Shown piece by piece: positions 1 to 64,000 of a DNA stretch of 64,000 nt. The stretch lies in assembly GCF_014696135.1 (NCBI RefSeq), contig NZ_JACJPP010000021.1, positions 1-64,000 of the forward strand. Reading direction: 5' to 3'. Each line of letters begins with the position of its first letter. Within the stretch, counting starts at the first letter, position 1. The position numbers and the translations under genes were made by a program. Origin of the DNA: Nodosilinea sp. FACHB-141 (GTDB lineage: Bacteria; Cyanobacteriota; Cyanobacteriia; Phormidesmidales; Phormidesmidaceae). The notes below the pieces were generated by a model. It was not told where the DNA came from, did not search any database, and saw nothing but the letters and a program-made list of their open reading frames with translations.

Positions 1-317
1 AGCCACTCATCGAGGGAAGCGGCTTCCCAGATGGGGTAGAAGTGCAGACCGATGGCGTTTGACGAGGGCACAACGGCACCGGAGATGATATTGTTGCCGT
101 ACATCAAGGAGCCAGCTACGGGCTCACGGATGCCGTCGATGTCAACGGGAGGCGCTGCGATGAACGCAACAACGAAGCAGGCGGTCGCAGCTAGCAGGGT
201 GGGGATCATCAGCACGCCGAACCAGCCCACATACAGGCGGTTCTCGGTGCTGGTCACCCACTGGCAAAACTGCTCCCACAGGGAGGCAGTTTGTTGTCTT
301 TGTAACGTCGTAGTCAT
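1..317 (-). CDS. psbA: Photosystem II reaction-centre protein D1, N-terminal part (runs off the window)
   Basis: The reverse strand from an ATG at 317 reads [20 protein letters not shown], then [20 protein letters not shown], the unmistakable start of cyanobacterial D1. It continues through the first transmembrane helix and the lumenal loop ([20 protein letters not shown]) to about residue 105, where the window ends. D1 binds the P680 chlorophylls, the pheophytin, QB and the Mn cluster in the thylakoid membrane. Residue 130, which separates low-light from high-light isoforms, lies outside the window, so the isoform cannot be called. The gene is preceded by a good sigma-70-type promoter at 387-415. 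Identification is certain; only the 5' part is visible. Confidence 0.98.
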
Positions 318-386
318 GATAAAGATGAGTGCAGTTAGGTTTGCTTTGTGCCCATCCGCAAGGACAAGCGGGTTATGTATGTACTT

Positions 387-415
387 ACATTAACTAAAAT
401 GTTGCAGATTGTAAA
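387..415 (-). promoter_or_regulatory. Probable psbA promoter
   Basis: On the minus strand a -35-like TTTACA (410-415) and a -10-like TAATGT (387-392) are separated by exactly 17 bp, about 70 bp upstream of the psbA start. Spacing and placement fit a sigma-70 type promoter with a psbA leader of roughly 60 nt. Inferred from sequence only. Confidence 0.5.
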
Positions 416-491
416 CAACCTTGGGTAGATAACTACCCAGCAAGGTCCGGTAATTGCGCTACTTCCGACCTAGACCATTTGGGGTAGGGCC

Positions 492-2987
492 TCAGTTCGG
501 TACTGGCTGTTGCATCCAAGCTTGTTTGGCCCTGGCGATCTGCTGGGGCGCAGGGATGGCTTGAAACAAGTTGAGAGCCTTGTACAATTGAGCCTCGGCT
601 TCGGCGAGGTGCATAGGTAGGCAGGCCAAGGTAAGGGCGTACTGGAGGTGAGCAGCGGCGAGATCACAGTGGGCACCGACTTCGTCAAGCAGAGCGATCG
701 CTCCCCGACAATTTTCCACGGCCCCTGCCGTATCTCCCCGCTGATGATTTAGCCTACCCAGCCCAATTAGCGCGTTGGCCTTGATTTGCAGGTAGTGACC
801 GGCCTCGGCCGCCTGGATGGCAGAAGTAAACAACGATTCTGCCCGATCGAGATCGCCGAGGTTGAGATAGGTATGACCTAACAGTTGGACAAAAAAGGCA
901 TGGCGACCGCTTTGGCCTTGGCCCCGCACCTGCTCGATAATGGAATCGGCTAGGGTTTGGGCAGAGGCGCGATCGCCCTGATATGACTGCACCAGAGCCA
1001 GACAGGTGGTGGCTTTGTCAGCCCAGGGCTGGTGACGAGTGCCAGTGGCAGTGGCGATTACCTGGCTAAACCAGGTGGCGGCGGCCTCAAGATTCCATAG
1101 ATCTAAGTGATAGAGACCGAGGCTGAGTTGGGAGTCGACCACCAGCATGGTGAGGTAGTACCAGCGGTGGGTATCGGCATCAGGAGCTTCGGTGCGCAGG
1201 CAGGTTTGGGCGATCGCGATCGCATTCTGCTGGCAAGCGAGCGCTTGCTCCAAACGCCCCTGTATCCAATACAGGTCGCCCAAAATGTTTGACAGCTCAC
1301 TGGCGTCGGCATTCTCGGTGGGAATGTGGTCGATGATGGCGGTGATCGCATCGGTGACCGGCTGCACTAGGCCCATGCGGTAGAGGGTGCTGCCCAGGGG
1401 CAAAAACTGCTGCCACTGGTTGTCGCGGCTGTGGAGGATGACTCGCGCCGCCGCGCCGTAGTTACCAATGGCAACGTAGTGGTAGTAGGCTTCTAGCGCT
1501 TGAATGGCATCGTCGAGGGTGCAGATGCGCTGAATGCGATCGCTCCAGCAGCGGGCGGCGGCGCGGTGGGCAGATTCCCACTCGGAGGAATTCTCAGAAT
1601 TGGCGGCGAGCTGAGCTAAGGCCCCTGCTCGCACTACAGGATGCAGCCAGTATTGACCCTGGCGGCACTCTAACAGCGATCGATTCCGCAGGGAAGTCAC
1701 GATCGCCTGGTGGCGCGCAGCGGGAGTATCGGCCATCAGGCACTGCACAGATTCCCAAGGAACAGTTGGCACGTCTTGGTAGCGGTAGACACCCAGACGG
1801 CAGAACAGGCGATGGGCATCTGGGTCAAGATCACGTAGGCGGTAAATTTGGCTTTCGACCAGGTTCTTGAGATCTACCGGGCCGAGCAGATCTTGACTGT
1901 GGGCCTGCCAATAGAGCGCGAGGCTGCCTTCGAAGTCGGCCTGTACCGCCCCAGCCAAAATTTCCATCGCCTTGGCATTGCCGCCGTAGGCACTGTGCAT
2001 CGCGGCCAACACATCCCCATGGTCGGGGACGCCTCGGTGGGCAAAGTAAGTAGCCCAAGCAGGAAGCTCTAACCCTGGCAGACGGTAGTGGGTGATGGGA
2101 ATGCCGGGTTCGCAGAGGCGATCGCGGCTCGTGATCAGGGTCAGCGTTTGGCCTCGACTGTCGGCTAAAACCCTGAGCAGTTCGCTGTAGCGGCGATGGG
2201 GCGCAATGAACTGGCCTTGAACATCTAAGGCAGGTTCCAAGTTGTCTATTAATACAGCGACGCGCTGCTGGCGCAGGTGTCGACGCAAGCGATCGAGCGT
2301 CACCCCAAACTCGCGCCCTGGCTCGACGCCAAAATCCTGACGCAGCCATTCTTCTACCACCCATTCAACTGGGGTGATGTCAGCGGGATCTTTGGCCATC
2401 AGCAGTTCTAGGGTTAGATCTACCGACTGCTCGGCGACGAAATGCTGGGCTAGGGTGGTTTTGCCAAGGCCACCTTCTCCCTGGATGAGAATGGTGTGGT
2501 GGCCCTGGGCGATAAGGGCAGTAAGGCAGGCGATCGACTCCTGTCGCCCGACAAAATTAGGATTTGTCGGGGTTGTAGGCGCAGACTGTGTGCTGTCACA
2601 AGAGGCGACCTGGGACTCTAGATTCCCCAAAGTTTGAGGAGATTGGGAGACCAAAGGCAACGCCTCTCGCTGTCCCGCCGAATCTGCAAATCCAAGGGCA
2701 GTGCTGGCTCCTGAGACATCAATGCCCATCTTGAGCAGCGATCGCTTCAGCGCCGACTTTAGAGTAGATTTCGTTACTTTCTCACCGGTCACCCGGGACA
2801 ACAGCCGCCACATTTGGTAGGCCACGTCTTTGATATGGCCCTCGGTGTAGCCAGCGGTGTTGGCAATGTCGAGATACTTTTGGCCGTGCCACACCTGGTA
2901 CAAAATGGTGCGCTGCAAATCGTTCAGATGCCGTCCGGTAACGGTGAAGACAAGTCGATCTGCCAGTTCTACCGCATCTGAAGCCAT
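492..2987 (-). CDS. STAND-type NB-ARC ATPase with N-terminal HTH-like domain and C-terminal TPRs
   Basis: A protein of 831 residues if started at the ATG at 2987; the longer frame begins with TTG at 3014 and adds only nine unlikely residues. The N-terminal 85 residues (HLNDLQRTILYQVWHGQKYL, then a KDVAYQMWRLLS segment) match the helix-turn-helix-like adaptor found in front of many cyanobacterial NB-ARC proteins (vWA-MoxR-associated, vMAP type). An NB-ARC module follows with Walker A GEGGLGKTT near residue 170 and Walker B VAVLIDNLEP. The last 300 residues form tetratricopeptide-like helices. STAND proteins are nucleotide-controlled switches for signalling or defence; the effector here is not visible, so the output is unknown. 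Upstream of psbA on the same strand, but unlikely to be functionally linked. Confidence 0.85.
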   Translation of the reverse strand: MASDAVELADRLVFTVTGRHLNDLQRTILYQVWHGQKYLDIANTAGYTEGHIKDVAYQMWRLLSRVTGEKVTKSTLKSALKRSLLKMGIDVSGASTALGFADSAGQREALPLVSQSPQTLGNLESQVASCDSTQSAPTTPTNPNFVGRQESIACLTALIAQGHHTILIQGEGGLGKTTLAQHFVAEQSVDLTLELLMAKDPADITPVEWVVEEWLRQDFGVEPGREFGVTLDRLRRHLRQQRVAVLIDNLEPALDVQGQFIAPHRRYSELLRVLADSRGQTLTLITSRDRLCEPGIPITHYRLPGLELPAWATYFAHRGVPDHGDVLAAMHSAYGGNAKAMEILAGAVQADFEGSLALYWQAHSQDLLGPVDLKNLVESQIYRLRDLDPDAHRLFCRLGVYRYQDVPTVPWESVQCLMADTPAARHQAIVTSLRNRSLLECRQGQYWLHPVVRAGALAQLAANSENSSEWESAHRAAARCWSDRIQRICTLDDAIQALEAYYHYVAIGNYGAAARVILHSRDNQWQQFLPLGSTLYRMGLVQPVTDAITAIIDHIPTENADASELSNILGDLYWIQGRLEQALACQQNAIAIAQTCLRTEAPDADTHRWYYLTMLVVDSQLSLGLYHLDLWNLEAAATWFSQVIATATGTRHQPWADKATTCLALVQSYQGDRASAQTLADSIIEQVRGQGQSGRHAFFVQLLGHTYLNLGDLDRAESLFTSAIQAAEAGHYLQIKANALIGLGRLNHQRGDTAGAVENCRGAIALLDEVGAHCDLAAAHLQYALTLACLPMHLAEAEAQLYKALNLFQAIPAPQQIARAKQAWMQQPVPN

Positions 2988-3183
2988 AGCTGCTGGTATC
3001 CTCCACGGCCACAACTCTAGCCGAGATTTAGATTTCTTTCATCCCCGATGGACGGTTTCCGCCTTTTTCCGCCTCTGGACTACTGGCCGTTGAGTGAATG
3101 GCCGACCCTAGCCGACCGACGGCAGCAATCCCTAGAGCTACGGTGAACTTACCCAACCATAGCTCACGCAAAGGGTATCAAAT

Positions 3184-4152
3184 ATGACCGCCACACTTTT
3201 ATCACCGCTAACTGCCTTGGCGGACGATTTAGCTGGCCCCTGGCAGCCGCCCCTTAGCTTCAGGCTAGCAAACCAACGCATTGCGACCCTAACTCGGCGG
3301 TACGTGACGGTGGCGCATCTGTGCGATCGCCTTGCCGACCTACCGCACCAGTTTCAAGATCCCCAGCCGCGCCGATGGAATCCGGTGAATTGGGCCGCTA
3401 TTTCTCCCGATCAGATCAGCGGCATTGGCCTTGACACCTTCTGCGCCATTCTGCTGGGAACGATCAACACCGAGGCCCCCATTCGTGGCTATAGCCAAGC
3501 CAGCCGTCAATACCTGGAGCATTTCTATCCCCAAATGGCCCAGTTTGTCGGCGGCACAGTGGATGCTGCCGGAGTGATCAAGCCAGGGCTCTGGGAGCGA
3601 GAAGAGAAGCGTCACACCCCTATCTTGACCATGCTCTACCATCGTCTCTCTGGAGAACGCCCCCATCCCGTTCCCCACCGGGCGAGGCCCTACACTCCCA
3701 GCGGTGCAGCCCGCGCCGATCTCTACCGCCACGGGCTGCACCGCATCGCCACCGAGTACGGGGCTGCCTGCCTCTACCTGTGGATGATGGCCTACACCAC
3801 CGGCCCCCTCCAGGCGGCGCTGGGGGAGTTACTCATTGACGAGATCAACCACATGACTAAGTTCTGGGGCTTTGGTCGCTGGGCCTACCCTGACACTGGT
3901 TTGGGAATGATTGCGGGTACCCTAGCTCACGCAATGGTGAAGAAGTGGCAACAGCCGCAGTTGCAGGGCAGCCTCATTCACACTCTGCGCCGCATGACGG
4001 CTGAACTCGCTTGGGGACAGTGGAGCCACAACCACCGGCTCACCTTTCTCTATACCTTTGACCAGGTGATGCGGGTGCTGTGGCAGTGGGATCGATCGCT
4101 AACTCAGCCCTATTTAAAGGAGCTATTTGGCCCACATCCCAACCATGTTTAG
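3184..4152 (+). CDS. Ferritin-like di-iron protein, resembling soluble acyl-ACP desaturases
   Basis: 322 residues. Two glutamate/histidine motifs are visible: a W-E-R-E-E-K-R-H stretch near residue 140 and GELLIDEINHMTKFWGFGRW near residue 220, preceded by a conserved glutamate in HRIATEYGAACLYLW. The E, ExxH, E, ExxH order is the iron-ligand pattern of the ferritin-like superfamily, and the spacing resembles stromal acyl-ACP desaturases and related oxygenases. No signal peptide or membrane segment. Substrate unknown. It stands alone, divergent from the STAND gene, and 144 bp upstream of uppS on the same strand. Bacterioferritin or rubrerythrin are excluded by length. Di-iron fold likely; enzymatic activity is inference. 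Confidence 0.65.
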   Translation: MTATLLSPLTALADDLAGPWQPPLSFRLANQRIATLTRRYVTVAHLCDRLADLPHQFQDPQPRRWNPVNWAAISPDQISGIGLDTFCAILLGTINTEAPIRGYSQASRQYLEHFYPQMAQFVGGTVDAAGVIKPGLWEREEKRHTPILTMLYHRLSGERPHPVPHRARPYTPSGAARADLYRHGLHRIATEYGAACLYLWMMAYTTGPLQAALGELLIDEINHMTKFWGFGRWAYPDTGLGMIAGTLAHAMVKKWQQPQLQGSLIHTLRRMTAELAWGQWSHNHRLTFLYTFDQVMRVLWQWDRSLTQPYLKELFGPHPNHV

Positions 4153-4296
4153 GGAGGGTTGAGGGCTAGAGAACCCAACTTCAGCTCAACTCAGGCAGAA
4201 GCGAACGGCGATCGCAAAGAACTGTTCCCCCCGACAAGAACCGTTGGTTGTTTGAACTCATATTGTTTAGCGACTTATGTATAAGGAGTATTTGAA

Positions 4297-5070
4297 ATGG
4301 CCCAGATCATTGATTTTGCGACATTGCCAGCGGACCTCTATGCCGAAGCGCTGCCTCAGCACGTGGCGGTGATTATGGATGGTAACGGTCGCTGGGCTAC
4401 CCAACGAGGCATGCCGCGCATCGCGGGCCACCGCCAGGGGGCCAAAACGGTAAAAGACCTGCTGCGCTGCTGCAAAGACTGGGGCATTGGGGCGCTGACG
4501 GTCTATGCCTTTTCGACCGAAAACTGGCGGCGACCGATGGAGGAAGTGAACTTTCTGATGCGGTTGTTTGATCGGCTGCTGCGTCGCGAACTGGCCGAAA
4601 TGCAGCGAGAGGGCGTGCGAATTCAGTTTTTGGGGGACCTATCGCCGCTGCCGGAGCGGCTGCGATCGCTGATGACAGAAGCCATGACCCTGACCCAAGA
4701 CAATCAGCGAGTGCGATTTAACGTAGCGGTGAACTACGGCGGACGGCAAGAGCTCGTGATGGCCACGCGCCAAATTGCCCAGCAGGTGGCCTGCGGAGCT
4801 CTATCCCTAGAGCAGGTCGATGAGGAAGCTTTGGGCCGCGCGCTGCTGACCTACCCAATGCCCGATCCCGACTTGCTGATTCGCACCAGCGGTGAGCAGC
4901 GGCTGAGCAACTTTTTGCCCTGGCAGCTGGCCTATACCGAGTTGTACTTTACCGACCTGCTATGGCCTGAGTTCGATCGCGCCGCCTTTCACCAGGCCCT
5001 GTACTGGTACCAAAGCCGCCAGCGCCGCTTTGGGGGACTAGCTACACCGCCCCTTGCCCAAGGACTTTAA
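4297..5070 (+). CDS. uppS: Isoprenyl transferase (undecaprenyl diphosphate synthase)
   Basis: 257 residues, normal for cis-prenyltransferases. Condenses isopentenyl diphosphate units onto farnesyl diphosphate in cis to give the C55 lipid carrier of peptidoglycan and polysaccharide synthesis. The catalytic and substrate loops are intact: [17 protein letters not shown] near residue 24, [13 protein letters not shown], the FSTENWRRP segment, and the C-terminal [20 protein letters not shown] with TELYF. A clean AAGGAG ribosome-binding site lies 9 nt ahead of the ATG. Cytosolic or membrane-peripheral. Identification is firm. Confidence 0.96.
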
Positions 5071-5081
5071 AGCAAGAGCTT

Positions 5082-5645
5082 TTAGAATCGGGCGCACTGG
5101 TCTTCTTTGTTGCCCCGCACCATGTTGCCGTTGCCGCTAGGGACAGGGCGATTTTCTTTGCACTGCAAGTTGCCGTCAATGCGGTTGCTAGAAACACGCA
5201 GGCCACCCTCGTTCTTAAAGGCCTGTAGGTTGCCGCCGATGGTGTTGCCCTGGCTGAGCAGCGATCGCCGGTTCTCCTCAAGTTGCAGGTCGCCGCCAAT
5301 GCGAGTGTCGGCTACCATCACGCCGCCCGACTGTTTAATCTGAATGTCGCCACCGACCATAGAGCGGGTGGTCACTGTCACCTGGTCAGCATCTTCGGCC
5401 TGAATGTTGCCCTCAACGCGCACACTGCGGGCAATTAGCACAGCCCCCGATTCCACTGTGATGTTGCCTTCAACGCGGGTGCCGTTAAGGGTGCAGGTGG
5501 CATCTTCGGGCACCCGCAGGTTATCCACAGTGGTGTTGCCCAGATTACCCTGGCAAGTAAACTCATCGGCATGGCTCGGGAGGGGAAGGGCAGTCGCACT
5601 AGACAGCCCAATTAACCCCGCCAAAAGAATCTTTGCGGCTTTCAT
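5082..5645 (-). CDS. Secreted beta-repeat protein of unknown function
   Basis: 187 residues from the ATG at 5645, preceded by AGGAAG; an upstream in-frame start would add ten residues before the signal peptide. MKAAKILLAGLIGLSSATA is a typical Sec signal peptide with a likely cleavage after SHA. The mature part consists of about nine degenerate 20-22-residue units built around (R/T)-x-(V/I)-x-G-(N/D)-(I/L), for example RVEGNI, MVGGDIQ, RIGGDLQ, TIGGNLQ, RIDGNLQ. This pattern predicts a right-handed beta-helix, somewhat like bactofilin or polymer-forming cytoskeletal domains but exported. It ends 11 bp from uppS in convergent orientation. Function not known. Confidence 0.75.
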   Translation of the reverse strand: MKAAKILLAGLIGLSSATALPLPSHADEFTCQGNLGNTTVDNLRVPEDATCTLNGTRVEGNITVESGAVLIARSVRVEGNIQAEDADQVTVTTRSMVGGDIQIKQSGGVMVADTRIGGDLQLEENRRSLLSQGNTIGGNLQAFKNEGGLRVSSNRIDGNLQCKENRPVPSGNGNMVRGNKEDQCARF

Positions 5646-5816
5646 CAGTGCGCTTCCTAGTTGTAGTGGAGGCAATGCAAACTACACCGAAAGACGCAGA
5701 TGGAAAGCCGTTTGTTGCTGAGCAAAAAAGTGAGCCAAATCTGGTTAAAGATCTTGGCTCACCGGCAGGAGAATCGCTTAGAAAAAGTCGTTAGCCCACG
5801 TAGTTTGCGCCCAGCC

Positions 5817-6911
5817 CTATGCGACCTCAGCCAAGGTGGGATAGTCGACGTACCCTTCTTCCCCGCCGCCGTAGAAAGTGTCAGGATTGGGCTCGTTCAG
5901 CGGCGCATTTTTTGCAAAGCGCTCGGGCAGGTCGGGGTTGGCGATGAACAGCTTGCCGTAGGAGACCAAGTCGGCATCGCCGCTGGCGATCGCCGCATTA
6001 CCCGCCGCCTGGTCATAGTCCCAGTTCACCATTAGCAGACCGTCATACAGGGGCCGAAATTCTTTGGTGGGGATGGGGGTGCCGCCGTAGCGCAGGTCGG
6101 CCTCACTGGGTTCGAGCAGGTGCAGATAGGCCAGGTTAAATCGGTTGAGCGCCTGAATGGCATAGCCGAAAGTGGCTCTGGGGTCAGAGTCAGTCATGTC
6201 GTTGAAGGTGCTGCTGGGGGAAAGGCGGACGCCAACGCGATCGCTTCCCCAAACTTCCACCACAGCCTCGGTCACTTCCAGCAGTAGGCGGGCGCGGTTT
6301 TCGACCGGACCGCCGTAGGCATCGGTGCGGTGGTTGCTGCCATCGCGCAAAAACTGATCGAGCAGATAGCCGTTGGCCCCGTGCACCTCCACACCGTCAA
6401 AGCCCGCTTCTAAGGCATGCTTGGCGGCATGGCGATATTGATCGATAATTCCAGGAATTTCATCCAGCTCTAGCGCTCTGGGCGTGACAAAGCGCTGCAT
6501 ACCCTCGTAGGTCATGGCGTCGCCCTTTGGCTGAATGGCGCTAGGGGCGACGGGCGTTGCCCCATCGGGCTGTAGCGACGGGTGGGAAATGCGGCCTACG
6601 TGCCACAGCTGCAAGAAGATCCGACCGTCCTTAGCATGGACGGCCTCAGTGATTTTTTGCCATCCAGCGATCTGTTCAGCACTGTGAATGCCGGGGGTGG
6701 AGGGGTAGCCCATGCCTTGGGGTGAGACCTGACTGGCCTCAGTAATGATCAGCCCAGCAGAGGCTCGCTGCTCATAGTAGGTCACATTCAACGCCTGAGG
6801 TACATTGCCCTCTCCAGCACGATTGCGAGTGAGGGGAGCCATCACAATGCGGTTGGGCAGTTCGTACGCACCGAGCTTGATCGGGGTGAACAGATTCTTT
6901 TCAGTGGACAT
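5817..6911 (-). CDS. Old yellow enzyme family alkene reductase (NemA-like)
   Basis: 364 residues. FMN- and NAD(P)H-dependent reduction of activated C=C bonds (enals, quinones, N-ethylmaleimide, oxophytodienoate-like oxylipins). Motifs: NRIVMAPLTRNRA at residue 20, FLQLWHVGRISH, the active-site GVEVHGANGYLLDQFL with the substrate-binding His and Asn pair, RDGSNHRTDAYGG and a C-terminal DLVSYGKLFIANPDLPER phosphate-binding strand. Located downstream of trxA on the same strand and close to an ArsR-type regulator with vicinal cysteines, which suggests an electrophile or oxidative-stress role. Separated from trxA by 259 bp containing a hairpin, so probably its own transcript. Confidence 0.92.
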   Translation of the reverse strand: MSTEKNLFTPIKLGAYELPNRIVMAPLTRNRAGEGNVPQALNVTYYEQRASAGLIITEASQVSPQGMGYPSTPGIHSAEQIAGWQKITEAVHAKDGRIFLQLWHVGRISHPSLQPDGATPVAPSAIQPKGDAMTYEGMQRFVTPRALELDEIPGIIDQYRHAAKHALEAGFDGVEVHGANGYLLDQFLRDGSNHRTDAYGGPVENRARLLLEVTEAVVEVWGSDRVGVRLSPSSTFNDMTDSDPRATFGYAIQALNRFNLAYLHLLEPSEADLRYGGTPIPTKEFRPLYDGLLMVNWDYDQAAGNAAIASGDADLVSYGKLFIANPDLPERFAKNAPLNEPNPDTFYGGGEEGYVDYPTLAEVA

Positions 6912-7126
6912 GGGATCTCCTTTGGGATGGTTAGCGCTAAAGAATTCCGCAGAATCGTAAGGCTCACTAGGGCGAAAGCCAGTAGCCCTAGTAAGGATCG
7001 AGGCCGAAACGGGACAATAGTTTAACGATGCTCAGGCCGGGTAAGCGGCGATGTAAAGACCGATCCAGAGGGCGATCGCCCACACTAGATTGAGGTTAGG
7101 GGAGGTCTAATAGCGGCATGGGTTGG

Positions 7127-7154
7127 GTAAGGGCAAACAACCGTTTGCCCTTAC
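7127..7154. terminator. Perfect 12-bp hairpin downstream of trxA
   Basis: GTAAGGGCAAAC, a 4-nt AACC loop and GTTTGCCCTTAC form a perfect stem 17 bp beyond the trxA stop codon. No T-run follows on either side, so it may instead be a small dispersed palindrome of the GTAGGGGC type common in cyanobacteria, or an mRNA 3'-end stabiliser. Confidence 0.5.
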
Positions 7155-7170
7155 GATCGACTGTGACTAG

Positions 7171-7497
7171 TTAGCTGAGAAACGGCTCAACAGCTTTATC
7201 TAGAGTGGCTTTGGACACGGCTCCGACCACCTGCTCCATCTTTTCGCCGCCCATAAACACCATGAGCGTGGGAATGCTGCGAATGCCGTAGTGGGAGGCA
7301 ATGCCCGGCTGCTCGTCGGTGTTGACCTTAACCACCTTGAGCTGCCCTTCGTACTGCTGGGCCACCTCATCGACAACTCTTGCCACCATACGGCAGGGGC
7401 CACACCACGGTGCCCAAAAGTCAACTAGAACCGGCACGTCACTTTTCAGCACTTCGGTTTGAAACGTATCTTGGGTAATGCTTGCAACTGCGGACAT
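7171..7497 (-). CDS. trxA: Thioredoxin
   Basis: 108 residues, full-length classical thioredoxin. Active site [11 protein letters not shown] at residue 28, the cis-proline segment [10 protein letters not shown] near residue 73 and the C-terminal helix are all present. Reduces disulfides in cytosolic targets with electrons from thioredoxin reductase or ferredoxin-thioredoxin reductase. Divergent from the ArsR-type gene at 7585 with only 87 bp between; a TTCGAA dyad in this gap suggests that the regulator controls trxA as well as itself. Confidence 0.96.
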
Positions 7498-7530
7498 AGA
7501 ATACCTCCGCCAACTAGGCGAATTTCATTT

Positions 7531-7547
7531 ATTCGAAAACTTCGAAC
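7531..7547. promoter_or_regulatory. TTCGAA dyad, probable ArsR-type operator
   Basis: Two TTCGAA palindromes (7532-7537 and 7541-7546) lie nine bases apart start to start, in the 87-bp gap between trxA and the ArsR-type gene. The pair forms a 15-bp near-perfect dyad TTCGAA-AAC-TTCGAA. ArsR/SmtB proteins commonly bind such AT-rich interrupted dyads overlapping their own promoter. Binding by the neighbouring regulator is inference. Confidence 0.5.
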
Positions 7548-7584
7548 AATCAAACTATAGCGCCTGCCGTGGCATAATGCAACT

Positions 7585-7893
7585 ATGCGACCCATTCACC
7601 ATCCCAACTGCCAAGACATTGCCCTCGAAGGGGTTTTGTACGCCCTCGGCGACCCCGTGCGCCTCGAAATTGTGCAGCGTCTCGCCAGCAATGACGAGCT
7701 CTGCTGCTCTGATTTAGATTTGGGGGTGGCAAAGTCAACCCTCTCCCACCACTTCAAGATTTTGCGCGAGGCCGGGGTGCTGCACTGCCGCAAACAGGGC
7801 ACTCAGCACATGAATTCTCTGCGCCGCGACGATTTAGAAGCAGCGTTCCCTGGCTTACTGGATAGCATATTGAAAGCGGCTCGCAAAAGTTAA
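7585..7893 (+). CDS. ArsR-family winged-helix transcriptional regulator with a vicinal Cys pair
   Basis: 102 residues. Winged HTH with ALGDPVRLEIVQRLAS (helix 2-3) and the recognition helix VAKSTLSHHFKILREAGVLH, followed by the wing RKQGTQHMNSLRR. The sequence NDELCCSDLDL places two adjacent cysteines near the position where arsenic-sensing ArsR has ELCVCDL, so a thiol-based switch is plausible, but the metal-type CxC is absent. Divergent from trxA and near an OYE reductase. This arrangement fits a sensor of electrophiles or thiol stress rather than of metals. Family call is firm; ligand is inferred. Confidence 0.85.
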   Translation: MRPIHHPNCQDIALEGVLYALGDPVRLEIVQRLASNDELCCSDLDLGVAKSTLSHHFKILREAGVLHCRKQGTQHMNSLRRDDLEAAFPGLLDSILKAARKS

Positions 7894-8039
7894 AGGCTAA
7901 GGCGGAGGATTGGACAGCCGGAACGGCTATCTCACAAGAATTCTCCTGAGGACCCCAAGATTTGAAAGACTGCCCTCCTGTGAGATGAGCCTCTGGCCCG
8001 TACTGCCTTGGCTTAGGGTCATGAATAATTCAGGTGTTG

Positions 8040-9125
8040 CTAAAGTGGCTTAGATTCTAGAACACCGCTTTGAAGGGGCTCTATCTCCGGCTCGCATCTC
8101 GGATCGCGCACCGCGTCAACAATCTTCTTAATAAAGCTGGCGGTGGGTACGGCCAGCAGCAGCCCTAAAAATCCGGCAAATTTTGACCCGATTAATAGTG
8201 CCACGATAATCACCGCTGGGTTGAGCCCAGTAATGCCGCCCATTAGGCGCGGGGCCACCAAGTTGTCGTTAACTTGCCCCAGCAAAAACGCTACCCCCAA
8301 CACTTTTAGGGCCAGCCACACATTTTGAAAGGCCAGCAGCGTGCTGATTCCCACGACCGCTACCGTGCCGCCAAAGGGAATGACGCTGACCAGGCCAATC
8401 ACTAGGCCAAACAGCAGACCAAAGGGCACGTTTAGCAAAATGAGGGCCGTTGACTGGGCCACGGCCAAAATCAGCGCCAGGGTAGCTTGCCCTGAAAAAT
8501 AGCCCTGAAAGCTGGGCCGTAGCGCATTGCGAATTTGCGATCGCCAAGGGGCGGGCAACCAGCTGAGCAAACCTTCCCAAAGCGAGTCGCCGTTGATCAC
8601 CAGCAACAGGGCCAGGACAGCAGTGATCAGCAAGTTTAGGGCACTGTCGAGGGTGCTGAGGGTGACGCTAATGGCTTGGGTGGTGGTCGCTTGCAGCGTG
8701 TTGGTGAGCTGATTGGCAGCTTGCTCCGTCAGCTGGTCAAGGTTGACAGGTAGAGTTTGAAAAATCGCCCGGTCTTCTAACAGCAGCAGCTGAGTTTTAC
8801 CTTGATCAATCCAGCCTGGTAACCGTAGGGCAAACTCGTTGAGCTGCTGCCACACCTGCGGCCCCAAAAAGACGACCAGAATGGTGGTGAGCAGAACGGC
8901 CAGTAGCACTACCAGAGCCACCGCCAACCCTCGGGCCAGCCCTCGCTTTTCGAGCCAGTCGATGGGGTAGTCGAGTAGAAAGGCTATCAGGCTAGCGGTG
9001 ATGACGATGCTGGGAATGGGGTGCAACACTCCCACCAGTTTGTAGAGCAGCCAGCCATTGAGACAGATTATGGGGAAGGCTAGGCCGGCGATCGCCCATT
9101 TGGGCAGCTGAGACAAAGAGACCAT
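8040..9125 (-). CDS. AI-2E (PerM) family membrane transporter, copy 1
   Basis: 361 residues with about seven or eight hydrophobic helices: two at the N terminus (residues 10-50), one near 65-90, a soluble amphipathic segment, then clustered C-terminal helices. The conserved ending VIPFGGTVAVVGISTLLAF, NDNLVAPRLMGGITGLNPAV and GFLGLLLAVP defines the family. Members are putative permeases/exporters of small molecules and the name does not prove AI-2 transport. It starts 3 bp after the phosphoglucomutase stop and so is probably co-transcribed with it. A second family member lies at 39925-41037. Confidence 0.88.
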   Translation of the reverse strand: MVSLSQLPKWAIAGLAFPIICLNGWLLYKLVGVLHPIPSIVITASLIAFLLDYPIDWLEKRGLARGLAVALVVLLAVLLTTILVVFLGPQVWQQLNEFALRLPGWIDQGKTQLLLLEDRAIFQTLPVNLDQLTEQAANQLTNTLQATTTQAISVTLSTLDSALNLLITAVLALLLVINGDSLWEGLLSWLPAPWRSQIRNALRPSFQGYFSGQATLALILAVAQSTALILLNVPFGLLFGLVIGLVSVIPFGGTVAVVGISTLLAFQNVWLALKVLGVAFLLGQVNDNLVAPRLMGGITGLNPAVIIVALLIGSKFAGFLGLLLAVPTASFIKKIVDAVRDPRCEPEIEPLQSGVLESKPL

Positions 9126-9128
9126 AGG

Positions 9129-10667
9129 TTACCGTTCTAATGCCGAAATATCTAGCTCAGCCAGGGAAGAGAAAAACGCCTGAAGGCGCTGCGCTATTTT
9201 AGCCACTCCTTCTGGCACATTCGACTCAATATTCAGCACCATCACCGGGTCGTGGAGCGACATGCGTACCATGAACCAACCATGCTCGGCGGGCAATTGG
9301 CAAGCGACCCGTACTCCTTCATGGGTGTTGGGCACCACTGCCCAATCGGCCTGGGCAGCGACAAACGCTTGCAGCTGGTTCATCACCTCCGCGCCGTAGG
9401 CTTGGGCGTTGGGGGCCAGAATTGTGAGCCGATACTCTTGGCTGTCGTGGGGGTCTTGTAGGGTGGCGATCAGGTCGGTGAGGCGTCTGCCGGTGAGGCG
9501 AGCTTTGGCCAGTTCGACGAGCAGCTTGCTGACAAGGTAGGCCCCATCATCTAAGAAGTAGTTCTCTTTCATTGCTCCGTGGCCCGAGGCCTCAATGGCG
9601 AGCCAGCTGGGTTGACCGATCGCATTGAGCCGGATGGCCTCATTGATCACATTCTTGTAGCCTCGCTTAAAGCGATGGTGAATGCCCCCCAGATCGCCTT
9701 CGATGAACTGGGTGAGCCCGTCGGAGGTGGTGGAGTCGGTGACGATGGTGGTGCCGGGGTGCTCTTGCAGCACGATCGCAGAAATTAGCGCGATCAGGCG
9801 GTTGCGGTTGAGTTCACGGCCGTCGGCGTCGACCGCTGCACCGCGATCGACATCGGTGTCAAAGATCAGGCCAAAGTCGGCCCCCTGAGTGACTACCGCT
9901 TGGCAAATCGAGGCGATCGCCGCTGCATCCTCGGGGTTGGGCACGTGGTTGGGAAAGGTGCCATCAGGGTCAAGGAATTGGCTACCGGTGGTGTCAGCGC
10001 CCAAAGGTTCGAGCACCTGGCTGGCGAAAAAGCCGCCCGCCCCATTGCCTGCATCGACAATGATTTTGAGCCCTTGCAGCGGTTGGTCAAAGTTGTCGGG
10101 ATGGTTCACCGATTGGCGAATCTGCTGCACCAAGCCCGCTGCATAGGCACCGATTAAGTCGCGGCTTTCTACCGAGCCAAGAGCTGTCGCAATCGGGAAA
10201 TTGCCCTGCTCAGCCAACTCTAAAATGCGCGAGATATCCTTTTTGCCGAGGCCGCCCTGGCGGGTGAAAAACTTGAGGCCGTTGCGGTTGAAGGGCAGAT
10301 GGCTGGCGGTCATCATAATCGCGCCGTGGCAGCTAAACTCGGGCAGCACGGTGGCCATAAACATGGCCGGAGTCGAGGCCATAGCCACATCCAGTACCCG
10401 ACAGCCCAGGGAAGCCATGCCGTCGATCACCGCCTGCATTAGGATGGGGCCAGAGAGGCGGCTGTCGCGACCTACGGCGATCGCTAATTCTGCCACTGGA
10501 ATGCTCAACTCGGCAGAAAGCCAAGTGGCAAAGGCTTTGCCCAAGGTGGTGGCTACCTCAGGGGTGAGGTTAACTGCCTGACCCGCAACCCCCTCCAGGG
10601 CCACGCCGCGAATATCGGAGCCGTTTTGCAGTGTGGCCCAGTTGATGGATGTGGTGGATGGGGGCAT
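9129..10667 (-). CDS. Phosphoglucomutase/phosphomannomutase family enzyme
   Basis: 512 residues. Alpha-D-phosphohexomutase that interconverts hexose 1- and 6-phosphates. All four functional loops can be read: phosphoserine loop MMTASHLPFNRNGLKFF near residue 117, metal loop FDTDVDRGAAVD near 270, sugar loop AIEASGHGAMKEN near 360, and phosphate loop NTHEGVRV followed by RMSLHDPVMVLN near 450-480. The sugar loop resembles bacterial ManB/AlgC-type enzymes, so the exact sugar is unresolved. First gene of a pair with the AI-2E transporter. Supplies nucleotide-sugar and polysaccharide synthesis. Confidence 0.88.
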   Translation of the reverse strand: MPPSTTSINWATLQNGSDIRGVALEGVAGQAVNLTPEVATTLGKAFATWLSAELSIPVAELAIAVGRDSRLSGPILMQAVIDGMASLGCRVLDVAMASTPAMFMATVLPEFSCHGAIMMTASHLPFNRNGLKFFTRQGGLGKKDISRILELAEQGNFPIATALGSVESRDLIGAYAAGLVQQIRQSVNHPDNFDQPLQGLKIIVDAGNGAGGFFASQVLEPLGADTTGSQFLDPDGTFPNHVPNPEDAAAIASICQAVVTQGADFGLIFDTDVDRGAAVDADGRELNRNRLIALISAIVLQEHPGTTIVTDSTTSDGLTQFIEGDLGGIHHRFKRGYKNVINEAIRLNAIGQPSWLAIEASGHGAMKENYFLDDGAYLVSKLLVELAKARLTGRRLTDLIATLQDPHDSQEYRLTILAPNAQAYGAEVMNQLQAFVAAQADWAVVPNTHEGVRVACQLPAEHGWFMVRMSLHDPVMVLNIESNVPEGVAKIAQRLQAFFSSLAELDISALER

Positions 10668-10682
10668 GGGGGGCGATCGCTC

Positions 10683-10754
10683 CTGCTGTCGTCCCCTTCA
10701 CCATAGAAGCAGCCCCCGGTTTCTGCCGATTTCTTCAGCTTTTTTGCACTTGAG
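10683..10754. repeat. 72-bp block shared with 16935-17006 (Uma2 upstream region)
   Basis: CTGCTGTCGTCC...TTTGCACTTGAG in the phosphoglucomutase-Uma2 intergenic region recurs at 16935-17006 in the same orientation with 67 of 72 bases identical. It is noncoding as far as can be seen and probably belongs to the upstream region of an Uma2 gene that was once present in two copies. Confidence 0.85.
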
Positions 10755-10829
10755 AACGCAAACCCCAGCCTATTGAAGCAGCTTCCCCCAAGGAACCCTA
10801 AACTTAAAACAAGCCCATCGGTACCTGCT

Positions 10830-11393
10830 ATGGTCGCTTACTCCCAACCTTGGACTACCCGCGATCTAGCCGCCATGCCCGACGACGGCGGCTGGAAGCG
10901 CTACGAAATCATCGACGGAGAACTCTACGTGACCCGTGCTCCCCACATTCGCCACCAAGGTGCCGCCGGAAAGCTGCATGTGCGTTTAGAAAACTGGTCT
11001 GAGCAGACAGGGTTAGGCTCCGCATTTCAAGCCCCAGGGGTCGTTTTTACCCCTACAGACGCTGTGATTCCCGACGTGGTGTGGATTAGCCAGGCGCGCT
11101 TAGCTGATGGTGTAGACGATGCAGGGCACCTCATCGTAGCTCCAGAGCTGATGGTGGAGGTGCTGTCTCCTGGCGACCTGAACGAGCAGCGCGACCAGGA
11201 AGTCAAGCTCAAACTCTATTCCCGCTACGGGGTACAGGAATATTGGATTGTCAACTGGCAGCTCAAAACCCTGGAAATCTATCGTCGCGCTGAAGCCCAG
11301 CTCCAACTGGTCGGTACGCTCTTGGTTGACGACACACTCTCGTCTCCGCTATTGCCAGGCTTCAGTACTCCCATGGCTGAGATTTTTCGCTAA
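10830..11393 (+). CDS. Uma2 family (DUF820) PD-(D/E)XK nuclease-like protein, copy 1
   Basis: 187 residues from the ATG at 10830; the upstream in-frame extension from 10773 looks non-coding. The nuclease-fold signature is intact: VIPDVVWIS (Asp), ELMVEVLSPGDLNEQRDQ (Glu and acidic turn), then VKLKLYSRYGVQEYWIVN (Lys). Uma2 proteins are found in large numbers in cyanobacterial genomes and have the restriction-endonuclease fold; their biological role is not established. A collapsed copy of the same locus lies at 16935-17074, and a distant family member at 49010. Confidence 0.88.
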   Translation: MVAYSQPWTTRDLAAMPDDGGWKRYEIIDGELYVTRAPHIRHQGAAGKLHVRLENWSEQTGLGSAFQAPGVVFTPTDAVIPDVVWISQARLADGVDDAGHLIVAPELMVEVLSPGDLNEQRDQEVKLKLYSRYGVQEYWIVNWQLKTLEIYRRAEAQLQLVGTLLVDDTLSSPLLPGFSTPMAEIFR

Positions 11394-11521
11394 GCCAACA
11401 CGGCCTCAGCAAATCGAAAGCAAACCCTCGCAGTGGGATCTAGCCCACCCTGCGGGAAGCAAGCTACACCCTCAATTCCTCTGCCCAGCTGAGAGAGGAA
11501 CCTTGACAGCAATTGTATGCT

Positions 11522-14500
11522 TTAGGACTCTATTGAATGATTTTGGGTGACAGCATGGTTTAGCTTAGTGCCTGTGACGCTCATCAGAGTTCGAACCAAG
11601 CATTCTGGCTCCAGCGGTTTGGCGACATGGTTGGCAAAACCACTCTTGATGGAGCGCTGGCAATCTTCCTCTCTGGCGTAGGCGGTGAGGCAGATCGCTG
11701 GAATCTGTCCCCCTTTTGCAGCCGGTAAAGCTCGCACCTGCTGGATCAGCGCATAGCCATCCACGTCAGGCATCGCGATATCACTGACTAACACATCGGG
11801 TTGAAACGACTCCAAATTGGCTAGCACCTCCGATGCGGAGGCAACCGCTAGAACTTCTGCTCCATATTCAGTCAGTAACACCGTTAATAGCTCACGGGCA
11901 TCAGGTTCATCATCAACAGCCAGCACTCGAATCCCTGTGAGATTGAGTTCCTGTTGTGGCCCTCCATCTGCCGGTTGAATTGCCGGGGTGACGTTCAGGA
12001 GAGGCAATCTAACGGTAAAGGTAGCTCCCAACCCGTCACCGGGGCTGTTAGCTGTGATTGTGCCATTGTGAGCCTCAACCAATTGACGAACAATAGCTAA
12101 ACCTAGACCTAACCCGCCGTATTGGCGCGTGATCGAGGCGTCCTCTTGCCGGAAGGTCTCAAAGATATGGGGAAGAAACTCTGGGTTGATCCCTTTACCG
12201 GTGTCTTTTACAGTGATTTCTGCTTGATGGCCAACCCTTTCCATGTAAATGTCAACCTGGCCGCCCTTGGGAGTAAATTTGACAGCGTTGGACAACAGGT
12301 TCCAGACAATTTGCTGCAAGCGAGCACCATCACCCAACACTTGCCCAATGTTGGGCAACGTTGAATGCAGCGAAATTGATTTAGCGGCAGCGTTTGAGCT
12401 AACTGTTTCGATCGCCGACTTAACTACAAAAGATAAATTGACAGAATCGACGTTTAAGCTGAGTTTGCCACGCAGGATTTTGGCAATATCCAGCAGATCG
12501 TCAATCAACTCTGTCTGCAATTTCGCATTGCGTTCGATTGTAGCCAGCGCTTCAGCCGTTTTAGCGTCGTCAAGCTTCCGTATTTGCAATAGCTTTGCCC
12601 AACCCAGGATGGGATTCAGCGGCGATCGCAGCTCGTGGGAAAGCACGGCTAGAAACTCATCTTTGATGCGATTGGCGCGTTCAGCCGCTTCCCGTGCGGC
12701 CTGCTCTTGGTGAAAGAGCTGTTCGCGGGCGGCTTCGGCTTGCTTGCGATCTGTAATATCGGTCAACGTACCCAGGTAGCCCGAAACCTCACCTGCTTCG
12801 CGCTGTAGGGCGGTTGCAGTTCCTTGAATCCAAGTTACTTTGCCTTGCGGCGTTTGAAAGCGGTATTCAGCCGCGAAAACTTGTCCATCTCGACTGGCTT
12901 GATACCAAACATCAGCAACCCGCTCTCGGTCGTCAGGGTGAAGCGCAGACACCCATCCTGTGCCTTGAGCTGCCTTGGGTGACATGCCTGCCATCTCACA
13001 CCAGCGTTCGTTGACATAGAGGCAGTTGCCGTCTGGATTGGTCATAAAAATGCCGACAGGGGCGTGACTGGTGAGGGTGCGGAACCGGTTTTCGCTCTCG
13101 CGTCGCGCTTCCTCCGCCTGTTTGCGAGCGGTGATATCCATCACCGTGCCAATGAACCGCAGCGGCTTTCCGTCCACCTCAAAATAGGTTTGCCCTTTGG
13201 CGGCAATCCAGCGCTCAATTCCATCCTGAATGCCGATCGTTCGATATTCTGTGTCATAGCTGCCGCCGCTGGACGGGTTGAAGGCCCCCTGCACGACCTG
13301 TTCTAAGCGTTCACGATCATCGGGATGCAGTCCCGCAAAAAAGACCTCTACGCTGCTCTCTGCCTCGGTTGGCAACCCAAACATCGCTTTACAACCCGCA
13401 TCCCAGGTGAGTTTATTGGTAATCAAATTCCAGTCCCAGGTGCCTAGCTGGGCAGACTCGATCGCCATGCGAAGGCGGTCTTCACTCCGGCGCAGAGCGG
13501 CTTCGGCCTGCTTGCGCTCGGTCATATCGCTATGAACACCGACCCATTCTCGAATCGCGCCATTCTCCTCAAACACGGGCACAGCTCGCACAGTCATGTG
13601 ACGATACACGCCATCGTGCCGCCGCAAGCGATGCTCAAATTCATACGGGGCACGGTTCTCTAGGGCGATTAACCAGGCTTGAGTGGTGGCTGCGCGATCG
13701 TCGGGATGCACTGCATCGAGCCAGCCCCAGCCTTTCAGTTTGTCGAAAGTTTGTCCGGTAAAGGCGCTCCAGGCAGGTTGCGGGGTCTTAAACTCGCCTC
13801 GATCGCCTAGCTCATTCCAAATGATTTGAGCGGTGGCTTCAATCAGCGATCGATAACGCTCCTCACTGGCTTGCAAGGCGGCTTCTGTTTGTTTCCGCTG
13901 ACTGACATCCTCAAACAAAATGGCAACTTTGCGGCTTTCGGGTTGCTCAATGCGGAAGGCAGACACACCAAACCACCGACCTAAGGCTTCCGAATAGTTT
14001 TCATAACGAACCGGTTCTCCCGTCAGGGCAACCCTGCCATAGAGGTCGATCCAGTACTGTTCCAGTTCTGGGTGCAGGTCGCGAGCTGTTTTGCCCTGGG
14101 CGTCTTTCAAACCCGAGTGCTTTTCAAAGACTGAGTTGATTTCTAACAAGCGGTAATCGATGGGCTGATTGTCTGCGTCAAACAGCACTTCAGCCATGCA
14201 GAAGCCTTGATTCATGTTCTCAAACAGGGCGCGGTAGCGCTCCTCCGAGAGCCGCAGTGCGTCCTCGGCCTGTTTGCGCTCTTCTTCGACGCGCACGCGA
14301 TCGCTAATGTCGATCACAGAGCCGATATAGCCCTTAAACTCGCCGTCCTCGCCAAACCAGGGACTGGCTGCGTCGATCGCCCAGCAATATTCCCCATCGT
14401 TGCGCCGCAAGCGATACTCCAACCGGAAGGCGGCGTGACGTTCGGTTGCCTCTAAGAAGATGGTTTTGGCAGATTCGCTGTCGTCGGGATGCACGGCATC

Positions 14501-16693
14501 GAGCCAACCTAGCCCCAAACCGGTTTGCTCCGTTTGTCCGGTGAAGTCATACCAGCCCCGGTTGAGATAGGTACAGTAGCCCGTGGAGTCTGTCACCCAA
14601 ATCATCACTGGCGCATTGTCTGCCATATGACGAAAGCGTTCTTCGCTTTGACGCAGCACTGCTTCTGCCTCAACTCGTTCCGTAATCTCTTCGCAAACGG
14701 TGCTGATGCCAACCACCTCGCCGCTCACCTTTAAGGGTAGAAAATGTTCTAGCCAGGTGCGCTGTACGCCGGGTTGCGCTGGCATTTCACCCTGAATTTT
14801 GACATTGAGCAGCGGTTCTCCCGTTTCCAGAATCGGGTGTAGCAGTTGCTCGATCGTGTCCCCCAGTTCGGGGAATAGTTCCCGCACGGTATGACCGATG
14901 TGGGCTTTAGCGAGGAGTCCGTTGATGTCTGCCAGCTGTTGGTTGATCCGCACAAAGCGGAGGTCTGTATCCAGAACGTTCAGGCCAATGGGGGCAGATT
15001 GATAAATCGCTTCGATTTCTGCCAGCTGTCGCTGCAACAAGGCCTTGCTGCGCTTGATGTCATCAATGTTTGTAATGGTGCCAATCCAGCTGGTGATTCG
15101 GTTTTGACCGTCACGGGTCGGCATGGCCCTGCAGATAAACCACTGATACGCCCCGTCCCAATGGCGAAAGCGACATTCAGTCTCAAATGGCTCTCCATTG
15201 GCGATTGCCTCCTGCCACTGCGCTAGGGCGCGATCGCGATCGTTGGGGTGGACTGTACTGGCTGTCGGGATGCCGATCGACTCGGCTTCACTCAACCCTG
15301 TGTATTCATACCAGCGCTGATTCCGATAGGTGACAATTCCAGCAGCATCGGCAGTCCAAATCATTTGCGGCAGGGCTTCCGCTAACTCCCGGTAGCGCTG
15401 CTGGCTGGCTTTGAGTTCAGCGGCATCCCGGCTGCGATCTGTGATGTCTAAAAAGGCTCCGACAACCCCTCTGATTTGGTTCTGCTCGTCCCGCAGGGGC
15501 GTGGCATAGGAAAGTAACTGGTGTACCTTGCCATTGGGCAGCAGAATGTCAAACTCGGCGTCTCGCACCTCTACCCCCAGTCGGGCCGCCACCTGCATCG
15601 GTAACTCAGCAGCAGGAATTTCCTGGCCGTTTTGAAGCACCCGATAGGAAGGTTGTTGATCGGCGGGTGCGCTCTTGGAGATATTGCTGTCAGGGCTAAC
15701 GCCGAGCAGCTGCCGCAGGTAGGCGTTGTTGTGCATCTGGGCACAGGTGGGGTCGGTGGCGATCGCAATCCCCACCGGCATGAGGTCTAACAGGCTTTGT
15801 AGTTCAGCAACCCGGTTGGTCAGATCTTGGTTGAGCTGTTGAACCGCTGTCTCTTGTCGTTGCAGATTGGCCACAGTCTGGCTCAACTGCAACTCCAGCT
15901 GCCTGTGCTCCGTCACATCTCGCCAGGAGGCAACAAAGCCATCCTTCAATTTGGCGGCGCGAATATCAAACGCTCGAACCAGCTGCTGTTCGTTGTCATC
16001 GCCATAACTATCCTCGTAAACGAGGGAGTCTTTAATCAACGGTTCAGCCGTCTCGACGACCTGGCAATACTCCTCAAACAACCCCGATTCACGATGGGCG
16101 GGCAGCACCTCGCATAACCCTCGACCAAGCTGCATTTCTTTGGTCATCCGGTTGTTTTCACAGGCGGCCTGGTTGAGATAGTCGATGCGAAAGTCTACGA
16201 TCTGCCCCGACTCGTTTCGCTGGGCCGAGAAGATGCCAAAGCAGTCCAGCATATTCTCAACCGATGTTTGAAACTGCTCCTGGCTGCGCTGTAGTTCCTG
16301 GCGTAGCTCAGCGTTTTCGATCGCGTCTCGCATGGCCAGACGCAAATCCTCGGGCGTCATGCGGTCTTGCACCAAGTAGTCTGCGGCCCCCTGTTTGAAT
16401 GCCCGCACGGCTAGCTCTGCATCATCGCGGTCAACTACGACGATGGGGGGGCAGCGATCGCCCATTTGCTCCTGCAAGAGCCGCAGCACCGTGACGCTAC
16501 TGGATTGGGGACGGTGAAGACCTAGCAAAATGCCATCAACCGGCTGCGATGCCGACAGCATCCCCGCGGAGGGCTGATACTGCTCCGACAAGATGCTGTA
16601 CTCAACACTCCTATCCTGCTGTAATTGCTGCCTGTAGCCTTGGTCCCCTTCCTCTGAGTCAGCAATGACAAGAAGTGTTCGGTGAATGGGCAT
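11522..16693 (-). CDS. Multi-PAS hybrid sensor histidine kinase with terminal receiver
   Basis: 1723 residues, no membrane segment, so a soluble sensor. Order: degenerate receiver-like domain (1-125; the phosphorylatable Asp is replaced in DGILLGL), nine PAS/PAC units between about 135 and 1340, HisKA with FLAVLSHELRSPLNPILGWA near 1365 (phospho-acceptor His), HATPase with NLLSNAVKFTPKGG, DTGKGI and GGLGLGLAIV, then a complete receiver with VLAVDDEPD and VLVSDIAMPDVDGY (phospho-Asp). The PAS units are separated by short coiled linkers, each ending in an 'R-K-Q-A-E' type helix, showing internal duplication. Ligands cannot be read from the PAS sequences. No response-regulator gene adjoins; output must be through a separate partner. 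The gene is bracketed by direct repeats of an Uma2 locus. Confidence 0.95.
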   Translation of the reverse strand: MPIHRTLLVIADSEEGDQGYRQQLQQDRSVEYSILSEQYQPSAGMLSASQPVDGILLGLHRPQSSSVTVLRLLQEQMGDRCPPIVVVDRDDAELAVRAFKQGAADYLVQDRMTPEDLRLAMRDAIENAELRQELQRSQEQFQTSVENMLDCFGIFSAQRNESGQIVDFRIDYLNQAACENNRMTKEMQLGRGLCEVLPAHRESGLFEEYCQVVETAEPLIKDSLVYEDSYGDDNEQQLVRAFDIRAAKLKDGFVASWRDVTEHRQLELQLSQTVANLQRQETAVQQLNQDLTNRVAELQSLLDLMPVGIAIATDPTCAQMHNNAYLRQLLGVSPDSNISKSAPADQQPSYRVLQNGQEIPAAELPMQVAARLGVEVRDAEFDILLPNGKVHQLLSYATPLRDEQNQIRGVVGAFLDITDRSRDAAELKASQQRYRELAEALPQMIWTADAAGIVTYRNQRWYEYTGLSEAESIGIPTASTVHPNDRDRALAQWQEAIANGEPFETECRFRHWDGAYQWFICRAMPTRDGQNRITSWIGTITNIDDIKRSKALLQRQLAEIEAIYQSAPIGLNVLDTDLRFVRINQQLADINGLLAKAHIGHTVRELFPELGDTIEQLLHPILETGEPLLNVKIQGEMPAQPGVQRTWLEHFLPLKVSGEVVGISTVCEEITERVEAEAVLRQSEERFRHMADNAPVMIWVTDSTGYCTYLNRGWYDFTGQTEQTGLGLGWLDAVHPDDSESAKTIFLEATERHAAFRLEYRLRRNDGEYCWAIDAASPWFGEDGEFKGYIGSVIDISDRVRVEEERKQAEDALRLSEERYRALFENMNQGFCMAEVLFDADNQPIDYRLLEINSVFEKHSGLKDAQGKTARDLHPELEQYWIDLYGRVALTGEPVRYENYSEALGRWFGVSAFRIEQPESRKVAILFEDVSQRKQTEAALQASEERYRSLIEATAQIIWNELGDRGEFKTPQPAWSAFTGQTFDKLKGWGWLDAVHPDDRAATTQAWLIALENRAPYEFEHRLRRHDGVYRHMTVRAVPVFEENGAIREWVGVHSDMTERKQAEAALRRSEDRLRMAIESAQLGTWDWNLITNKLTWDAGCKAMFGLPTEAESSVEVFFAGLHPDDRERLEQVVQGAFNPSSGGSYDTEYRTIGIQDGIERWIAAKGQTYFEVDGKPLRFIGTVMDITARKQAEEARRESENRFRTLTSHAPVGIFMTNPDGNCLYVNERWCEMAGMSPKAAQGTGWVSALHPDDRERVADVWYQASRDGQVFAAEYRFQTPQGKVTWIQGTATALQREAGEVSGYLGTLTDITDRKQAEAAREQLFHQEQAAREAAERANRIKDEFLAVLSHELRSPLNPILGWAKLLQIRKLDDAKTAEALATIERNAKLQTELIDDLLDIAKILRGKLSLNVDSVNLSFVVKSAIETVSSNAAAKSISLHSTLPNIGQVLGDGARLQQIVWNLLSNAVKFTPKGGQVDIYMERVGHQAEITVKDTGKGINPEFLPHIFETFRQEDASITRQYGGLGLGLAIVRQLVEAHNGTITANSPGDGLGATFTVRLPLLNVTPAIQPADGGPQQELNLTGIRVLAVDDEPDARELLTVLLTEYGAEVLAVASASEVLANLESFQPDVLVSDIAMPDVDGYALIQQVRALPAAKGGQIPAICLTAYAREEDCQRSIKSGFANHVAKPLEPECLVRTLMSVTGTKLNHAVTQNHSIES

Positions 16694-16934
16694 GTAGAAA
16701 CCTAACTTGCAAAGTAACGTGAAGCGAAACTACAGAGTTTGAAATATTTTGAATAGAAAAAATATTCTAAATATCAAAGAGTATTATCAAGCGTAGCGAT
16801 TCAGGGAGAACCTGCTCAGACGTTGTCGCTGTGGGCGCTTCCCTAGTACCCCTCCCATGGAACCCTGAAGCGCGGGGGTTTTAAGATTATACTCACTGGG
16901 TTGCAGGAATAGGTGAGTAACGCCTATAACGCTA
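16694..16934. other. AT-rich kinase upstream region
   Basis: The gap holds an AT-rich stretch at 16740-16790 that probably carries the kinase promoter. A short dyad CTCAC (16889-16893) / GTGAG (16913-16917) is the only other structure seen. No convincing gene; the reading frame on the minus strand through 16787-17014 has no family resemblance. Confidence 0.3.
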
Positions 16935-17074
16935 CTGCTGTCGTCCTCTTCACCATAGAAGCAGCCCCCAGTTTCTGCAAATTTCTTCAGCTTTTTTACA
17001 CTTGAGTGCGCCAATACTGCTAAGCATTAATACTCCTATAGCTGGAGATTTTTCGCTAAGTCAGCACAGCCTCA
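16935..17074 (+). pseudogene. Collapsed remnant of a second Uma2 locus
   Basis: The first 72 bp (16935-17006) match 10683-10754, upstream of the intact Uma2 gene, at 67/72 positions. Directly after it, 17015-17074 aligns with 11350-11407, the last codons, stop codon and flank of the same gene (AGATTTTTCGCTAAG is identical), with a single inserted base that breaks the frame. About 590 bp of coding sequence between the two blocks is missing. The remnant is in direct orientation to the intact copy, 6.2 kb away, with the histidine kinase between. Seen directly by comparison of the two stretches. Confidence 0.85.
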
Positions 17075-17116
17075 ATTCTTGTGCAACTCGGGGCGAGATT
17101 GGATACAGTAACTCTT

Positions 17117-17824
17117 TTAGCCCGGCAATTTTCGCTTTGAAAACCAGGCGTGAATAAAAAGGGTTTGAAAAAACAGTACCGGAGTATCAAAGCCGCCCGC
17201 TGCAATGATTGCTTCAATTTCAGACGGAGTTAAAGCCGTGATATGCAGACGCCAGGCAGCGCGCACCTTCTCAATGTCTTCTTCACCCCAACCGGAGCCT
17301 CCGAGCATTCGCAGCCAAACTTCAAACAAGCTTTGATGAACCGAAGGCGACAGGCCTAGAACTAGATCAGAACTGACCAAAATTCCGCCTGGGCAAAGGC
17401 GTTGGGCTATTTGACTAAAAAAGTGGCTCCGCTCGTCCGCTGCTTTAAAGAATTGAGACACCAACAGGCAAGTCGCCGCATCGAACGGGTCAGAAGCGGG
17501 CAGCGAGTCAAGAAAGCCTTCGTGGAACGTGCAGCGCGAGGCGATGCCATTTTCTTCAGCCTTTTGACGGCAGATGTCTAGCATCGCAGGCGCAGGCTCG
17601 ACCGCCGTGAATTGACACTGCGGAAAGGCTTGTGCCAAAGCAATCAGCTCCGTTCCAGTTCCGACGCCGACACACAAAATCCGCGCCTCAGCCGGAAGCT
17701 CAGCGAAAATCAGGCGTATCAACGAAAAGAGTGCATCGCGTCCCGATACTCAAAGAGCGGTTTTCCCGTCGTAGGAAGCCGCAACCGTTTGGTCGAACAG
17801 AATGAGTGACTGTTGATCTTGCAT
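17117..17824 (-). pseudogene. Class I SAM-dependent methyltransferase interrupted by an in-frame TGA
   Basis: From the ATG at 17824 the frame reads MQDQQSLILFDQTVAASYDG followed by K-T-A-L, then a TGA at 17750-17752, and continues in the same frame with S-G-R-D-A-L-F-S-L-I-R-L-I-F and a normal methyltransferase core: RILCVGVGTGTELIALAQAF (SAM-binding GxGxG) and FTAVEPAPAMLDICRQKA. The N-terminal peptide before the stop looks like the usual family start, so the TGA is a nonsense mutation (or sequencing error) rather than a leader. A restart at TTG 17722 would give 201 residues lacking the N-terminal helices. Substrate unknown. Confidence 0.7.
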
Positions 17825-17886
17825 GATGAAAGCAAAGAAGGCCGCAGTAGCTGAGACGCGTCACGCAAAGCAATGACAGTACAGTA

Positions 17887-20508
17887 TCACTTTGCTTTCG
17901 CCTCCAAGGTTTCGAGGCGGCTTTTGAGTTCCTGATTGGATTTCTTCAGATCGTCCAGCTCCTGGCGTAGCTTTTCTACCGCTTTGTCTTTGCCGATCGC
18001 TTTCTGAACATCCTGCACCGCTTCCTGGGCGCGGCGGCGCACCCGACCATCGGGGGTGTGATCGGCCAGGCTTTGCAGAATGCCCATCGCCCGCCCAGTT
18101 TCAATGCCGCTCAGACCCGACACTGCCGATACCTGGGTGAGGAAGAACGGTTCGCTGGCAATGGCCTCCAGTCGATCCAAGATGCGCTCTATGTTGGGTT
18201 TGCTCTGCCCCTTAGAGATCGCCCCTAGGGAACGAATGGCCGCCAGTCGCAGAGCCTGGGGAGTGCCGGGTTCGGTGTACTTGAGCAGCAGATCCAGCGC
18301 TTCTTCGGAGGATTTGAACTGGCTGAGGGCCGCGATCGCCCCCGATCTCACCGTCTCATTCCACCCCTGGCGCTCTTTGAGAATGCTCTCTAGCAGCTTG
18401 AGGATTTTCTTGTCTTTGGCTTTGCCCTCCAGATCGGCCGCACCTACCTTGCCGAGGGAGCGAATGGCGGCGGCTTCGACGTAGTAGCTGGGGTCGCCTT
18501 TTTCGGCGATGCTTTTGAGTGACTTAAAGCTCTCGGCAGTTTTAATGTCACCGAGGGATTCCACCACGGCGCGGCGCACGCGAGCTTCGGGGTCTTGCAG
18601 CCCTTTCAACAGTCCCCCAACGGCTTGATCGAGCTTCACCGAAGCCAACTGTTCAGCCACTTCGACACGGACGCCCCAGAAGGGTTCGTCGGTGAGGGCA
18701 GCGCTCAGGGCGGTGACGGCTTCGAGGCTGCCTTTTTTGGCCAGGGCGATCGCCGCCGCAATCCGCGATAGGGGGTCGGGGTCGTGTTTGAGCTGAGCCT
18801 TGAGTTCCGCCACCGGATACTCCAGCTCGGCGGTTTTGAGGTAGTGGTTGCCGATGTCAAAGCTAATAAAGTCGGGCTTTTTGTCGAGGGGGAAGAACAG
18901 CGCCTGCTCCCGCTCATGGATGCGCACGGTGAACGGCTTGACCTCAACTTTGCCAGCCTTTCCTTTGCCCACAAACCCAAAGCCAATCGGAATTTTCAGA
19001 TCGAACAAGCCGCTGGTGCTGCTGGTGTCACCGTCTTTGGCCTGGGTTTGGGTGACGGTGACTTTGGCCAGGTTGCTGTCGCCATCCCAGCTGTAGGCCA
19101 CTTTGTAGTCGGGGTGGCCGCCGCGCAGCACGTACTGATCAAACAGGGGTCGCAGGTTGCGGCCAGTGGCCCTATCAATCGCCCGCAGCAGGTCAATGGT
19201 TTCCACCGTCTGGTGGGCGTTGTTCTGCACAAAGGTGTGGATCGCCTTCCAGAACAGGGCGTCGCCCAGTTCGGCGCGAATCATGTGGTAGACGCAGGCC
19301 CCTTTTTCGTAGATGTGGCGGTCATACAGCTCGATCGCCTCCCGATAGACGTGGGTGACCATGGGGCGGCGGTAGCGGCTCTTGTCTTCGCTCAGGTAGC
19401 TGCGGGCCTCGCCCAGGCGGTAGTAGGCGGCATCGTCGGGGCCATACTCCTGCTCGGTCCACATTACTTCGGAGTAGGTGGCCATGCCCTCTTTCACCCA
19501 GGCGTGGCTCCAGTGGTTGATCACCAGCAAATCCCCAAACCACTGGTGGGCCAGCTCGTGGACGACCAGGGATTCGGAGTTGCGGTTGTCGATCGCAGCG
19601 CGTTCATCCAGCAGGCAGCGATCGGTGAGAATCGTTACCGACGTGTTTTCCATGCCGCCAAAGATGAAGTCGGCAGCGCACACCTGGGCGTACTTGGGGA
19701 AGGCGTAGCGGTAGCCGTACTTTTCGCTTAGGAATTCCACCATGCGGGGCGTTTTGCCCATGGTGAGCTGGCCTTGGTCTTTGCGGCCCTTCTCGACGTA
19801 GTAGGTGACCGGAATATCTTGCCACTGGTCTTGGATGACGTCGAACTCGCCCACGGCCAAGGCCATCAGGTATGTGGGGTGTACCTGCTGCTGGTGCCAG
19901 TGGTAAATTTTGTGGTCACCATCTTCGGTCGTGCTCACCAGTTCGCCATTGGAAACCACCTGGTAGGCGGCGGGGACTCGCACCTTAATCTCTGAGGTCG
20001 AGAGCATGCCCGGGTAGTCGAAGCAGGGAAACCAGAAGCGCGAGTCCTCGTCTTCGCCCTGGGTCCACACCTGCACAGGTTTGTCGGGGTAGTGCTTATC
20101 AGGACCGATGAAATAGATGCCGCGCTCGGGCTGAACGAGGCGGTAGGCGATCGCTACCGTAAAGCTTTCCCCAGCGATCGTGGGTTTCTTGAGCCGCACT
20201 ATTAACTGTTCGCCATCGTAGTCAAAGTCTTGCTTAGCGCTGCCCACCTTCACCGATTCGATCTGCTGATTCACCGCATCCAACGTCAAACTATCAACGC
20301 CGTCGCGCACAGGATTAATGCGAATTTTGCAGGTGCCTGCGCAAACCTTTTGCTCCAGGTCGAGGCTGAGGTCTAGGGCAATGTGCTCGACCTGGCCAGG
20401 GCGATCGGGATTGTAGTGGGGTTTGGCCCCCGGCATTTCAAACGATTTGTAGCCGTTGTTGTCGGTCTGCAAGCTTTCGATCTGAAACGTGCGGCGGGCG
20501 GTGGACAT
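17887..20508 (-). CDS. M1 family zinc aminopeptidase with C-terminal HEAT-like repeats and coiled coil
   Basis: 873 residues. Catalytic core in the N-terminal half: FGGMENTSVTILTD (the GxMEN substrate loop, residues ~285) and LVVHELAHQWFGDLL with the downstream glutamate in WVKEGMATYSEVMW (HExxH-18-E gluzincin zinc site). Removes N-terminal amino acids from peptides. Residues ~580-830 are alpha-helical repeats with alternating LSRIAAAIALAKKGS-type units, like HEAT/PBS-lyase repeats, and the last 40 residues form a lysine/glutamate-rich coiled coil. No signal peptide. This HEAT-tailed form is the common cyanobacterial type. Confidence 0.93.
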   Translation of the reverse strand: MSTARRTFQIESLQTDNNGYKSFEMPGAKPHYNPDRPGQVEHIALDLSLDLEQKVCAGTCKIRINPVRDGVDSLTLDAVNQQIESVKVGSAKQDFDYDGEQLIVRLKKPTIAGESFTVAIAYRLVQPERGIYFIGPDKHYPDKPVQVWTQGEDEDSRFWFPCFDYPGMLSTSEIKVRVPAAYQVVSNGELVSTTEDGDHKIYHWHQQQVHPTYLMALAVGEFDVIQDQWQDIPVTYYVEKGRKDQGQLTMGKTPRMVEFLSEKYGYRYAFPKYAQVCAADFIFGGMENTSVTILTDRCLLDERAAIDNRNSESLVVHELAHQWFGDLLVINHWSHAWVKEGMATYSEVMWTEQEYGPDDAAYYRLGEARSYLSEDKSRYRRPMVTHVYREAIELYDRHIYEKGACVYHMIRAELGDALFWKAIHTFVQNNAHQTVETIDLLRAIDRATGRNLRPLFDQYVLRGGHPDYKVAYSWDGDSNLAKVTVTQTQAKDGDTSSTSGLFDLKIPIGFGFVGKGKAGKVEVKPFTVRIHEREQALFFPLDKKPDFISFDIGNHYLKTAELEYPVAELKAQLKHDPDPLSRIAAAIALAKKGSLEAVTALSAALTDEPFWGVRVEVAEQLASVKLDQAVGGLLKGLQDPEARVRRAVVESLGDIKTAESFKSLKSIAEKGDPSYYVEAAAIRSLGKVGAADLEGKAKDKKILKLLESILKERQGWNETVRSGAIAALSQFKSSEEALDLLLKYTEPGTPQALRLAAIRSLGAISKGQSKPNIERILDRLEAIASEPFFLTQVSAVSGLSGIETGRAMGILQSLADHTPDGRVRRRAQEAVQDVQKAIGKDKAVEKLRQELDDLKKSNQELKSRLETLEAKAK

Positions 20509-20721
20509 GGGCGCAATAAACCTTTTGGTGACGTTAAAGCTTCAGGGCCAAGGCACCGTGCTACCGAGCTGCACACACCTTGGGCCAAACAGTCTAACCC
20601 TGACTGGCATAAAGCCATCCTACTCTGAAACGTCTAAAACGTAGTCAGATTGACATTGCTTAAGCTATGTCAATCTATGGGTAGCAGTTGGGCAAGGGAT
20701 GAGACATTTAACCCAAAACGC

Positions 20722-21014
20722 CAAGCGTTTGCTCTAAGCATTGAGTAATTTGCTCAGAACGCTGAGTCTTTTGCTTTCAGAGCCGAGTAAATTTCTCTGG
20801 ATGCCGAATCTTTTGCTCTCAAAGCCGAGTTGTTTTTTCTAGACATTGAGTCTTTTGCTCTGGACGCCGAGTTATTCTCTCGAAGCATCGAGTGATTTAC
20901 TTGAGCTGTCGAGTAATTTTCTCGGAACGCCAAGTGATTCACGCTAGCTTCCGAGTAATTTTCTTTGAACGTCGATTGATTCACCTAAGTTCTAAGTAAC
21001 TTGCCGAAATGCCG
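20722..21014. repeat. Array of about 13 degenerate 21-bp tandem repeats
   Basis: Units begin with GAG(T) at 20743, 20764, 20785, 20806, 20827, 20848, 20869, 20890, 20911, 20932, 20953 and 20974, an exact 21-bp spacing twelve times in a row, with an additional unit before (20722) and a weaker one after. Consensus roughly GAGTnnTTTGCTCnnnacGCC; odd and even units differ, suggesting a 42-bp higher-order unit. The minus strand through the array is open for 76 codons from a GTG at 20984, giving heptad peptides (RENNSA, RAKDSM), but lacks a ribosome-binding site. Most likely a noncoding short tandem repeat of the kind abundant in cyanobacteria. Confidence 0.9.
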
Positions 21015-21407
21015 TGTTTTTAAACCAACGTTCGAGCTGCTGACCGCGCTCGCCAATGCACAACCGCTCAACTTACAAAGTCCTGTTTCGAAGCCAATAT
21101 TGTGTAGGGGCATTGCAGTGCAATGCCCCTACCGCTGAGTCAATCAGCCGTCCGACACAGAAGACGGCTCTGCCCAAAGTGGGATTTATGTCATGAATCG
21201 CCATCACCGCTGACAAAGTTTCTTACTATCAAAGAGCAAGCCCTGAAGAGTAAAACCTTAGAGCGAAAACCTCGATCTAAGCAGCGCTATAGGTTGTGTT
21301 TTAGCAATAGCCCAACGCGCCATCGGGGTTGGTCTTAGTATGTCAAGCCGCTCTATAAAAGCACCCTGCGATCGACCTCGTTACAGTACTGTTTGGACTC
21401 CAAAACC
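21015..21407. other. Noncoding stretch between repeat array and next gene
   Basis: Apart from the palindrome at 21104-21132 no gene or RNA was recognised. A weak GTTACAGTACT...-type promoter could lie just before 21400 for the following small gene. Confidence 0.3.
21104..21132. repeat. GTAGGGGCATTGCA palindrome
   Basis: A perfect 14-bp inverted repeat around a single G (GTAGGGGCATTGCA-G-TGCAATGCCCCTAC). This is a well-known type of dispersed palindrome in cyanobacterial intergenic DNA; a shortened relative is present at 36650-36682. It may act as a transcript 3' end or be the relic of a miniature element. Confidence 0.8.
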
Positions 21408-21797
21408 ATGCCTATACTAAATCCCCAACAAGAAAAAACGCTGTCAGCCTTCATCACCGCCCTAGGGCAGCAAGACAGCGCATTGCCAGAAGGATTGCAA
21501 AAACAGATTCATGCCATTGGTCAAAATCTAGAGGCTCGCATTTTAGAACTGCCTACGATCGCCGCCAGCCTGCCGCATTTGAACCAGGCCTACCAAACGG
21601 CTCTATCTGATACCCAGGCCGACGCACCGGCTGCCACCTTTGCGTCTAGCACCAGTCAATCCGACAGCGACAAACAGTTTGATCGCGCCGTTGATATTCT
21701 CACCGCTGACGACCCGGTGCAAGCGGCCAAGCGCAGTCGCACCCCGCTAGGACAAATCGCCTCAAATCCGCTGAAGCGGCTCTTTGGCAGAGGCTAA
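21408..21797 (+). CDS. Conserved-looking small hypothetical protein
   Basis: 129 residues from the ATG at 21408 (an upstream TTG at 21393 is in frame but unlikely). Helical N-terminal half (NPQQEKTLSAFITALGQQDS ... LEARILELPTIAASLPHLNQ), an Ala/Ser/Thr-rich acidic linker, and a basic C-terminal tail NPLKRLFGRG. No signal peptide, membrane segment or known motif. Codon use matches its neighbours, and it has its own start close to the next gene, so it is probably real. Function unknown. Confidence 0.6.
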   Translation: MPILNPQQEKTLSAFITALGQQDSALPEGLQKQIHAIGQNLEARILELPTIAASLPHLNQAYQTALSDTQADAPAATFASSTSQSDSDKQFDRAVDILTADDPVQAAKRSRTPLGQIASNPLKRLFGRG

Positions 21798-21867
21798 ATC
21801 TGTTGGCACGCTGCCCCACGATTGCCGGTCCCCAGCGATAGACTCAAACTATTGATGGGTAATCACC

Positions 21868-22740
21868 ATGGCTCACCTCACCGCCCGCCGCCCCCAAAAC
21901 GTAGAGGGCGATCTCTACGTCGATAGCTCCTGCATTGACTGCGACACCTGCCGCTGGATGGTTCCGGATGTATTTACCCGTGAGGCTGGACAGTCGGCGG
22001 TAGTGCACCAGCCCGAGACAGCGGCAGAACGGCTGGCCGCCTTGCAAGCATTGCTTGCCTGCCCCACCGCCTCCATTGGCACCGTGGAGCCGCCCAAAGG
22101 TATGAAGGCGGCGCAAGCCAGCTTTCCTATCCCTGTCACCGACAACATCTATCACTGCGGCTACCACTCCGAAAAATCCTACGGGGCGGCCAGCTACTTC
22201 ATTCAGCGGCCCGAGGGCAACGTGTTGGTCGATTCGCCCCGCTTTGCCGCCCCTCTAGTGAAGCAGCTCGAAGCCCTAGGTGGCGTGCGCTACCTCTACC
22301 TCACCCACCAGGATGATGTGGCCGACCACCAGCAGTTTCATGACCGGTTTGGCTGCGATCGCATTCTCCACGTCGACGACATCGGCTCCAGCACCGCATC
22401 GGTAGAGATTCAGATTCAAGGCACTGACTCGGTAGAGCTAGCGCTCGACCTGACAATTATTCCCGTGCCGGGGCACACCAAGGGGCACACGGTGCTGCTG
22501 TACGACAACCGCGTCTTGTTTACTGGCGATCACCTGGCTTGGTCGGTGCGACTGCATCAGCTCCACGCCTTTCGCTCTGTCTGCTGGTATTCCTGGCCTG
22601 AGCAAATCAAGTCGATGGAAAGGTTGGCTGCCTACGACTTTGAGTGGGTGCTGCCTGGCCACGGTCGCCGCCACCACGCGGACAAAGCCACCATGCATCA
22701 GCACATGCAGAAGTGTCTCGACTGGATGAAGGCGCAGTAG
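21868..22740 (+). CDS. Ferredoxin-like domain fused to a metallo-beta-lactamase fold hydrolase
   Basis: 290 residues. Residues 18-75 form a small [4Fe-4S]-type ferredoxin domain: CIDCDTCRWMVPDVF and a distal LLACPTASIG cysteine. Residues 90-280 are an MBL fold with the metal site LTHQDDVADHQQFHDRFG (variant of HxHxDH with the second His replaced by Asp), PVPGHTKGHTVLLYD, LFTGDHLAW and VLPGHGRR. The fusion suggests a redox-coupled hydrolase or flavodiiron-like fold without the flavodoxin; the substrate is not known. The domain order is common in cyanobacteria. Confidence 0.85.
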   Translation: MAHLTARRPQNVEGDLYVDSSCIDCDTCRWMVPDVFTREAGQSAVVHQPETAAERLAALQALLACPTASIGTVEPPKGMKAAQASFPIPVTDNIYHCGYHSEKSYGAASYFIQRPEGNVLVDSPRFAAPLVKQLEALGGVRYLYLTHQDDVADHQQFHDRFGCDRILHVDDIGSSTASVEIQIQGTDSVELALDLTIIPVPGHTKGHTVLLYDNRVLFTGDHLAWSVRLHQLHAFRSVCWYSWPEQIKSMERLAAYDFEWVLPGHGRRHHADKATMHQHMQKCLDWMKAQ

Positions 22741-22807
22741 GGTTGGGGCTGCAGAAAGAACGAGTTTGACTGCGATCGCAGCTTCAGGCGATCGCAAAGC
22801 CTCTGCT

Positions 22808-22893
22808 AGCCCTCTCCCCCAGCCCCTCTCCCAGGGAGGAGAGGGGAGCCGGAAAACTTTTCGAAGTTCCTCGCTCTGCTTGGGAAAGGGCTA
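22808..22893. repeat. Dispersed CCCCTCTCCC repeat, copy A
   Basis: AGCCCTCTCCCCCAGCCCC...GGAGAGGGGAGCCGG with the tail CTTGGGAAAGGGCTAGAT. The element can fold (CCCCTCTCCC/GGAGAGGGG). A clearly related copy with matching start, middle and end lies at 62286-62388. It sits between two convergent genes. Confidence 0.75.
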
Positions 22894-22932
22894 GATCTCG
22901 TCATGAGAGATTGTTTCCGATCTACTAAGTCT

Positions 22933-23424
22933 CTACAGATCGAAGACGTAGCGCACTGCGCCAGAGTCTGGATCGTTGGTGACATCGGCATAGCCGCAGC
23001 GCAGCGCCTCATGAATTAGGGCGTCTACGCGATCGGTGCTCAGTCCGGTGTGGAGCGCTACCTGTGCCTTTGAAAGCTTGCCTCCGTTGGCGTAGGCTAC
23101 CCTTAGCAGCTGCTGCATCGAGTCAGTTTGAAGCTGGGCAACGCCCTGGGCGGCGACCAAGTTTCGCTCCATCGGCACTGGCATTACCAAACCTTCTTCG
23201 CCCCACTCGGTCAAATATTGTCGCCGCAAGTAATCGTTGCGGTTTTTGACCATACCGGGCACCAGCACCAGATCGATGAGTTGGCCAAAGCCAAACAAGC
23301 CAAAGGTACAGAGGTAGACGATTCCCAACACAACCTGCCCGGTATAAAACCGATGTAGCCCGCAGATACCCAAGAAACCTAGCGTCCAGAGCATGTAGGC
23401 TGTTTCGGTTTTTGCTCGTGCCAT
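22933..23424 (-). CDS. TM2 domain-containing membrane protein with winged-helix-like C terminus
   Basis: 163 residues from the ATG at 23424; the upstream frame (to 23727) runs through low-complexity noncoding DNA and is rejected. TM2 domain: AYMLWTLGFLGICGLHRFYT, then VLGIVYLCTFGLFGFGQLID, two membrane helices with the hallmark G-x-HRFY-x-G linker. A cytosolic C-terminal part (QLLRVAYANGGKLSKAQVAL ... TDRVDALIHEALRCGYADV) resembles a small helical/winged-helix module. Function of TM2 proteins is unclear. Confidence 0.85.
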   Translation of the reverse strand: MARAKTETAYMLWTLGFLGICGLHRFYTGQVVLGIVYLCTFGLFGFGQLIDLVLVPGMVKNRNDYLRRQYLTEWGEEGLVMPVPMERNLVAAQGVAQLQTDSMQQLLRVAYANGGKLSKAQVALHTGLSTDRVDALIHEALRCGYADVTNDPDSGAVRYVFDL

Positions 23425-23601
23425 GGTGGGTTGGTCCTTGAGGGTGCTAGGGGCTGCAAACCTAGAATCGACTTGCAGCAGCCACTTAGAGCCCATTATA
23501 GACAGCCGATTTTTTAGAGTGCTGCCCCTGTAACCGGCCTGTAATACGCTTGCTTCTGGGGTGGCGAGGACAATGCGCTGGGTAAAGTCGGCGTGGAGTT
23601 T

Positions 23602-23656
23602 GTGGGAAGTAGGTGGGTAGGTGGGTGGATGAGTGGGAGGGTGGATGGGTATGGGT
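23602..23656. repeat. Low-complexity GGTGGGTA/GGTGGAT tract
   Basis: Imperfect tandem 4- and 8-base units on the plus strand (GTAGGTGGGTAGGTGGGTGG...). Its complement occurs at 36720-36765. Coding potential here (His-Pro-Pro-Thr repeats) is an artefact of the repeat. Confidence 0.8.
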
Positions 23657-23695
23657 AAACGGCGATCGCCCTGAAACGGTGTTTGCCATGTTCCA

Positions 23696-24670
23696 TTATT
23701 CAGGATGTCGCCAAGGTCCCGTGTCATTCAAGAAGGGCGAAAACTCGGGGGTTGACCAGGTGAGGGGCAGGCTGCCTTCGACGCGGTAGCCCTGGTTTAC
23801 ACAGAAGCGCAGCAGACGTTCGGCCCCTTCGTAGACCACAATTTCGGGACTATCCCAAATCACTTCGGCAGTGCCGCTGAGGTAGAGCAAGTCACCCCGG
23901 TCGAAATCGATGAAGATCAGTCCAGCGCGAGGGTTGAGTTCCAAATTGCCAAAGGTGTTGAAGTGCAAGTTGCCCGAAAAATCTGGAATCGTGAGCGTCT
24001 GCGCGTCGTCAATTCTCACAAAGCCCGGTTTGCCACCCCGGTGCGACACATCCACACCGCTGGCTGATCCTGCCGACGCATTTTGATAGGCGGTGGCAAT
24101 AAAGAAGGTATCGGCAGCAGCGATCAGCGCCCTTTCCGCATCTCCCAGCATCACCAGGGCCTGTACGGGTTTAGCCGCCGCTGCATCAAAAGATTGCAGA
24201 TCAAACTGCCGCGCCTGAATGTATTGGGGGCAGTTGCCAAAGCTCTGGCCCACCGCCACCGTAAATCCTTCCGGCTGAATGTCCGTTATGGTGCCGTTTA
24301 GGCGGTTGCGGCGGCGGGTGTGCAGCTCAATGCCGAGCAAACTAATATCAGCCCCCACCGTTAGGGTAGTGTGCAGCGGGTCGGCAAATAGGGGTTGAGC
24401 AGCAATGTGCAAGGTGCCGCGATCGGGGGAGGTGATGAACCCCGGCTCCCCGACCAAAATTGAGGCCCAGGGCTGACCATCACTCGCCACCGTGCCCACC
24501 AAAATGTAGGACAGCTGGGCAAAAAATTCGTGGTGCTGGTCAGGCAAGTAGTCTCGAATAATCCGTCGCCCTTGCCTATCCATGCGCTCTTGCACCCCCA
24601 GTCGGGTCTGAATCGCTAGTTCTCCGGTGTGGAAAGGGGAGTCATCCTGAGGCCAGCCTAGATTTGTCAT
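23696..24670 (-). CDS. Pyridoxamine 5'-phosphate oxidase-fold (PPOX) FMN-binding protein
   Basis: 324 residues, a two-domain split-barrel protein. FFAQLSYILVGTVASDGQPW with SILVGEPGFI is the first strand set of the flavin-binding barrel; the second half has PGFVRIDDAQTLTIPDF, FNTFGNLELNPRAGLIFIDF and DLLYLSGTAEVIW, the typical PPOX core. Such proteins bind FMN or F420 and act as oxidoreductases on diverse substrates; this member is not a PdxH. Six bp downstream of the GST gene, so one operon, opposed to a TetR gene; probable detoxification role. Confidence 0.85.
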   Translation of the reverse strand: MTNLGWPQDDSPFHTGELAIQTRLGVQERMDRQGRRIIRDYLPDQHHEFFAQLSYILVGTVASDGQPWASILVGEPGFITSPDRGTLHIAAQPLFADPLHTTLTVGADISLLGIELHTRRRNRLNGTITDIQPEGFTVAVGQSFGNCPQYIQARQFDLQSFDAAAAKPVQALVMLGDAERALIAAADTFFIATAYQNASAGSASGVDVSHRGGKPGFVRIDDAQTLTIPDFSGNLHFNTFGNLELNPRAGLIFIDFDRGDLLYLSGTAEVIWDSPEIVVYEGAERLLRFCVNQGYRVEGSLPLTWSTPEFSPFLNDTGPWRHPE

Positions 24671-24676
24671 GGCGTT

Positions 24677-25276
24677 TTACACCCCAGCCATAGCGATGAA
24701 GCCGGGCAGCTGCTTGACGCGCTCAATCCAGGCGAGCAGGTTGGGGTAGGCATCGAGGTCAATGTTGCCGTCGCGAGCCAGGGCCACATAGGGGAACACC
24801 GCTATATCGGCGATCGTGGGGCGCTCAAACTCCAGCCACAAGCGGCTGTGGAGGTGCTTGTCGAGCTGGGTGAGAATGTGCTCGGCTTTTTGATGCGATC
24901 GCTCAATGTTGATATTGGCCACCTTAAACAGGTGGTAAAGCCGCGCATTCTCAGGCCCCTGGCGCACTTCTCCAGCAGCGGTTGAGAGCCAGCGCACCAC
25001 CTGAGCCAGGGGCAGCGCCTCGGTGGGCAACCAGGTGTCACCCCCATACTGCCGCGCCAGGTAAACCAAAATCGCCTGAGCATCAGCTAGGTTAACCTCA
25101 CCATCCACCAGCACTGGCACCTGGCCAAAGGGGTTGAGGGCAAGAAATTCGGGAGCTTTGTGGGCGCCCTGCATCAGGTCAACCTGGACCCATTCATAGT
25201 CGAGGCCGAGCAGTTCTAGAAAGAGACGAACCTTGTAGCTGTTGCCAGAGACTTCGTGACCGTAGAGCTGAATCAT
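24677..25276 (-). CDS. Glutathione S-transferase family protein
   Basis: 199 residues. Thioredoxin-like N-terminal domain MIQLYGHEVSGNSYKVRLFL with the catalytic Ser region, cis-Pro loop NPFGQVPVLVDGEVNLADAQ (the E/D-A-Q/S glutathione-binding turn), then the all-helical C-terminal domain with the N-cap box RPTIADIAVFPY. First gene of a two-gene operon with a PPOX protein. A divergent TetR-type gene with two operators controls the same intergenic region, so induction by a small electrophile is likely but inferred. Confidence 0.93.
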   Translation of the reverse strand: MIQLYGHEVSGNSYKVRLFLELLGLDYEWVQVDLMQGAHKAPEFLALNPFGQVPVLVDGEVNLADAQAILVYLARQYGGDTWLPTEALPLAQVVRWLSTAAGEVRQGPENARLYHLFKVANINIERSHQKAEHILTQLDKHLHSRLWLEFERPTIADIAVFPYVALARDGNIDLDAYPNLLAWIERVKQLPGFIAMAGV

Positions 25277-25382
25277 GGTGGGTTCCTTAGGAAAGGGGAG
25301 CGGGGGCGATCAAAAGGCTGAAGGACTAATGCCCCGACGATTTTGCCGGTGAGCAGCAGGGCAACGTTAGCCCTGAACTAGG

Positions 25383-25425
25383 TACCGAACGTTCGGTACA
25401 CGACTACTGTACTGATCGTTCGGTA
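25383..25425. promoter_or_regulatory. Two palindromic TetR-type operators
   Basis: Site 1 at 25383-25398 is a perfect 16-bp palindrome TACCGAACGTTCGGTA. Site 2 at 25410-25425 is TACTGATCGTTCGGTA, sharing the right half exactly. Centres are 27 bp apart. Site 2 runs into a TATACT -10 box (25424-25429) upstream of the TetR gene, and site 1 faces the GST operon, the classic layout for mutual repression by the neighbouring regulator. Sites are seen; binding is inferred. Confidence 0.8.
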
Positions 25426-25467
25426 TACTGTCAATAGGTGAAAATCATTTTTTGGAGACGCGCGGTA

Positions 25468-26025
25468 ATGGCTAAGCCAACTGCGGCTAAGCAGACCTAT
25501 GTGCCGCCCCTACTTGATCTGTTTCGGCAGTACGGCTACGACGGGGTTAGTTTGTCAAAAATCTCCCAGGCAACGGGTTTGGGCAAGGCCAGTCTCTATC
25601 ACCACTTCCCGGGCGGCAAAGATGACATGGTGACGACGGTGCTAGACACCCTCGATCAGTGGCTGCAAGCAACGGCGCTAGATGCTTTGGAAAGCGAAGG
25701 AGATGCGCTGGCCCGGCTGACGCGCATGGGCGATCGCATTTGTGAGGCCTACAGCCACGGCCAAAAGCCCTGTATGCTCGCCTCGCTAATGCTGGGCTCC
25801 GCCAAGGAAAACTTTCAGCCCCAGGTGCAGGGCATGCTGCAACGGTGGATGGGGGCGATCGCCACTGTTCTGACCCAAGCTGGTATGGCAGAATCCCTGG
25901 CCCAGGAACGTAGCGAAGAGGCTCTAATCGCCATTCAGGGCGCACTGATTATGGCGCGGGCTATGGACGATGCCGCCATCTTTGAGCGCACTATGCAGCA
26001 CCTGCCCCAGCAGCTCTGCCGTTAG
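25468..26025 (+). CDS. TetR/AcrR family transcriptional repressor
   Basis: 185 residues from the ATG at 25468, preceded by GGAG; an in-frame GTG at 25438 overlaps the operator region and is rejected. DNA-binding HTH: YGYDGVSLSKISQATGLGKASLYHHFPGGKDDM, residues ~20-55, with the signature Y-H-H-F end. C-terminal ligand-binding helices include EALIAIQGALIMARAM. Divergent from the GST-PPOX operon with palindromic operators between, so probably an autoregulated repressor released by the inducer that the enzymes act on. Confidence 0.94.
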   Translation: MAKPTAAKQTYVPPLLDLFRQYGYDGVSLSKISQATGLGKASLYHHFPGGKDDMVTTVLDTLDQWLQATALDALESEGDALARLTRMGDRICEAYSHGQKPCMLASLMLGSAKENFQPQVQGMLQRWMGAIATVLTQAGMAESLAQERSEEALIAIQGALIMARAMDDAAIFERTMQHLPQQLCR

Positions 26026-26267
26026 ACTTCTGCAAACTGTACCGGCTTGCCATCTACAGAAATCAAGCGATCGAGGCGAATTTCGGTGCCGTCTTTTAGC
26101 CGCAGGTACTCAGCTTTCTCAACCACAAAGAAATCAACACTTTGGCCTTCAGTGCTCACGCCATCGCCGCCCTCGGTGCGGTAGTGAATTGGGCAAGTCT
26201 GGTGTAGGGTGGCCAGGGCCTCTAGCTCGTCGTAGAGATCACAGTTAACCGACTGATACTCGTTCAT
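26022..26267 (-). CDS. Rof-like (YaeO family) small protein
   Basis: 81 residues. MNEYQSVNCDLYDELEALAT resembles the start of E. coli Rof (Y-x-P-I-N-C-D-x-Y-D-x-L-E), and the C-terminal VEKAEYLRLKDGTEIRLDRL matches its Sm-like beta strands ending in R-L-D-x-I. Rof inhibits the Rho termination factor; cyanobacteria as a phylum are reported to lack Rho, so the role here must be different. It overlaps the LLM oxidoreductase gene by 23 bp and is third in a probable OsmC-LLM-Rof operon. Fold assignment plausible; function unknown. Confidence 0.6.
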   Translation of the reverse strand: MNEYQSVNCDLYDELEALATLHQTCPIHYRTEGGDGVSTEGQSVDFFVVEKAEYLRLKDGTEIRLDRLISVDGKPVQFAEV

Positions 26268-27225
26268 GGGTCAAAACCTCTGAATGAATGTGCGGTAGCA
26301 CCTCTCGACCAATTTCTTCTAGCACATCACCTGCCGGGCGCTCACCATACTTGAGGTTGAGGCCTACGTGGTTGACGCCGATGTCGCGCAAGTGCAGCAG
26401 CAGGTCGAGCAGGCGATCGCGCCCCAACCTGTAACCCAAATGAATTGGCGTCGCCGCAGCGGTCGGGTCATTCACCAGATCGACATAGAGTGATTGGGCA
26501 TAGGGTTTGAATCGGCCGGGGGCAACGCGATCGACCAGGGCGCGCCAGTCTTGAATCATGCGGGCCTGCATGTGGGGATGGCGCGGGTAATAGAGCCAGC
26601 CGTCGGCGTGCTCGGCGATCCATTCGGGGGTTTGGCGGCTGTGGCCCGTTACCAGTAGGGGAATGCTGCCGTGGACGGGTTTGGGCAGCACATCAGCTCC
26701 CTCTAGCTGAGTAAGGGAGGAACGAATCACGGGAAATTCTGATGCCAGCGCCTGTTTGAAGTCGGCAAAGGTCTGGCGAAAGCGATCGCCTCGCGTCTCA
26801 AAATCAACCCCAAAGGCAGGAAACTCCACCGGGCGATCGCCCGAGGCCACCCCCATCACCAAGCGCCCTCCGGAAAGCTGATCGACCGAAGCCGCTGACT
26901 TCGCTAGGTGCAACGGGTGGCGCTGGCTAAAGATAATGCTGCCGGTGGCCAGGGCAATGCGATCGGTCTTCGCCGCCATGTAGCCTAAATAAACCCAGGG
27001 GTCAAAAATCTGCCCCACGTCTCCAAAGGTGGGGTCGTAGAGCGGCACATCTCGCACCCAGAGAGCGGCATAGCCCAGGGCCTCAGCTCGCTGGGCCAGC
27101 TCTACCTGATGCTGCATAGTGGGAATGTTGCCCTTGTACGCCTCGATAGGAAAGAACACGCCGACCGTCAGCTGATTGGGTTGGAACATGCGATCAAACC
27201 CGGTCTGAATGGGGGATGGGTTCAT
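26245..27225 (-). CDS. LLM-class flavin-dependent oxidoreductase
   Basis: 326 residues, luciferase-like monooxygenase (bacterial luciferase/F420-related TIM barrel). Motifs: TVGVFFPIEAYKGNIPTMQH, AQRAEALGYAALWVRDVP, FDPWVYLGYMAAKTDRIALA and GGRLVMGVASGDRPVEFPAF, typical of the FMN-dependent subgroup. Substrate not predictable. Starts 3 bp after the OsmC stop, and its end overlaps the small Rof-like gene, so the three are co-transcribed and translationally coupled. Confidence 0.92.
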   Translation of the reverse strand: MNPSPIQTGFDRMFQPNQLTVGVFFPIEAYKGNIPTMQHQVELAQRAEALGYAALWVRDVPLYDPTFGDVGQIFDPWVYLGYMAAKTDRIALATGSIIFSQRHPLHLAKSAASVDQLSGGRLVMGVASGDRPVEFPAFGVDFETRGDRFRQTFADFKQALASEFPVIRSSLTQLEGADVLPKPVHGSIPLLVTGHSRQTPEWIAEHADGWLYYPRHPHMQARMIQDWRALVDRVAPGRFKPYAQSLYVDLVNDPTAAATPIHLGYRLGRDRLLDLLLHLRDIGVNHVGLNLKYGERPAGDVLEEIGREVLPHIHSEVLTHERVSVG

Positions 27226-27228
27226 GGG

Positions 27229-27636
27229 TTATGGCAACGGGATTGCAGCAGGGGTCAAAACGGTTTGAATCGAGGTGCCGGCGCTGAGCAAGCGGTGCAC
27301 GGGGCAGCGATCGCCAATTTCTCGCAGGCGATCGCGCTGTTCAGCACTCAGGTCGCCCACCAAAGTTAGGTAGGCCACAATGACCGCCTGTTTCTCCACG
27401 GTTTGCAGCTCCGCCGCGACGTAGACATTCTCCACCGGCCAGCCCTTGCGCTCGGCATACATTTTGATGGTGATCGCTTTGCAGCTGCCCAGTCCTGCTA
27501 AAACTAGCTCCGTTGGAGTCGGCCCCTGGTCGCTGCCGCCGAGGTGGGTTGGCTCGTCGGCAACCAGCTGAAACTTGCGGATAGCCACGTCTTGGCCATA
27601 GCGCGATGCGTTCGACGAAACCTGAACTGAGGCCAT
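27229..27636 (-). CDS. OsmC/Ohr family peroxiredoxin-like protein
   Basis: 135 residues from the ATG at 27636, preceded by GGAGAAAT; an upstream extension is rejected. The two peroxidatic/resolving cysteines lie in LAGLGSCKAITIKMYAERKG and LREIGDRCPVHRLLS, as in YhfA/OsmC proteins that reduce organic hydroperoxides. First gene of an operon with an LLM oxidoreductase. A 9-bp inverted repeat (AATCACTAC / GTAGTGATT) lies at 27727-27756 in the upstream region. Confidence 0.93.
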   Translation of the reverse strand: MASVQVSSNASRYGQDVAIRKFQLVADEPTHLGGSDQGPTPTELVLAGLGSCKAITIKMYAERKGWPVENVYVAAELQTVEKQAVIVAYLTLVGDLSAEQRDRLREIGDRCPVHRLLSAGTSIQTVLTPAAIPLP

Positions 27637-27726
27637 GGCGATTTCTCCATAGTGCGACTGATGCTTGCGGTTAGAAACCGGGCTTTTAAGGTGACGTTTA
27701 GATCTGCTGCTTATCCCCAGAAACCC

Positions 27727-27756
27727 AATCACTACACCATCTCAAGCGTAGTGATT
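27727..27756. promoter_or_regulatory. 9-bp interrupted dyad upstream of OsmC
   Basis: AATCACTAC (27727-27735) and GTAGTGATT (27748-27756) are perfect inverted arms spaced by 12 bp, about 90 bp ahead of the OsmC start. May be an operator; no regulator gene adjoins. Confidence 0.4.
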
Positions 27757-27942
27757 ACGCTTGGCTATGCGCCGCTGTCCACGGACCAGATTGCCCCCGT
27801 CACCCAAGCCGATGGCCAGAAAGCAGCAGGGCGATCGCCCCTGCCCCAGATTCCGACCTGTCCGCGCGCTGTGCACTCCGTTTTTGACAATCGGCATTTG
27901 ATCCACAAGCGCTTAGCCCATAGTGAACCAGACAGACCTTGC

Positions 27943-30564
27943 CTACACCAGCGCTGCTGTAGGCGTCACCACTCCCGAGACAATCCGCACCGAATCTGGA
28001 TCGGCCCAGAGCACTAGCTTGGGGTCATAAGGGCTGTTGAGGTATCGGTGACGGGGCAAAATGCGCAGCGACAGGCCCTGTAACCCGCTGGCGGTGTACT
28101 CCATTTCCAAGGCGTAGATGCTCCTGCCGTTGGCATCTGGCCCCTGATGGGCCATGGGCACCGCTACCCCCGAGTGAATTTCGCCATCTACTGAGACTGT
28201 GCCCTGGTAGAGTTCGACCTGCACATCGTCGGGGGTGAGGGCACCGAGCTGAATGGCGGCGGTCACCTTAAAGGGTTGGTTCACCTGGAGATTAGTCGTG
28301 TCAGAGATAGCCACTTCTTCAAAGCGCACGTCATACCAGTGGTCAGCCATGCGGGCTTGCCAGGTGGCCAGCTCTTTGCCGGGGCTGTAGCTCGCCGAGG
28401 CTAGGGTAGAGGCGCGATCGCTGGCCGCAAAGTAGCCCAAATTGGCGTAGTCCTTCACCATGCGAGCAGTGTTGAACTGGGGCGTGTTGAAGTAGATCGC
28501 CTCCTTCATTTTGGCTACCCAGCCCCGAGGGATTTCGTCTTTGTCGCGATCGTAGAACAGCGGCACCACCTCTTTCTCCAAAATGTCGTAGAGGGCGTTG
28601 GCCTCCACGTCGTCTTGGTAGTTAGGGTCGTCGTAGTCTTCGCCGTGGCCGATGGGCCAGCCGGTGCGAATGTAGTCGGCCTCATCCCACCAGCCGTCGA
28701 GCACGCTGAGGTTGGGTAGGCCGTTCATCGCCGCCTTCATGCCGCTGGTGCCGCTGGCCTCGCGGGGGCGACGGGGGTTGTTGAGCCACACGTCGCAACC
28801 GGCCACCATGTCCCGCGACAGGTGAATGTCGTAGTTGGGTACAAACACAATGGATTTGCTCAACCCCTGATCGCGGGTGAAGTGAATGATGCTGCGGATC
28901 AGTTCTTTACCGGGAATGTCTTTGGGGTGGGCCTTGCCCGCAATCACAAACTGCACGCGGCGATCGCCGCCATTACCATTAATGATATTGCGGATGCGTT
29001 CGAGGTCGTGGAGGAACAGGGTGGCGCGCTTGTAGGTGGCAAAGCGACGAGCAAAGCCAATGGTGAGCACAAAGGGGTCGAGGCACTCCTGGGCTTCGGT
29101 TAGCTCACGGGTTGAGCCGCCGCGATCGCGCGTGCTCTTGGCCAGGCGATCGCGCACCGTCACCACCAGGTGCGATCGGCACTGCTCGTGGTTGCGCCAC
29201 AGCTCGTCGTCGGGGATGGCGTACACCCGTTCCCACAGCGATGCACCAGGGCTGGCTTCGGCCCAGTTGGGGCCGAGGTAGCGATCGTAGAGCGCCTGGG
29301 TTGATCGAGCTACGCAGCTGCGGGCGTGCACCCCATTGGTGATGGCGTAGATCGGCACCTCGCCCAGGGGCAGCCCTGTCCACAGTTCGCCAAACATATC
29401 GCGCGACACCTCGGCGTGGAGCTTACTCACCCCGTTGATAAAGGTCGCCGTCTTAATCGCCAGCACCGCCATACTAAAGGGGGCCGAAAAATCTCCTGTA
29501 TCGGTGCGGCCCAGGGCCAAAAACTCGGCATCGCCCAGGCCAAATCGCTCGCGGTAGCGGCCCAGGTAGTGCAGCACCTTCTCCGGCGGAAACAGGTCGA
29601 TACCAGCGGGTACCGGGGTGTGGGTGGTAAACATTTGGCTGGCCTGGGCCACCTGAAGCGCCTCAGCAAAGGTCAGGCTCTGTTCTTCAATCAGCACCCG
29701 CATGCGCTCTAGGGCCATAAAGGCCGAGTGGCCCTCGTTCATGTGGTAGGCCGTCGGCGTCAGCCCTAAAGCCTTGAGCATGCGAATGCCGCCAATGCCC
29801 AGCATCACCTCCTGGTGAATGCGCATGTCGATGTCGCCGCCGTAGAGGCGATCGCAGATGTCCTGGTCGTACTGGTTGTTGGGTTCGATATTGGTGTCGA
29901 GCAGATAGAGCGGCACCGTGCCCACCTGCACCCGCCATACCCGCGCGTACACCACCCGCCCCGGATACTCCACCTCGATCCTGAGTTCCTGACCGTTGGC
30001 ATCCCGCTCCAGGTGCAGGGGCATATTGTAAAAGTCATTGATCGGGTAGCGCTCCTGCTGCCAACCGTCGGCGTTTAGGTACTGGGCAAAGTAGCCCTCC
30101 TGGTAAAGCAGGCCCACCGCCACCAGGGGCAGGCCCAGGTCGCTGGCCGACTTGAGGTGATCGCCCGCCAACACCCCCAAACCGCCTGAGTACACTGGCA
30201 TGCAGGTGGTGAGACCAAATTCCATGGAAAAGTAAGCGTAGCATTCGCCCGAGACTGGGGCCTTGCGGTGTTTTTTGTACCAGGCGCGATCGCTCAGATA
30301 GTCCTCCAGCCGCTGGGCCGCCCGGTCCATCTGAGCCAAAAACCCCTCGTCTTCAGCAATCTCATTCAATCGCGCTTGGCTGATAGTGCCCAGCATCAAT
30401 ACTGGGTTGTAGCGGCTCGACTCCCACAGATCGCCGTCCAGTCGCCGAAACAGGTCTACCATCTCCACATCCCAGTCCCAGTGAAGGTTGTAGGCCAGGG
30501 TGCGCAGCGCCTCTAGCCGCTGGGGCAGGGCCGGAGTCACATTAAACGTACGAATGGGGCGCAT
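27943..30564 (-). CDS. glgP: Alpha-glucan (glycogen) phosphorylase, GT35 family
   Basis: 873 residues. Releases glucose 1-phosphate from glycogen. The N-terminal MRPIRTFNVTPALPQRLEAL with NLHWDWDVEMVDLF belongs to the DUF3417-containing bacterial/archaeal phosphorylase subtype. Active-site segments: YSGGLGVLAGDHLKSASDLG, MNEGHSAFMALERMR, FTTHTPVPAG, YAITNGVHARSW-like region, FVIAGKAHPKD and the pyridoxal-phosphate lysine in EASGTSGMKAAMNG near residue 610. Full length. Monocistronic as far as can be seen. Confidence 0.95.
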   Translation of the reverse strand: MRPIRTFNVTPALPQRLEALRTLAYNLHWDWDVEMVDLFRRLDGDLWESSRYNPVLMLGTISQARLNEIAEDEGFLAQMDRAAQRLEDYLSDRAWYKKHRKAPVSGECYAYFSMEFGLTTCMPVYSGGLGVLAGDHLKSASDLGLPLVAVGLLYQEGYFAQYLNADGWQQERYPINDFYNMPLHLERDANGQELRIEVEYPGRVVYARVWRVQVGTVPLYLLDTNIEPNNQYDQDICDRLYGGDIDMRIHQEVMLGIGGIRMLKALGLTPTAYHMNEGHSAFMALERMRVLIEEQSLTFAEALQVAQASQMFTTHTPVPAGIDLFPPEKVLHYLGRYRERFGLGDAEFLALGRTDTGDFSAPFSMAVLAIKTATFINGVSKLHAEVSRDMFGELWTGLPLGEVPIYAITNGVHARSCVARSTQALYDRYLGPNWAEASPGASLWERVYAIPDDELWRNHEQCRSHLVVTVRDRLAKSTRDRGGSTRELTEAQECLDPFVLTIGFARRFATYKRATLFLHDLERIRNIINGNGGDRRVQFVIAGKAHPKDIPGKELIRSIIHFTRDQGLSKSIVFVPNYDIHLSRDMVAGCDVWLNNPRRPREASGTSGMKAAMNGLPNLSVLDGWWDEADYIRTGWPIGHGEDYDDPNYQDDVEANALYDILEKEVVPLFYDRDKDEIPRGWVAKMKEAIYFNTPQFNTARMVKDYANLGYFAASDRASTLASASYSPGKELATWQARMADHWYDVRFEEVAISDTTNLQVNQPFKVTAAIQLGALTPDDVQVELYQGTVSVDGEIHSGVAVPMAHQGPDANGRSIYALEMEYTASGLQGLSLRILPRHRYLNSPYDPKLVLWADPDSVRIVSGVVTPTAALV

Positions 30565-30829
30565 AGGAGAAAATTTGCAAAGATTTCATATAGAGCCATT
30601 CTGCCCTCTATCGTCCTGGGGCGGTCGTGAAGCCATGGCTTTTCATACTCTTTTAGCCCTCAACCCGGCCTACAGTAGCGATCCTACCGCTGCAATTAGC
30701 GCTTCTCCCCTAATTCCAGGTTATGAAATCCCTACCCGGGGGCATAGCCTAGCGAACTGACCTCAGGGAATAATGGTCTAGGTCAGAAAAATAAACCTAA
30801 CTATCTATAAAGACAACAAGGACAAGGCT

Positions 30830-30967
30830 ATGACGCAGGACAGGAATAATCAGGGATTTGGAGCCACCCTCGACCAAGACGCTCGCCCCGCAGTCGAGTT
30901 TGACCAGTGGGCTAGGGCCGTGCGCCAGCAGATGGTTGCTGCCCTCAAGCGTCGCGGCAACAGCTAA
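30830..30967 (+). CDS. Small protein of 45 residues
   Basis: ATG at 30830 preceded by AAGGACAAGG. The predicted peptide has an acidic middle (ATLDQDARPAVEFDQWARAV) and a basic amphipathic end (RQQMVAALKRRGNS). Composition and start signal suggest a genuine small gene rather than chance. No known domain; function unknown. Stands between glgP and the 100-residue gene. Confidence 0.5.
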   Translation: MTQDRNNQGFGATLDQDARPAVEFDQWARAVRQQMVAALKRRGNS

Positions 30968-31020
30968 AACTGCGGTGGTCAAAGACCGGCCCTAGGGCAG
31001 TCTTAACTACCAGAGCTAGT

Positions 31021-31067
31021 GGGTGCAAGGTTTAAGCTGTCAGACTCTGAGGTCAAACCTTGCACCC
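31021..31067. repeat. 13-bp perfect inverted repeat
   Basis: GGGTGCAAGGTTT (31021-31033) and AAACCTTGCACCC (31055-31067) can pair without a mismatch around a 21-base loop. No T-run follows. May end the transcript of the small gene at 30830 or be a dispersed palindrome. Confidence 0.7.
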
Positions 31068-31180
31068 TCAACCTTAAATCTTGCGCTCAACTCTCCATCT
31101 CCACAAACTCCCGTCCATAGTCTTGGTAGACTACTGGTGCAATCCCCCTCAAAGCACCCGTACCCCTCATCGCCAACTCT

Positions 31181-31483
31181 GTGGCCACCAAAAAAACCAC
31201 CGGCAAAAGCAGCAGTCAGCCCAGTGAAAGCCCTATCTCGACTCCTACCAGTGCGGGCCAGGGGTTTAAGGTTCAGGTATTTTATCTGGCAGCTAGCAGC
31301 AACAGTCCCAGCGCTCCCACCAAAGACGCCCTGTGGTTTGCCACTTATCCCATTATTCCGCGTATCGGTGACTGCGTATTTAGAGACGGCGTGTACTACC
31401 GAGTAGAGCGCGTCTTTTTGTACGAAAATTTGGCCGCCGGTTGGTGTGCTGATGTTGAGGTTACCTTCTACGGCAGACGCTAA
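31181..31483 (+). CDS. Hypothetical protein of 100 residues
   Basis: GTG start at 31181; no good ribosome-binding site. A Ser/Thr-rich N-terminal tail precedes a compact beta-rich segment GFKVQVFYLAASS, DALWFATYPIIPRIGDCVFR, GVYYRVERVFLYENLAAGW, ending GRR. The distribution of aromatic and hydrophobic residues looks protein-like, while the opposing frame (31040-31567) is rich in Ala/Gly and appears to be a shadow. No family recognised. Confidence 0.5.
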   Translation: MATKKTTGKSSSQPSESPISTPTSAGQGFKVQVFYLAASSNSPSAPTKDALWFATYPIIPRIGDCVFRDGVYYRVERVFLYENLAAGWCADVEVTFYGRR

Positions 31484-31736
31484 TCGAGCCCTAGCAAGTG
31501 CTCTAAACAGCGTGTTACAAAACTTATGGGAGGCCCCGGTCTCAATGGCTGTAACGACTGCTGTCACAGTGTTACAGAACGATTAATCTCCAGAAACCTT
31601 ATGCTAAAGTAGGCGGGTAACATGTTTTGCTTTCGGTAGGCTGGCAATCACAGTCTGATTTCAGTTTTCGGGTAATCGATGTGTACCACTCCGAATCGAA
31701 CTTGTCTACATTACATGTCAATTTTGGAGTTGTGCC

Positions 31737-32069
31737 ATGTCGATTTATGTAGGAAACCTCGCCTACAATGCTACGGAAGGAGACATCACTGAAGTCTTTT
31801 CCGAGTACGGGGCCGTTAGCCGAGTAACGGTGCCCACCGATCGCGAAACCGGTCGCCCCCGGGGCTTCGCGTTTGTCGAGATGGAGAAGGAAGCTGACGA
31901 AGACGCTGCCATTGAGGCTCTCGACGGAGCTGAGTGGATGGGTCGCGAGCTGCGCGTTAACAAAGCTCGTCCCAAAGAAAAGCGCGCCGGTGGTGGTGCT
32001 CCCCGCGGCAACTTCGGCGGTGGCGGCGGCGGCCGAGATGGTGGCAACCGCGAGTTTTCCCGCTGGTAA
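31737..32069 (+). CDS. RRM RNA-binding protein (cyanobacterial Rbp)
   Basis: 110 residues. One RNA-recognition motif, residues 1-80, with RNP-2 MSIYVGNLAY and RNP-1 RPRGFAFVEM, followed by a glycine-rich tail (FGGGGGGRDGGNREFSRW). Single-RRM, Gly-tailed Rbp proteins bind RNA and in several cyanobacteria are cold-regulated. The long leader (31580-31736) probably carries the regulation; it includes an interrupted dyad CTGTAAC (31549) / GTTACAG (31571). Identification is certain at family level. Confidence 0.95.
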   Translation: MSIYVGNLAYNATEGDITEVFSEYGAVSRVTVPTDRETGRPRGFAFVEMEKEADEDAAIEALDGAEWMGRELRVNKARPKEKRAGGGAPRGNFGGGGGGRDGGNREFSRW

Positions 32070-32173
32070 ATCGCCTAGACACAACTAAATTATTCAGTTG
32101 CAGTGGCAGAGGATGACTATCTTCTGCCATTTTGCTGTAGACCTACGGGGCTGTTCCATTCGCAAACAGCATC

Positions 32174-33037
32174 TCAGACTGGAGGCCACTCCAGCACCCA
32201 TGGCCCCAGCAGCCCAGTGCGAAAGTCATTGAGAATGCGTTTAGCCGTGCGTTCTACATTGTCCTGAAATTTCTGGGTCGCCACCTGAATTACAAAGTCT
32301 TCCCCGGTGCAGTCATCCAGCGTCAGGCCGTAGCGAGCCTGCAAACCATCGCGGTAATCGTCTGGGGAGCCCGTCTGCTGCAAGCCCTTGATCACATCCA
32401 GAAACGCGGCGGCTGTGCGCTGGGTATCGTAAGAGGCTTCGCCAATATCGTCACAGATGGCCAGCTTTAGGGCGGCCGCCTGGTCATCCATGCGGGAGGG
32501 AATGACGCCTGGCGCGTCGAGCAGGTCGAGATCGCCCGACAGACGAACCCACCGCAGCTGGCGAGTGACTCCGGCTTTGCGGGCGCTAGCCACCACCTTG
32601 CGATTTAGCAGTCGGTTGATCAACGCTGACTTGCCCACGTTGGGAAAGCCGATCACCACGGCGCGGACAGGGCGGGGCTTCATGCCGCGAGCCTGGCGGC
32701 GCTGGTTGACGGCCTCGCCAGCGGTCTGAGCGGCTTTTGCGATCGCCTTCACCCCCTTACCCTGCTGCCCATCGGTGAAGTAGGGCACCTCCCCCTGCTG
32801 ACGAAACCAATTCTCCCAAGCGGTGCGGGCCTCGGTTGAAATCATATCGACCCGGTTGATCACCAGCACGCGAGGTTTCTCGCCCACCCAGGTATCAACC
32901 TTGGGGTGCCGCGTCGATACCGGAATGCGGGCATCGCGCACCTCGAGCACCACATCCACGCGGTTGAGCTGATCGACCAGGGCTTTTTCTGCCTTGGCGA
33001 TATGGCCGGGATACCACTGGATTTCGGGGGTGGACAT
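32174..33037 (-). CDS. rbgA: Ribosome biogenesis GTPase YlqF/RbgA
   Basis: 287 residues. Circularly permuted GTPase: G4 motif VINRVDMIS comes first (residue ~62), G1 IGFPNVGKSALINRL near 130 and G3 LLDAPGVIPSRM near 176. The N-terminal MSTPEIQWYPGHIAKAEKAL and the C-terminal ANTAR-like helices are family-typical. Assists late assembly of the 50S subunit. Solitary, facing the convergent rbp gene; identification firm. Confidence 0.94.
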   Translation of the reverse strand: MSTPEIQWYPGHIAKAEKALVDQLNRVDVVLEVRDARIPVSTRHPKVDTWVGEKPRVLVINRVDMISTEARTAWENWFRQQGEVPYFTDGQQGKGVKAIAKAAQTAGEAVNQRRQARGMKPRPVRAVVIGFPNVGKSALINRLLNRKVVASARKAGVTRQLRWVRLSGDLDLLDAPGVIPSRMDDQAAALKLAICDDIGEASYDTQRTAAAFLDVIKGLQQTGSPDDYRDGLQARYGLTLDDCTGEDFVIQVATQKFQDNVERTAKRILNDFRTGLLGPWVLEWPPV

Positions 33038-33202
33038 GGGGGTGGGGGTGAGGGAGTGATGGGGTGGGGAGTAGAGAAAAGCTCTTTAGCGATCGCAGGG
33101 TGCATCAAGCCAAAAGGTGAGGCGAGACCAATGTGTAGCTTGCAACTAATTCCACGGCGACGCACCTACTGAGAATAAACCTATTTTGGGAAACGGCTTC
33201 CC

Positions 33203-33811
33203 TTACCTAATATCGCTCTTTTGGAGAAGGGGTTCTTCGCAGGGTTCTGCCGAGGGTGCAGAGGCATCCTGGGTGGGAAGGGTGCTGAGGGTGGCCAAAG
33301 TTTCGTCGCACCAGGTGAGCCAGCTGGTTTCGTAGTGGATGCCGTTGCGCAGAGTGATGTACTGGAATCGCGACGCTAGAGGCATAGCCTCGGGCTGGGA
33401 GAAGTATTTTTGCTCAATATCCCGATAGGCTTCCAGCGTTGCCACATGCTGAGCGCGCTCATGCTCAAGGGTAGCCTCCATGGTTTCCAGCGGCACCAGG
33501 TAGCCCACAAAAAGCTTGACCAGCAAATCGTCTTTGGTAGGTACGCATTTAGTGGGCTGAGCAATCCACTCCTTGAGCTGAGCTTTACCCGCTGCGGTGA
33601 CGCTGTAGATTTTTTTGTCGGGTTTGCCCGCCTGGGCGATCGCTTCGGCAGTGACCAACCCCTGCTGCTCTAACTTGGTCAGCTCGCGGTAAATCTGTTG
33701 GTGGCTGGCGTGCCAAAAGAAGCCCACTGAGCCGTCAAACTGCTTGGCCAGATCGTAGCCGCTACAGGGGCGATCGGTGAGGGCCGAAAGAATTGCGTGG
33801 GAAAGAGCCAT
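33203..33811 (-). CDS. PadR family transcriptional regulator
   Basis: 202 residues. MALSHAILSALTDRPCSGYD and the winged HTH (FDGSVGFFWHASHQQIYREL, TKLEQQGLVTAEAI, KIYSVTAAGKAQLKEWI) are PadR-type; the C-terminal 100 residues are the helical Vir_reg-like dimerisation part. Divergent from the Coq4-family gene; several TGCA-containing dyads lie between them, so it probably represses its own promoter and that of the neighbouring gene. Confidence 0.93.
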   Translation of the reverse strand: MALSHAILSALTDRPCSGYDLAKQFDGSVGFFWHASHQQIYRELTKLEQQGLVTAEAIAQAGKPDKKIYSVTAAGKAQLKEWIAQPTKCVPTKDDLLVKLFVGYLVPLETMEATLEHERAQHVATLEAYRDIEQKYFSQPEAMPLASRFQYITLRNGIHYETSWLTWCDETLATLSTLPTQDASAPSAEPCEEPLLQKSDIR

Positions 33812-33848
33812 AGAGCAAGTTGCAAAACTAAATATGCAAAATATTGAC

Positions 33849-33901
33849 TATGCATTTAAGTGCATATAGTATTGGGATATTTGGAATGCAAAAAGTTGCA
33901 T
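33849..33901. promoter_or_regulatory. Two PadR-type dyad operators
   Basis: Site 1 (33849-33866) is TATGCA-N6-TGCATA; site 2 (33886-33901) is ATGCAA-N4-TTGCAT. A half-related AATATGCAAAAT lies just before. PadR/LmrR proteins bind interrupted dyads with ATG(C/T)...(G/A)CAT arms, and these lie between the PadR gene and its divergent neighbour. The apparent reading frame from 33844 starts within the operators and is not used. Confidence 0.7.
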
Positions 33902-33996
33902 ATACACTCAATTGCATTTTCATTATGTCTGTTTTGAGTGATCGCCCCTATCTGCGATCGCATTTGTTCACATCCTTTCCTCACTGGAGAAACGTC

Positions 33997-34665
33997 GTGG
34001 TTAGCCGAATTCAGCCATCCTCCTATGATCGACGTACTCGATTGCCCCTGAGCGGCATCAACTGGCTAGAGCTAAGGGCTGCCTACCGAGCTTTTTTAAG
34101 CGATCCCGCCGCCGGTATTCGACACATTCTCGCCGCTGAACGCCGCAGCCAGTGGCAACGCTGGGTCGAGCAGCGCCTGGAACAACAGGCATCTCACCTA
34201 GCCCATCGCACAATTTCAGTCGATCTCAATGCCCTGGTGCAGCTACCGCCCGACACCTTAGGCGGTGCCTACGCCCGCCATATGATCCGCTACGGGTTTG
34301 ACCCTGAAACGTTTATTGCCGATGAGGCCCAAAGCGAGTGGCTGCGCCAGCGCATCGCCATTAGCCACGATATCTACCACATTTACACTGGCTTCGATGC
34401 TGCCCCGATTGGTGAGTTTGGGGTAGCCGCCTACACCCTGGTGCAGTATCGAGACTTGCTGAACGTGTTTGTGCTCTCCTTTGTGCCGCTGAGTTTGACC
34501 AACCCGCTGTGGACGATGCCACTGCTGCGGGCGCTGTGGCGCGGCTTTCGCATGGGGGTAAGGGGGCAGGCGGCGATCGCCTATCCGCCCGAACTCAACT
34601 GGGACAAACCGCTAGCGATCGTCCGCCAAGAACTGGGGCTGGGGAAGTTCTTCGACAACGATTAG
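33997..34665 (+). CDS. Coq4 family protein
   Basis: 222 residues from the GTG at 33997, which has GGAGAAA ahead of it (an ATG at 33925 is the alternative). The metal motif of Coq4, HDxxH followed 11 residues later by E, is intact (HDIYHIYTGFDAAPIGEFG), as is the C-terminal YPPELNWDKPLAIVRQELGL. In eukaryotes Coq4 acts in ubiquinone head-group processing; cyanobacteria make plastoquinone, so the substrate here is unclear. PadR-regulated by context. A degenerate copy of its 3' end lies at 36508, beyond the GMC oxidoreductase. Confidence 0.85.
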   Translation: MVSRIQPSSYDRRTRLPLSGINWLELRAAYRAFLSDPAAGIRHILAAERRSQWQRWVEQRLEQQASHLAHRTISVDLNALVQLPPDTLGGAYARHMIRYGFDPETFIADEAQSEWLRQRIAISHDIYHIYTGFDAAPIGEFGVAAYTLVQYRDLLNVFVLSFVPLSLTNPLWTMPLLRALWRGFRMGVRGQAAIAYPPELNWDKPLAIVRQELGLGKFFDND

Positions 34666-34701
34666 CAGCAAAAGATGAGCGGCATTCCAGACTCAGGCCA
34701 C

Positions 34702-36378
34702 TCAGCCCAGATGCTGGGAGAGGCGCAGAGCCAGGGCGGCAAGCGTACGCACTGGGTTTGCGGCAGAGCTGAAGGGCATCACCGACATATCGCAGACGTA
34801 TAGGCCCTGGGTGCCATTGACGCGCAGGTCCTCATCTACTACCGAGGCGGCTGCAAAAGGAGCATTGAATCGGGGCCGGTAAGGCATGCGCAGGGTACCA
34901 GCAGCATGGTGCACGGTGCCCCAGCCAAACCCCTTGCCGCCCTGACCATACCAGACCTCGTTGACGGGACGAGCCGGTTGGCCATTGTGGTTAAACTGCG
35001 AGAAGAGTTGGAAGGTGACCTGATTGAGCACGGCCCAGATCTCTGGGGTGCCCTTGTTCCACCCCGCCAAGGCCGGGAAGCGCGACTCGGCCAGGCGGTC
35101 GGCCCAGCTCAGGTTGCCGAACTGCACCTCTGGCACGTAGCCGAAGGGAGGTGCAGGCTTGACCTCGTTGGTGTCATCAAGGCAGTTGCCAAAGCTGAAC
35201 TTGATGTCGATGCGGGCCGGGCCAGCGGGGTTGCTAGCTGAGGCGGCGGTGGGATCATTCTCCCGCAGGTGCCAGTATTCGTGGTTGATGTTCATTTCAA
35301 CGTTGAACGGATAGCGAATCTGGCCGTTGGCGTCGCGCAACCCGCGGGAGTAGAGCACGATTTTGGCGTGGTGGTCGGAGTTAAGACTGACGTTGCCGAT
35401 GCCCGTGGCGAAGGTAGTAATCTCGCTAGAGGTGGGGTGATCGGTTAGCCCGCGCCCCACTAGAGCCTGGGTTTCAGCGGGCAGCGATGGGTAGAGGCTA
35501 GATCGGCGCAGCAGCTTCGGGCTCTCAATCGACCCAGCAGCGAGCACCACCTTACCCGCGTTAAAGACGCGCACCTGCCCGGTCAGGGTATTGCGGGCCA
35601 CCAGGGCAATTTGGTTGCCCTGCTGCTGAATGTCTTCAACAAAGTGGTTAAGCAGCAGGTGCAGCCCTGGCCCGTCGCTGTCCCTGACCCCAGGAGTGAG
35701 GCCCATTTCGTTAATCAGCAGCTCCGCCGTGTTAAAAACCCCGGTGGGCTCGGTGAAAAACTGGTCTTTGGGGGTGCCGTCGGACTCCAGATAGGGCTGG
35801 TGCAGTGCCCGAGGGGTTTCTTGAATAGAGAAGTCGAGAGCCAGGGGCGAGCGCCGCAGCTGGGTGACAATCGCCTGGGCAGTAGCCCCCATCGATCGTG
35901 ACTCGTTCATGATCTCGCCCGCTTGGTTGAGCAGCCCTCCGGCCAGGGCCTGACGCACGCGATCAGGGAAAAAGTCTAGCTCCCACTCCTGGACGCTGGG
36001 AATCAGGCCCGACCAAAAGATTGAGCGCCCACCGAAGTTGAGCTGAGGCTTCTCACCGATGAAGTTTTGGGAGTTGGAGTTACCGTTTTGCCAGAAGGTG
36101 TCGCAAGCAAAGTGTTTGGCCACGCTGGCGTTGGGAAATCGGCAGAGGTTATAGGTGTGGGTCGGGTAGATGAACGACCCGGCTTCTAAAACAAGAATGC
36201 GCTTTTGCTGGCCGAAGCGATCGGCCAGGTCGTCGGCCAGCAGACCGCCGCCGATGCCAGAACCCACCACGATGATATCGAAGTCGTTGCGCGAGCCCAT
36301 GTACTGCAAAAAGAGGCGCTCCTGCGCCGGGGTTGCAGCGGCAACAAAGTTGGCGTAGGTAGAGGCTGTGAAAGTCAT
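34702..36378 (-). CDS. GMC-family FAD-dependent oxidoreductase
   Basis: 558 residues from the ATG at 36378 (the longer frame from 36501 adds 41 unlikely residues). FAD-binding FDIIVVGSGIGGGLLADDLA at residue ~33, RILVLEAGSFIYPTHTYN, the GMC signature KVVLAAGSIESPKLLRRSSL, and the active-site His in HHAAGTLRMPYRP with the C-terminal GLYVCDMSVMPFSSAANPVR. Oxidises an unknown alcohol, related to cholesterol/choline/glucose oxidases. Convergent with coq4 (37 bp), and bracketed by coq4 and a coq4 remnant; no signal peptide. Confidence 0.9.
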   Translation of the reverse strand: MTFTASTYANFVAAATPAQERLFLQYMGSRNDFDIIVVGSGIGGGLLADDLADRFGQQKRILVLEAGSFIYPTHTYNLCRFPNASVAKHFACDTFWQNGNSNSQNFIGEKPQLNFGGRSIFWSGLIPSVQEWELDFFPDRVRQALAGGLLNQAGEIMNESRSMGATAQAIVTQLRRSPLALDFSIQETPRALHQPYLESDGTPKDQFFTEPTGVFNTAELLINEMGLTPGVRDSDGPGLHLLLNHFVEDIQQQGNQIALVARNTLTGQVRVFNAGKVVLAAGSIESPKLLRRSSLYPSLPAETQALVGRGLTDHPTSSEITTFATGIGNVSLNSDHHAKIVLYSRGLRDANGQIRYPFNVEMNINHEYWHLRENDPTAASASNPAGPARIDIKFSFGNCLDDTNEVKPAPPFGYVPEVQFGNLSWADRLAESRFPALAGWNKGTPEIWAVLNQVTFQLFSQFNHNGQPARPVNEVWYGQGGKGFGWGTVHHAAGTLRMPYRPRFNAPFAAASVVDEDLRVNGTQGLYVCDMSVMPFSSAANPVRTLAALALRLSQHLG

Positions 36379-36507
36379 AGGTTGCCCTTGGGGTTGAGGC
36401 CAGCGGTGCCCAGCAGCGGGCGCGTCAAACTTCCTTGGAGTTTGGCAAATATCTGCTGGCGAGCCTATTACCCAAGCGGGTACTTTTAAAGGCCAGGACA
36501 ACCCTCT

Positions 36508-36597
36508 AGGGGCGATCGCCTACCCGCCCGAACTCAGCCGGGAGAAGTCGCTCGCGATCGTCCGTCAGGATCTAAGGCGGGGAGAATTTTTTGGAGG
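36508..36597 (+). pseudogene. Degenerate 3' fragment of a second coq4
   Basis: GGCGATCGCCTACCCGCCCGAACTCA... to ...GGAGAATTTTTTGGA parallels codons of the coq4 C terminus at 34570-34657. It translates as AIAYPPELSREKSLAIVRQD against AIAYPPELNWDKPLAIVRQE, so it is a real paralogous end rather than chance. No upstream coding part remains. Same orientation as coq4, 1.9 kb downstream with the GMC gene between. Confidence 0.8.
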
Positions 36598-36649
36598 CCT
36601 ATGGAGATAGGTGGGTCAAGATGATCTGAATGACGATAGAGAGTCTGAT

Positions 36650-36682
36650 GGGCATTGCCCACCCTACAGGCTGGCAATGCCC
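36650..36682. repeat. GGGCATTGCC dispersed palindrome
   Basis: GGGCATTGCC (36650-36659) and GGCAATGCCC (36673-36682) are inverted around a 13-base loop and share sequence with the palindrome at 21104-21132 (GGGGCATTGC). Confidence 0.7.
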
Positions 36683-36719
36683 CTATGTGCTGTCCTTCTC
36701 TAGGGATTGTGGCGCTTAC

Positions 36720-36765
36720 CGCCCATCTACCCATCTACCCATCCACCCGCCTACCCATCCACCTC
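36720..36765. repeat. Low-complexity CCCATCTA/CCCATCCA tract
   Basis: Imperfect tandem units of CCCATCTACCCATCTACCCATCCACC, complementary in sequence to the tract at 23602-23656. Immediately 3' of the universal-stress gene. Confidence 0.8.
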
Positions 36766-36770
36766 TTCCC

Positions 36771-37175
36771 CTACGGAATAATCAGCACCGGGCAGGGCGA
36801 TAGATTAATCACCCGCGTGGTGACGCTCTCATCTTGCACGTCTTCGATCAGGCCTACACCGCGGCAGCCCATCACAATTAGATCGGCATTGAGCTCATCG
36901 GCCACATCGCAGATGACAAAGGCCGGTTGACCTTCTCGCTCAAGCACTTCGGTGTCGATCGATTGGGCTGCGAACAGGGCTTTGGCCTGCCCGAGCAACT
37001 TAGCCACCGCCTCGGGGGATGACTGGGCCGAAGGCTGACTCGCCTCCTCCCTCGGTTCGACGACCGACAGCAAAACCAGCCGACTCTGGTGAGCCTTGAC
37101 CAGTTCTGCCACCTTGGGAGCCGCCTGCTGCGCCTCAGAACTCATGTCGATGGGAAATAAAACCGTCTTGAACAT
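36771..37175 (-). CDS. Universal stress protein (UspA family)
   Basis: 134 residues from the ATG at 37175. MFKTVLFPIDMSSEAQQAAP and RLVLLSVVEP are the beta-1/beta-2 strands of the Usp fold; the ATP-binding G-2x-G-9x-G(S/T) is partly preserved as LIVMGCRGVGLIEDVQDESV with TTRVINLSPCPVLII at the end. The missing S/T and the D-rich loop suggest weak or no ATP binding. Role: stress survival, unspecified. Confidence 0.9.
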   Translation of the reverse strand: MFKTVLFPIDMSSEAQQAAPKVAELVKAHQSRLVLLSVVEPREEASQPSAQSSPEAVAKLLGQAKALFAAQSIDTEVLEREGQPAFVICDVADELNADLIVMGCRGVGLIEDVQDESVTTRVINLSPCPVLIIP

Positions 37176-37367
37176 GGCGTATCGAAGGGAACTCACACTC
37201 CGGTAAAATGAGGGCGGCAATAGGTAAATATTACGACAGACACAGCACCTGGGCTGGGCTGCACCGCTCCCTCAAATCTACCTTAGTCAAGGTTGGGGCC
37301 GCCGCCACCCGCGCGCTGCATAACGTAATAAATGCAGAGTCTTAAACCGTTTTAGGAGGTATATAGC

Positions 37368-38573
37368 GTGGTTAAAAAATCGGTGGCGAGCCTAACGGCA
37401 GCCGACCTTTCGGGTAAGCGGGTACTGGTGCGGGCCGACTTCAACGTGCCCCTTGACGACCAGGGTGCGATCACTGACGACACCCGCATTCGGGCTGCTC
37501 TACCCACAATTCAAGATCTCACCGGCAAAGGGGCCAAGGTGATTCTCACCAGCCACTTCGGTCGCCCCAAGGCCCAGGTGGTAGAGAGCATGCGTCTCAC
37601 CCCGGTTGCTACTCGCCTGAGCGAGCTGCTGGGTCAAGAGGTCATCAAGTGCGACGACTGCATCGGTGACGAAGTTGCCGCCGCCGTAAGCGCGATGGAG
37701 AATGGCCAGGTGGCCCTGCTCGAAAACGTGCGCTTCTACGCCGGCGAAGAAGCCAACGACCCTGAGTTTGCTAAGCAGCTCGCCGCCAACGCCGACCTCT
37801 ATGTGAACGATGCTTTCGGCACCGCCCACCGAGCCCACGCTTCCACTGAGGGCGTGACCAAATACCTCAGCCCCTCCGTAGCGGGCTACCTGATTGAGAA
37901 AGAGCTTCAGTATTTGCAGGCGGCGATCGAAAATCCCCAAAAGCCTTTGGCGGCGATCATCGGCGGCTCTAAGGTCTCCAGCAAAATTGGCGTGATTGAG
38001 ACCCTGCTCGACAAGGTTGACAAGCTGCTGATCGGCGGCGGCATGATCTTCACTTTCTACAAAGCGCGGGGCCTCAACGTGGGCAAATCGCTGGTGGAAG
38101 AAGACAAGCTGGAGCTGGCCAAAGCTCTCGAAGCCAAGGCCAAGGAAAAGGGCGTTGACCTGCTGCTGCCCACCGACGTGGTGCTGGCCGACAACTTTGC
38201 CCCCGACGCCAATGCTCAAACCACCAGCGTTGACGCCATCCCCGACGGCTGGATGGGCCTCGACATTGGCCCCGACTCGATCAAAGTGTTCCAAGATGCG
38301 CTGAAGCAGTGCAAATCGGTGATCTGGAACGGCCCCATGGGCGTGTTTGAGTTCGACAAGTTTGCGGCCGGTACCGAGGCGATCGCCCACACCCTAGCCG
38401 AGCTTACCGGCCAGGGCGTCACCACCATCATTGGCGGCGGCGACTCTGTGGCAGCGGTCGAGAAAGTGGGCGTGGCCGAGAAAATGAGCCACATCTCCAC
38501 CGGCGGCGGCGCTAGCCTGGAGCTGCTCGAAGGCAAAGAGCTGCCCGGCATCGCTGCCCTAGACGACGCCTAG
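37368..38573 (+). CDS. pgk: Phosphoglycerate kinase
   Basis: 401 residues from a GTG with AGGAGG ahead of it. Transfers phosphate between 1,3-bisphosphoglycerate and ADP (glycolysis) or the reverse (Calvin cycle). [29 protein letters not shown], the hinge and nucleotide site ([20 protein letters not shown]) and the phosphate loop [19 protein letters not shown] are intact. A strong bidirectional terminator follows. Identification certain. Confidence 0.98.
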
Positions 38574-38597
38574 GCCCCAGATTTGCTAGCTGAGGTC

Positions 38598-38647
38598 TCA
38601 GCAAAAAGGGATTGGGGTTCGACAACACCCCAATCCCTTTTTGCTGA
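38598..38647. terminator. Bidirectional Rho-independent terminator, pgk / glycosyltransferase
   Basis: A 21-bp perfect stem (38598-38618 / 38627-38647) with an 8-nt loop; the stem itself has an A-rich outer part (AAAAAGGGATTGGGGT), giving a T-run on both strands. It sits between convergent pgk and the GT2 gene. Confidence 0.92.
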
Positions 38648-38656
38648 ATAACAGTC

Positions 38657-39562
38657 CTAGCCCGCCGACAGCTCCGGAGCGGCCTTACCACGACCGAGCT
38701 GAGCCACCACGGCCTCCTTCGCCATGTCAAGCCAGCTGTGCCAGTAGCCTAGGCTCCAGCCCAAGTTGAGAAACCAAAGGAAGAGCGTGGGGCGATCGCG
38801 CACCCGCACCACAAACTTCACCGGCACTAGCGGCAGCGACAGAAAACACTTGAACAGCATCCCTTTTGGAAAGCCATAGGCCCAGTGCTTGCGGTATAGC
38901 CGAGCAGAGTAGTAGCCAAACTTTTTCAGCCGCCGGAAGTTAGACCTGACGTCACCGCGAAAGCGAAAATTCACCACCGCATCTTTGACTTCGTGCAGCG
39001 TCACCCCCAGCGCCTGAATGCGCCAGCAGTAGTCGATGTCTTGCAAGGCCAAAAACTGCCCGTCAAACCCGCCCACCGCCTCATGGTGCACCCGCTTAAC
39101 CGCTAGGTTGCTGGCTGAGCCAAAGGGCCGAAACGGATGGTAGAGCTTCCCGGTGCCCTCAATGCTGGTCAGCGCAGCAGAAAATTCGTTGCGATCGTTG
39201 AGCTGCGCCATCTCGCGTCGGCCGCAGACCAAGTCGTGCTTTTCTAGAGCGGTGGCCATCGCCGCCAGCCAGCCGGGAGCTACCGCATCATCAGCGTCAC
39301 AGAACAACAGCGCGTCGCCCTGAGCCTGGGCACAGGCCATGTTGCGAGCGTGGGCAGCTCCCCGGCGGGCTGAGGCGTCCACCACCTTTAGATGCGGCAT
39401 TGTCTGCTGGTAACGCCGCACCACATCTAGGGTGCCGTCGGTCGAACCGTTGTCGCCAACTACAATCTCCCAAGGTCCAGCGAATGCTTGCTGAGATAGG
39501 GCATTTAGCTGGTCTGCGATCGTGGTTGCAGCGTTGTAGGCCGGGATAATAACGCTCAGCAT
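38657..39562 (-). CDS. Family 2 glycosyltransferase
   Basis: 301 residues. GT-A fold with MLSVIIPAYNAATTIADQLN, the EIVVGDNGSTDGTLDVV nucleotide-sugar pocket and FCDADDAVAPGWL (the DxD metal motif in CDADD). C-terminal basic and hydrophobic part (KHWAYGFPKGMLFKC, FLWFLNLGWSLGYW) suggests membrane association. Sugar and acceptor unknown; probably exopolysaccharide or glycan modification. Confidence 0.9.
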   Translation of the reverse strand: MLSVIIPAYNAATTIADQLNALSQQAFAGPWEIVVGDNGSTDGTLDVVRRYQQTMPHLKVVDASARRGAAHARNMACAQAQGDALLFCDADDAVAPGWLAAMATALEKHDLVCGRREMAQLNDRNEFSAALTSIEGTGKLYHPFRPFGSASNLAVKRVHHEAVGGFDGQFLALQDIDYCWRIQALGVTLHEVKDAVVNFRFRGDVRSNFRRLKKFGYYSARLYRKHWAYGFPKGMLFKCFLSLPLVPVKFVVRVRDRPTLFLWFLNLGWSLGYWHSWLDMAKEAVVAQLGRGKAAPELSAG

Positions 39563-39924
39563 AGGGCTGTCAATATGAATTTATATAGATTTTAAGGAAG
39601 CAGGTATAGCCATAGACCAAACCTGCTCGTCTACGTATACCCGTCAATGGCGAGACGTAGGTCTCTCCGCAGCAGTTCCTAGCTAGTCTATGAAGATCCC
39701 CTCAGGCTGACAAGTCTCTACCGTTGTCAGCAGCAGGCGATCGCCCCTGATGTCTCAAATTATACTTCCGCTAGCAACTGTGGCCTCCCAACACTTAGGA
39801 CGACTTAGTCTGGGGTTGAAAGTTTGAAAAACGTCAGTTCGGCCTATAGGAAAGTTGGGGCGGGAGGATGGTTTATAAAAACACCTAGTTGAACTCAAGC
39901 TCCAGTTAAATTAAGTTAGCTGAC
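39563..39924. other. 362-bp intergenic region without a gene
   Basis: No frame with protein-like composition, RNA gene or strong hairpin was recognised. An A/T-rich segment around 39560-39600 is consistent with the promoter of the glycosyltransferase. Confidence 0.4.
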
Positions 39925-41037
39925 CTAAACATCCTCAGAGGCCAAAGGTTCCGCAATCGGTTCCAGGCCTTCGGGCGACCTAGATAGGGGCTCAGCCGCA
40001 TGGCCTCTGGGGCGATCGAGCACGTCGATAATCCAAGCTTCTTCAATCCAGGTCTTACAGACCACCGCCAGGGGTAGGGCTAACACCAGCCCCACTGGGC
40101 CTAGGAAAGTAGCAAAGAAGATTTGAGACACTAGGGTAGCGGCGGGCAGCAGTGACACCTGCTTTTGCATCACCATTGGCGAAAACCAGTAGCTCTCAAC
40201 GTTTTGAATCAGCACGTAGAGCACAACAACGGCTAACGCTTTACCCGGCGACTGGAGAAGCGCCACAAACACCGGAAACACCGCGCTTAGGGTTGGCCCT
40301 AGGTTAGGAATAAAGTTAAACACCCCAGCCAGCACCGCGTGGGCAAAGGCGTAAGGCACCCCCAGCAGCACCAGCCCGGTGAAGCTGATTGTGGCCACAA
40401 AGATTGAGCTCAGCGCCACCCCACCCAGCCAGAACATCAGAGAATGCTCGCACTTCGTCAAAATTTCGTCGGCCCGGCGACGGTAGCTCGACGGAAACAG
40501 GCGCAGCAGCAGTCTGCGGTAGGCCGGGGGGTTAGCCAGCATCATCAGCGTCAGCACGGCCAGCAGCAGCAGCTGGAGCAAAATCGCCATCGAGCTAGAG
40601 AAAAACGTCAGAAAGTTGCCAAACACCGTGGAGCCGATGGAAGCCACCTGACGCAGCAGGTCGGGCAGGGGCGGCAGCACCCGTAAATCTTGCTCAGGAA
40701 ACCATGCAGGCGGGTTTTCCTGGAAGGCTTCAAACCACCCCCCCAGTTGCTCAAACCCTTTGGGCGTCAGCAGCAGCAGTTCTTGGAACTGGTTGATAAA
40801 TAAAGGCAGCACTAAGCCCAAAAAAACCACGCCGCCCAACAGCACCAGCGCCCCGGTGACTAGCACGGCGCGATCGCGCGGCCAGCCGTACACCCGCGAT
40901 AAAAGTCGCACCAGACTGTTGAGCGCAATGGTAATTACCACCGCGGCAAACATTAGTAAAACGATCTGGCGAAACTGCCAAATAATGACGAGGACAATGC
41001 CCAGAGCAACCAGGTTGATCCAATCGATGAGCTTCAC
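39925..41037 (-). CDS. AI-2E (PerM) family membrane transporter, copy 2
   Basis: 370 residues from a GTG. Same fold as the protein at 8040: paired N-terminal helices (WINLVALGIVLVIIWQFRQI, LLMFAAVVITIALNSLVRLL), an internal segment, and the C-terminal GVFNFIPNLGPTLSAVFPVF, VESYWFSPMVMQKQVSLLPA and FATFLGPVGLVLALPLAVVC. The acidic C-terminal tail is soluble. Substrate unknown. Stands alone, divergent from pcyA. Confidence 0.88.
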   Translation of the reverse strand: MKLIDWINLVALGIVLVIIWQFRQIVLLMFAAVVITIALNSLVRLLSRVYGWPRDRAVLVTGALVLLGGVVFLGLVLPLFINQFQELLLLTPKGFEQLGGWFEAFQENPPAWFPEQDLRVLPPLPDLLRQVASIGSTVFGNFLTFFSSSMAILLQLLLLAVLTLMMLANPPAYRRLLLRLFPSSYRRRADEILTKCEHSLMFWLGGVALSSIFVATISFTGLVLLGVPYAFAHAVLAGVFNFIPNLGPTLSAVFPVFVALLQSPGKALAVVVLYVLIQNVESYWFSPMVMQKQVSLLPAATLVSQIFFATFLGPVGLVLALPLAVVCKTWIEEAWIIDVLDRPRGHAAEPLSRSPEGLEPIAEPLASEDV

Positions 41038-41167
41038 GGCAATGGCACCTTATGCAGTTAACGACGCCCGTGGCCAAATTGTAGCTGGCTGTAGTGACAG
41101 AGAGCTCTAGTATCTATCCTGACTGCGACTGGTATGCTGAATACTTATCGCTCTTTCTTTGGGTGTC

Positions 41168-41899
41168 ATGGTAGCCCCAACTCCAATCTCCCTGCGCGAC
41201 CAGCAGCACCCGATGATTCGGGGCTTAGCCGATCGCATTGAAGCCACCTGGCGGCAGTATCTCGACCTATCGCCCTACCACCTGCCAGAGGATCTCGGCT
41301 ACATTGAGGGCCGCCTGGAGGGCGAACGGCTCACCATTGAAAACCAGTGCTACCAGACCCCCCAGTTTCGTAAGCTGCACCTGGAGCTGGCTCGCGTGGG
41401 CAAAAACCTGGACATCTTGCACTGCGTGATGTTTCCCCGCCCCGAGTACGCCCTGCCCATGTTTGGCTGCGACCTGGTGGGCGGGCGTGGAAACATCAGC
41501 GCCGCCATTGTTGATCTGTCCCCCGTGGGCAACGTTCTACCGGCGGGCTACACCGCTGTTCTGGAGGCCCTGCCGGCCCAGAGCTTTAGTGAAGAGCGCG
41601 ATCTGCCGGGATGGGGCACCATTTTTTCGCCCTACTGTCGGTTTATTCGCCCAGCCAGCCCTGATGAAGAGACGGCGTTTGTCGATCTGATTGCCACCTA
41701 CTTGGCTCTGCACTGTCAGCAGGCGATCGCCACCCCAGCGACTCCGGCCCAGCTAGAGAGCATTCTGGCTGGCCAGCGCAATTACTGCGAGCAGCAGCAA
41801 AAGAACGACAAAACCCGGCGAGTGCTCGAAAAAGCCTTTGGCGACGCCTGGGCCGAGCGATATATGACCACCGTGCTGTTTGATTTACCAACGGTATAA
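41168..41899 (+). CDS. pcyA: Phycocyanobilin:ferredoxin oxidoreductase
   Basis: 243 residues from the ATG at 41168. Four-electron reduction of biliverdin IXalpha to phycocyanobilin, the bilin of phycobilisomes and cyanobacteriochromes. Matches PcyA through [60 protein letters not shown] (with the catalytic His/Asp region), [15 protein letters not shown] and [14 protein letters not shown]. 76 bp before gmk, which may be read from the same transcript. Confidence 0.97.
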
Positions 41900-41974
41900 A
41901 GTCATCTGGAATTTAGCCCTTCCATAGGCTCTGGGTTCACTAGAATAAGAAATCTTAGCCATACAGCCGTCGCC

Positions 41975-42607
41975 ATGACCGTCAGCACCCCAGCACCCCT
42001 AGAGACCCTCAGCCCAGAGACCCTGAGCCTAACCACCGAGACCGACCTCGCCCCGCGCCGGGGTCGGCTGATTGTGTTTACCGGCCCTAGCGGGGTGGGC
42101 AAGGGCACGCTGCTGCGGGCGCTGCGCCACCGCTATCCGGCGCTCAAGCTGTCGGTGTCGGCCACCACGCGATCGCCCCGCCCCGGCGAGGTTAACGGCC
42201 AAGACTACTACTTCGTCAGCCGGGACGAATTTCGCGCCATGGTCGAGCAGGGGGAACTGCTGGAGTGGGCCGAGTTCGCGGGCAACCTCTACGGCACTCC
42301 CAAGACCCCGGTGCTGAAGGAGATTGAAGCTGGCCAGTGGGTGATTTTAGAAATTGAGCTAGAGGGTGCTCGCCAGGTGCGCACCACCTTTCCCCATGCG
42401 CTACAGCTGTTTGTGCTGCCCCCCTCGTTAGAAGAGCTAGAAAGCCGCATTCGCCTGCGAGGGAAGGATGCCGACGATGCCATTCAGCGACGGCTCCAGC
42501 GGGCACTGGTTGAAATCGATGCTGCCTCAGAGTTTGACGAGCAAATCGTCAATGACGACCTAGAGGTAGCCCTTCAGCAGCTAGAGAACGCGATCTTTAG
42601 AGACTAA
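41975..42607 (+). CDS. gmk: Guanylate kinase
   Basis: 210 residues, about 25 longer at the N terminus than E. coli Gmk ([20 protein letters not shown], low complexity). P-loop [40 protein letters not shown] and the GMP-binding segment, and [20 protein letters not shown]. Phosphorylates GMP to GDP. A shorter start cannot be excluded. Followed by a strong bidirectional terminator. Confidence 0.96.
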
Positions 42608-42644
42608 ATCCAGGCTTTCTCTAGCCCTCCAACCTGAAAGAGAT

Positions 42645-42693
42645 GCCAAAAAGATTCCCCTGACCTCGATAAGGCCAGGGGAATCTTTTTGGC
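42645..42693. terminator. Bidirectional terminator, gmk / DUF1499 gene
   Basis: GCCAAAAAGATTCCCCTGACC and its inverted copy GGCCAGGGGAATCTTTTTGGC (42673-42693) pair with one mismatch; the AAAAAG/CTTTTT outer arms supply the T-run for both strands. Confidence 0.92.
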
Positions 42694-42714
42694 GAGTGTT
42701 AGAACGGATCTGGT

Positions 42715-43251
42715 CTATTCAACGACCGACGCTGAGGCCAGGGCCTGGCGAATAGCTTCTATGCGCTTGCGGTTTACGCCCCCATCAGACTGGCCGAGGC
42801 GCGACGCCGATCGCACCTGAATGACGGGCGTAGATGGGTCGAGGTAAAACTCCACATCGTCCACAAAGCCCATCAGCTTGCTAGTGAACTCGGCGTAGAG
42901 GTAGCGATCGGTTTTCTCAATAATTTTAGTGCGAGACATGGCGTTGACCACAGCCTCTAGCAGAGCCATGGCCTGAGCGGGGTCGCCACTATAGGCCAAG
43001 GGTGCGATCGCATGTTTTGGATCGGCATCACTCTCGCTGATCACACAGTTAGAGGTGTTGGGGCAGGGAGACAGCTTACCGTCTTTGACGCCTAAGTTCG
43101 TGGGGCGCTTACCTGCCAAACTGCCCATAAACGGTAGTACTCCCATCGGGCCATCATCCAAAGAAACAGCAGCGCTGGGGTATGCATTGCCCAACAGAGT
43201 AATCATAACCAGAGCAACCCCAAAGACAAGGCGAAAAACTGATTTCAACAT
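42715..43251 (-). CDS. DUF1499 domain protein, exported
   Basis: 178 residues. Sec signal peptide MLKSVFRLVFGVALVMITLL ending ...AVS. The mature part has LSPCPNTSNCVISESDADPK, containing the two cysteines typical of the family, and FVDDVEFYLDPSTPVIQVRS ending in SDGGVNRKRIEAIRQAL, all DUF1499 features. Periplasmic or lumenal; function unknown. Confidence 0.9.
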   Translation of the reverse strand: MLKSVFRLVFGVALVMITLLGNAYPSAAVSLDDGPMGVLPFMGSLAGKRPTNLGVKDGKLSPCPNTSNCVISESDADPKHAIAPLAYSGDPAQAMALLEAVVNAMSRTKIIEKTDRYLYAEFTSKLMGFVDDVEFYLDPSTPVIQVRSASRLGQSDGGVNRKRIEAIRQALASASVVE

Positions 43252-43340
43252 GATGAAACGTCCAAATCCTTAGGTAGCTCTTTAGTAGGATAGAGCAGAT
43301 GAGTTAGCTCTGAAACCAGCCCCCCTGCCAGAGGTTAACC

Positions 43341-44729
43341 ATGACCAACGTTGCCGCTACCGCTCCCATCGCCGACCTGCTGCAACGCCAGCGAGCCTAC
43401 TGGGCCACCGGGGCCACTCGCGGCCTCGACTTTCGTCTCGCCCAGCTCAAAGCGCTGCGAGCGGCGATCGTCAACTATCAGGCAGACATTATTGATGCCG
43501 CTAGGCAAGACCTGGGACGCCCTGAGTTTGAGGGCTACTTTGAGGTCGGCACCATCAGCGAGTTGGACTACGCGATCAAGCATCTGCACCGCTGGGTCAA
43601 ACCTCGCAAGACCTCGCTGCCCCTGAGCCAGCTGCCCGGCTCTGCCTGGGTTCAGCCCGAACCTCTGGGGGTAGTGCTGATTATCGGTCCCTGGAATTAC
43701 CCTTTTCAGCTGATTGTGTCGCCGCTGATGGGGGCGATCGCTGCTGGCAACTGCGCCATGCTCAAACCCTCGGAGCTGGCCCCAGCTACCTCTAAAGTGC
43801 TGGCTCGGCTGATAGCAGACACCTTTGACCCCGCCTACGTAGCCCTAGTGGAAGGCGGCGTGGACACCGCCCAAGCGCTGCTGGCCGAGAAATTTGACCA
43901 CATCTTTTTTACCGGCGGTGAGCGGATCGGCAAGATTGTGATGCAGGCTGCGGCTCAGCATCTCACGCCAGTCACTCTAGAGCTAGGCGGCAAAAGCCCC
44001 TGCATCATCGATGCCGACGTCAACCTGGAGGTTGCGGCCCGGCGCATTGTCTGGGGCAAATTTCTCAATGCGGGGCAAACTTGCGTGGCTCCCGACTATC
44101 TGCTCGTCGATGAGCGGGTTAAGGACGGGTTGGTAGCCGCGCTCCAGCAGCGCATTCAGGCCTGCTACGGGGATGACCCCGCCACCAGCCCTGACCTTTC
44201 GCGGGTGGTCAACGATCGCCAGTTCGACCGCCTGGTGGGCCTACTGAACCAGGGCAATATTCTTGCTGGGGGGCAGCACGAGCGCAGTGATCGCTACATC
44301 GCTCCTACCCTAATCGACGGCATCGGCTGGGATGATTCGATTATGCAGGAGGAGATCTTTGGCCCCATTCTGCCAATTCTCACTTATAAGGATTTGGGGG
44401 ATGCGATCGCCGCGGTCAACCAGCAGCCCAAACCCCTGGCCCTGTATCTATTTACGCGCGATCGCCAGATGCAGGAACAGGTGCTCGACCGCACCACGGC
44501 GGGCTCGGTGTGCATCAACGACGTGATTTTGCAGATCGCCGTCTGGGATTTACCCTTTGGCGGCGTCGGCAGCAGCGGCGTCGGCAGCTACCACGGTCAA
44601 CACAGCTTCAATACCTTCTCCCACCTCAAGAGTGTGCTCAAAAAGCCCTTCTGGATGGATATGGACTGGCGTTACCCCCCCTACGGCGACAAGGTAAAGC
44701 TATTTCAGAAATTTATCGGGCTATCTTAG
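43341..44729 (+). CDS. Class 3-like aldehyde dehydrogenase
   Basis: 462 residues. NAD(P)-dependent oxidation of aldehydes to acids. Catalytic Glu in VTLELGGKSPCIIDADVN, catalytic Cys in LNAGQTCVAPDYLLV near residue 245, cofactor loop FTGGERIGKIVMQAAA and the C-terminal SGVGSYHGQHSFNTFSHLKS typical of fatty-aldehyde/coniferyl-type ALDHs. No membrane anchor. In cyanobacteria such enzymes accept fatty aldehydes; the exact substrate is inference. Confidence 0.94.
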   Translation: MTNVAATAPIADLLQRQRAYWATGATRGLDFRLAQLKALRAAIVNYQADIIDAARQDLGRPEFEGYFEVGTISELDYAIKHLHRWVKPRKTSLPLSQLPGSAWVQPEPLGVVLIIGPWNYPFQLIVSPLMGAIAAGNCAMLKPSELAPATSKVLARLIADTFDPAYVALVEGGVDTAQALLAEKFDHIFFTGGERIGKIVMQAAAQHLTPVTLELGGKSPCIIDADVNLEVAARRIVWGKFLNAGQTCVAPDYLLVDERVKDGLVAALQQRIQACYGDDPATSPDLSRVVNDRQFDRLVGLLNQGNILAGGQHERSDRYIAPTLIDGIGWDDSIMQEEIFGPILPILTYKDLGDAIAAVNQQPKPLALYLFTRDRQMQEQVLDRTTAGSVCINDVILQIAVWDLPFGGVGSSGVGSYHGQHSFNTFSHLKSVLKKPFWMDMDWRYPPYGDKVKLFQKFIGLS

Positions 44730-44850
44730 GCTGGGGCCGTCGATCCTGCTACAACCGTTCAAAATCTAATTTTGCATGGGGGAAAACATCAGCATTAGCG
44801 AACGACCTGCTACAGTCCGCTGCTAATGCTGCGTTACAAGGCTGCTCACC

Positions 44851-46215
44851 GTGCCAACTCTTCTAGTCAAGAACATTCACACCCTGGTCACTATGGATGA
44901 CCAGCGGCGAGAAATTCGCTCGGGAGCGCTGTTCATTTGCGACCACGTGATTGAGCAGGTAGGTACTACTGAAGAACTTCCCCAGACAGCCGATCGGGTG
45001 CTGGATCTGGGTGATCGCCACCTGGTGCTGCCCGGCCTGGTCAACACCCACCATCACTTTTTTCAGACTCTCACCCGAGTGGTGCCAGGGGCACAAAACT
45101 CGTCGCTGTTCGACTGGCTCAGCGCCCTCTACCCGTTGTGGCAGCAGCTCACCCCTGAGGCGATCGCCCTCAGCGCCCAGGTCGCCGCTGCCGAGCTGAT
45201 CTACTCGGGCTGCACCACTGCCAGCGACCACCTCTACCTCTTCCCCAACGACTGCACCCTGGATGACGAAATCGAGGCGGTGCGCCAAACCGGGCTGCGG
45301 TTCCACGCCAGCCGGGGCAGCATGAGCATGGGCGAGAGCAAGGGCGGCCTGCCCCCCGACTCGATTGTGGAAGCCGAAGCCGACATTCTTAAAGACTCCC
45401 AGCGGCTGATTGAGCAGTACCACGACAACGACCCCTACGCCCTGGTGCGCATTACCCTGGCTCCCTGCTCGCCCTTCAGCGTCTCGACCGAGCTGATGCG
45501 AGAATCGGCGGCCCTGGCCCGTAGCTATCCCGGCGTGCGGCTGCACACCCACCTGGCCGAAAACAAATCCGACGTCACATACAGCCTCGACACCTTTGGC
45601 CTCACCCCCGGCGACTACGCCGCCTCCGTCAGCTGGCTGGGGGAAGATGTGTGGCACGCCCACTGCGTCAAGCTCGACGACAAAGCCATCCACAGCTTTG
45701 GTCAGACCGGTACCGGGGTGGCCCACTGTCCCTGTAGCAACATGCGCTTGGCCAGTGGCATGGCCCCAATTCGGAAAATGCTGGATCACAACGTGCCCGT
45801 GGGACTGGGGGTGGATGGGTCGGCCTCTAACGACGGCAGCCACCTGCTGGCCGAGGTTCGCCAGGCCTTTCTCATGGCTCGTGTGCGGGAAGAAAATGCC
45901 GGGGCACTGACCGCCCGTGAAGCGCTAGAAATCGCCACTCGCGGCGGTGCTAAAGTGCTGGGTCGCACCGATATTGGCTACCTAGCCCCCGGTATGGCGG
46001 CGGATTTTGTCACTGTGAATCTCGATCGCCTAGCGCTATCAGGCACCACCTACGACCCTGTCGCAGCGCTCATTTTCTGCACGATCGATCGCGTCGACTA
46101 CAGCTTCATCCACGGCAGAGAGGTGCTGAACCCCGAGGGTTTACTGACGCTGGATTTGCCGGTGGTGTTGGAAAAGCATGGGGCGGTGGCGCGATCGCTG
46201 GCTGCCTATTGCTAG
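44851..46215 (+). CDS. 8-oxoguanine deaminase-like amidohydrolase
   Basis: 454 residues from a GTG. Amidohydrolase superfamily, with metal ligands in VNTHHHFFQTL, RLHTHLAENKSDV, WHAHCVKLDD and VGLGVDGSASND. The signature around HCPCSNMRLASGMAPIRKML is that of the 8-oxoguanine deaminase / hydroxyatrazine-hydrolase subgroup (COG0402). Deaminates modified purines or related N-heterocycles. 121 bp after the aldehyde dehydrogenase and likely separate. Confidence 0.88.
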   Translation: MPTLLVKNIHTLVTMDDQRREIRSGALFICDHVIEQVGTTEELPQTADRVLDLGDRHLVLPGLVNTHHHFFQTLTRVVPGAQNSSLFDWLSALYPLWQQLTPEAIALSAQVAAAELIYSGCTTASDHLYLFPNDCTLDDEIEAVRQTGLRFHASRGSMSMGESKGGLPPDSIVEAEADILKDSQRLIEQYHDNDPYALVRITLAPCSPFSVSTELMRESAALARSYPGVRLHTHLAENKSDVTYSLDTFGLTPGDYAASVSWLGEDVWHAHCVKLDDKAIHSFGQTGTGVAHCPCSNMRLASGMAPIRKMLDHNVPVGLGVDGSASNDGSHLLAEVRQAFLMARVREENAGALTAREALEIATRGGAKVLGRTDIGYLAPGMAADFVTVNLDRLALSGTTYDPVAALIFCTIDRVDYSFIHGREVLNPEGLLTLDLPVVLEKHGAVARSLAAYC

Positions 46216-46428
46216 GCAATGGAAATTTCTCAAATATCGTCGTTCAGGCGAGACGCCTGCCGCAAGCCAGGGCTGGCGTGACAATGGATGCATTTCCGCC
46301 GTGAAGTGCTAGCGCAGCGTCAGCTATTGGCGCGAGCTAAGGGCATACACACTTTGCAATATGCTTCTGCCGTCAACAAATGCAGGGGATAAGCTTTTGG
46401 TAATACCTATAGCCTTTCATTACTAATT

Positions 46429-48186
46429 ATGGTTACGGCCCCGCAGGTATCCTCTGCCGCGTCCCTAGTTCGTGCAGCTACCCTGGCTGACCTGGCTCAA
46501 GAAGGTAGCCTTCGGGTTCAGTTGCAGGGGCACGCTATTGCCCTATTTTATACCGACGGTCAGGTTTACGCCATTGACAACCGCTGCCCCCACATGGGGT
46601 TTCCGTTGCAGGGCAGTGTTTGCAAAGATGGCATTCTCACCTGTCCGTGGCACTATGCTCGCTTTGATCTGGCCAGCGGTGGCACCTTCGATGCCTGGGC
46701 TGATGATGTGCGGGCCTTTCCGGTGCACCTTCAAGACGGAGAGATTTGGCTGGATTTGTCGCCCCGGGTGGATGGGCGATCGCACCAACGGCAGCGTCTC
46801 CAGGACGGTCTGGAGCAGACCCTGTCGCTGGTGATTGCCAAATCGGTAATTGCCCTGCTGGCGGATGAGGTTTCCGCCCGTGAGCCCTTTCGAGTGGGGC
46901 TAGCATTTGGCACTCGCCACCTCAAATCTGGCTGGGATACGGGGTTAACCATCCTGACAGCCCTGATGAATCTGCTGCCCACCCTGGAGGAGAGCGATCG
47001 CCCCCGAGCGTTGTATCAAGGATTATCTGCCGTAGCCCGAGACAGTGCTGGAGCCCCGCCCCACTTTCCTGTGCATCCCCTACCCCAAACGCAGCCAGAC
47101 TTTGCCACCCTCAAAGCTTGGTTTCGACAGTTCATTGAACGGCGCGACAGCGAGGCGGCAGAACGCTGTGTATTAACCGCCGTCCGGGCTAAACTTTCCC
47201 CCGCCCAAATTGCCGAGATGCTGTTTGCTGCCGCCACTGACCATCGCTACCTCGACGAGGGCCATACGCTAGATTTCATCAATAAGGCCCTGGAGGCGTT
47301 AGATCAAGTGCAGTGGCAGGAGGCCGAGTCCGTGCTCGCCAGCCTGATGCCGAGCTTAGCCCAGGCTACTCGCATGGAAGAGGCCAACGCCTGGCGCTAC
47401 CCGGTAGATTTGGTCGCCATGGTAGAGGCCGCCTTTGCCGACCTACCCGCTGCCCTAGAGACTGGCCAGGCTCAACGGGGGCAATGGTCAGGGGTATCTG
47501 AGCTGCTGCCTCTGCTCCTGGGGGATGACCCTCAGGCCACCGTAACCGCTCTGGTCGACGCCCTCCGCCAGGGCTGCACCGAACCCCAACTGGCCAGCCT
47601 CGTCACCTACGCGGCGGCCCTGCGGGTGGCCCAGTTCAACACCAACAACGACCACGGCGACTGGAACGCGGCCCATCACCCCTTCACCTACGCTAATACG
47701 GTACTCCAGGGGCTGACGCGCTGCCCTAGCCCCGAGCTGCTACGGGGGGTCTTTGATGCCGCCGTGGCGGTATACCTAAACCGTTTCCTCAACGTGCCCC
47801 CGGCCCGCCTACCCGACGGTGACGACACCGTAGACGATCCCGAGGCGTTGCTCACGCAACTGTCAGATTTGTTGGATCGGCAACAGCAGGTGCAGGCTAT
47901 GGGCAAGTTGGTGGCCCAATACCTCTACAGCGGTGGCAATCCGCAGCGGTTGATGGCGCAGCTGGGTCAGTTGATGCTGCGAGAAGATCGCAATTTCCAC
48001 GTGATTCAATCCCTAGAAGCCGCCTTTCAGCTCTATGCGGTCCTGGGTCATGGCCCTGAGGGCATCAATGCCCTGGTAGCTGCGGCCCGGTACTTGGCGG
48101 CCCACTCGCCAACGACGCGATCGCAGGCTCAAACCTACGACATTGCCTACCGTCTGCACCGGGGCGATCGCCTGTTTGAGGTCTGA
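46429..48186 (+). CDS. Rieske [2Fe-2S] domain fused to a large helical domain
   Basis: 585 residues. Residues 12-105 are a Rieske ferredoxin-like domain: CPHMGFPLQGSVCKDGILTC and PWHYARFD supply the CxH...CxxH ligands. The remaining 480 residues are alpha-helical and soluble, with helix-rich repeats (TRHLKSGWDTGLTILTALMN, AERCVLTAVRAKLSPAQIAE, EGHTLDFINKALEALDQVQW) and no catalytic motif I recognise; a questin-oxidase/AhpD-like relation is possible. Not a ring-hydroxylating dioxygenase alpha subunit, as the mononuclear iron site is not seen. Function unknown. Confidence 0.82.
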   Translation: MVTAPQVSSAASLVRAATLADLAQEGSLRVQLQGHAIALFYTDGQVYAIDNRCPHMGFPLQGSVCKDGILTCPWHYARFDLASGGTFDAWADDVRAFPVHLQDGEIWLDLSPRVDGRSHQRQRLQDGLEQTLSLVIAKSVIALLADEVSAREPFRVGLAFGTRHLKSGWDTGLTILTALMNLLPTLEESDRPRALYQGLSAVARDSAGAPPHFPVHPLPQTQPDFATLKAWFRQFIERRDSEAAERCVLTAVRAKLSPAQIAEMLFAAATDHRYLDEGHTLDFINKALEALDQVQWQEAESVLASLMPSLAQATRMEEANAWRYPVDLVAMVEAAFADLPAALETGQAQRGQWSGVSELLPLLLGDDPQATVTALVDALRQGCTEPQLASLVTYAAALRVAQFNTNNDHGDWNAAHHPFTYANTVLQGLTRCPSPELLRGVFDAAVAVYLNRFLNVPPARLPDGDDTVDDPEALLTQLSDLLDRQQQVQAMGKLVAQYLYSGGNPQRLMAQLGQLMLREDRNFHVIQSLEAAFQLYAVLGHGPEGINALVAAARYLAAHSPTTRSQAQTYDIAYRLHRGDRLFEV

Positions 48187-48251
48187 CCTATCGGTCTACA
48201 CCAACTCGGGCAGGGCCAACGATGGTTGGATTGGAAGCCTGAAATAGTTAG

Positions 48252-49013
48252 CTACCGCGCCTGCACCAGCAAAAACCCCCGCGTCTTGCCCGACACCGAA
48301 TCTACTGTGTTGGTGGACTGCCACAGTCTCTCTGCCTGCACCCACACGGGCGGATATTTGTAGCGCGACACGTCCAAAATCAAAAACTGGTCAGTATCAG
48401 CATCGTAGGCGGCAACGGGCGAAATGTGGCCACCGCTTTCCTGGCCGATCGCCCGGCGCAGGTAGTTGATCAGCACGTAGCTGTTGGAAGTCTCTAGGTT
48501 GGTGCGAATCAAGCTGCGAAACTCCTCTAGGCTTACATCGCCGCCGTGGTGAGTTTCAGCCTGCACGGGGTAGGTTTCGAGAATCCCTTCCAGCTCTGAC
48601 AAGGTGAGGCCCTGACGGGCGATCGCATCTTTAGCAATAATCGCCTCGGTCTGCTCGTTAAACACATTCTCCTGGGTGAAGTAGTTGCGCTCCCACTCCG
48701 GGGCCAAGGGGGCCGGAACCCCCAGCGCGTTGAGCACCATCACCGTGCTAGCCACCCCGCAAAACGCCTGGTTCACCTGAGTGACAAACTGGCTCGTGAG
48801 CGGCACATAATCCGCCAGAGCTTCGCTGTCTCGCAACAGCATCTGCCCCTCTGCTGAGGTTAGCGGAACCAGGTGGTCGGGCAGGGGCAAGGTTTGAGAA
48901 GCCAACGGTCGGGCTATTAGGGTTACGCCCAGGGCCGTTAGCAGAGCCATGATTTTGCGTTGGCGGCGGGCGATCGCCAGCGATCGACGCGGGAAATTAG
49001 TTGCAGGTCTCAT
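48252..49013 (-). CDS. Phytochelatin-synthase-like cysteine peptidase, exported
   Basis: 253 residues from the ATG at 49013. A twin-basic N terminus and hydrophobic stretch (KIMALLTALGVTLIARPLAS) suggest export. The papain-like triad of bacterial phytochelatin synthases is intact: Cys in NQAFCGVASTVMVLNAL, His in GGHISPVAAYDA and Asp in FLILDVSRYKYPPVWV. Bacterial members mainly cleave glutathione to gamma-Glu-Cys rather than polymerise it. Its ATG overlaps the stop of the upstream Uma2 gene (ATGA), so translation is coupled. Confidence 0.88.
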   Translation of the reverse strand: MRPATNFPRRSLAIARRQRKIMALLTALGVTLIARPLASQTLPLPDHLVPLTSAEGQMLLRDSEALADYVPLTSQFVTQVNQAFCGVASTVMVLNALGVPAPLAPEWERNYFTQENVFNEQTEAIIAKDAIARQGLTLSELEGILETYPVQAETHHGGDVSLEEFRSLIRTNLETSNSYVLINYLRRAIGQESGGHISPVAAYDADTDQFLILDVSRYKYPPVWVQAERLWQSTNTVDSVSGKTRGFLLVQAR

Positions 49014-49699
49014 CGGGGCTGCTCCTGGGTCAATGTTGTCATTTGCTGACTGAACCAAGCTGCTGCGCTGGTATTAGTGCCCTGGGCCAGCCGTTGCAGG
49101 GTTTCATCCAGCAGGGCAATGGGCAGACCTGCCAGCGCCTGAGAGGTTTCGCAGGGCAAGTACTCACCATTCTCCTGCCGCAAAAAGGCAAACACCCGCT
49201 GCCCCCGCACATCTACTACCCAATATTCCGGAATGCCGAGGGCGGCATAGAGGTGCTTCTTCTCATCAAGATCGCTGGCCAGGGTGGTGTCAGAGATTTC
49301 GCCCACCAGATTAGGCACTCGGATTTGGTTCAAATCAATTCGACGCGGCTCCCCCGGCTGCCACTGAGGATAGTCAGCGCCGACATACAGGACAAGATCG
49401 GGCGCACTGGCCCTCACCTCTGCCCGTTCCAACAAGCACCGTCCCAGAGAGCTGAAAACCTCTTCTGGGTGCTGAATAGCCCACAGAAAAAGCAAGCTGG
49501 TGAACAAATCGCTGACTGCCGCGTGGCTAATGCCTTCTGCATCCATCGTGACCCACAGCCATCCTTCGTTAAAAGCCAGTTTTGTGTGCTCTCCGCTCGG
49601 GTCATCCCGCAGCGCTACATAGTCGGCCCAGGTTGCTCGATGCCACTGGTTTTGGGGAATTGTGCGCGGAGCAGTTTTTGCCAGAGACGTTGCGGTCAT
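49010..49699 (-). CDS. Uma2 family (DUF820) nuclease-like protein, copy 2
   Basis: 229 residues from the ATG at 49699. PD-(D/E)XK fold residues: SAPDLVLYVG (Asp), RVPNLVGEISDTTLASDLDE (Glu) and KKHLYAALGIPEYWVVDVRG (Lys and the family's EYWVVD signature). Only distantly similar to the copy at 10830. Its stop codon overlaps the start of the phytochelatin-synthase-like gene, an operon of unexplained content. Confidence 0.85.
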   Translation of the reverse strand: MTATSLAKTAPRTIPQNQWHRATWADYVALRDDPSGEHTKLAFNEGWLWVTMDAEGISHAAVSDLFTSLLFLWAIQHPEEVFSSLGRCLLERAEVRASAPDLVLYVGADYPQWQPGEPRRIDLNQIRVPNLVGEISDTTLASDLDEKKHLYAALGIPEYWVVDVRGQRVFAFLRQENGEYLPCETSQALAGLPIALLDETLQRLAQGTNTSAAAWFSQQMTTLTQEQPR

Positions 49700-49951
49700 A
49701 GGTTTAGCCCAATCCTTAATGACCAATGTAAGTCATAGACAGATAGTTATCTTTCAACGCTCTCATTCATCAAAAACAGGTGTTATTCGAGCAATTTCAG
49801 TACCAGTCAGACAACCTGTGGATTTCCTACAATTATCAAGAGGGGAGCACAGTCGAATTTGCCAGTATTGGGTTTACCTGTGCGATCGCAACCCTCTACG
49901 AAAATATCAGCCAACTCCTGTAACCGTCCTCCGCTAAGCAAGGCCGCCATT

Positions 49952-50848
49952 ATGCCGACCCTCAACCAACCCAGCACCGCTAAAACCCTGCGCAGCATTC
50001 AGCGATCCCAAGGTCGCCACTGGGTGGGTGATGGTTTTCCGGTACGGACGCTAATGGCCTACAACGGTCTGGGCCAAACCATTAGCCCCTTTCTGCTGCT
50101 TGACTATGCCGGGCCAGCCGAGTTTTCGCCGACCACTGCCCGGCGCGGCGTGGGCGAACACCCCCATCGGGGCTTTGAGACTGTCACCATCGTCTACGAC
50201 GGCGAGGTCGAGCACCGCGACTCGGCCGGGGGCGGCGGCATCATTGGCCCTGGAGATGTGCAGTGGATGACGGCAGCGGCGGGCTTGGTCCACGAAGAAT
50301 TTCACGGGCCAAACTTCGCTAAGCATGGCGGTCCCTTTGAGATGGTGCAGCTGTGGGTGAATTTGCCGGCCAAAGACAAAATGTCTGCGCCCCGCTACCA
50401 GGGCATTACAAGCGATCGCATTCCCACCATCGAGCTGCCCGAGGGCCAGGGTAGCCTGCGGGTGATTGCTGGAGAATTCCAAAACGCCCAGGGGCCAGCC
50501 CAGACCTTTACCCCCATTAATATGTGGGATCTGCGGCTGAGCGGTGGTAGACAGGTGACTCTTGAACTGCCCGAGGGCCACACTACCCTGCTGGTAGTGC
50601 TGAAGGGATCGGTGCGCGTCGGTGGGTCGGAGCCAATTTCTGAAGCGGAGATTGGCATCTGCGATCGCGCCCACACCACCCTCATCCTCGACTGCTTGCA
50701 AGACACCAAGGCCCTGCTGCTCTCGGGTGCCCCCATCGACGAGCCCATCGTCGGCCACGGCCCCTTTGTGATGAACACCTCTGCAGAAATCTACCAGGCT
50801 GTAACCGATTACCAAAGCGGCAAAATGGGGGCACTGACAGCTCAGTAG
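49952..50848 (+). CDS. Pirin family protein
   Basis: 298 residues from the ATG at 49952. Bicupin with the metal site in GEHPHRGFETVTIVYDGEVE and EHRDSAGGGGIIGPGDVQWM, HEEFHGPNFAKHGGPFEMVQ, and the C-terminal HGPFVMNTSAEIYQAVTDYQ, which are pirin signatures. Bacterial pirins include quercetin 2,3-dioxygenases and redox regulators; activity here is unproven. Divergent from the Uma2-PCS operon. Confidence 0.94.
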   Translation: MPTLNQPSTAKTLRSIQRSQGRHWVGDGFPVRTLMAYNGLGQTISPFLLLDYAGPAEFSPTTARRGVGEHPHRGFETVTIVYDGEVEHRDSAGGGGIIGPGDVQWMTAAAGLVHEEFHGPNFAKHGGPFEMVQLWVNLPAKDKMSAPRYQGITSDRIPTIELPEGQGSLRVIAGEFQNAQGPAQTFTPINMWDLRLSGGRQVTLELPEGHTTLLVVLKGSVRVGGSEPISEAEIGICDRAHTTLILDCLQDTKALLLSGAPIDEPIVGHGPFVMNTSAEIYQAVTDYQSGKMGALTAQ

Positions 50849-50920
50849 CCCGGCACAAAAGGTTTAACTTTTGTAAGATCCCCAAAGCACCCTTAGCGCA
50901 GCGGGAGATTTTGCACCGGC

Positions 50921-52687
50921 ATGGAACGATTTAACCTGAAAGGGTTCAGACGGTTTTGGGCGATCGCCAAGTCCTACTGGTTTGGCGACGAAAAGTGGAA
51001 AGCCGGGGGCCTGCTGCTGCTGATTGCGGTGTTTTTGCTGGGCTACACTGGCCTCAGCGTGGTGCTCAACAACAAGCGCGGCGTGCTGATCTCGGCCCTC
51101 TCTGCCAAAGACGAAGCCCGCTTTTGGGAGACGGTGCTGGTGTTTGTCGGCGTGCTTGTGGCCTACGCACCGCTGATGGCGGGCTACGACTACCTGCAAA
51201 AGCGGCTGGGGCTAGAGTGGCGACGCTGGCTGACCGGGCGGTTTGTGGCCGACTACTTTGGCGATCGCGCCTTCTACGACATTCAGCAGTTCCACCCCGA
51301 CATCGACAACCCCGACCAGCGCATTGCTGAGGACGTGAAGAACTTCACCCAGCAATCTTTGGCGCTCCTGTTAGTCGTTGTCAGCTCCGTCTTGCAGGTA
51401 ATCGCCTTTAGCGGCGTGCTGTGGGGCATCTCCAAAAATCTGGTGGGCTTCCTGGTGCTCTACGCCGTTTTAGGAACACTAGTGACGGTAGGGATCTTTG
51501 GTCAGCCCCTGGTACGCCTCAACTTTGAGCAGCTTAAGCGCGAGGCCAACTTTCGCTTTAGCCTGGTGCGCATTCGTGAGAATGCCGAGGCGATCGCATT
51601 TTACCGAGGCGAAGCCCAAGAGGCCAGCCAGGTGAATAACCGCTTCATGGCCGCCTTTGAAAATTTCAAAAAGCTAATCATCTGGGAACTCAACCTCAAC
51701 GCCCTGACCAACGCCTACGAGTTCATTCCCTTTGTGCTGCCGGCGATCGTGGTGGCTCCAGCGGTGTTTTCCGGCGATCTCGAAGTGGGCAAAGTCTCTG
51801 AGGCCCAGGGAGCCTTTGTGCGGGTGTTCTTTTCCCTCAACGTCGTCGTGGCTCGGTTCTCAGAATTGACCTCCTTTGGCGCGGGCATCGATCGCCTCTA
51901 TAGCTTTGCCGAAGCCCTCAATCACCTAGAGCCCGAGGTTGAAGCGGTAGCAGAGCCATCAGCATCCATAGACGGTTCCACAGCGGAAGACTCTCCAGAA
52001 TCCATAGACCATCCCACGATCGCCATTGAGACCTCAGCTTCCCTAGCGCTGAAGCAGTTCACTCTGCAAACCCCCAACTACCAGCGCACCCTAGTCGAAA
52101 ATCTCTCTATCAATATTCCTGACAAAACCGGGTTGCTAATTGTGGGGCCGAGCGGCTGCGGCAAAAGTTCGCTATTGAGGGCGATCGCCGGTCTCTGGCA
52201 TTCCGGCAGCGGCACCATTTACCGCCCCGAGCTAGACAACATTCTCTTTTTGCCCCAAAAGCCCTACATGATTCTCGGCACCCTGCGAGAGCAGCTGCTC
52301 TACCCCAACACCAGCCAAGCGGTAGACGATGCTAGCCTCCAAACTGCCCTAGAAAAGGTCAATTTGGCGAACTTGGCCGAGCGCTTTGGCGGTTTTGATG
52401 CCGTAGAAGAATGGGGCGACGTGCTCTCTCTAGGCGAGCAGCAGCGACTTACCTTTGCCCGAATTCTAGTCAGCCAGCCCGAATTTGCCATTCTCGACGA
52501 GGCCACCAGCGCCCTCGATTTGGCCAACGAGGCCAAGCTTTACGACCATCTGCATCACACCGGCACCACCTTTGTCAGCGTGGGGCACCGCGAATCGCTA
52601 GTTGACTATCACCAAGTCACCCTAGAGCTGGCAGAGGACCACTCCTGGGCTATCAAACCCGCAAGCTTAGCCACCGCAGATCTATAA
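50921..52687 (+). CDS. ABC transporter, SbmA/BacA-like or ABCD-type fused permease-ATPase
   Basis: 588 residues. N-terminal membrane domain with about six helices (WKAGGLLLLIAVFLLGYTGL, SLALLLVVVSSVLQVIAFSG), with EEA-like ENAEAIAFYRGEAQEASQVN, then an ATPase: Walker A GPSGCGKSSLLRAIAGLW, signature LSLGEQQRLTFARIL, Walker B FAILDEATSALDL, His loop VSVGHRESL. The fused form and EAIAFYRGE motif are shared with SbmA/YddA and the peroxisomal ABCD proteins. Exports or imports an unknown hydrophobic/peptidic compound. Confidence 0.92.
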   Translation: MERFNLKGFRRFWAIAKSYWFGDEKWKAGGLLLLIAVFLLGYTGLSVVLNNKRGVLISALSAKDEARFWETVLVFVGVLVAYAPLMAGYDYLQKRLGLEWRRWLTGRFVADYFGDRAFYDIQQFHPDIDNPDQRIAEDVKNFTQQSLALLLVVVSSVLQVIAFSGVLWGISKNLVGFLVLYAVLGTLVTVGIFGQPLVRLNFEQLKREANFRFSLVRIRENAEAIAFYRGEAQEASQVNNRFMAAFENFKKLIIWELNLNALTNAYEFIPFVLPAIVVAPAVFSGDLEVGKVSEAQGAFVRVFFSLNVVVARFSELTSFGAGIDRLYSFAEALNHLEPEVEAVAEPSASIDGSTAEDSPESIDHPTIAIETSASLALKQFTLQTPNYQRTLVENLSINIPDKTGLLIVGPSGCGKSSLLRAIAGLWHSGSGTIYRPELDNILFLPQKPYMILGTLREQLLYPNTSQAVDDASLQTALEKVNLANLAERFGGFDAVEEWGDVLSLGEQQRLTFARILVSQPEFAILDEATSALDLANEAKLYDHLHHTGTTFVSVGHRESLVDYHQVTLELAEDHSWAIKPASLATADL

Positions 52688-53039
52688 CATTGCATGACAT
52701 TGTGGCCATAAACCGCCATTTAGTTGTGACGGCTACCGTGGGGTCTCAATTTACTGTCTAACCTATGCAATGTGCATTTTCAGATCCCGCTAAAGCCCGC
52801 CTTCACGCTAAAACGCACAAGTTCTCAAGTTTTCACAATCTACACAATGCTTTCACAGCCTACGTCTGCGGGGGCATGACAACCAGTGAAGGATAGATTT
52901 AGCTTTTGAGAGGGCAGATCTGCGTCAGGGTAGCTAAGATGGATGGATTGCTTAACCAAAAGGTGAGCAACATATTTAGTATCTTAAGAATTAATTAATT
53001 TTTGGGCTACAATTTCTATGGGTAACGAGGAGTGTCGTT
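52688..53039. other. 352-bp leader region of the DUF1815 gene
   Basis: No gene found. An AT-rich stretch at 52978-53000 and the GAGGAG ribosome-binding site at 53027 indicate the promoter and leader of the following gene. A weak CATTGC/GCAATG pairing (52690/52767) is not convincing. Confidence 0.35.
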
Positions 53040-53384
53040 ATGTTTGTCAGACTAGCCGAGCAGCACCGTCAATTTGTTAGAGACCTGGTTATGAACCTGC
53101 AAGCACTGGCCACCGTGCTTGAGGAAATGGGCTATCTAGCCTCCTGCTACACCTGTGGCGGCCAAATGAACAGCGCTTCCTTCATGGTGAGCCTGGGCGA
53201 TGACCACCTGATTCGCTTTTTGGTGTCCGACTACGGCATCACCTGGACCGAAATGCGCGACGATCGCGAGCTGATGAAGCTGGAAGGCGCCGAGGCCATT
53301 CACCAACTGCAAGAGTTGGCCAATCTGGTCAAGTTCCGCGTTCAGCCTGCTGGGGCTAAGAAAGTGGTTCCTAGCAGGGTTTAG
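53040..53384 (+). CDS. DUF1815 family cyanobacterial protein
   Basis: 114 residues. MFVRLAEQHRQFVRDLVMNL, ASCYTCGGQMNSASFMVSLG, FLVSDYGITWTEMRDDRELM and the C-terminal LANLVKFRVQPA match the DUF1815 family, which is essentially restricted to cyanobacteria. Two cysteines in a CxxC (CYTC) could bind metal or form a disulfide. Function unknown. Good GAGGAG site ahead of the ATG. Confidence 0.88.
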   Translation: MFVRLAEQHRQFVRDLVMNLQALATVLEEMGYLASCYTCGGQMNSASFMVSLGDDHLIRFLVSDYGITWTEMRDDRELMKLEGAEAIHQLQELANLVKFRVQPAGAKKVVPSRV

Positions 53385-53447
53385 CACCCCTCGGTCGTGT
53401 AGAGCCTTTTGTGAAAGTTATACTTTTGCCCCCCTTAGGGGACTGAG

Positions 53448-53473
53448 CACCGCTGTGAGCATCGGTGTTTTTT
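53448..53473 (+). terminator. Terminator of the DUF1815 gene
   Basis: CACCG (53448-53452) and CGGTG (53463-53467) form a short stem followed by TTTTTT. 60 bp after the stop codon. The remaining 210 bp to lysC show nothing recognisable. Confidence 0.55.
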
Positions 53474-53684
53474 AGTATTTAGGCCCTACTAAGCCAAACT
53501 ACGACCTAAGCAACACGCCCAAGAAATTGTCAGATTTGCACTGCGATTCCTAAGGAGCGACAGTCTGGTTATAGGAAACGCCTCCTGCAAAGCCTTCTGC
53601 AAAACGCGCGCCTCCCCTCAGCCAGCCATTCATAACCTCAGGAGCGCTGCTAAACAGTGAGGACAACTGGATCAGGCAGGTATT

Positions 53685-55493
53685 CTAGGCAGGCACCACC
53701 GTGCGCTCCAGACCCGCGAGGCCAAAGGCGTTGTGCACAGCCCGCAGAGCCGTAACGCCCTCATCTTCGGTCACTACACAGCTAATTTTAATCTCCGAGG
53801 TGGCAATCATTTGCAGGTTAATGCCCTGCTCTGAAAGCGCTTTGAACATGCGCGCGGCCACGCCAGGAGCATAGATCATGCCGGTGCCGACGACGCTAAC
53901 CTTGGCGATCGCCTCATCCACCGCTACATCCCCCAAGCCTAGCTCGGCAGCGGCAGACTCCACTACGGCTTTGGCGGTTTGGGCATCGCCCTGGGCCACA
54001 GTAAAGGCAATATCGCGGGTGGCCTGGCCATTCACCAGCCGGCAGCGCTGTGACTGAATGATCATGTCTACACTGACCCCGTGGGTGGCCAGCAGCTGAA
54101 AGATGTGGGCCGCCATACCAGGGCGATCGGGCACGCGGCGAATAGCTACCCGAGCTTGCTTAGTGTCTAGGGCTGCGCCGCGCACCACTGGGGCTGCAGC
54201 GCCCGTGGACGATGCGCCTTGAGGCATGGGAGACGAGGTGACCTCAAAGGCACCACAGAGGACCGCAATGGCGCGATCGCAGTCTGCCACGTCAATGGTG
54301 CAGCTAACTTTCACCTCTGATGTCGAAATTAGCTGAATGTTGATCCCTGCCGCTGCCAAGGAGGAGAACATCTTGGCGGCCACCCCAGGGCGACCAATCA
54401 TGCCCGCCCCAGCGATGCTAATTTTGGCCATGCGCTGGTCAATCATCACCTCCGCCTGGGTGGTGTCGGTGGGGTTGCTGCGCAGCGCTGGGGCAATGGC
54501 CTCGGCCACCGCCTCGGCTCGGTTGAGGTTCGCCCTGACCATGGTGAAGGCGATGTCGTTGGTATTGCCTTCATGGATAGATTGAATGATCAAATCGACG
54601 TTTAGCGCTTGGGTGGCCAGCTCACCAAACAGCCGCGCGGCAATACCGGGGCGATCGGGAATGCGCAGCAGCGCTACCTTGGCTTGGTCGGTGTCAAACT
54701 CCACGGCATCCACCGGGTGGGCCAGCTCTAGCCCCTCTAAGGGCCGGGGTTGAGGCCGTGGAGAAACCACGCGGGTGCCTGGCTCGTCGGTCCAGCTCGA
54801 TCGCACCACCAGGGTAACGCCGTAGTTGCGGGCAATCTCCACCGCCCGGGGGTGCAGCACTTTGGCTCCCAAGCTAGCCAGCTCCAGCATTTCATCGCTG
54901 GTGATCTCATCCATCAGCTGGGCCTCGGGCACTAGTCGCGGGTCGGTGGTGAGAATGCCCGGCACGTCGGTATAGATTTCGCACTTTTCAGCCTGAAGTG
55001 CTGCCGCCAGCGCCACCGCCGAGGTGTCAGATCCGCCCCGGCCCAGGGTGGTAATTTCCAGGTCAGAAGTTTGGCTAATGCCCTGGAAGCCAGCTACCAC
55101 AATCACCTTACCTTCGTTGATGTGGCGCTGGAGGCGATCGGTCTTGATTTTTAGAATGCGGGCGCGGGTGTGCTCAGCCTCGGTGACAATGCCTACCTGG
55201 GCACCGGTCAGGGAAATGGCCTCTTGCCCCAGGGCGTGCAGGGCCATGGTCAGCAGGGCAATGGTCACCTGCTCGCCAGTTGACAGCAGCATATCCATCT
55301 CGCGGCGGCTGGGCTGATCGGTAATGTCGTTGGCAAGCTTCACCAGGCCGTCAGTGGTTTTGCCCATGGCCGACACCACCACCACTACCGAGTGACCAGC
55401 CTCTACCGTGGCTTTCACCCGCTGGGCCACCGCCTGAATGCGCTCCACGGTGCCTACGGAGGTGCCGCCATATTTCTGTACGATCAGCGTCAT
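53685..55493 (-). CDS. lysC: Aspartate kinase with four ACT domains
   Basis: 602 residues from the ATG at 55493 (the longer frame is rejected). Phosphorylates aspartate, first step toward lysine, threonine and methionine. Kinase: MTLIVQKYGGTSVGTVERIQ, VVVVSAMGKTTDGLVKLAND and GRGGSDTSAVALAAALQAEK. Two tandem ACT pairs occupy residues ~270-440 and ~460-600 (each starts R-I-P-D-R-P-G or R-V-P-D-R-P-G), the duplicated regulatory tail known from cyanobacterial aspartokinases and bound by lysine/threonine. Solitary gene. Confidence 0.97.
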   Translation of the reverse strand: MTLIVQKYGGTSVGTVERIQAVAQRVKATVEAGHSVVVVVSAMGKTTDGLVKLANDITDQPSRREMDMLLSTGEQVTIALLTMALHALGQEAISLTGAQVGIVTEAEHTRARILKIKTDRLQRHINEGKVIVVAGFQGISQTSDLEITTLGRGGSDTSAVALAAALQAEKCEIYTDVPGILTTDPRLVPEAQLMDEITSDEMLELASLGAKVLHPRAVEIARNYGVTLVVRSSWTDEPGTRVVSPRPQPRPLEGLELAHPVDAVEFDTDQAKVALLRIPDRPGIAARLFGELATQALNVDLIIQSIHEGNTNDIAFTMVRANLNRAEAVAEAIAPALRSNPTDTTQAEVMIDQRMAKISIAGAGMIGRPGVAAKMFSSLAAAGINIQLISTSEVKVSCTIDVADCDRAIAVLCGAFEVTSSPMPQGASSTGAAAPVVRGAALDTKQARVAIRRVPDRPGMAAHIFQLLATHGVSVDMIIQSQRCRLVNGQATRDIAFTVAQGDAQTAKAVVESAAAELGLGDVAVDEAIAKVSVVGTGMIYAPGVAARMFKALSEQGINLQMIATSEIKISCVVTEDEGVTALRAVHNAFGLAGLERTVVPA

Positions 55494-55808
55494 AGCCCTA
55501 TTTCTCGTCTCCCTGCGATCGCGAGGTCGGCCCTCCTCACCCCTTCGTCGAGGCGCAGGAAAGCTCCCCAAATTTTAGCCCCCTTACCGCAGCCCAAACG
55601 CGATATTGTCCAGATTGATCGGATAAGGCCCACAAAAATCAGATCTTTTAATTTACCAGCCTGACCCCTGCGATCGAAACCCCTCAGACTCAACTTGTCA
55701 TAATCTTGGACAGGCTGCATGAAGCTGCACGGATATAGCACAGCGCACAGTATTTAGCGGTATCCTGCTTTATAACGAAAAGTAACGACCTGCTTCCCTG
55801 GTATTGCC

Positions 55809-57209
55809 ATGCAGACTGTCTCACGCTCCGACCAAGCCGCTAGGGCCCAAGACACAGCCCGTGAAGACACCTCTCCCACCGTTGAGGTGCCGCCCGTTAC
55901 CTCCGGCAAACATCAGGTGGTGATTATTGGTGGCGGCTTTGGTGGTCTCTACGCCGCCCAGCAGCTCGGTCGCGCCGACGTGGAAGTCACCCTAATCGAC
56001 AAGCGCAATTTCCATCTGTTTCAGCCGCTGCTGTACCAGGTGGCCACCGGCGGCCTCTCCCCCGGCGACATTGCCTCTCCTCTGCGCGGCATCCTCAGCG
56101 CCCAAAAGAACACACGGGTACTGATGGGGGAGGTCACCAATGTCGACCCTGGCCAGCAGATGGTCAGCCTCGCCGACGGCCGCATTGTGCCCTACGACAG
56201 CCTGATTGTGGCCACGGGTATGAGCCACTTTTACTTTGGCCGCGACGACTGGGCCGAGGTAGCCCCCGGTCTCAAAACTGTAGAAGATGCTCTAGAAATG
56301 CGTCGCCGCATCTTTGCCGCCTTTGAGAAAGCCGAGAACACTGCTGACCCCGAGCTTAGACAAACCCTGCTCACCTTTGTGATTGTGGGCGGCGGACCCA
56401 CTGGGGTAGAGCTGGCCGGAGCGCTGGCTGAGCTGGCTTTTCATACCCTACCCAACGACTTTCGCCACATTGACACCACCGATAGCCGCATTCTATTGAT
56501 TGAGGGCATGGATCGGGTGCTGCCGCCCTTCCCACCCGAGCTATCGACCCGTGCCAACACCGACCTAGAGAAAATGGGTGTCGAGGTGCTAACCCAGTCT
56601 CTGGTAACGGATATTTCGGGTCACCAAATTACCCTGAAGCAAGGGGATGAGGTCACTACCCTGCAGGCAGGCACCGTGCTCTGGGCAGCCGGAGTGCGTG
56701 ACCCCGGCATGGGCGGCATTTTGGCTGAGAGCACCGGGGCAGAGCGCGATCGCTCAGGCAGAGTCATCGTCAACAATGACCTCAGCCTGCCTACCCACCC
56801 GAATATTTTTGTGGTTGGTGACCTGGCCCACTTTGCCCACCAGGGCGATCGCCCCCTGCCCGGAGTAGCCCCCGTCGCCATGCAGGAAGGCAAATACGTA
56901 GCCAAACTCATTCAAAAGCAGCTCAAAAACGATACCCTTCCCCCGTTTGAGTACAAAGACACCGGCAGCCTGGCGGTTATCGGTCGTCACGCCGCTGTCG
57001 TCAACCTACCCTGGGCTAAACTCACCGGATTCTTTGCCTGGTTCGTGTGGCTGTTTGTGCACATCTTTTACTTGATCGAGTTTGACAACAAGCTCGTGGT
57101 CATGACCCAGTGGGTAGCCAACTACTTCACCCGCAAGCAGGGGTCACGCCTGATTACCGAGAAGGTGTTCGAGAAAGGTGAAGCCCGCGCCCCAGCAACC
57201 CCTGGCTAG
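55809..57209 (+). CDS. Type II NAD(P)H dehydrogenase (NDH-2)
   Basis: 466 residues. Rotenone-insensitive, non-pumping NAD(P)H:quinone oxidoreductase. FAD site VVIIGGGFGGLYAAQQLGRA, LIDKRNFHLFQPLLYQVATG (hallmark), NAD site FVIVGGGPTGVELAGALAEL and the second FAD contact HPNIFVVGDLAHFAHQGDRP, then VAPVAMQEGKYVAKLI. A C-terminal amphipathic/hydrophobic stretch (TGFFAWFVWLFVHIFYLIEF) anchors it to the membrane. The N terminus carries 35 extra residues of low complexity. Confidence 0.94.
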   Translation: MQTVSRSDQAARAQDTAREDTSPTVEVPPVTSGKHQVVIIGGGFGGLYAAQQLGRADVEVTLIDKRNFHLFQPLLYQVATGGLSPGDIASPLRGILSAQKNTRVLMGEVTNVDPGQQMVSLADGRIVPYDSLIVATGMSHFYFGRDDWAEVAPGLKTVEDALEMRRRIFAAFEKAENTADPELRQTLLTFVIVGGGPTGVELAGALAELAFHTLPNDFRHIDTTDSRILLIEGMDRVLPPFPPELSTRANTDLEKMGVEVLTQSLVTDISGHQITLKQGDEVTTLQAGTVLWAAGVRDPGMGGILAESTGAERDRSGRVIVNNDLSLPTHPNIFVVGDLAHFAHQGDRPLPGVAPVAMQEGKYVAKLIQKQLKNDTLPPFEYKDTGSLAVIGRHAAVVNLPWAKLTGFFAWFVWLFVHIFYLIEFDNKLVVMTQWVANYFTRKQGSRLITEKVFEKGEARAPATPG

Positions 57210-57225
57210 GAATCGGGGCTAGCAA

Positions 57226-57274
57226 GTGATGCAAAGAAGCACCAGACAAACTGTCCGGTGCTTCTTTGCATCAC
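57226..57274 (+). terminator. Terminator-like hairpin of the NDH-2 gene
   Basis: GTGATGCAAAGAAGCACC (57226-57243) and GGTGCTTCTTTGCATCAC (57257-57274) form a perfect 18-bp stem 17 bp after the stop codon. The T-run is weak, so it may also be a processing site. Confidence 0.8.
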
Positions 57275-57404
57275 CCTACTTTGAAGAACCAGGTGGCGGT
57301 GAGGCGATCGCCTTCTGGACCGCTTTACGGGCGAACGGGTAGTATCAAAAGCCAACGCCAACCCTTAGCGGTTTCTGCCCTAGGCCCTTTCTATTCGCAT
57401 CAAT

Positions 57405-57710
57405 ATGCCCATTGATCCCCAAACCCTGCCTGACTACGAGCGCGATCTGCTGGCTGCCCTAGCCTACTTTTTGGGGCGCGATCCAGAGGCCCAGGCGCGG
57501 GCCTGCCTGTGTATGTATCTGCGCCAGGCCGAACCGCGCATTATGGCCCAATTGCGTTACTACGCCCATCGTCTGTCGGCACAAACTGGCAAGCCGATGG
57601 AGGCCTATGACCTACTGACGATGATTGCCGAGTCACCCGATGAGGTCAGCGCTCTGCTGCCTGACCTGGGCCAGGTGCACGACCCCAATCTGCCCGATGT
57701 GTTCAGCTAG
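57405..57710 (+). CDS. Small conserved hypothetical protein
   Basis: 101 residues, wholly alpha-helical: PDYERDLLAALAYFLGRDPE, ACLCMYLRQAEPRIMAQLRY, PMEAYDLLTMIAESPDEVSA. One CxC (CLC) pair. No known domain or signal. Own start codon in good context, ending 88 bp before the putative start of the FecR gene at 57798. Function unknown. Confidence 0.65.
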   Translation: MPIDPQTLPDYERDLLAALAYFLGRDPEAQARACLCMYLRQAEPRIMAQLRYYAHRLSAQTGKPMEAYDLLTMIAESPDEVSALLPDLGQVHDPNLPDVFS

Positions 57711-57797
57711 CTTTCTGGCAGGTTAAGTTTCGCAATCTATGCTGAATTTGGGATGTTGCCTGTGTATAGATCCTATCAAGGCAACTCAGTGGAATTT

Positions 57798-58943
57798 ATG
57801 ATGGCGTCTTTTTGGATATCGGGGCTTAGACTACAATCCAGCACAAGCTGGGGACGTTTTGCGCGACTCATGGGAGCGGCGCTGGTAGGCAGCAGCCTGC
57901 TAGCCATACCGGGGCAGCGGGCCCAGGGCCAGTCGATCTCGGCCGCTACCGTGACCGAAATTTTAGACAGCAACCAGGTCTACATTCAAAACCGCGCAGC
58001 CCAGGTCAACAGCGTAGCTCAGCAGCGCCAGCAGGTCAGAACGAGGGATGCTCGGGCGTCGCTGCGATTCAACACTGGGGCCGTGGCGCGCCTAGCCCAC
58101 AACTCTAGTCTGGTGGTGGGTCAATGTGCCCAACTCAACCGAGGCACGCTACTGGTCAACGGCAACCTCAACGGCTGCTCGACCTCAGTCGTTGCTGGAG
58201 TGCGAGGCACAATTTATACCATCGAAGTCACCGAGACTGGGGAAACCATTGTTCAGGTGTTCGAAGGGGAAGTGGTGGTGGCGCGCAACCCCGAACCCAT
58301 TGAGCCGATGGCCGACGACTTTGACCCACGTAACCCATCCCTAGACCCGGCGGTGCCTTCCACCGACCCGGTAGTACCCTTCGTTAATCCTATGGAGCCA
58401 TCTACGTCTCCGGCTGAGCCATCACCTGTAGGCTCCCCTGACCCTGTCGTTACCCCTGACCCCGTCGTCACCCCTGACCCCGTCGTCACCCCTGACCCTG
58501 TCGTTACCCCTGAACCAACTACGCCAACAACTACGCCAACTACGCCAACTACACCGACCGGCGGGCCATTCACTGGACCGTCTCTTTTCCTCACTGCCCC
58601 TAAGCAGAGCAACTCTTCACCGGTCGATAGCGAAGACGCTAAACCAACTGATGAAACCCAGTCAGAAACCGTAGACTTTGCGCCAGCGGATTCGATTACC
58701 CTGGCAGAGGGGCAGCAGGTCATCGTGGATGCCGAAGATGACGAGGCGGTGATTACACCCCTAAGCCCAGAGGATTTTATTGACCTTTTAGAAGGTCCGC
58801 TGATTGACGGTTTTGCGGTAGAAATACCTGGCATGGCTAACCTGCGCCGCTCCTTCGAGCAACTGTTCCCAGGGATACCATTGCCCTACTATTGGGTGCC
58901 CGCCATTCCCACCCCGCCAATCCGATTTCCCTTTCCGTTCTAG
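57798..58943 (+). CDS. FecR domain-containing exported protein with PDPVVT repeats
   Basis: 381 residues from the ATG at 57798 (a start at 57753 is also in frame). Signal peptide (FARLMGAALVGSSLLAIPG...QG) followed by a FecR-like domain: TEILDSNQVYIQNRAAQVNS, RASLRFNTGAVARLAHNSSL and SVVAGVRGTIYTIEVTETGE with the conserved R-G-T. A Pro/Thr-rich linker with four PDPVVT hexapeptides (18-bp units, 58437-58508) and an acidic tail follow. Followed by the CHASE2 cyclase, a pairing common in cyanobacteria. Extracytoplasmic ligand unknown. Confidence 0.85.
   Translation: MMASFWISGLRLQSSTSWGRFARLMGAALVGSSLLAIPGQRAQGQSISAATVTEILDSNQVYIQNRAAQVNSVAQQRQQVRTRDARASLRFNTGAVARLAHNSSLVVGQCAQLNRGTLLVNGNLNGCSTSVVAGVRGTIYTIEVTETGETIVQVFEGEVVVARNPEPIEPMADDFDPRNPSLDPAVPSTDPVVPFVNPMEPSTSPAEPSPVGSPDPVVTPDPVVTPDPVVTPDPVVTPEPTTPTTTPTTPTTPTGGPFTGPSLFLTAPKQSNSSPVDSEDAKPTDETQSETVDFAPADSITLAEGQQVIVDAEDDEAVITPLSPEDFIDLLEGPLIDGFAVEIPGMANLRRSFEQLFPGIPLPYYWVPAIPTPPIRFPFPF
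58437..58508 (+). repeat. Four 18-bp coding repeats (P-D-P-V-V-T)
   Basis: CCTGACCCTGTCGTTACC-type units repeated four times within the FecR gene, varying only at third bases. Likely varies in number between strains. Confidence 0.9.
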
Positions 58944-59056
58944 AGGTAAGCTTCCAGCATGGGAAGCTTGCAGACAGTGAGGAATAGGGGTGCTGCCAGG
59001 CTCTGGCACATCCCAGAGCCACTCGTTCAGCGTTGGCGTCTTAGGGAGCGGTTGCC

Positions 59057-61009
59057 ATGGTTAAATCCTATCGACGTATCTTTCAGATTGGGCATGGGCT
59101 GATGGTAAGCTGGGCGGTGTTTGGGGCGATCGCCCTCACCTCCCAGCACCCGTGGATTGTGTTGATTGAGGGCCAGGCTCAGTCGTTTTTGCTGCGGCTG
59201 CGGGGGCCGGTGCCCCCACCCGAGGAAATTGTGATTGTGGGCATTGACGAATATTCGCTGACCCAGGGCGACCTGTACCAAGCCGATCCAGAACGCTATC
59301 CGTTTTTGGAGCCTCTGGCGATCTGGCCGTGGCAGCGCCAAGCCTATGCCCAAGCGATTGAGCAGCTGATGGCCGCTGGGGCTAAGGCGGTGGCCCTTGA
59401 CGTGTTGCTAGTTGACCCTAGCGGCTACGGACCCGACGATGATGCGGTTTTAGAAGAAACCCTGACTCGGTGGGGCGATCGCGTAGCCCTAGCCGCCGCC
59501 TACGACGTTTCAAGCAGCGACTTTGGTCTATTTACCAACCTGTTACAGCCCGTCTATAGCAGCCAGACTCAGGTGGGCCTCATTAACCTAGAGGTCGATG
59601 CCGACGGCAAGCATCGCGCCTTTCCCGATCGCGGCATTGAAACCCTGCGGCAGGCCCACAAATTCTCCGATGATTTACCGTCCCTCGCAGGCGCCACCCT
59701 GGCGGCAGCCAACTACCCCAACCCAAAGCGCCAGAGCCAACAGCTCTTCTTTTACGGCTCAGCAGGCAGTTTTCCGGTGGTGTCGTTTGTGCAGTTGCTT
59801 GACCCTAATAACTGGCCCCTAATCGCCGATCAGTTTGAGGGCAAGATCGTGCTAATTGGCCCCATGGCCACGTCGTTTCAAGACCGCAAGCGCACCCCCA
59901 GCGATGAGGCCATGCCGGGGGTTGAAATCCATGCCCACGCCCTCGCCGCGCTGATGGAGGATCGGGTGGTCAACGCTGCGATTGCCAACCCTCTAGCCCA
60001 AGGATTGCTGACGGCGGTCGCCATTGGGGCCATCGGTCTATGGCTCGGCTATCGCTTTACGCAGCCCGTGCCCAGGCTAGTGGGCTTTTTGGGTGCGATC
60101 GCCACCTGGGGAGCGCTGGCCTATCTACTGATGGTGCATGGCGATCGCCTCATGCCCGTCGCTATCCCCGTCGCCTGTCTGGGCATGGGTGGTGTTACCT
60201 ACATCGCCACCGGGGCCGTCAGCAACCGACTCGAAGAACAGCGCTTGCGCCGCACCCTAGAGCGCTACGTGGCCCCGTCGGTGGCCCAAGAAATTCTCAA
60301 CCAGCCCGAAGACTTTACTAGCCTCACCGTGGGGCAAAAGTTTCAGGCGGCGGTGCTGTTTTCAGATATTCGCGGATTTAGCCGCATTTCATATCAGCTG
60401 GGGGCAGTTGAAACCGTCAGCTTGCTCAACTCCTACCTGGATGTGATGGTGGATGCCATTCTGGAGCACCGGGGCACCATCGACAAATTCATTGGCGACG
60501 CGGTGATGGCCGAGTTCGGCGCACCCAAATCCCTCGGGCCAGAGCAAGATGCCTTGGGGGCTATCTCTGCCGCCCTAGCCATGCGAAAGGCGCTCGCCAG
60601 CCTGCGCATTATTCTCAAAGAAAAAGGACTGCCGCCGCTCTACAACGGCATTGGTATCAGCTATGGCGAGCTAGTGGTGGGCAATGTGGGGTCGGTGCAG
60701 CGGCTAGAATATACCGCCATTGGCGACACCGTGAACGTGGCCAGCCGCATTGAGGGGCTGACCAAAATGGTGGGCACCGATCTGCTCATCACTCAGCCCT
60801 GCTACGACCTGGTGAAAGACCACATCATCACCGTCGATCACGGCACCCACTTCCTGGCCGGGCGCGAGCAAGAATCGGTTCAGGTGTACGGCGTCGTGGC
60901 CTTCAAGGGCGAAAGCGATGACCTCTACCAGCAGGTGCAAAAAGACCTCATTCAACACTTGAGCCAGCCGAAGACAATCACCTTGACCAGCAGGGAAAAA
61001 CCGACCTGA
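59057..61009 (+). CDS. CHASE2 sensor adenylate cyclase (class III)
   Basis: 650 residues. CHASE2 extracytoplasmic sensor between an N-terminal helix (~20-40) and three C-terminal helices (~315-395), e.g. [20 protein letters not shown]. Cyclase domain 430-600: [20 protein letters not shown] and [15 protein letters not shown] carry the metal Asp pair and the substrate Lys; [20 protein letters not shown] carries the substrate Asp and the transition-state Asn/Arg. Lys/Asp pairing predicts ATP, hence cAMP. Located 113 bp after FecR, probably one operon for envelope sensing. Confidence 0.95.
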
Positions 61010-61225
61010 TACCAAACCCGCATCACATAACCCCGACTCCCGACAAGCGAAACCGTAAGGGCTTAGGCATAGTCGAGCCAGAGGCTCTATGGCACTTGCC
61101 CAATAGAATCGGAGGTTTAACCAAGCAGAATTTAGTGTGACGTTGCGAAAGAAAGCAGGGTGAAGAACAGGGAATAGACTTGGATTTTGGCAATTCTGGA
61201 TGGTCTTGACGGACGCTTTCCCACA

Positions 61226-61268
61226 ACAAAAAAGGGGGAGTCAGCTTAGATGCTGATCTCACCCCCCT
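61226..61268 (-). terminator. Rho-independent terminator of rpe
   Basis: On the minus strand a stem of GGGGG(G)TGAGATCAGC and GCTGACTCCCCC with an ATCTAA loop is followed by TTTTTTG. 53 bp beyond the rpe stop codon. Confidence 0.85.
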
Positions 61269-61320
61269 AGCGTCTACAACTCAGAGAAGTAGACAGTGTT
61301 AAATTCCACTGTTGAGCGAA

Positions 61321-62028
61321 CTAGACAGCGGCCAGCTCAGGAGCAGGGCGCTTGCTGTGGCGAATGCCTTCGATCGCCGCCGCATAGTCGGGCGCATTGA
61401 ACACCGCTGAACCAGCCACGATCGCATTGGCCCCAGCTTCTAGCACCTGCCAGGTATTGTTGGCCTTCAGACCACCATCCACTTCAATCCAAGGATCTAG
61501 ACCACGCTCGTCGCACATGGTGCGCAGGGCGCGAATTTTGTCGACCATGGTGGGGATGAAGCTCTGGCCACCAAAGCCAGGGTTAACGCTCATAATCAGT
61601 ACCAGATCGCAGAGGTCGAGCACATTCTCAATCAGCGACAGCGGGGTGCCGGGGTTAAGCACCACGCCCGCCTCTTTGCCCAGCTCTTTGATCTGGCCCA
61701 GGGTGCGGTGCAGGTGGGGTGAGGCGTTGTGCTCGCAATGAACAGTGATGATGTCAGCGCCAGCCTTAGCGAAATCGGCCACATACTTTTCAGGCTCAAC
61801 GATCATCAGGTGCACGTCGAGGGGCTTTTGGGTGACGGGGCGAATCGCCTCAACGATCAGGGGGCCGATGGTAATGTTGGGCACAAAGCGACCATCCATC
61901 ACATCCACATGAATCCAGTCGGCACCGGCTTCATCAGCGGCCTTGATCTCTTCGCCCAAGCGGCTAAAATCCGCCGAGAGAATGGAGGGAGAGATAACAA
62001 CGGACTTTTGAGAAGAGGTGTGAGGCAT
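61321..62028 (-). CDS. rpe: Ribulose-phosphate 3-epimerase
   Basis: 235 residues. Interconverts ribulose 5-phosphate and xylulose 5-phosphate in the Calvin and pentose phosphate cycles. TIM barrel with [40 protein letters not shown] (metal His/Asp), [31 protein letters not shown] and [20 protein letters not shown] (catalytic Asp). Full length. Own terminator follows. Confidence 0.98.
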
Positions 62029-62447
62029 GGGGAATGGTTCTCCTGTGCATTTGTGTTTATCGTAACAAAGTCTTAAAATCTCTTCTCAGAAAAGTTCTGA
62101 ATTTGAGAGAATTCACCATCAATATATGATGAAGCCCTGGCATGGCCTATGGGGCAGTGGTTTCATAAAGTTAAAAAATTAGCTCCCCGTAGGTTGGTGA
62201 AATGCAGCGAAACCCAGCGCCGGACTGGGTTTTGTTGAATTCTGCGATCGCGCCATTCGACTCAGTAGATTGCAAATTCTCCGCAGGCCTCACCCCCGGC
62301 CCCTCTCGCAGGGATGAGAGGGGAGCCGGAATCAGACTTCAAAGCCCTCTTTCAACTTGGGAGAGGGATGTAGGGTGGGGGCTAGATGAAGACAAGAAAG
62401 CATGTCTGTAATCTGCTGAACCTACATATTCAACTTTGATAAACCAT
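62029..62447. other. Intergenic region holding the dispersed repeat
   Basis: No gene found in 419 bp. It holds the rpe promoter side (AT-rich near 62060-62180) and a dispersed element at 62286-62388. Confidence 0.4.
62286..62388. repeat. Dispersed CCCCTCTCGC repeat, copy B
   Basis: GCCTCACCCCCGGCCCC...GATGAGAGGGGAGCCGGA and the tail CTTGGGAGAGGGATG...GCTAGAT parallel the copy at 22808-22893, same orientation. It can fold similarly. Confidence 0.75.
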
Positions 62448-63629
62448 TTAGGCATTCGACAGTCGAGCCATCGCTTGACCGGCCAATGCGGCGTGGGTCT
62501 CGGCCAGCAGATGCGGAATTTTCTCGGCGTGAGGGCTGCGGCATAGGCATTCGGATAGATCTACCTGGCTCAGATTCTCGGCCTTTTCGCCAGGGAACCA
62601 GTGACCCGCGTTGCCCAGCATGTTGTAGCGAGCCTTGGCGTAGTCTTCCATATCAAAGGCGAGCAGCAGGTTGCGCAGCCGCAAAATAGCAGGGATGTTG
62701 ATGTGGCCCGGAGTCTCGTCGGCGCTGGGCAAACCGATTTTCCAGGTGTGCAGCCAGTCCTCGCCCAGTACAGTTTGGGCGTGGCGGTGCAGGCGATCGA
62801 GCACGGGTTTGAGGTGCGCGTCGGCGTCTTCTAGCAGAGGCAGGGTCTTGAGGTGTTCGTCAAAATCAGTGGGGCGCGCCGCACCAATGCTGAGGGTGTG
62901 CACCTGGGGATGGCTGAGGCAAAACAGATCGTTGAACACCATTGGGCTGAGCGGATTGCACAGGTCCACTAGCTTGGCCGGGGGACTGTAGAGGTGGCCC
63001 CCTTTATCGGATGGGCTAATGATGAAGACGCCGACATCGTGGCGCTGGGCGGTGTCGAGCGCAGCCCAGTTATCCTGATTCACGTAGTACCAGTGCAGGT
63101 TGACGTAGTCGAAGGCATCGGAGGCGATCGCTTGCTGAATCACTGCCGTCGGCGCATGGGTCGAAAAGCCAATAAACCGCACCCGCCCCTGGCGCTGAAA
63201 CTCGCGAGCCACCTCCATGCAGCCGCTAGGACGCAGGGTCCAATCTAAAATTTCGGCGGTGTTGATGCCGTGGAGGCCAAGCAGGTCGACAGTGTCTAAG
63301 CGCAGGTTGGCCAGCGATTGAGTTAGATTTTGGCGAAACTCAGCGGGGTCAGCCGTGGGGGAGACTTTAGTTTGCACAATCAGGCTCTCTCGCTCTAACC
63401 CCGGCAAAATCTGTCCCAGCTGAATTTCAGACGTGCCATAGCCCCGCGCGGTTTCGATATGGTTAATGCCCACCTCCAGCGCTCGGCGAATAGTGGCCTC
63501 TAAATTCTCCTGATTCTTGCGAGGAATATCGGTTGGCGGTACATCTTTCCATGAGTGCTGATACCGCATGCCACCGCAGGAAAATACGGGCATCTGAAGC
63601 TCAGTGCGACCAAAGCGGCGGTACTGCAT
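62448..63629 (-). CDS. Aldo/keto reductase family protein
   Basis: 393 residues. MQYRRFGRTELQMPVFSCGG, GINHIETARGYGTSEIQLGQ (catalytic Asp replaced by Glu, Tyr present), TVDLLGLHGINTAEILDW and GRVRFIGFSTHAPTAVIQQA follow AKR order. The C-terminal third resembles the ferredoxin-like tail of a subgroup, but only C-L-C-R-S-P-H remains of its cysteines, so an iron-sulfur cluster is unlikely. Aldehyde or ketone substrate unknown. Confidence 0.85.
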   Translation of the reverse strand: MQYRRFGRTELQMPVFSCGGMRYQHSWKDVPPTDIPRKNQENLEATIRRALEVGINHIETARGYGTSEIQLGQILPGLERESLIVQTKVSPTADPAEFRQNLTQSLANLRLDTVDLLGLHGINTAEILDWTLRPSGCMEVAREFQRQGRVRFIGFSTHAPTAVIQQAIASDAFDYVNLHWYYVNQDNWAALDTAQRHDVGVFIISPSDKGGHLYSPPAKLVDLCNPLSPMVFNDLFCLSHPQVHTLSIGAARPTDFDEHLKTLPLLEDADAHLKPVLDRLHRHAQTVLGEDWLHTWKIGLPSADETPGHINIPAILRLRNLLLAFDMEDYAKARYNMLGNAGHWFPGEKAENLSQVDLSECLCRSPHAEKIPHLLAETHAALAGQAMARLSNA

Positions 63630-63940
63630 AGGAGAATTTCACAAAAGGGCAAAGGGCTATCCCTCACGGTAGTTAAGGGATTGCTGGTTGTAAAGGTGCG
63701 CCTGAGGCAGGGGTGAGAAGAAAGGAGGTTGTAGGAATGCTCAGCCCGTCGAACAACAATGTAACCACAGAGACTAAAGCGTTCTACTAATTTAGCAGGA
63801 GGAGCAGATAGACCTTTAGCACGAGCCTCTCTACAGCTATGGGGGCAGATTGATCAAGAGTGCGTTTTAATGACCCCTTTGAGAGATAAGAAACCATTTT
63901 CATTTCGCAACCATGTGTGCAGTAGAGGAGCAAACTTCTA
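63630..63940. other. Promoter-bearing intergenic region
   Basis: 311 bp without a recognised gene. It separates the minus-strand AKR gene from a possible gene that leaves the window. Confidence 0.35.
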
Positions 63941-64000
63941 ATGCTCTTTCCAATGCTGTTCACCAAAAAGATTCATGTTTTACCACAAGAAGCGCTTGCA
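63941..64000 (+). CDS. Possible 5' end of a gene leaving the window
   Basis: ATG at 63941 with GAGGAG nine bases ahead opens MLFPMLFTKKIHVLPQEALA without a stop to the edge. An overlapping frame from ATG 63913 is also open but has no ribosome-binding site. Too short to name. Confidence 0.4.
   Translation, partial: MLFPMLFTKKIHVLPQEALA

Follow-up and report, generated by a model that had tools for sequence, protein, structure and literature searches.

A two-turn tandem array beside a pepN-like gene in Nodosilinea and its kin in cyanobacteria and Proteobacteria

The window analysed here, a 64,000-nucleotide stretch of Nodosilinea sp. FACHB-141 (contig NZ_JACJPP010000021.1), carries an intergenic array of 21-bp units that keeps its spacing while its units diverge, and arrays of the same kind recur in other cyanobacteria and in Proteobacteria. 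This pattern, in the array and in its kin, is certain. Our best explanation, tentative and somewhat short of an even chance, is that the array is an old, intergenic, heptamer-related satellite which gains and loses whole units, with maintenance at the DNA level of its two-turn register and curved unit. We prefer a role of the DNA itself because register, core and predicted bend recur across phyla; as to function, a neutral satellite derived from heptamers would be about equally likely.

The array and its site

Written out in 21-bp steps, the units read approximately GAGTNATTTNCTC followed by 8 looser bases and stand in exact 21-bp register, with a GAG...CTC-type core around a T-run. The sequence-only reading had described thirteen divergent units in exact 21-bp phase from 20722 to 21014, most with a T-run at the same place. 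The units, their spacing and their coordinates hold: identity at lag 21 across 20722-20994 is 0.544, against a mean of 0.262 and a maximum of 0.353 in 2000 mononucleotide shuffles. When all 252-bp stretches of the window were compared at lags of 10-60, the two highest values both fell in the array (0.671 at lag 42, 0.548 at lag 21); lag 42 exceeds lag 21 there, and TRF reports both periods, 21 and 42. The exact phase extends only to about 20984, the two terminal units being short by alignment with the arrays of G019, G004 and G008. The T-run is strict (TTT at columns 7-9) in 9 of 13 units, and at least two Ts occupy these columns in all 13. Elsewhere in the window, TRF finds an 18-bp tandem repeat at 58435-58513 (4.4 copies, 93% matches).

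The array lies between the PepN-like gene and the 128-aa ORF, which is followed by a ferredoxin/metallo-beta-lactamase-fold protein (Table 1). BLAST over 57 genomes (the window's own included) together with a unit-chain scan located an array at this pepN site in 4 of 26 genus genomes, with 14 units each in the window genome (G000) and G019, 17 in G004 and 8 in G008 by the unit-chain scan; a laxer scan adds two more degenerate units each at the ends of the four arrays. The comparison of unit number between strains that had been proposed therefore gives a range of 8 to 17 among four genus genomes. At 12 further loci (L006-L017), one in each of 12 other genus genomes, the homologous stretch upstream of pepN, in some cases short, carries no array; the remaining 10 of the 26 lie outside this count. 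Such patchiness counts against a maintained role at the DNA level, and the variable unit number and the array-free syntenic species are what a functionless minisatellite would give.

Table 1. Coordinates of the array, its flanking genes and the associated features in the window
Feature	Position	Strand	Basis
M1 aminopeptidase with HEAT repeats (PepN-like), neighbour	17887..20508	-	ORF list, Pfam
30-bp palindrome at left edge of segment, upstream of pepN	20647..20676	.	14/15 pairs in window, by reading
Segment with array, missing from syntenic place in G011	20666..21157	.	alignment with G011
Degenerate first unit	20701..20721	+	unit-chain scan
Tandem array, 42-bp super-period	20722..20984	+	TRF, unit printout, orthologue alignment, lag identity
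Last two units, 1 base short each (20 bp)	20974..21013	+	comparison with orthologous arrays
128-aa ORF without Pfam match, neighbour	21411..21797	+	ORF list, Pfam

Kin in other genomes and their register

Related arrays were gathered by BLAST, by our own models and by one pattern, a procedure that favours in-register arrays. Two roughly calibrated models were used: R1, a sequence-only model of the genus arrays, matches 17/26 genus genomes and 19/194 class genomes, and R2, a mixed model, matches 52/194 class genomes in 41/109 genera. The same consensus was thus recovered in relatives, as had been suggested, but not elsewhere in the window genome, where all six R1 matches lie inside the window array and the model finds no second array of the kind. 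The possibility that the array is just one of many STRRs was borne out by half: the window genome holds no second array by R1, but the class has many, grading into heptamer arrays. R2 matches, often overlapping, occur at many places in G116 (at least 98), G172 (at least 88) and G216 (at least 118).

A 34-letter pattern run over GTDB contigs hit 31 stretches, against about 0.06 expected by our own sum with equal base frequencies. Eighteen are cyanobacterial (Nodosilinea, Leptolyngbya and others), four are from Rhodanobacter, three from a Chloroflexaceae bin, and one each from Lysobacter, Stenotrophomonas pictorum, Pseudoxanthomonas, Aquabacterium, Sporolactobacillus and Tannerella. The flanks in the Chloroflexaceae bin carry the HIP1 octamer, so this bin may hold cyanobacterial contigs. 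Among the pattern loci printed, 15 of 18 extend to at least four units by crude extension; 2-3 units are reached in this way at the locus of Tannerella and at two of Rhodanobacter, and more units appear by chain scan elsewhere in those genomes. R2 also matches 8/8 genomes found through the pattern, all eight picked for having a pattern match. The arrays lie between genes, which take every relative orientation (6 convergent, 3 tandem and 1 divergent among the 10 proteobacterial loci with both neighbours) and no common gene context, which counts against a DNA-level role and fits the generic contexts of a minisatellite. Against such a role we also count that column conservation is uncorrelated between genus and distant arrays (Pearson r -0.04). 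Judged by titles and abstract starts, the 21-bp class was not recognised in open-access full texts, and the 13-letter core had no match in such texts.

Register was scored by counting junctions between units along each locus's best chain; steps could range over 11-31 bp, and the gap penalty was 7 (or 4 as an alternative). At penalty 7, 187 of 193 junctions measure 21 bp in the genus group (22 arrays, one from a sister genus), as do 914/932 in 82 other cyanobacterial arrays and 171/189 in 13 proteobacterial ones; at penalty 4 the counts are 186/193, 882/962 and 169/191. Plain heptamer loci of G216 (among L149-L156) form part of the sets of other cyanobacteria used here, in the dyad counts over distinct units and in the heptamer and wobble counts. 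Cyanobacterial departures from register are mainly of 14 bp (in the other cyanobacteria, 9 at penalty 7 and 56 at penalty 4) and proteobacterial ones mainly of 22 bp; at the pepN site off-register steps are confined to the first or last units. Register is kept in all three groups despite an identity between adjacent units of 58-63% (63% in the genus group), which counts for a DNA-level role; we take long-term retention of the register as shown.

Whether selection holds the register is a separate matter. Counted from unit to unit, the genus arrays leave the register about 0.4 times per 100 mismatches. When the four orthologous arrays were aligned directly, 278 mismatches came with 24 gaps whose length is no multiple of 21 (8.6 per 100), against 27 per 312 (8.7 per 100) in their right flanks and 3 per 51 (5.9 per 100) in their left flanks, a count that differs in kind from the unit-to-unit one. 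We think that this alignment partly misplaces units (gaps of 47, 26, 32 or 8, 15, 7, 14) and have set it aside for that reason, although part of the gaps are real, the window copy having lost two single bases. It still counts against selection on the register, since no deficit of off-register gaps is seen, and for a functionless minisatellite; on account of it we hold the functional and neutral readings equal. The claim that spacing is conserved over sequence therefore stands for the junctions, the indels among orthologues speak against it, and selection on DNA shape, which had been proposed on this ground, has register retention and the predicted bend on its side and remains unproven.

The units also carry a dyad. 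Over distinct units (each distinct 21-mer taken once, as some loci with different ids cover one and the same array), excess complementarity peaks at column 7 for the genus group (200) and for Proteobacteria (212); for other cyanobacteria (834) it is led by columns 7 and 28, which are one dyad. When one unit was drawn per array from the best chain per locus, leaving aside L149-L156, centre 7 ranked first of 42 in 177/200 draws for the pooled 102 arrays, which we count for a DNA-level role. Within groups it came first in 61/200 draws for 14 proteobacterial arrays, in 23/200 for 69 other cyanobacterial arrays and in 4/200 for 19 genus arrays; this disappearance in the genus counts against that role. 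By the pooled draws the dyad belongs to the family at large, the genus by itself does not show it, and template switching in quasi-palindromes could produce it without selection.

Heptamers, predicted curvature and a possible role

The 21-bp unit can be read as three diverged heptamers (3x7 bp), a signal that the window array taken alone does not carry: its identity is 0.23 at lag 7 and 0.24 at lag 14, against 0.26 expected. Mean lag-7 identity, taken on the best chain of each locus, is 0.45 vs 0.27 expected in 79 other cyanobacterial arrays (plain heptamer loci included), 0.38 vs 0.28 in 10 proteobacterial arrays and 0.24 vs 0.26 in 16 genus arrays. Likewise, a 7-bp period is found in 0/16 genus arrays and in 78/79 arrays of distant kin, plain heptamer loci among them. 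Descent of the window array from heptamers would thus follow from its kin, which show the signal, and not from the array itself, which does not.

A census with model-free TRF (ORFs of at least 150 codons masked, arrays of at least 56 bp) places both periods side by side. In 800 kb of G216, period 7 leads with 28 arrays and period 21 ranks second with nine; periods 14, 31, 35 and 62 have two each, 42 and twelve other periods one each, and 28 none. G172 (340 kb) holds two arrays at 21 and one each at 7, 44, 51 and 63; G116 (200 kb) two at 21 and one each at 7 and 16; and G000 (324 kb) the window array, as two rows at 42, plus one each at 4 and 24. A window scan of 140 kb of G172 found five lag-7 windows and none at lag 21. 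With ORFs unmasked, so that some arrays may be coding, TRF over 200 kb gave 3/10 arrays at period 21 plus one at 42 in Lysobacter, and 0/6 at period 21 in Rhodanobacter. The second rank of period 21 and the heptamer signal in kin are counted for our best explanation. G216 also has young 21-bp arrays lacking 7-bp substructure (L196 3779-4010, L212 12217-12438, L244 19216-19383), and the units of L212 and L244 are not obviously like the window array's family.

The strongest rival may well be right, on a par with our own account: slippage or unequal exchange in heptamer-rich genomes would create 21-bp arrays, and whole-unit exchange would hold the register without functional selection. In line with it, plain heptamer, mixed and 21-bp arrays occur together in G216 and 14-bp steps exist. 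Nevertheless, the register outlives the sequence over deep divergence, the same core (counted also for a DNA-level role) appears in distant phyla, and the periods 14 and 28 are rare in the G216 census.

The predicted shape of the unit is a further point against that rival. In a dinucleotide wedge model, the ratio of end-to-end to contour length of the window array is predicted at 0.79 over 126 bp, against 0.946 (sd 0.027) in shuffles; 9 of 10 arrays exceed all 200 dinucleotide shuffles in predicted bend, L142 being equalled by 9, and respacing to 16 or 26 bp abolishes it. Because any 21-bp repeat sums its bends, columns were also permuted alike in all units. Of 200 such controls, those predicted to be as bent or more number 6 for the window array, 0 for G004, 2 for G009, 2 for G026, 0 for G022, 6 for G020, 19 for L144, 68 for L142, 0 for Lysobacter and 1 for Rhodanobacter; with AA wedges only, in the same order, they number 14, 1, 0, 7, 0, 9, 23, 36, 13 and 17. 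The expectation that the array is bent was upheld in the models: predicted curvature is strong, needs whole-turn spacing and mostly goes beyond that of column-permuted 21-bp controls, which we count for a DNA-level role.

If the DNA-level role is real, one T-tract-centred core per two helical turns would set cores and bends on one face, and a nucleoid or regulatory protein could dock on the curved stretch between pepN and the ORF, with a possible effect on transcription. In the H. pylori sabA rheostat, the length of a T-tract repeat reportedly alters DNA shape or phase near the promoter. The 21-bp array could work like such helix-phased promoter repeats, with the difference that the sabA repeat is a mononucleotide tract (PMC4081817). 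Half-turn versus whole-turn respacing would separate a role of DNA shape from neutral drift. A bolder version, to which we give rather low credence, is that these arrays form an undescribed multi-phylum class of two-turn (21-bp) intergenic arrays with a T-tract-centred GAGC...GCTC-type core, whose register would be held by a putative architectural protein docking on one face or, as a variant, made by a turn-counting mutational process.

Plasmid iterons are direct repeats of about two helical turns. The window array resembles them in repeat length and differs in its chromosomal contig and strongly diverged units; an iteron was rejected, as there is no plasmid match and the neighbours (the PepN-like gene and the 128-aa ORF) include no replication gene. 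STRRs are said to have been defined by Mazel et al. in 1990 as short tandemly repeated heptanucleotides of cyanobacteria. The array is like them an intergenic cyanobacterial tandem repeat, with 3 x 7 substructure in many of its kin, but its unit is 21 bp and shows no 7-bp signal. The authors of SPADE describe heptamer arrays as the most abundant intergenic tandem repeats, with no clear functional clue, and report that periods divisible by three are in excess (PMC6344855). Like the 21-bp class, these arrays and the TAACTGA repeats (PMC4679880) are abundant, intergenic and of no known function, and the passages on heptamer arrays in the two accounts do not include the 21-bp class. Arrays of 21 bp whose register persists as their sequence drifts, which recur in cyanobacteria and Proteobacteria and are predicted to bend, offer a testable handle for telling a DNA-shape role from neutral drift.

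Other readings and neighbouring observations

That the array acts as a transcribed RNA with repeated hairpins is improbable. The stretch 20701-21014 folds somewhat better than shuffles (z -2.49 on the plus and -2.23 on the minus strand), and A-C cells outnumber G-T at the outer dyad pairs in other cyanobacteria (616 to 287, best chain per locus), as wobble in a minus-strand RNA would give. Yet both strands fold alike, wobble favours neither strand in the genus (71 G-T to 78 A-C) or in Proteobacteria (68 to 61), and columns 6-8 covary though they could not pair in a hairpin. Rfam covariance models gave no match in 20400-21500 up to E 1, and a known RNA family was rejected.

Slightly less probable still is that the array arrived with a small insertion that has palindromes at its ends. 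G011 (L010) keeps the window's gene order (pepN, ORF, ferredoxin protein) without the array: window 20568-20665 and 21158-21414 match, 93 bases replace the window's 492, and homology breaks off at the midpoint of the left palindrome (20647-20676). A second palindrome, of 29 bp, lies at 21104-21132. However, on reading, the two are not mutual copies, the segment occurs only once in the genome, the flanks differ for arrays at other places, and loss is equally possible in G011 and in G010 (L016), where both sides align and the array is absent. The left palindrome has 15/15 pairs in G019 and G008; it is near-perfect only in the four array-bearing genomes, and the array-free relatives printed keep about one half, so that it marks the breakpoint. 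The palindrome at 21104-21132 (GTAGGGGC...GCCCCTAC), to which three other places in the genome show a weak partial match, looks like a dispersed palindromic repeat.

The least probable reading, a heptad-repeat peptide encoded on the minus strand or in another frame, is not supported: the open frame that had been pointed out does exist (20754-20984, 76 stop-free codons, GTG start), every in-phase step preserves it, and an ORF of at least 200 codons overlaps the array in 13/16 proteobacterial loci tested with crude ORF lists, but stops in the candidate frame number 7 where independent columns predict 10.8 (162 units in 16 in-phase arrays, 4 of 20 with broken register being left out), information by codon position is flat (0.93, 0.94, 1.07 in the same 16), the 22-bp proteobacterial steps break any frame, there is no Pfam match, and long frames would be expected by chance in GC-rich DNA.

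Relatives of the window genome carry arrays at a second site. A relative of one HTH_3 (XRE-like) gene lies within a few hundred bases of 13 second-site array loci (G003, G004, G007, G008, two in G009, G012, G016 C244, G017, G019, G020, G022 C455 and G023), sharing either 86-100% or no more than 34-38% identity with the query; at L022, L023 and L027 the array is on its 3' side. Relatives of this gene occur in 24/26 genus genomes, so a partnership with the array is not shown. In 4/4 sites scanned, the second-site arrays stand upstream of NB-ARC genes (L022 1-2614, L027 1345-3601, L028 1-2041, L031 1777-3414) that differ in their N-terminal or partner domain (TIR_2, Trypsin_2 with Trypco1, and others); the 21-bp arrays of the window's relatives also adjoin NB-ARC conflict genes with differing effector domains.
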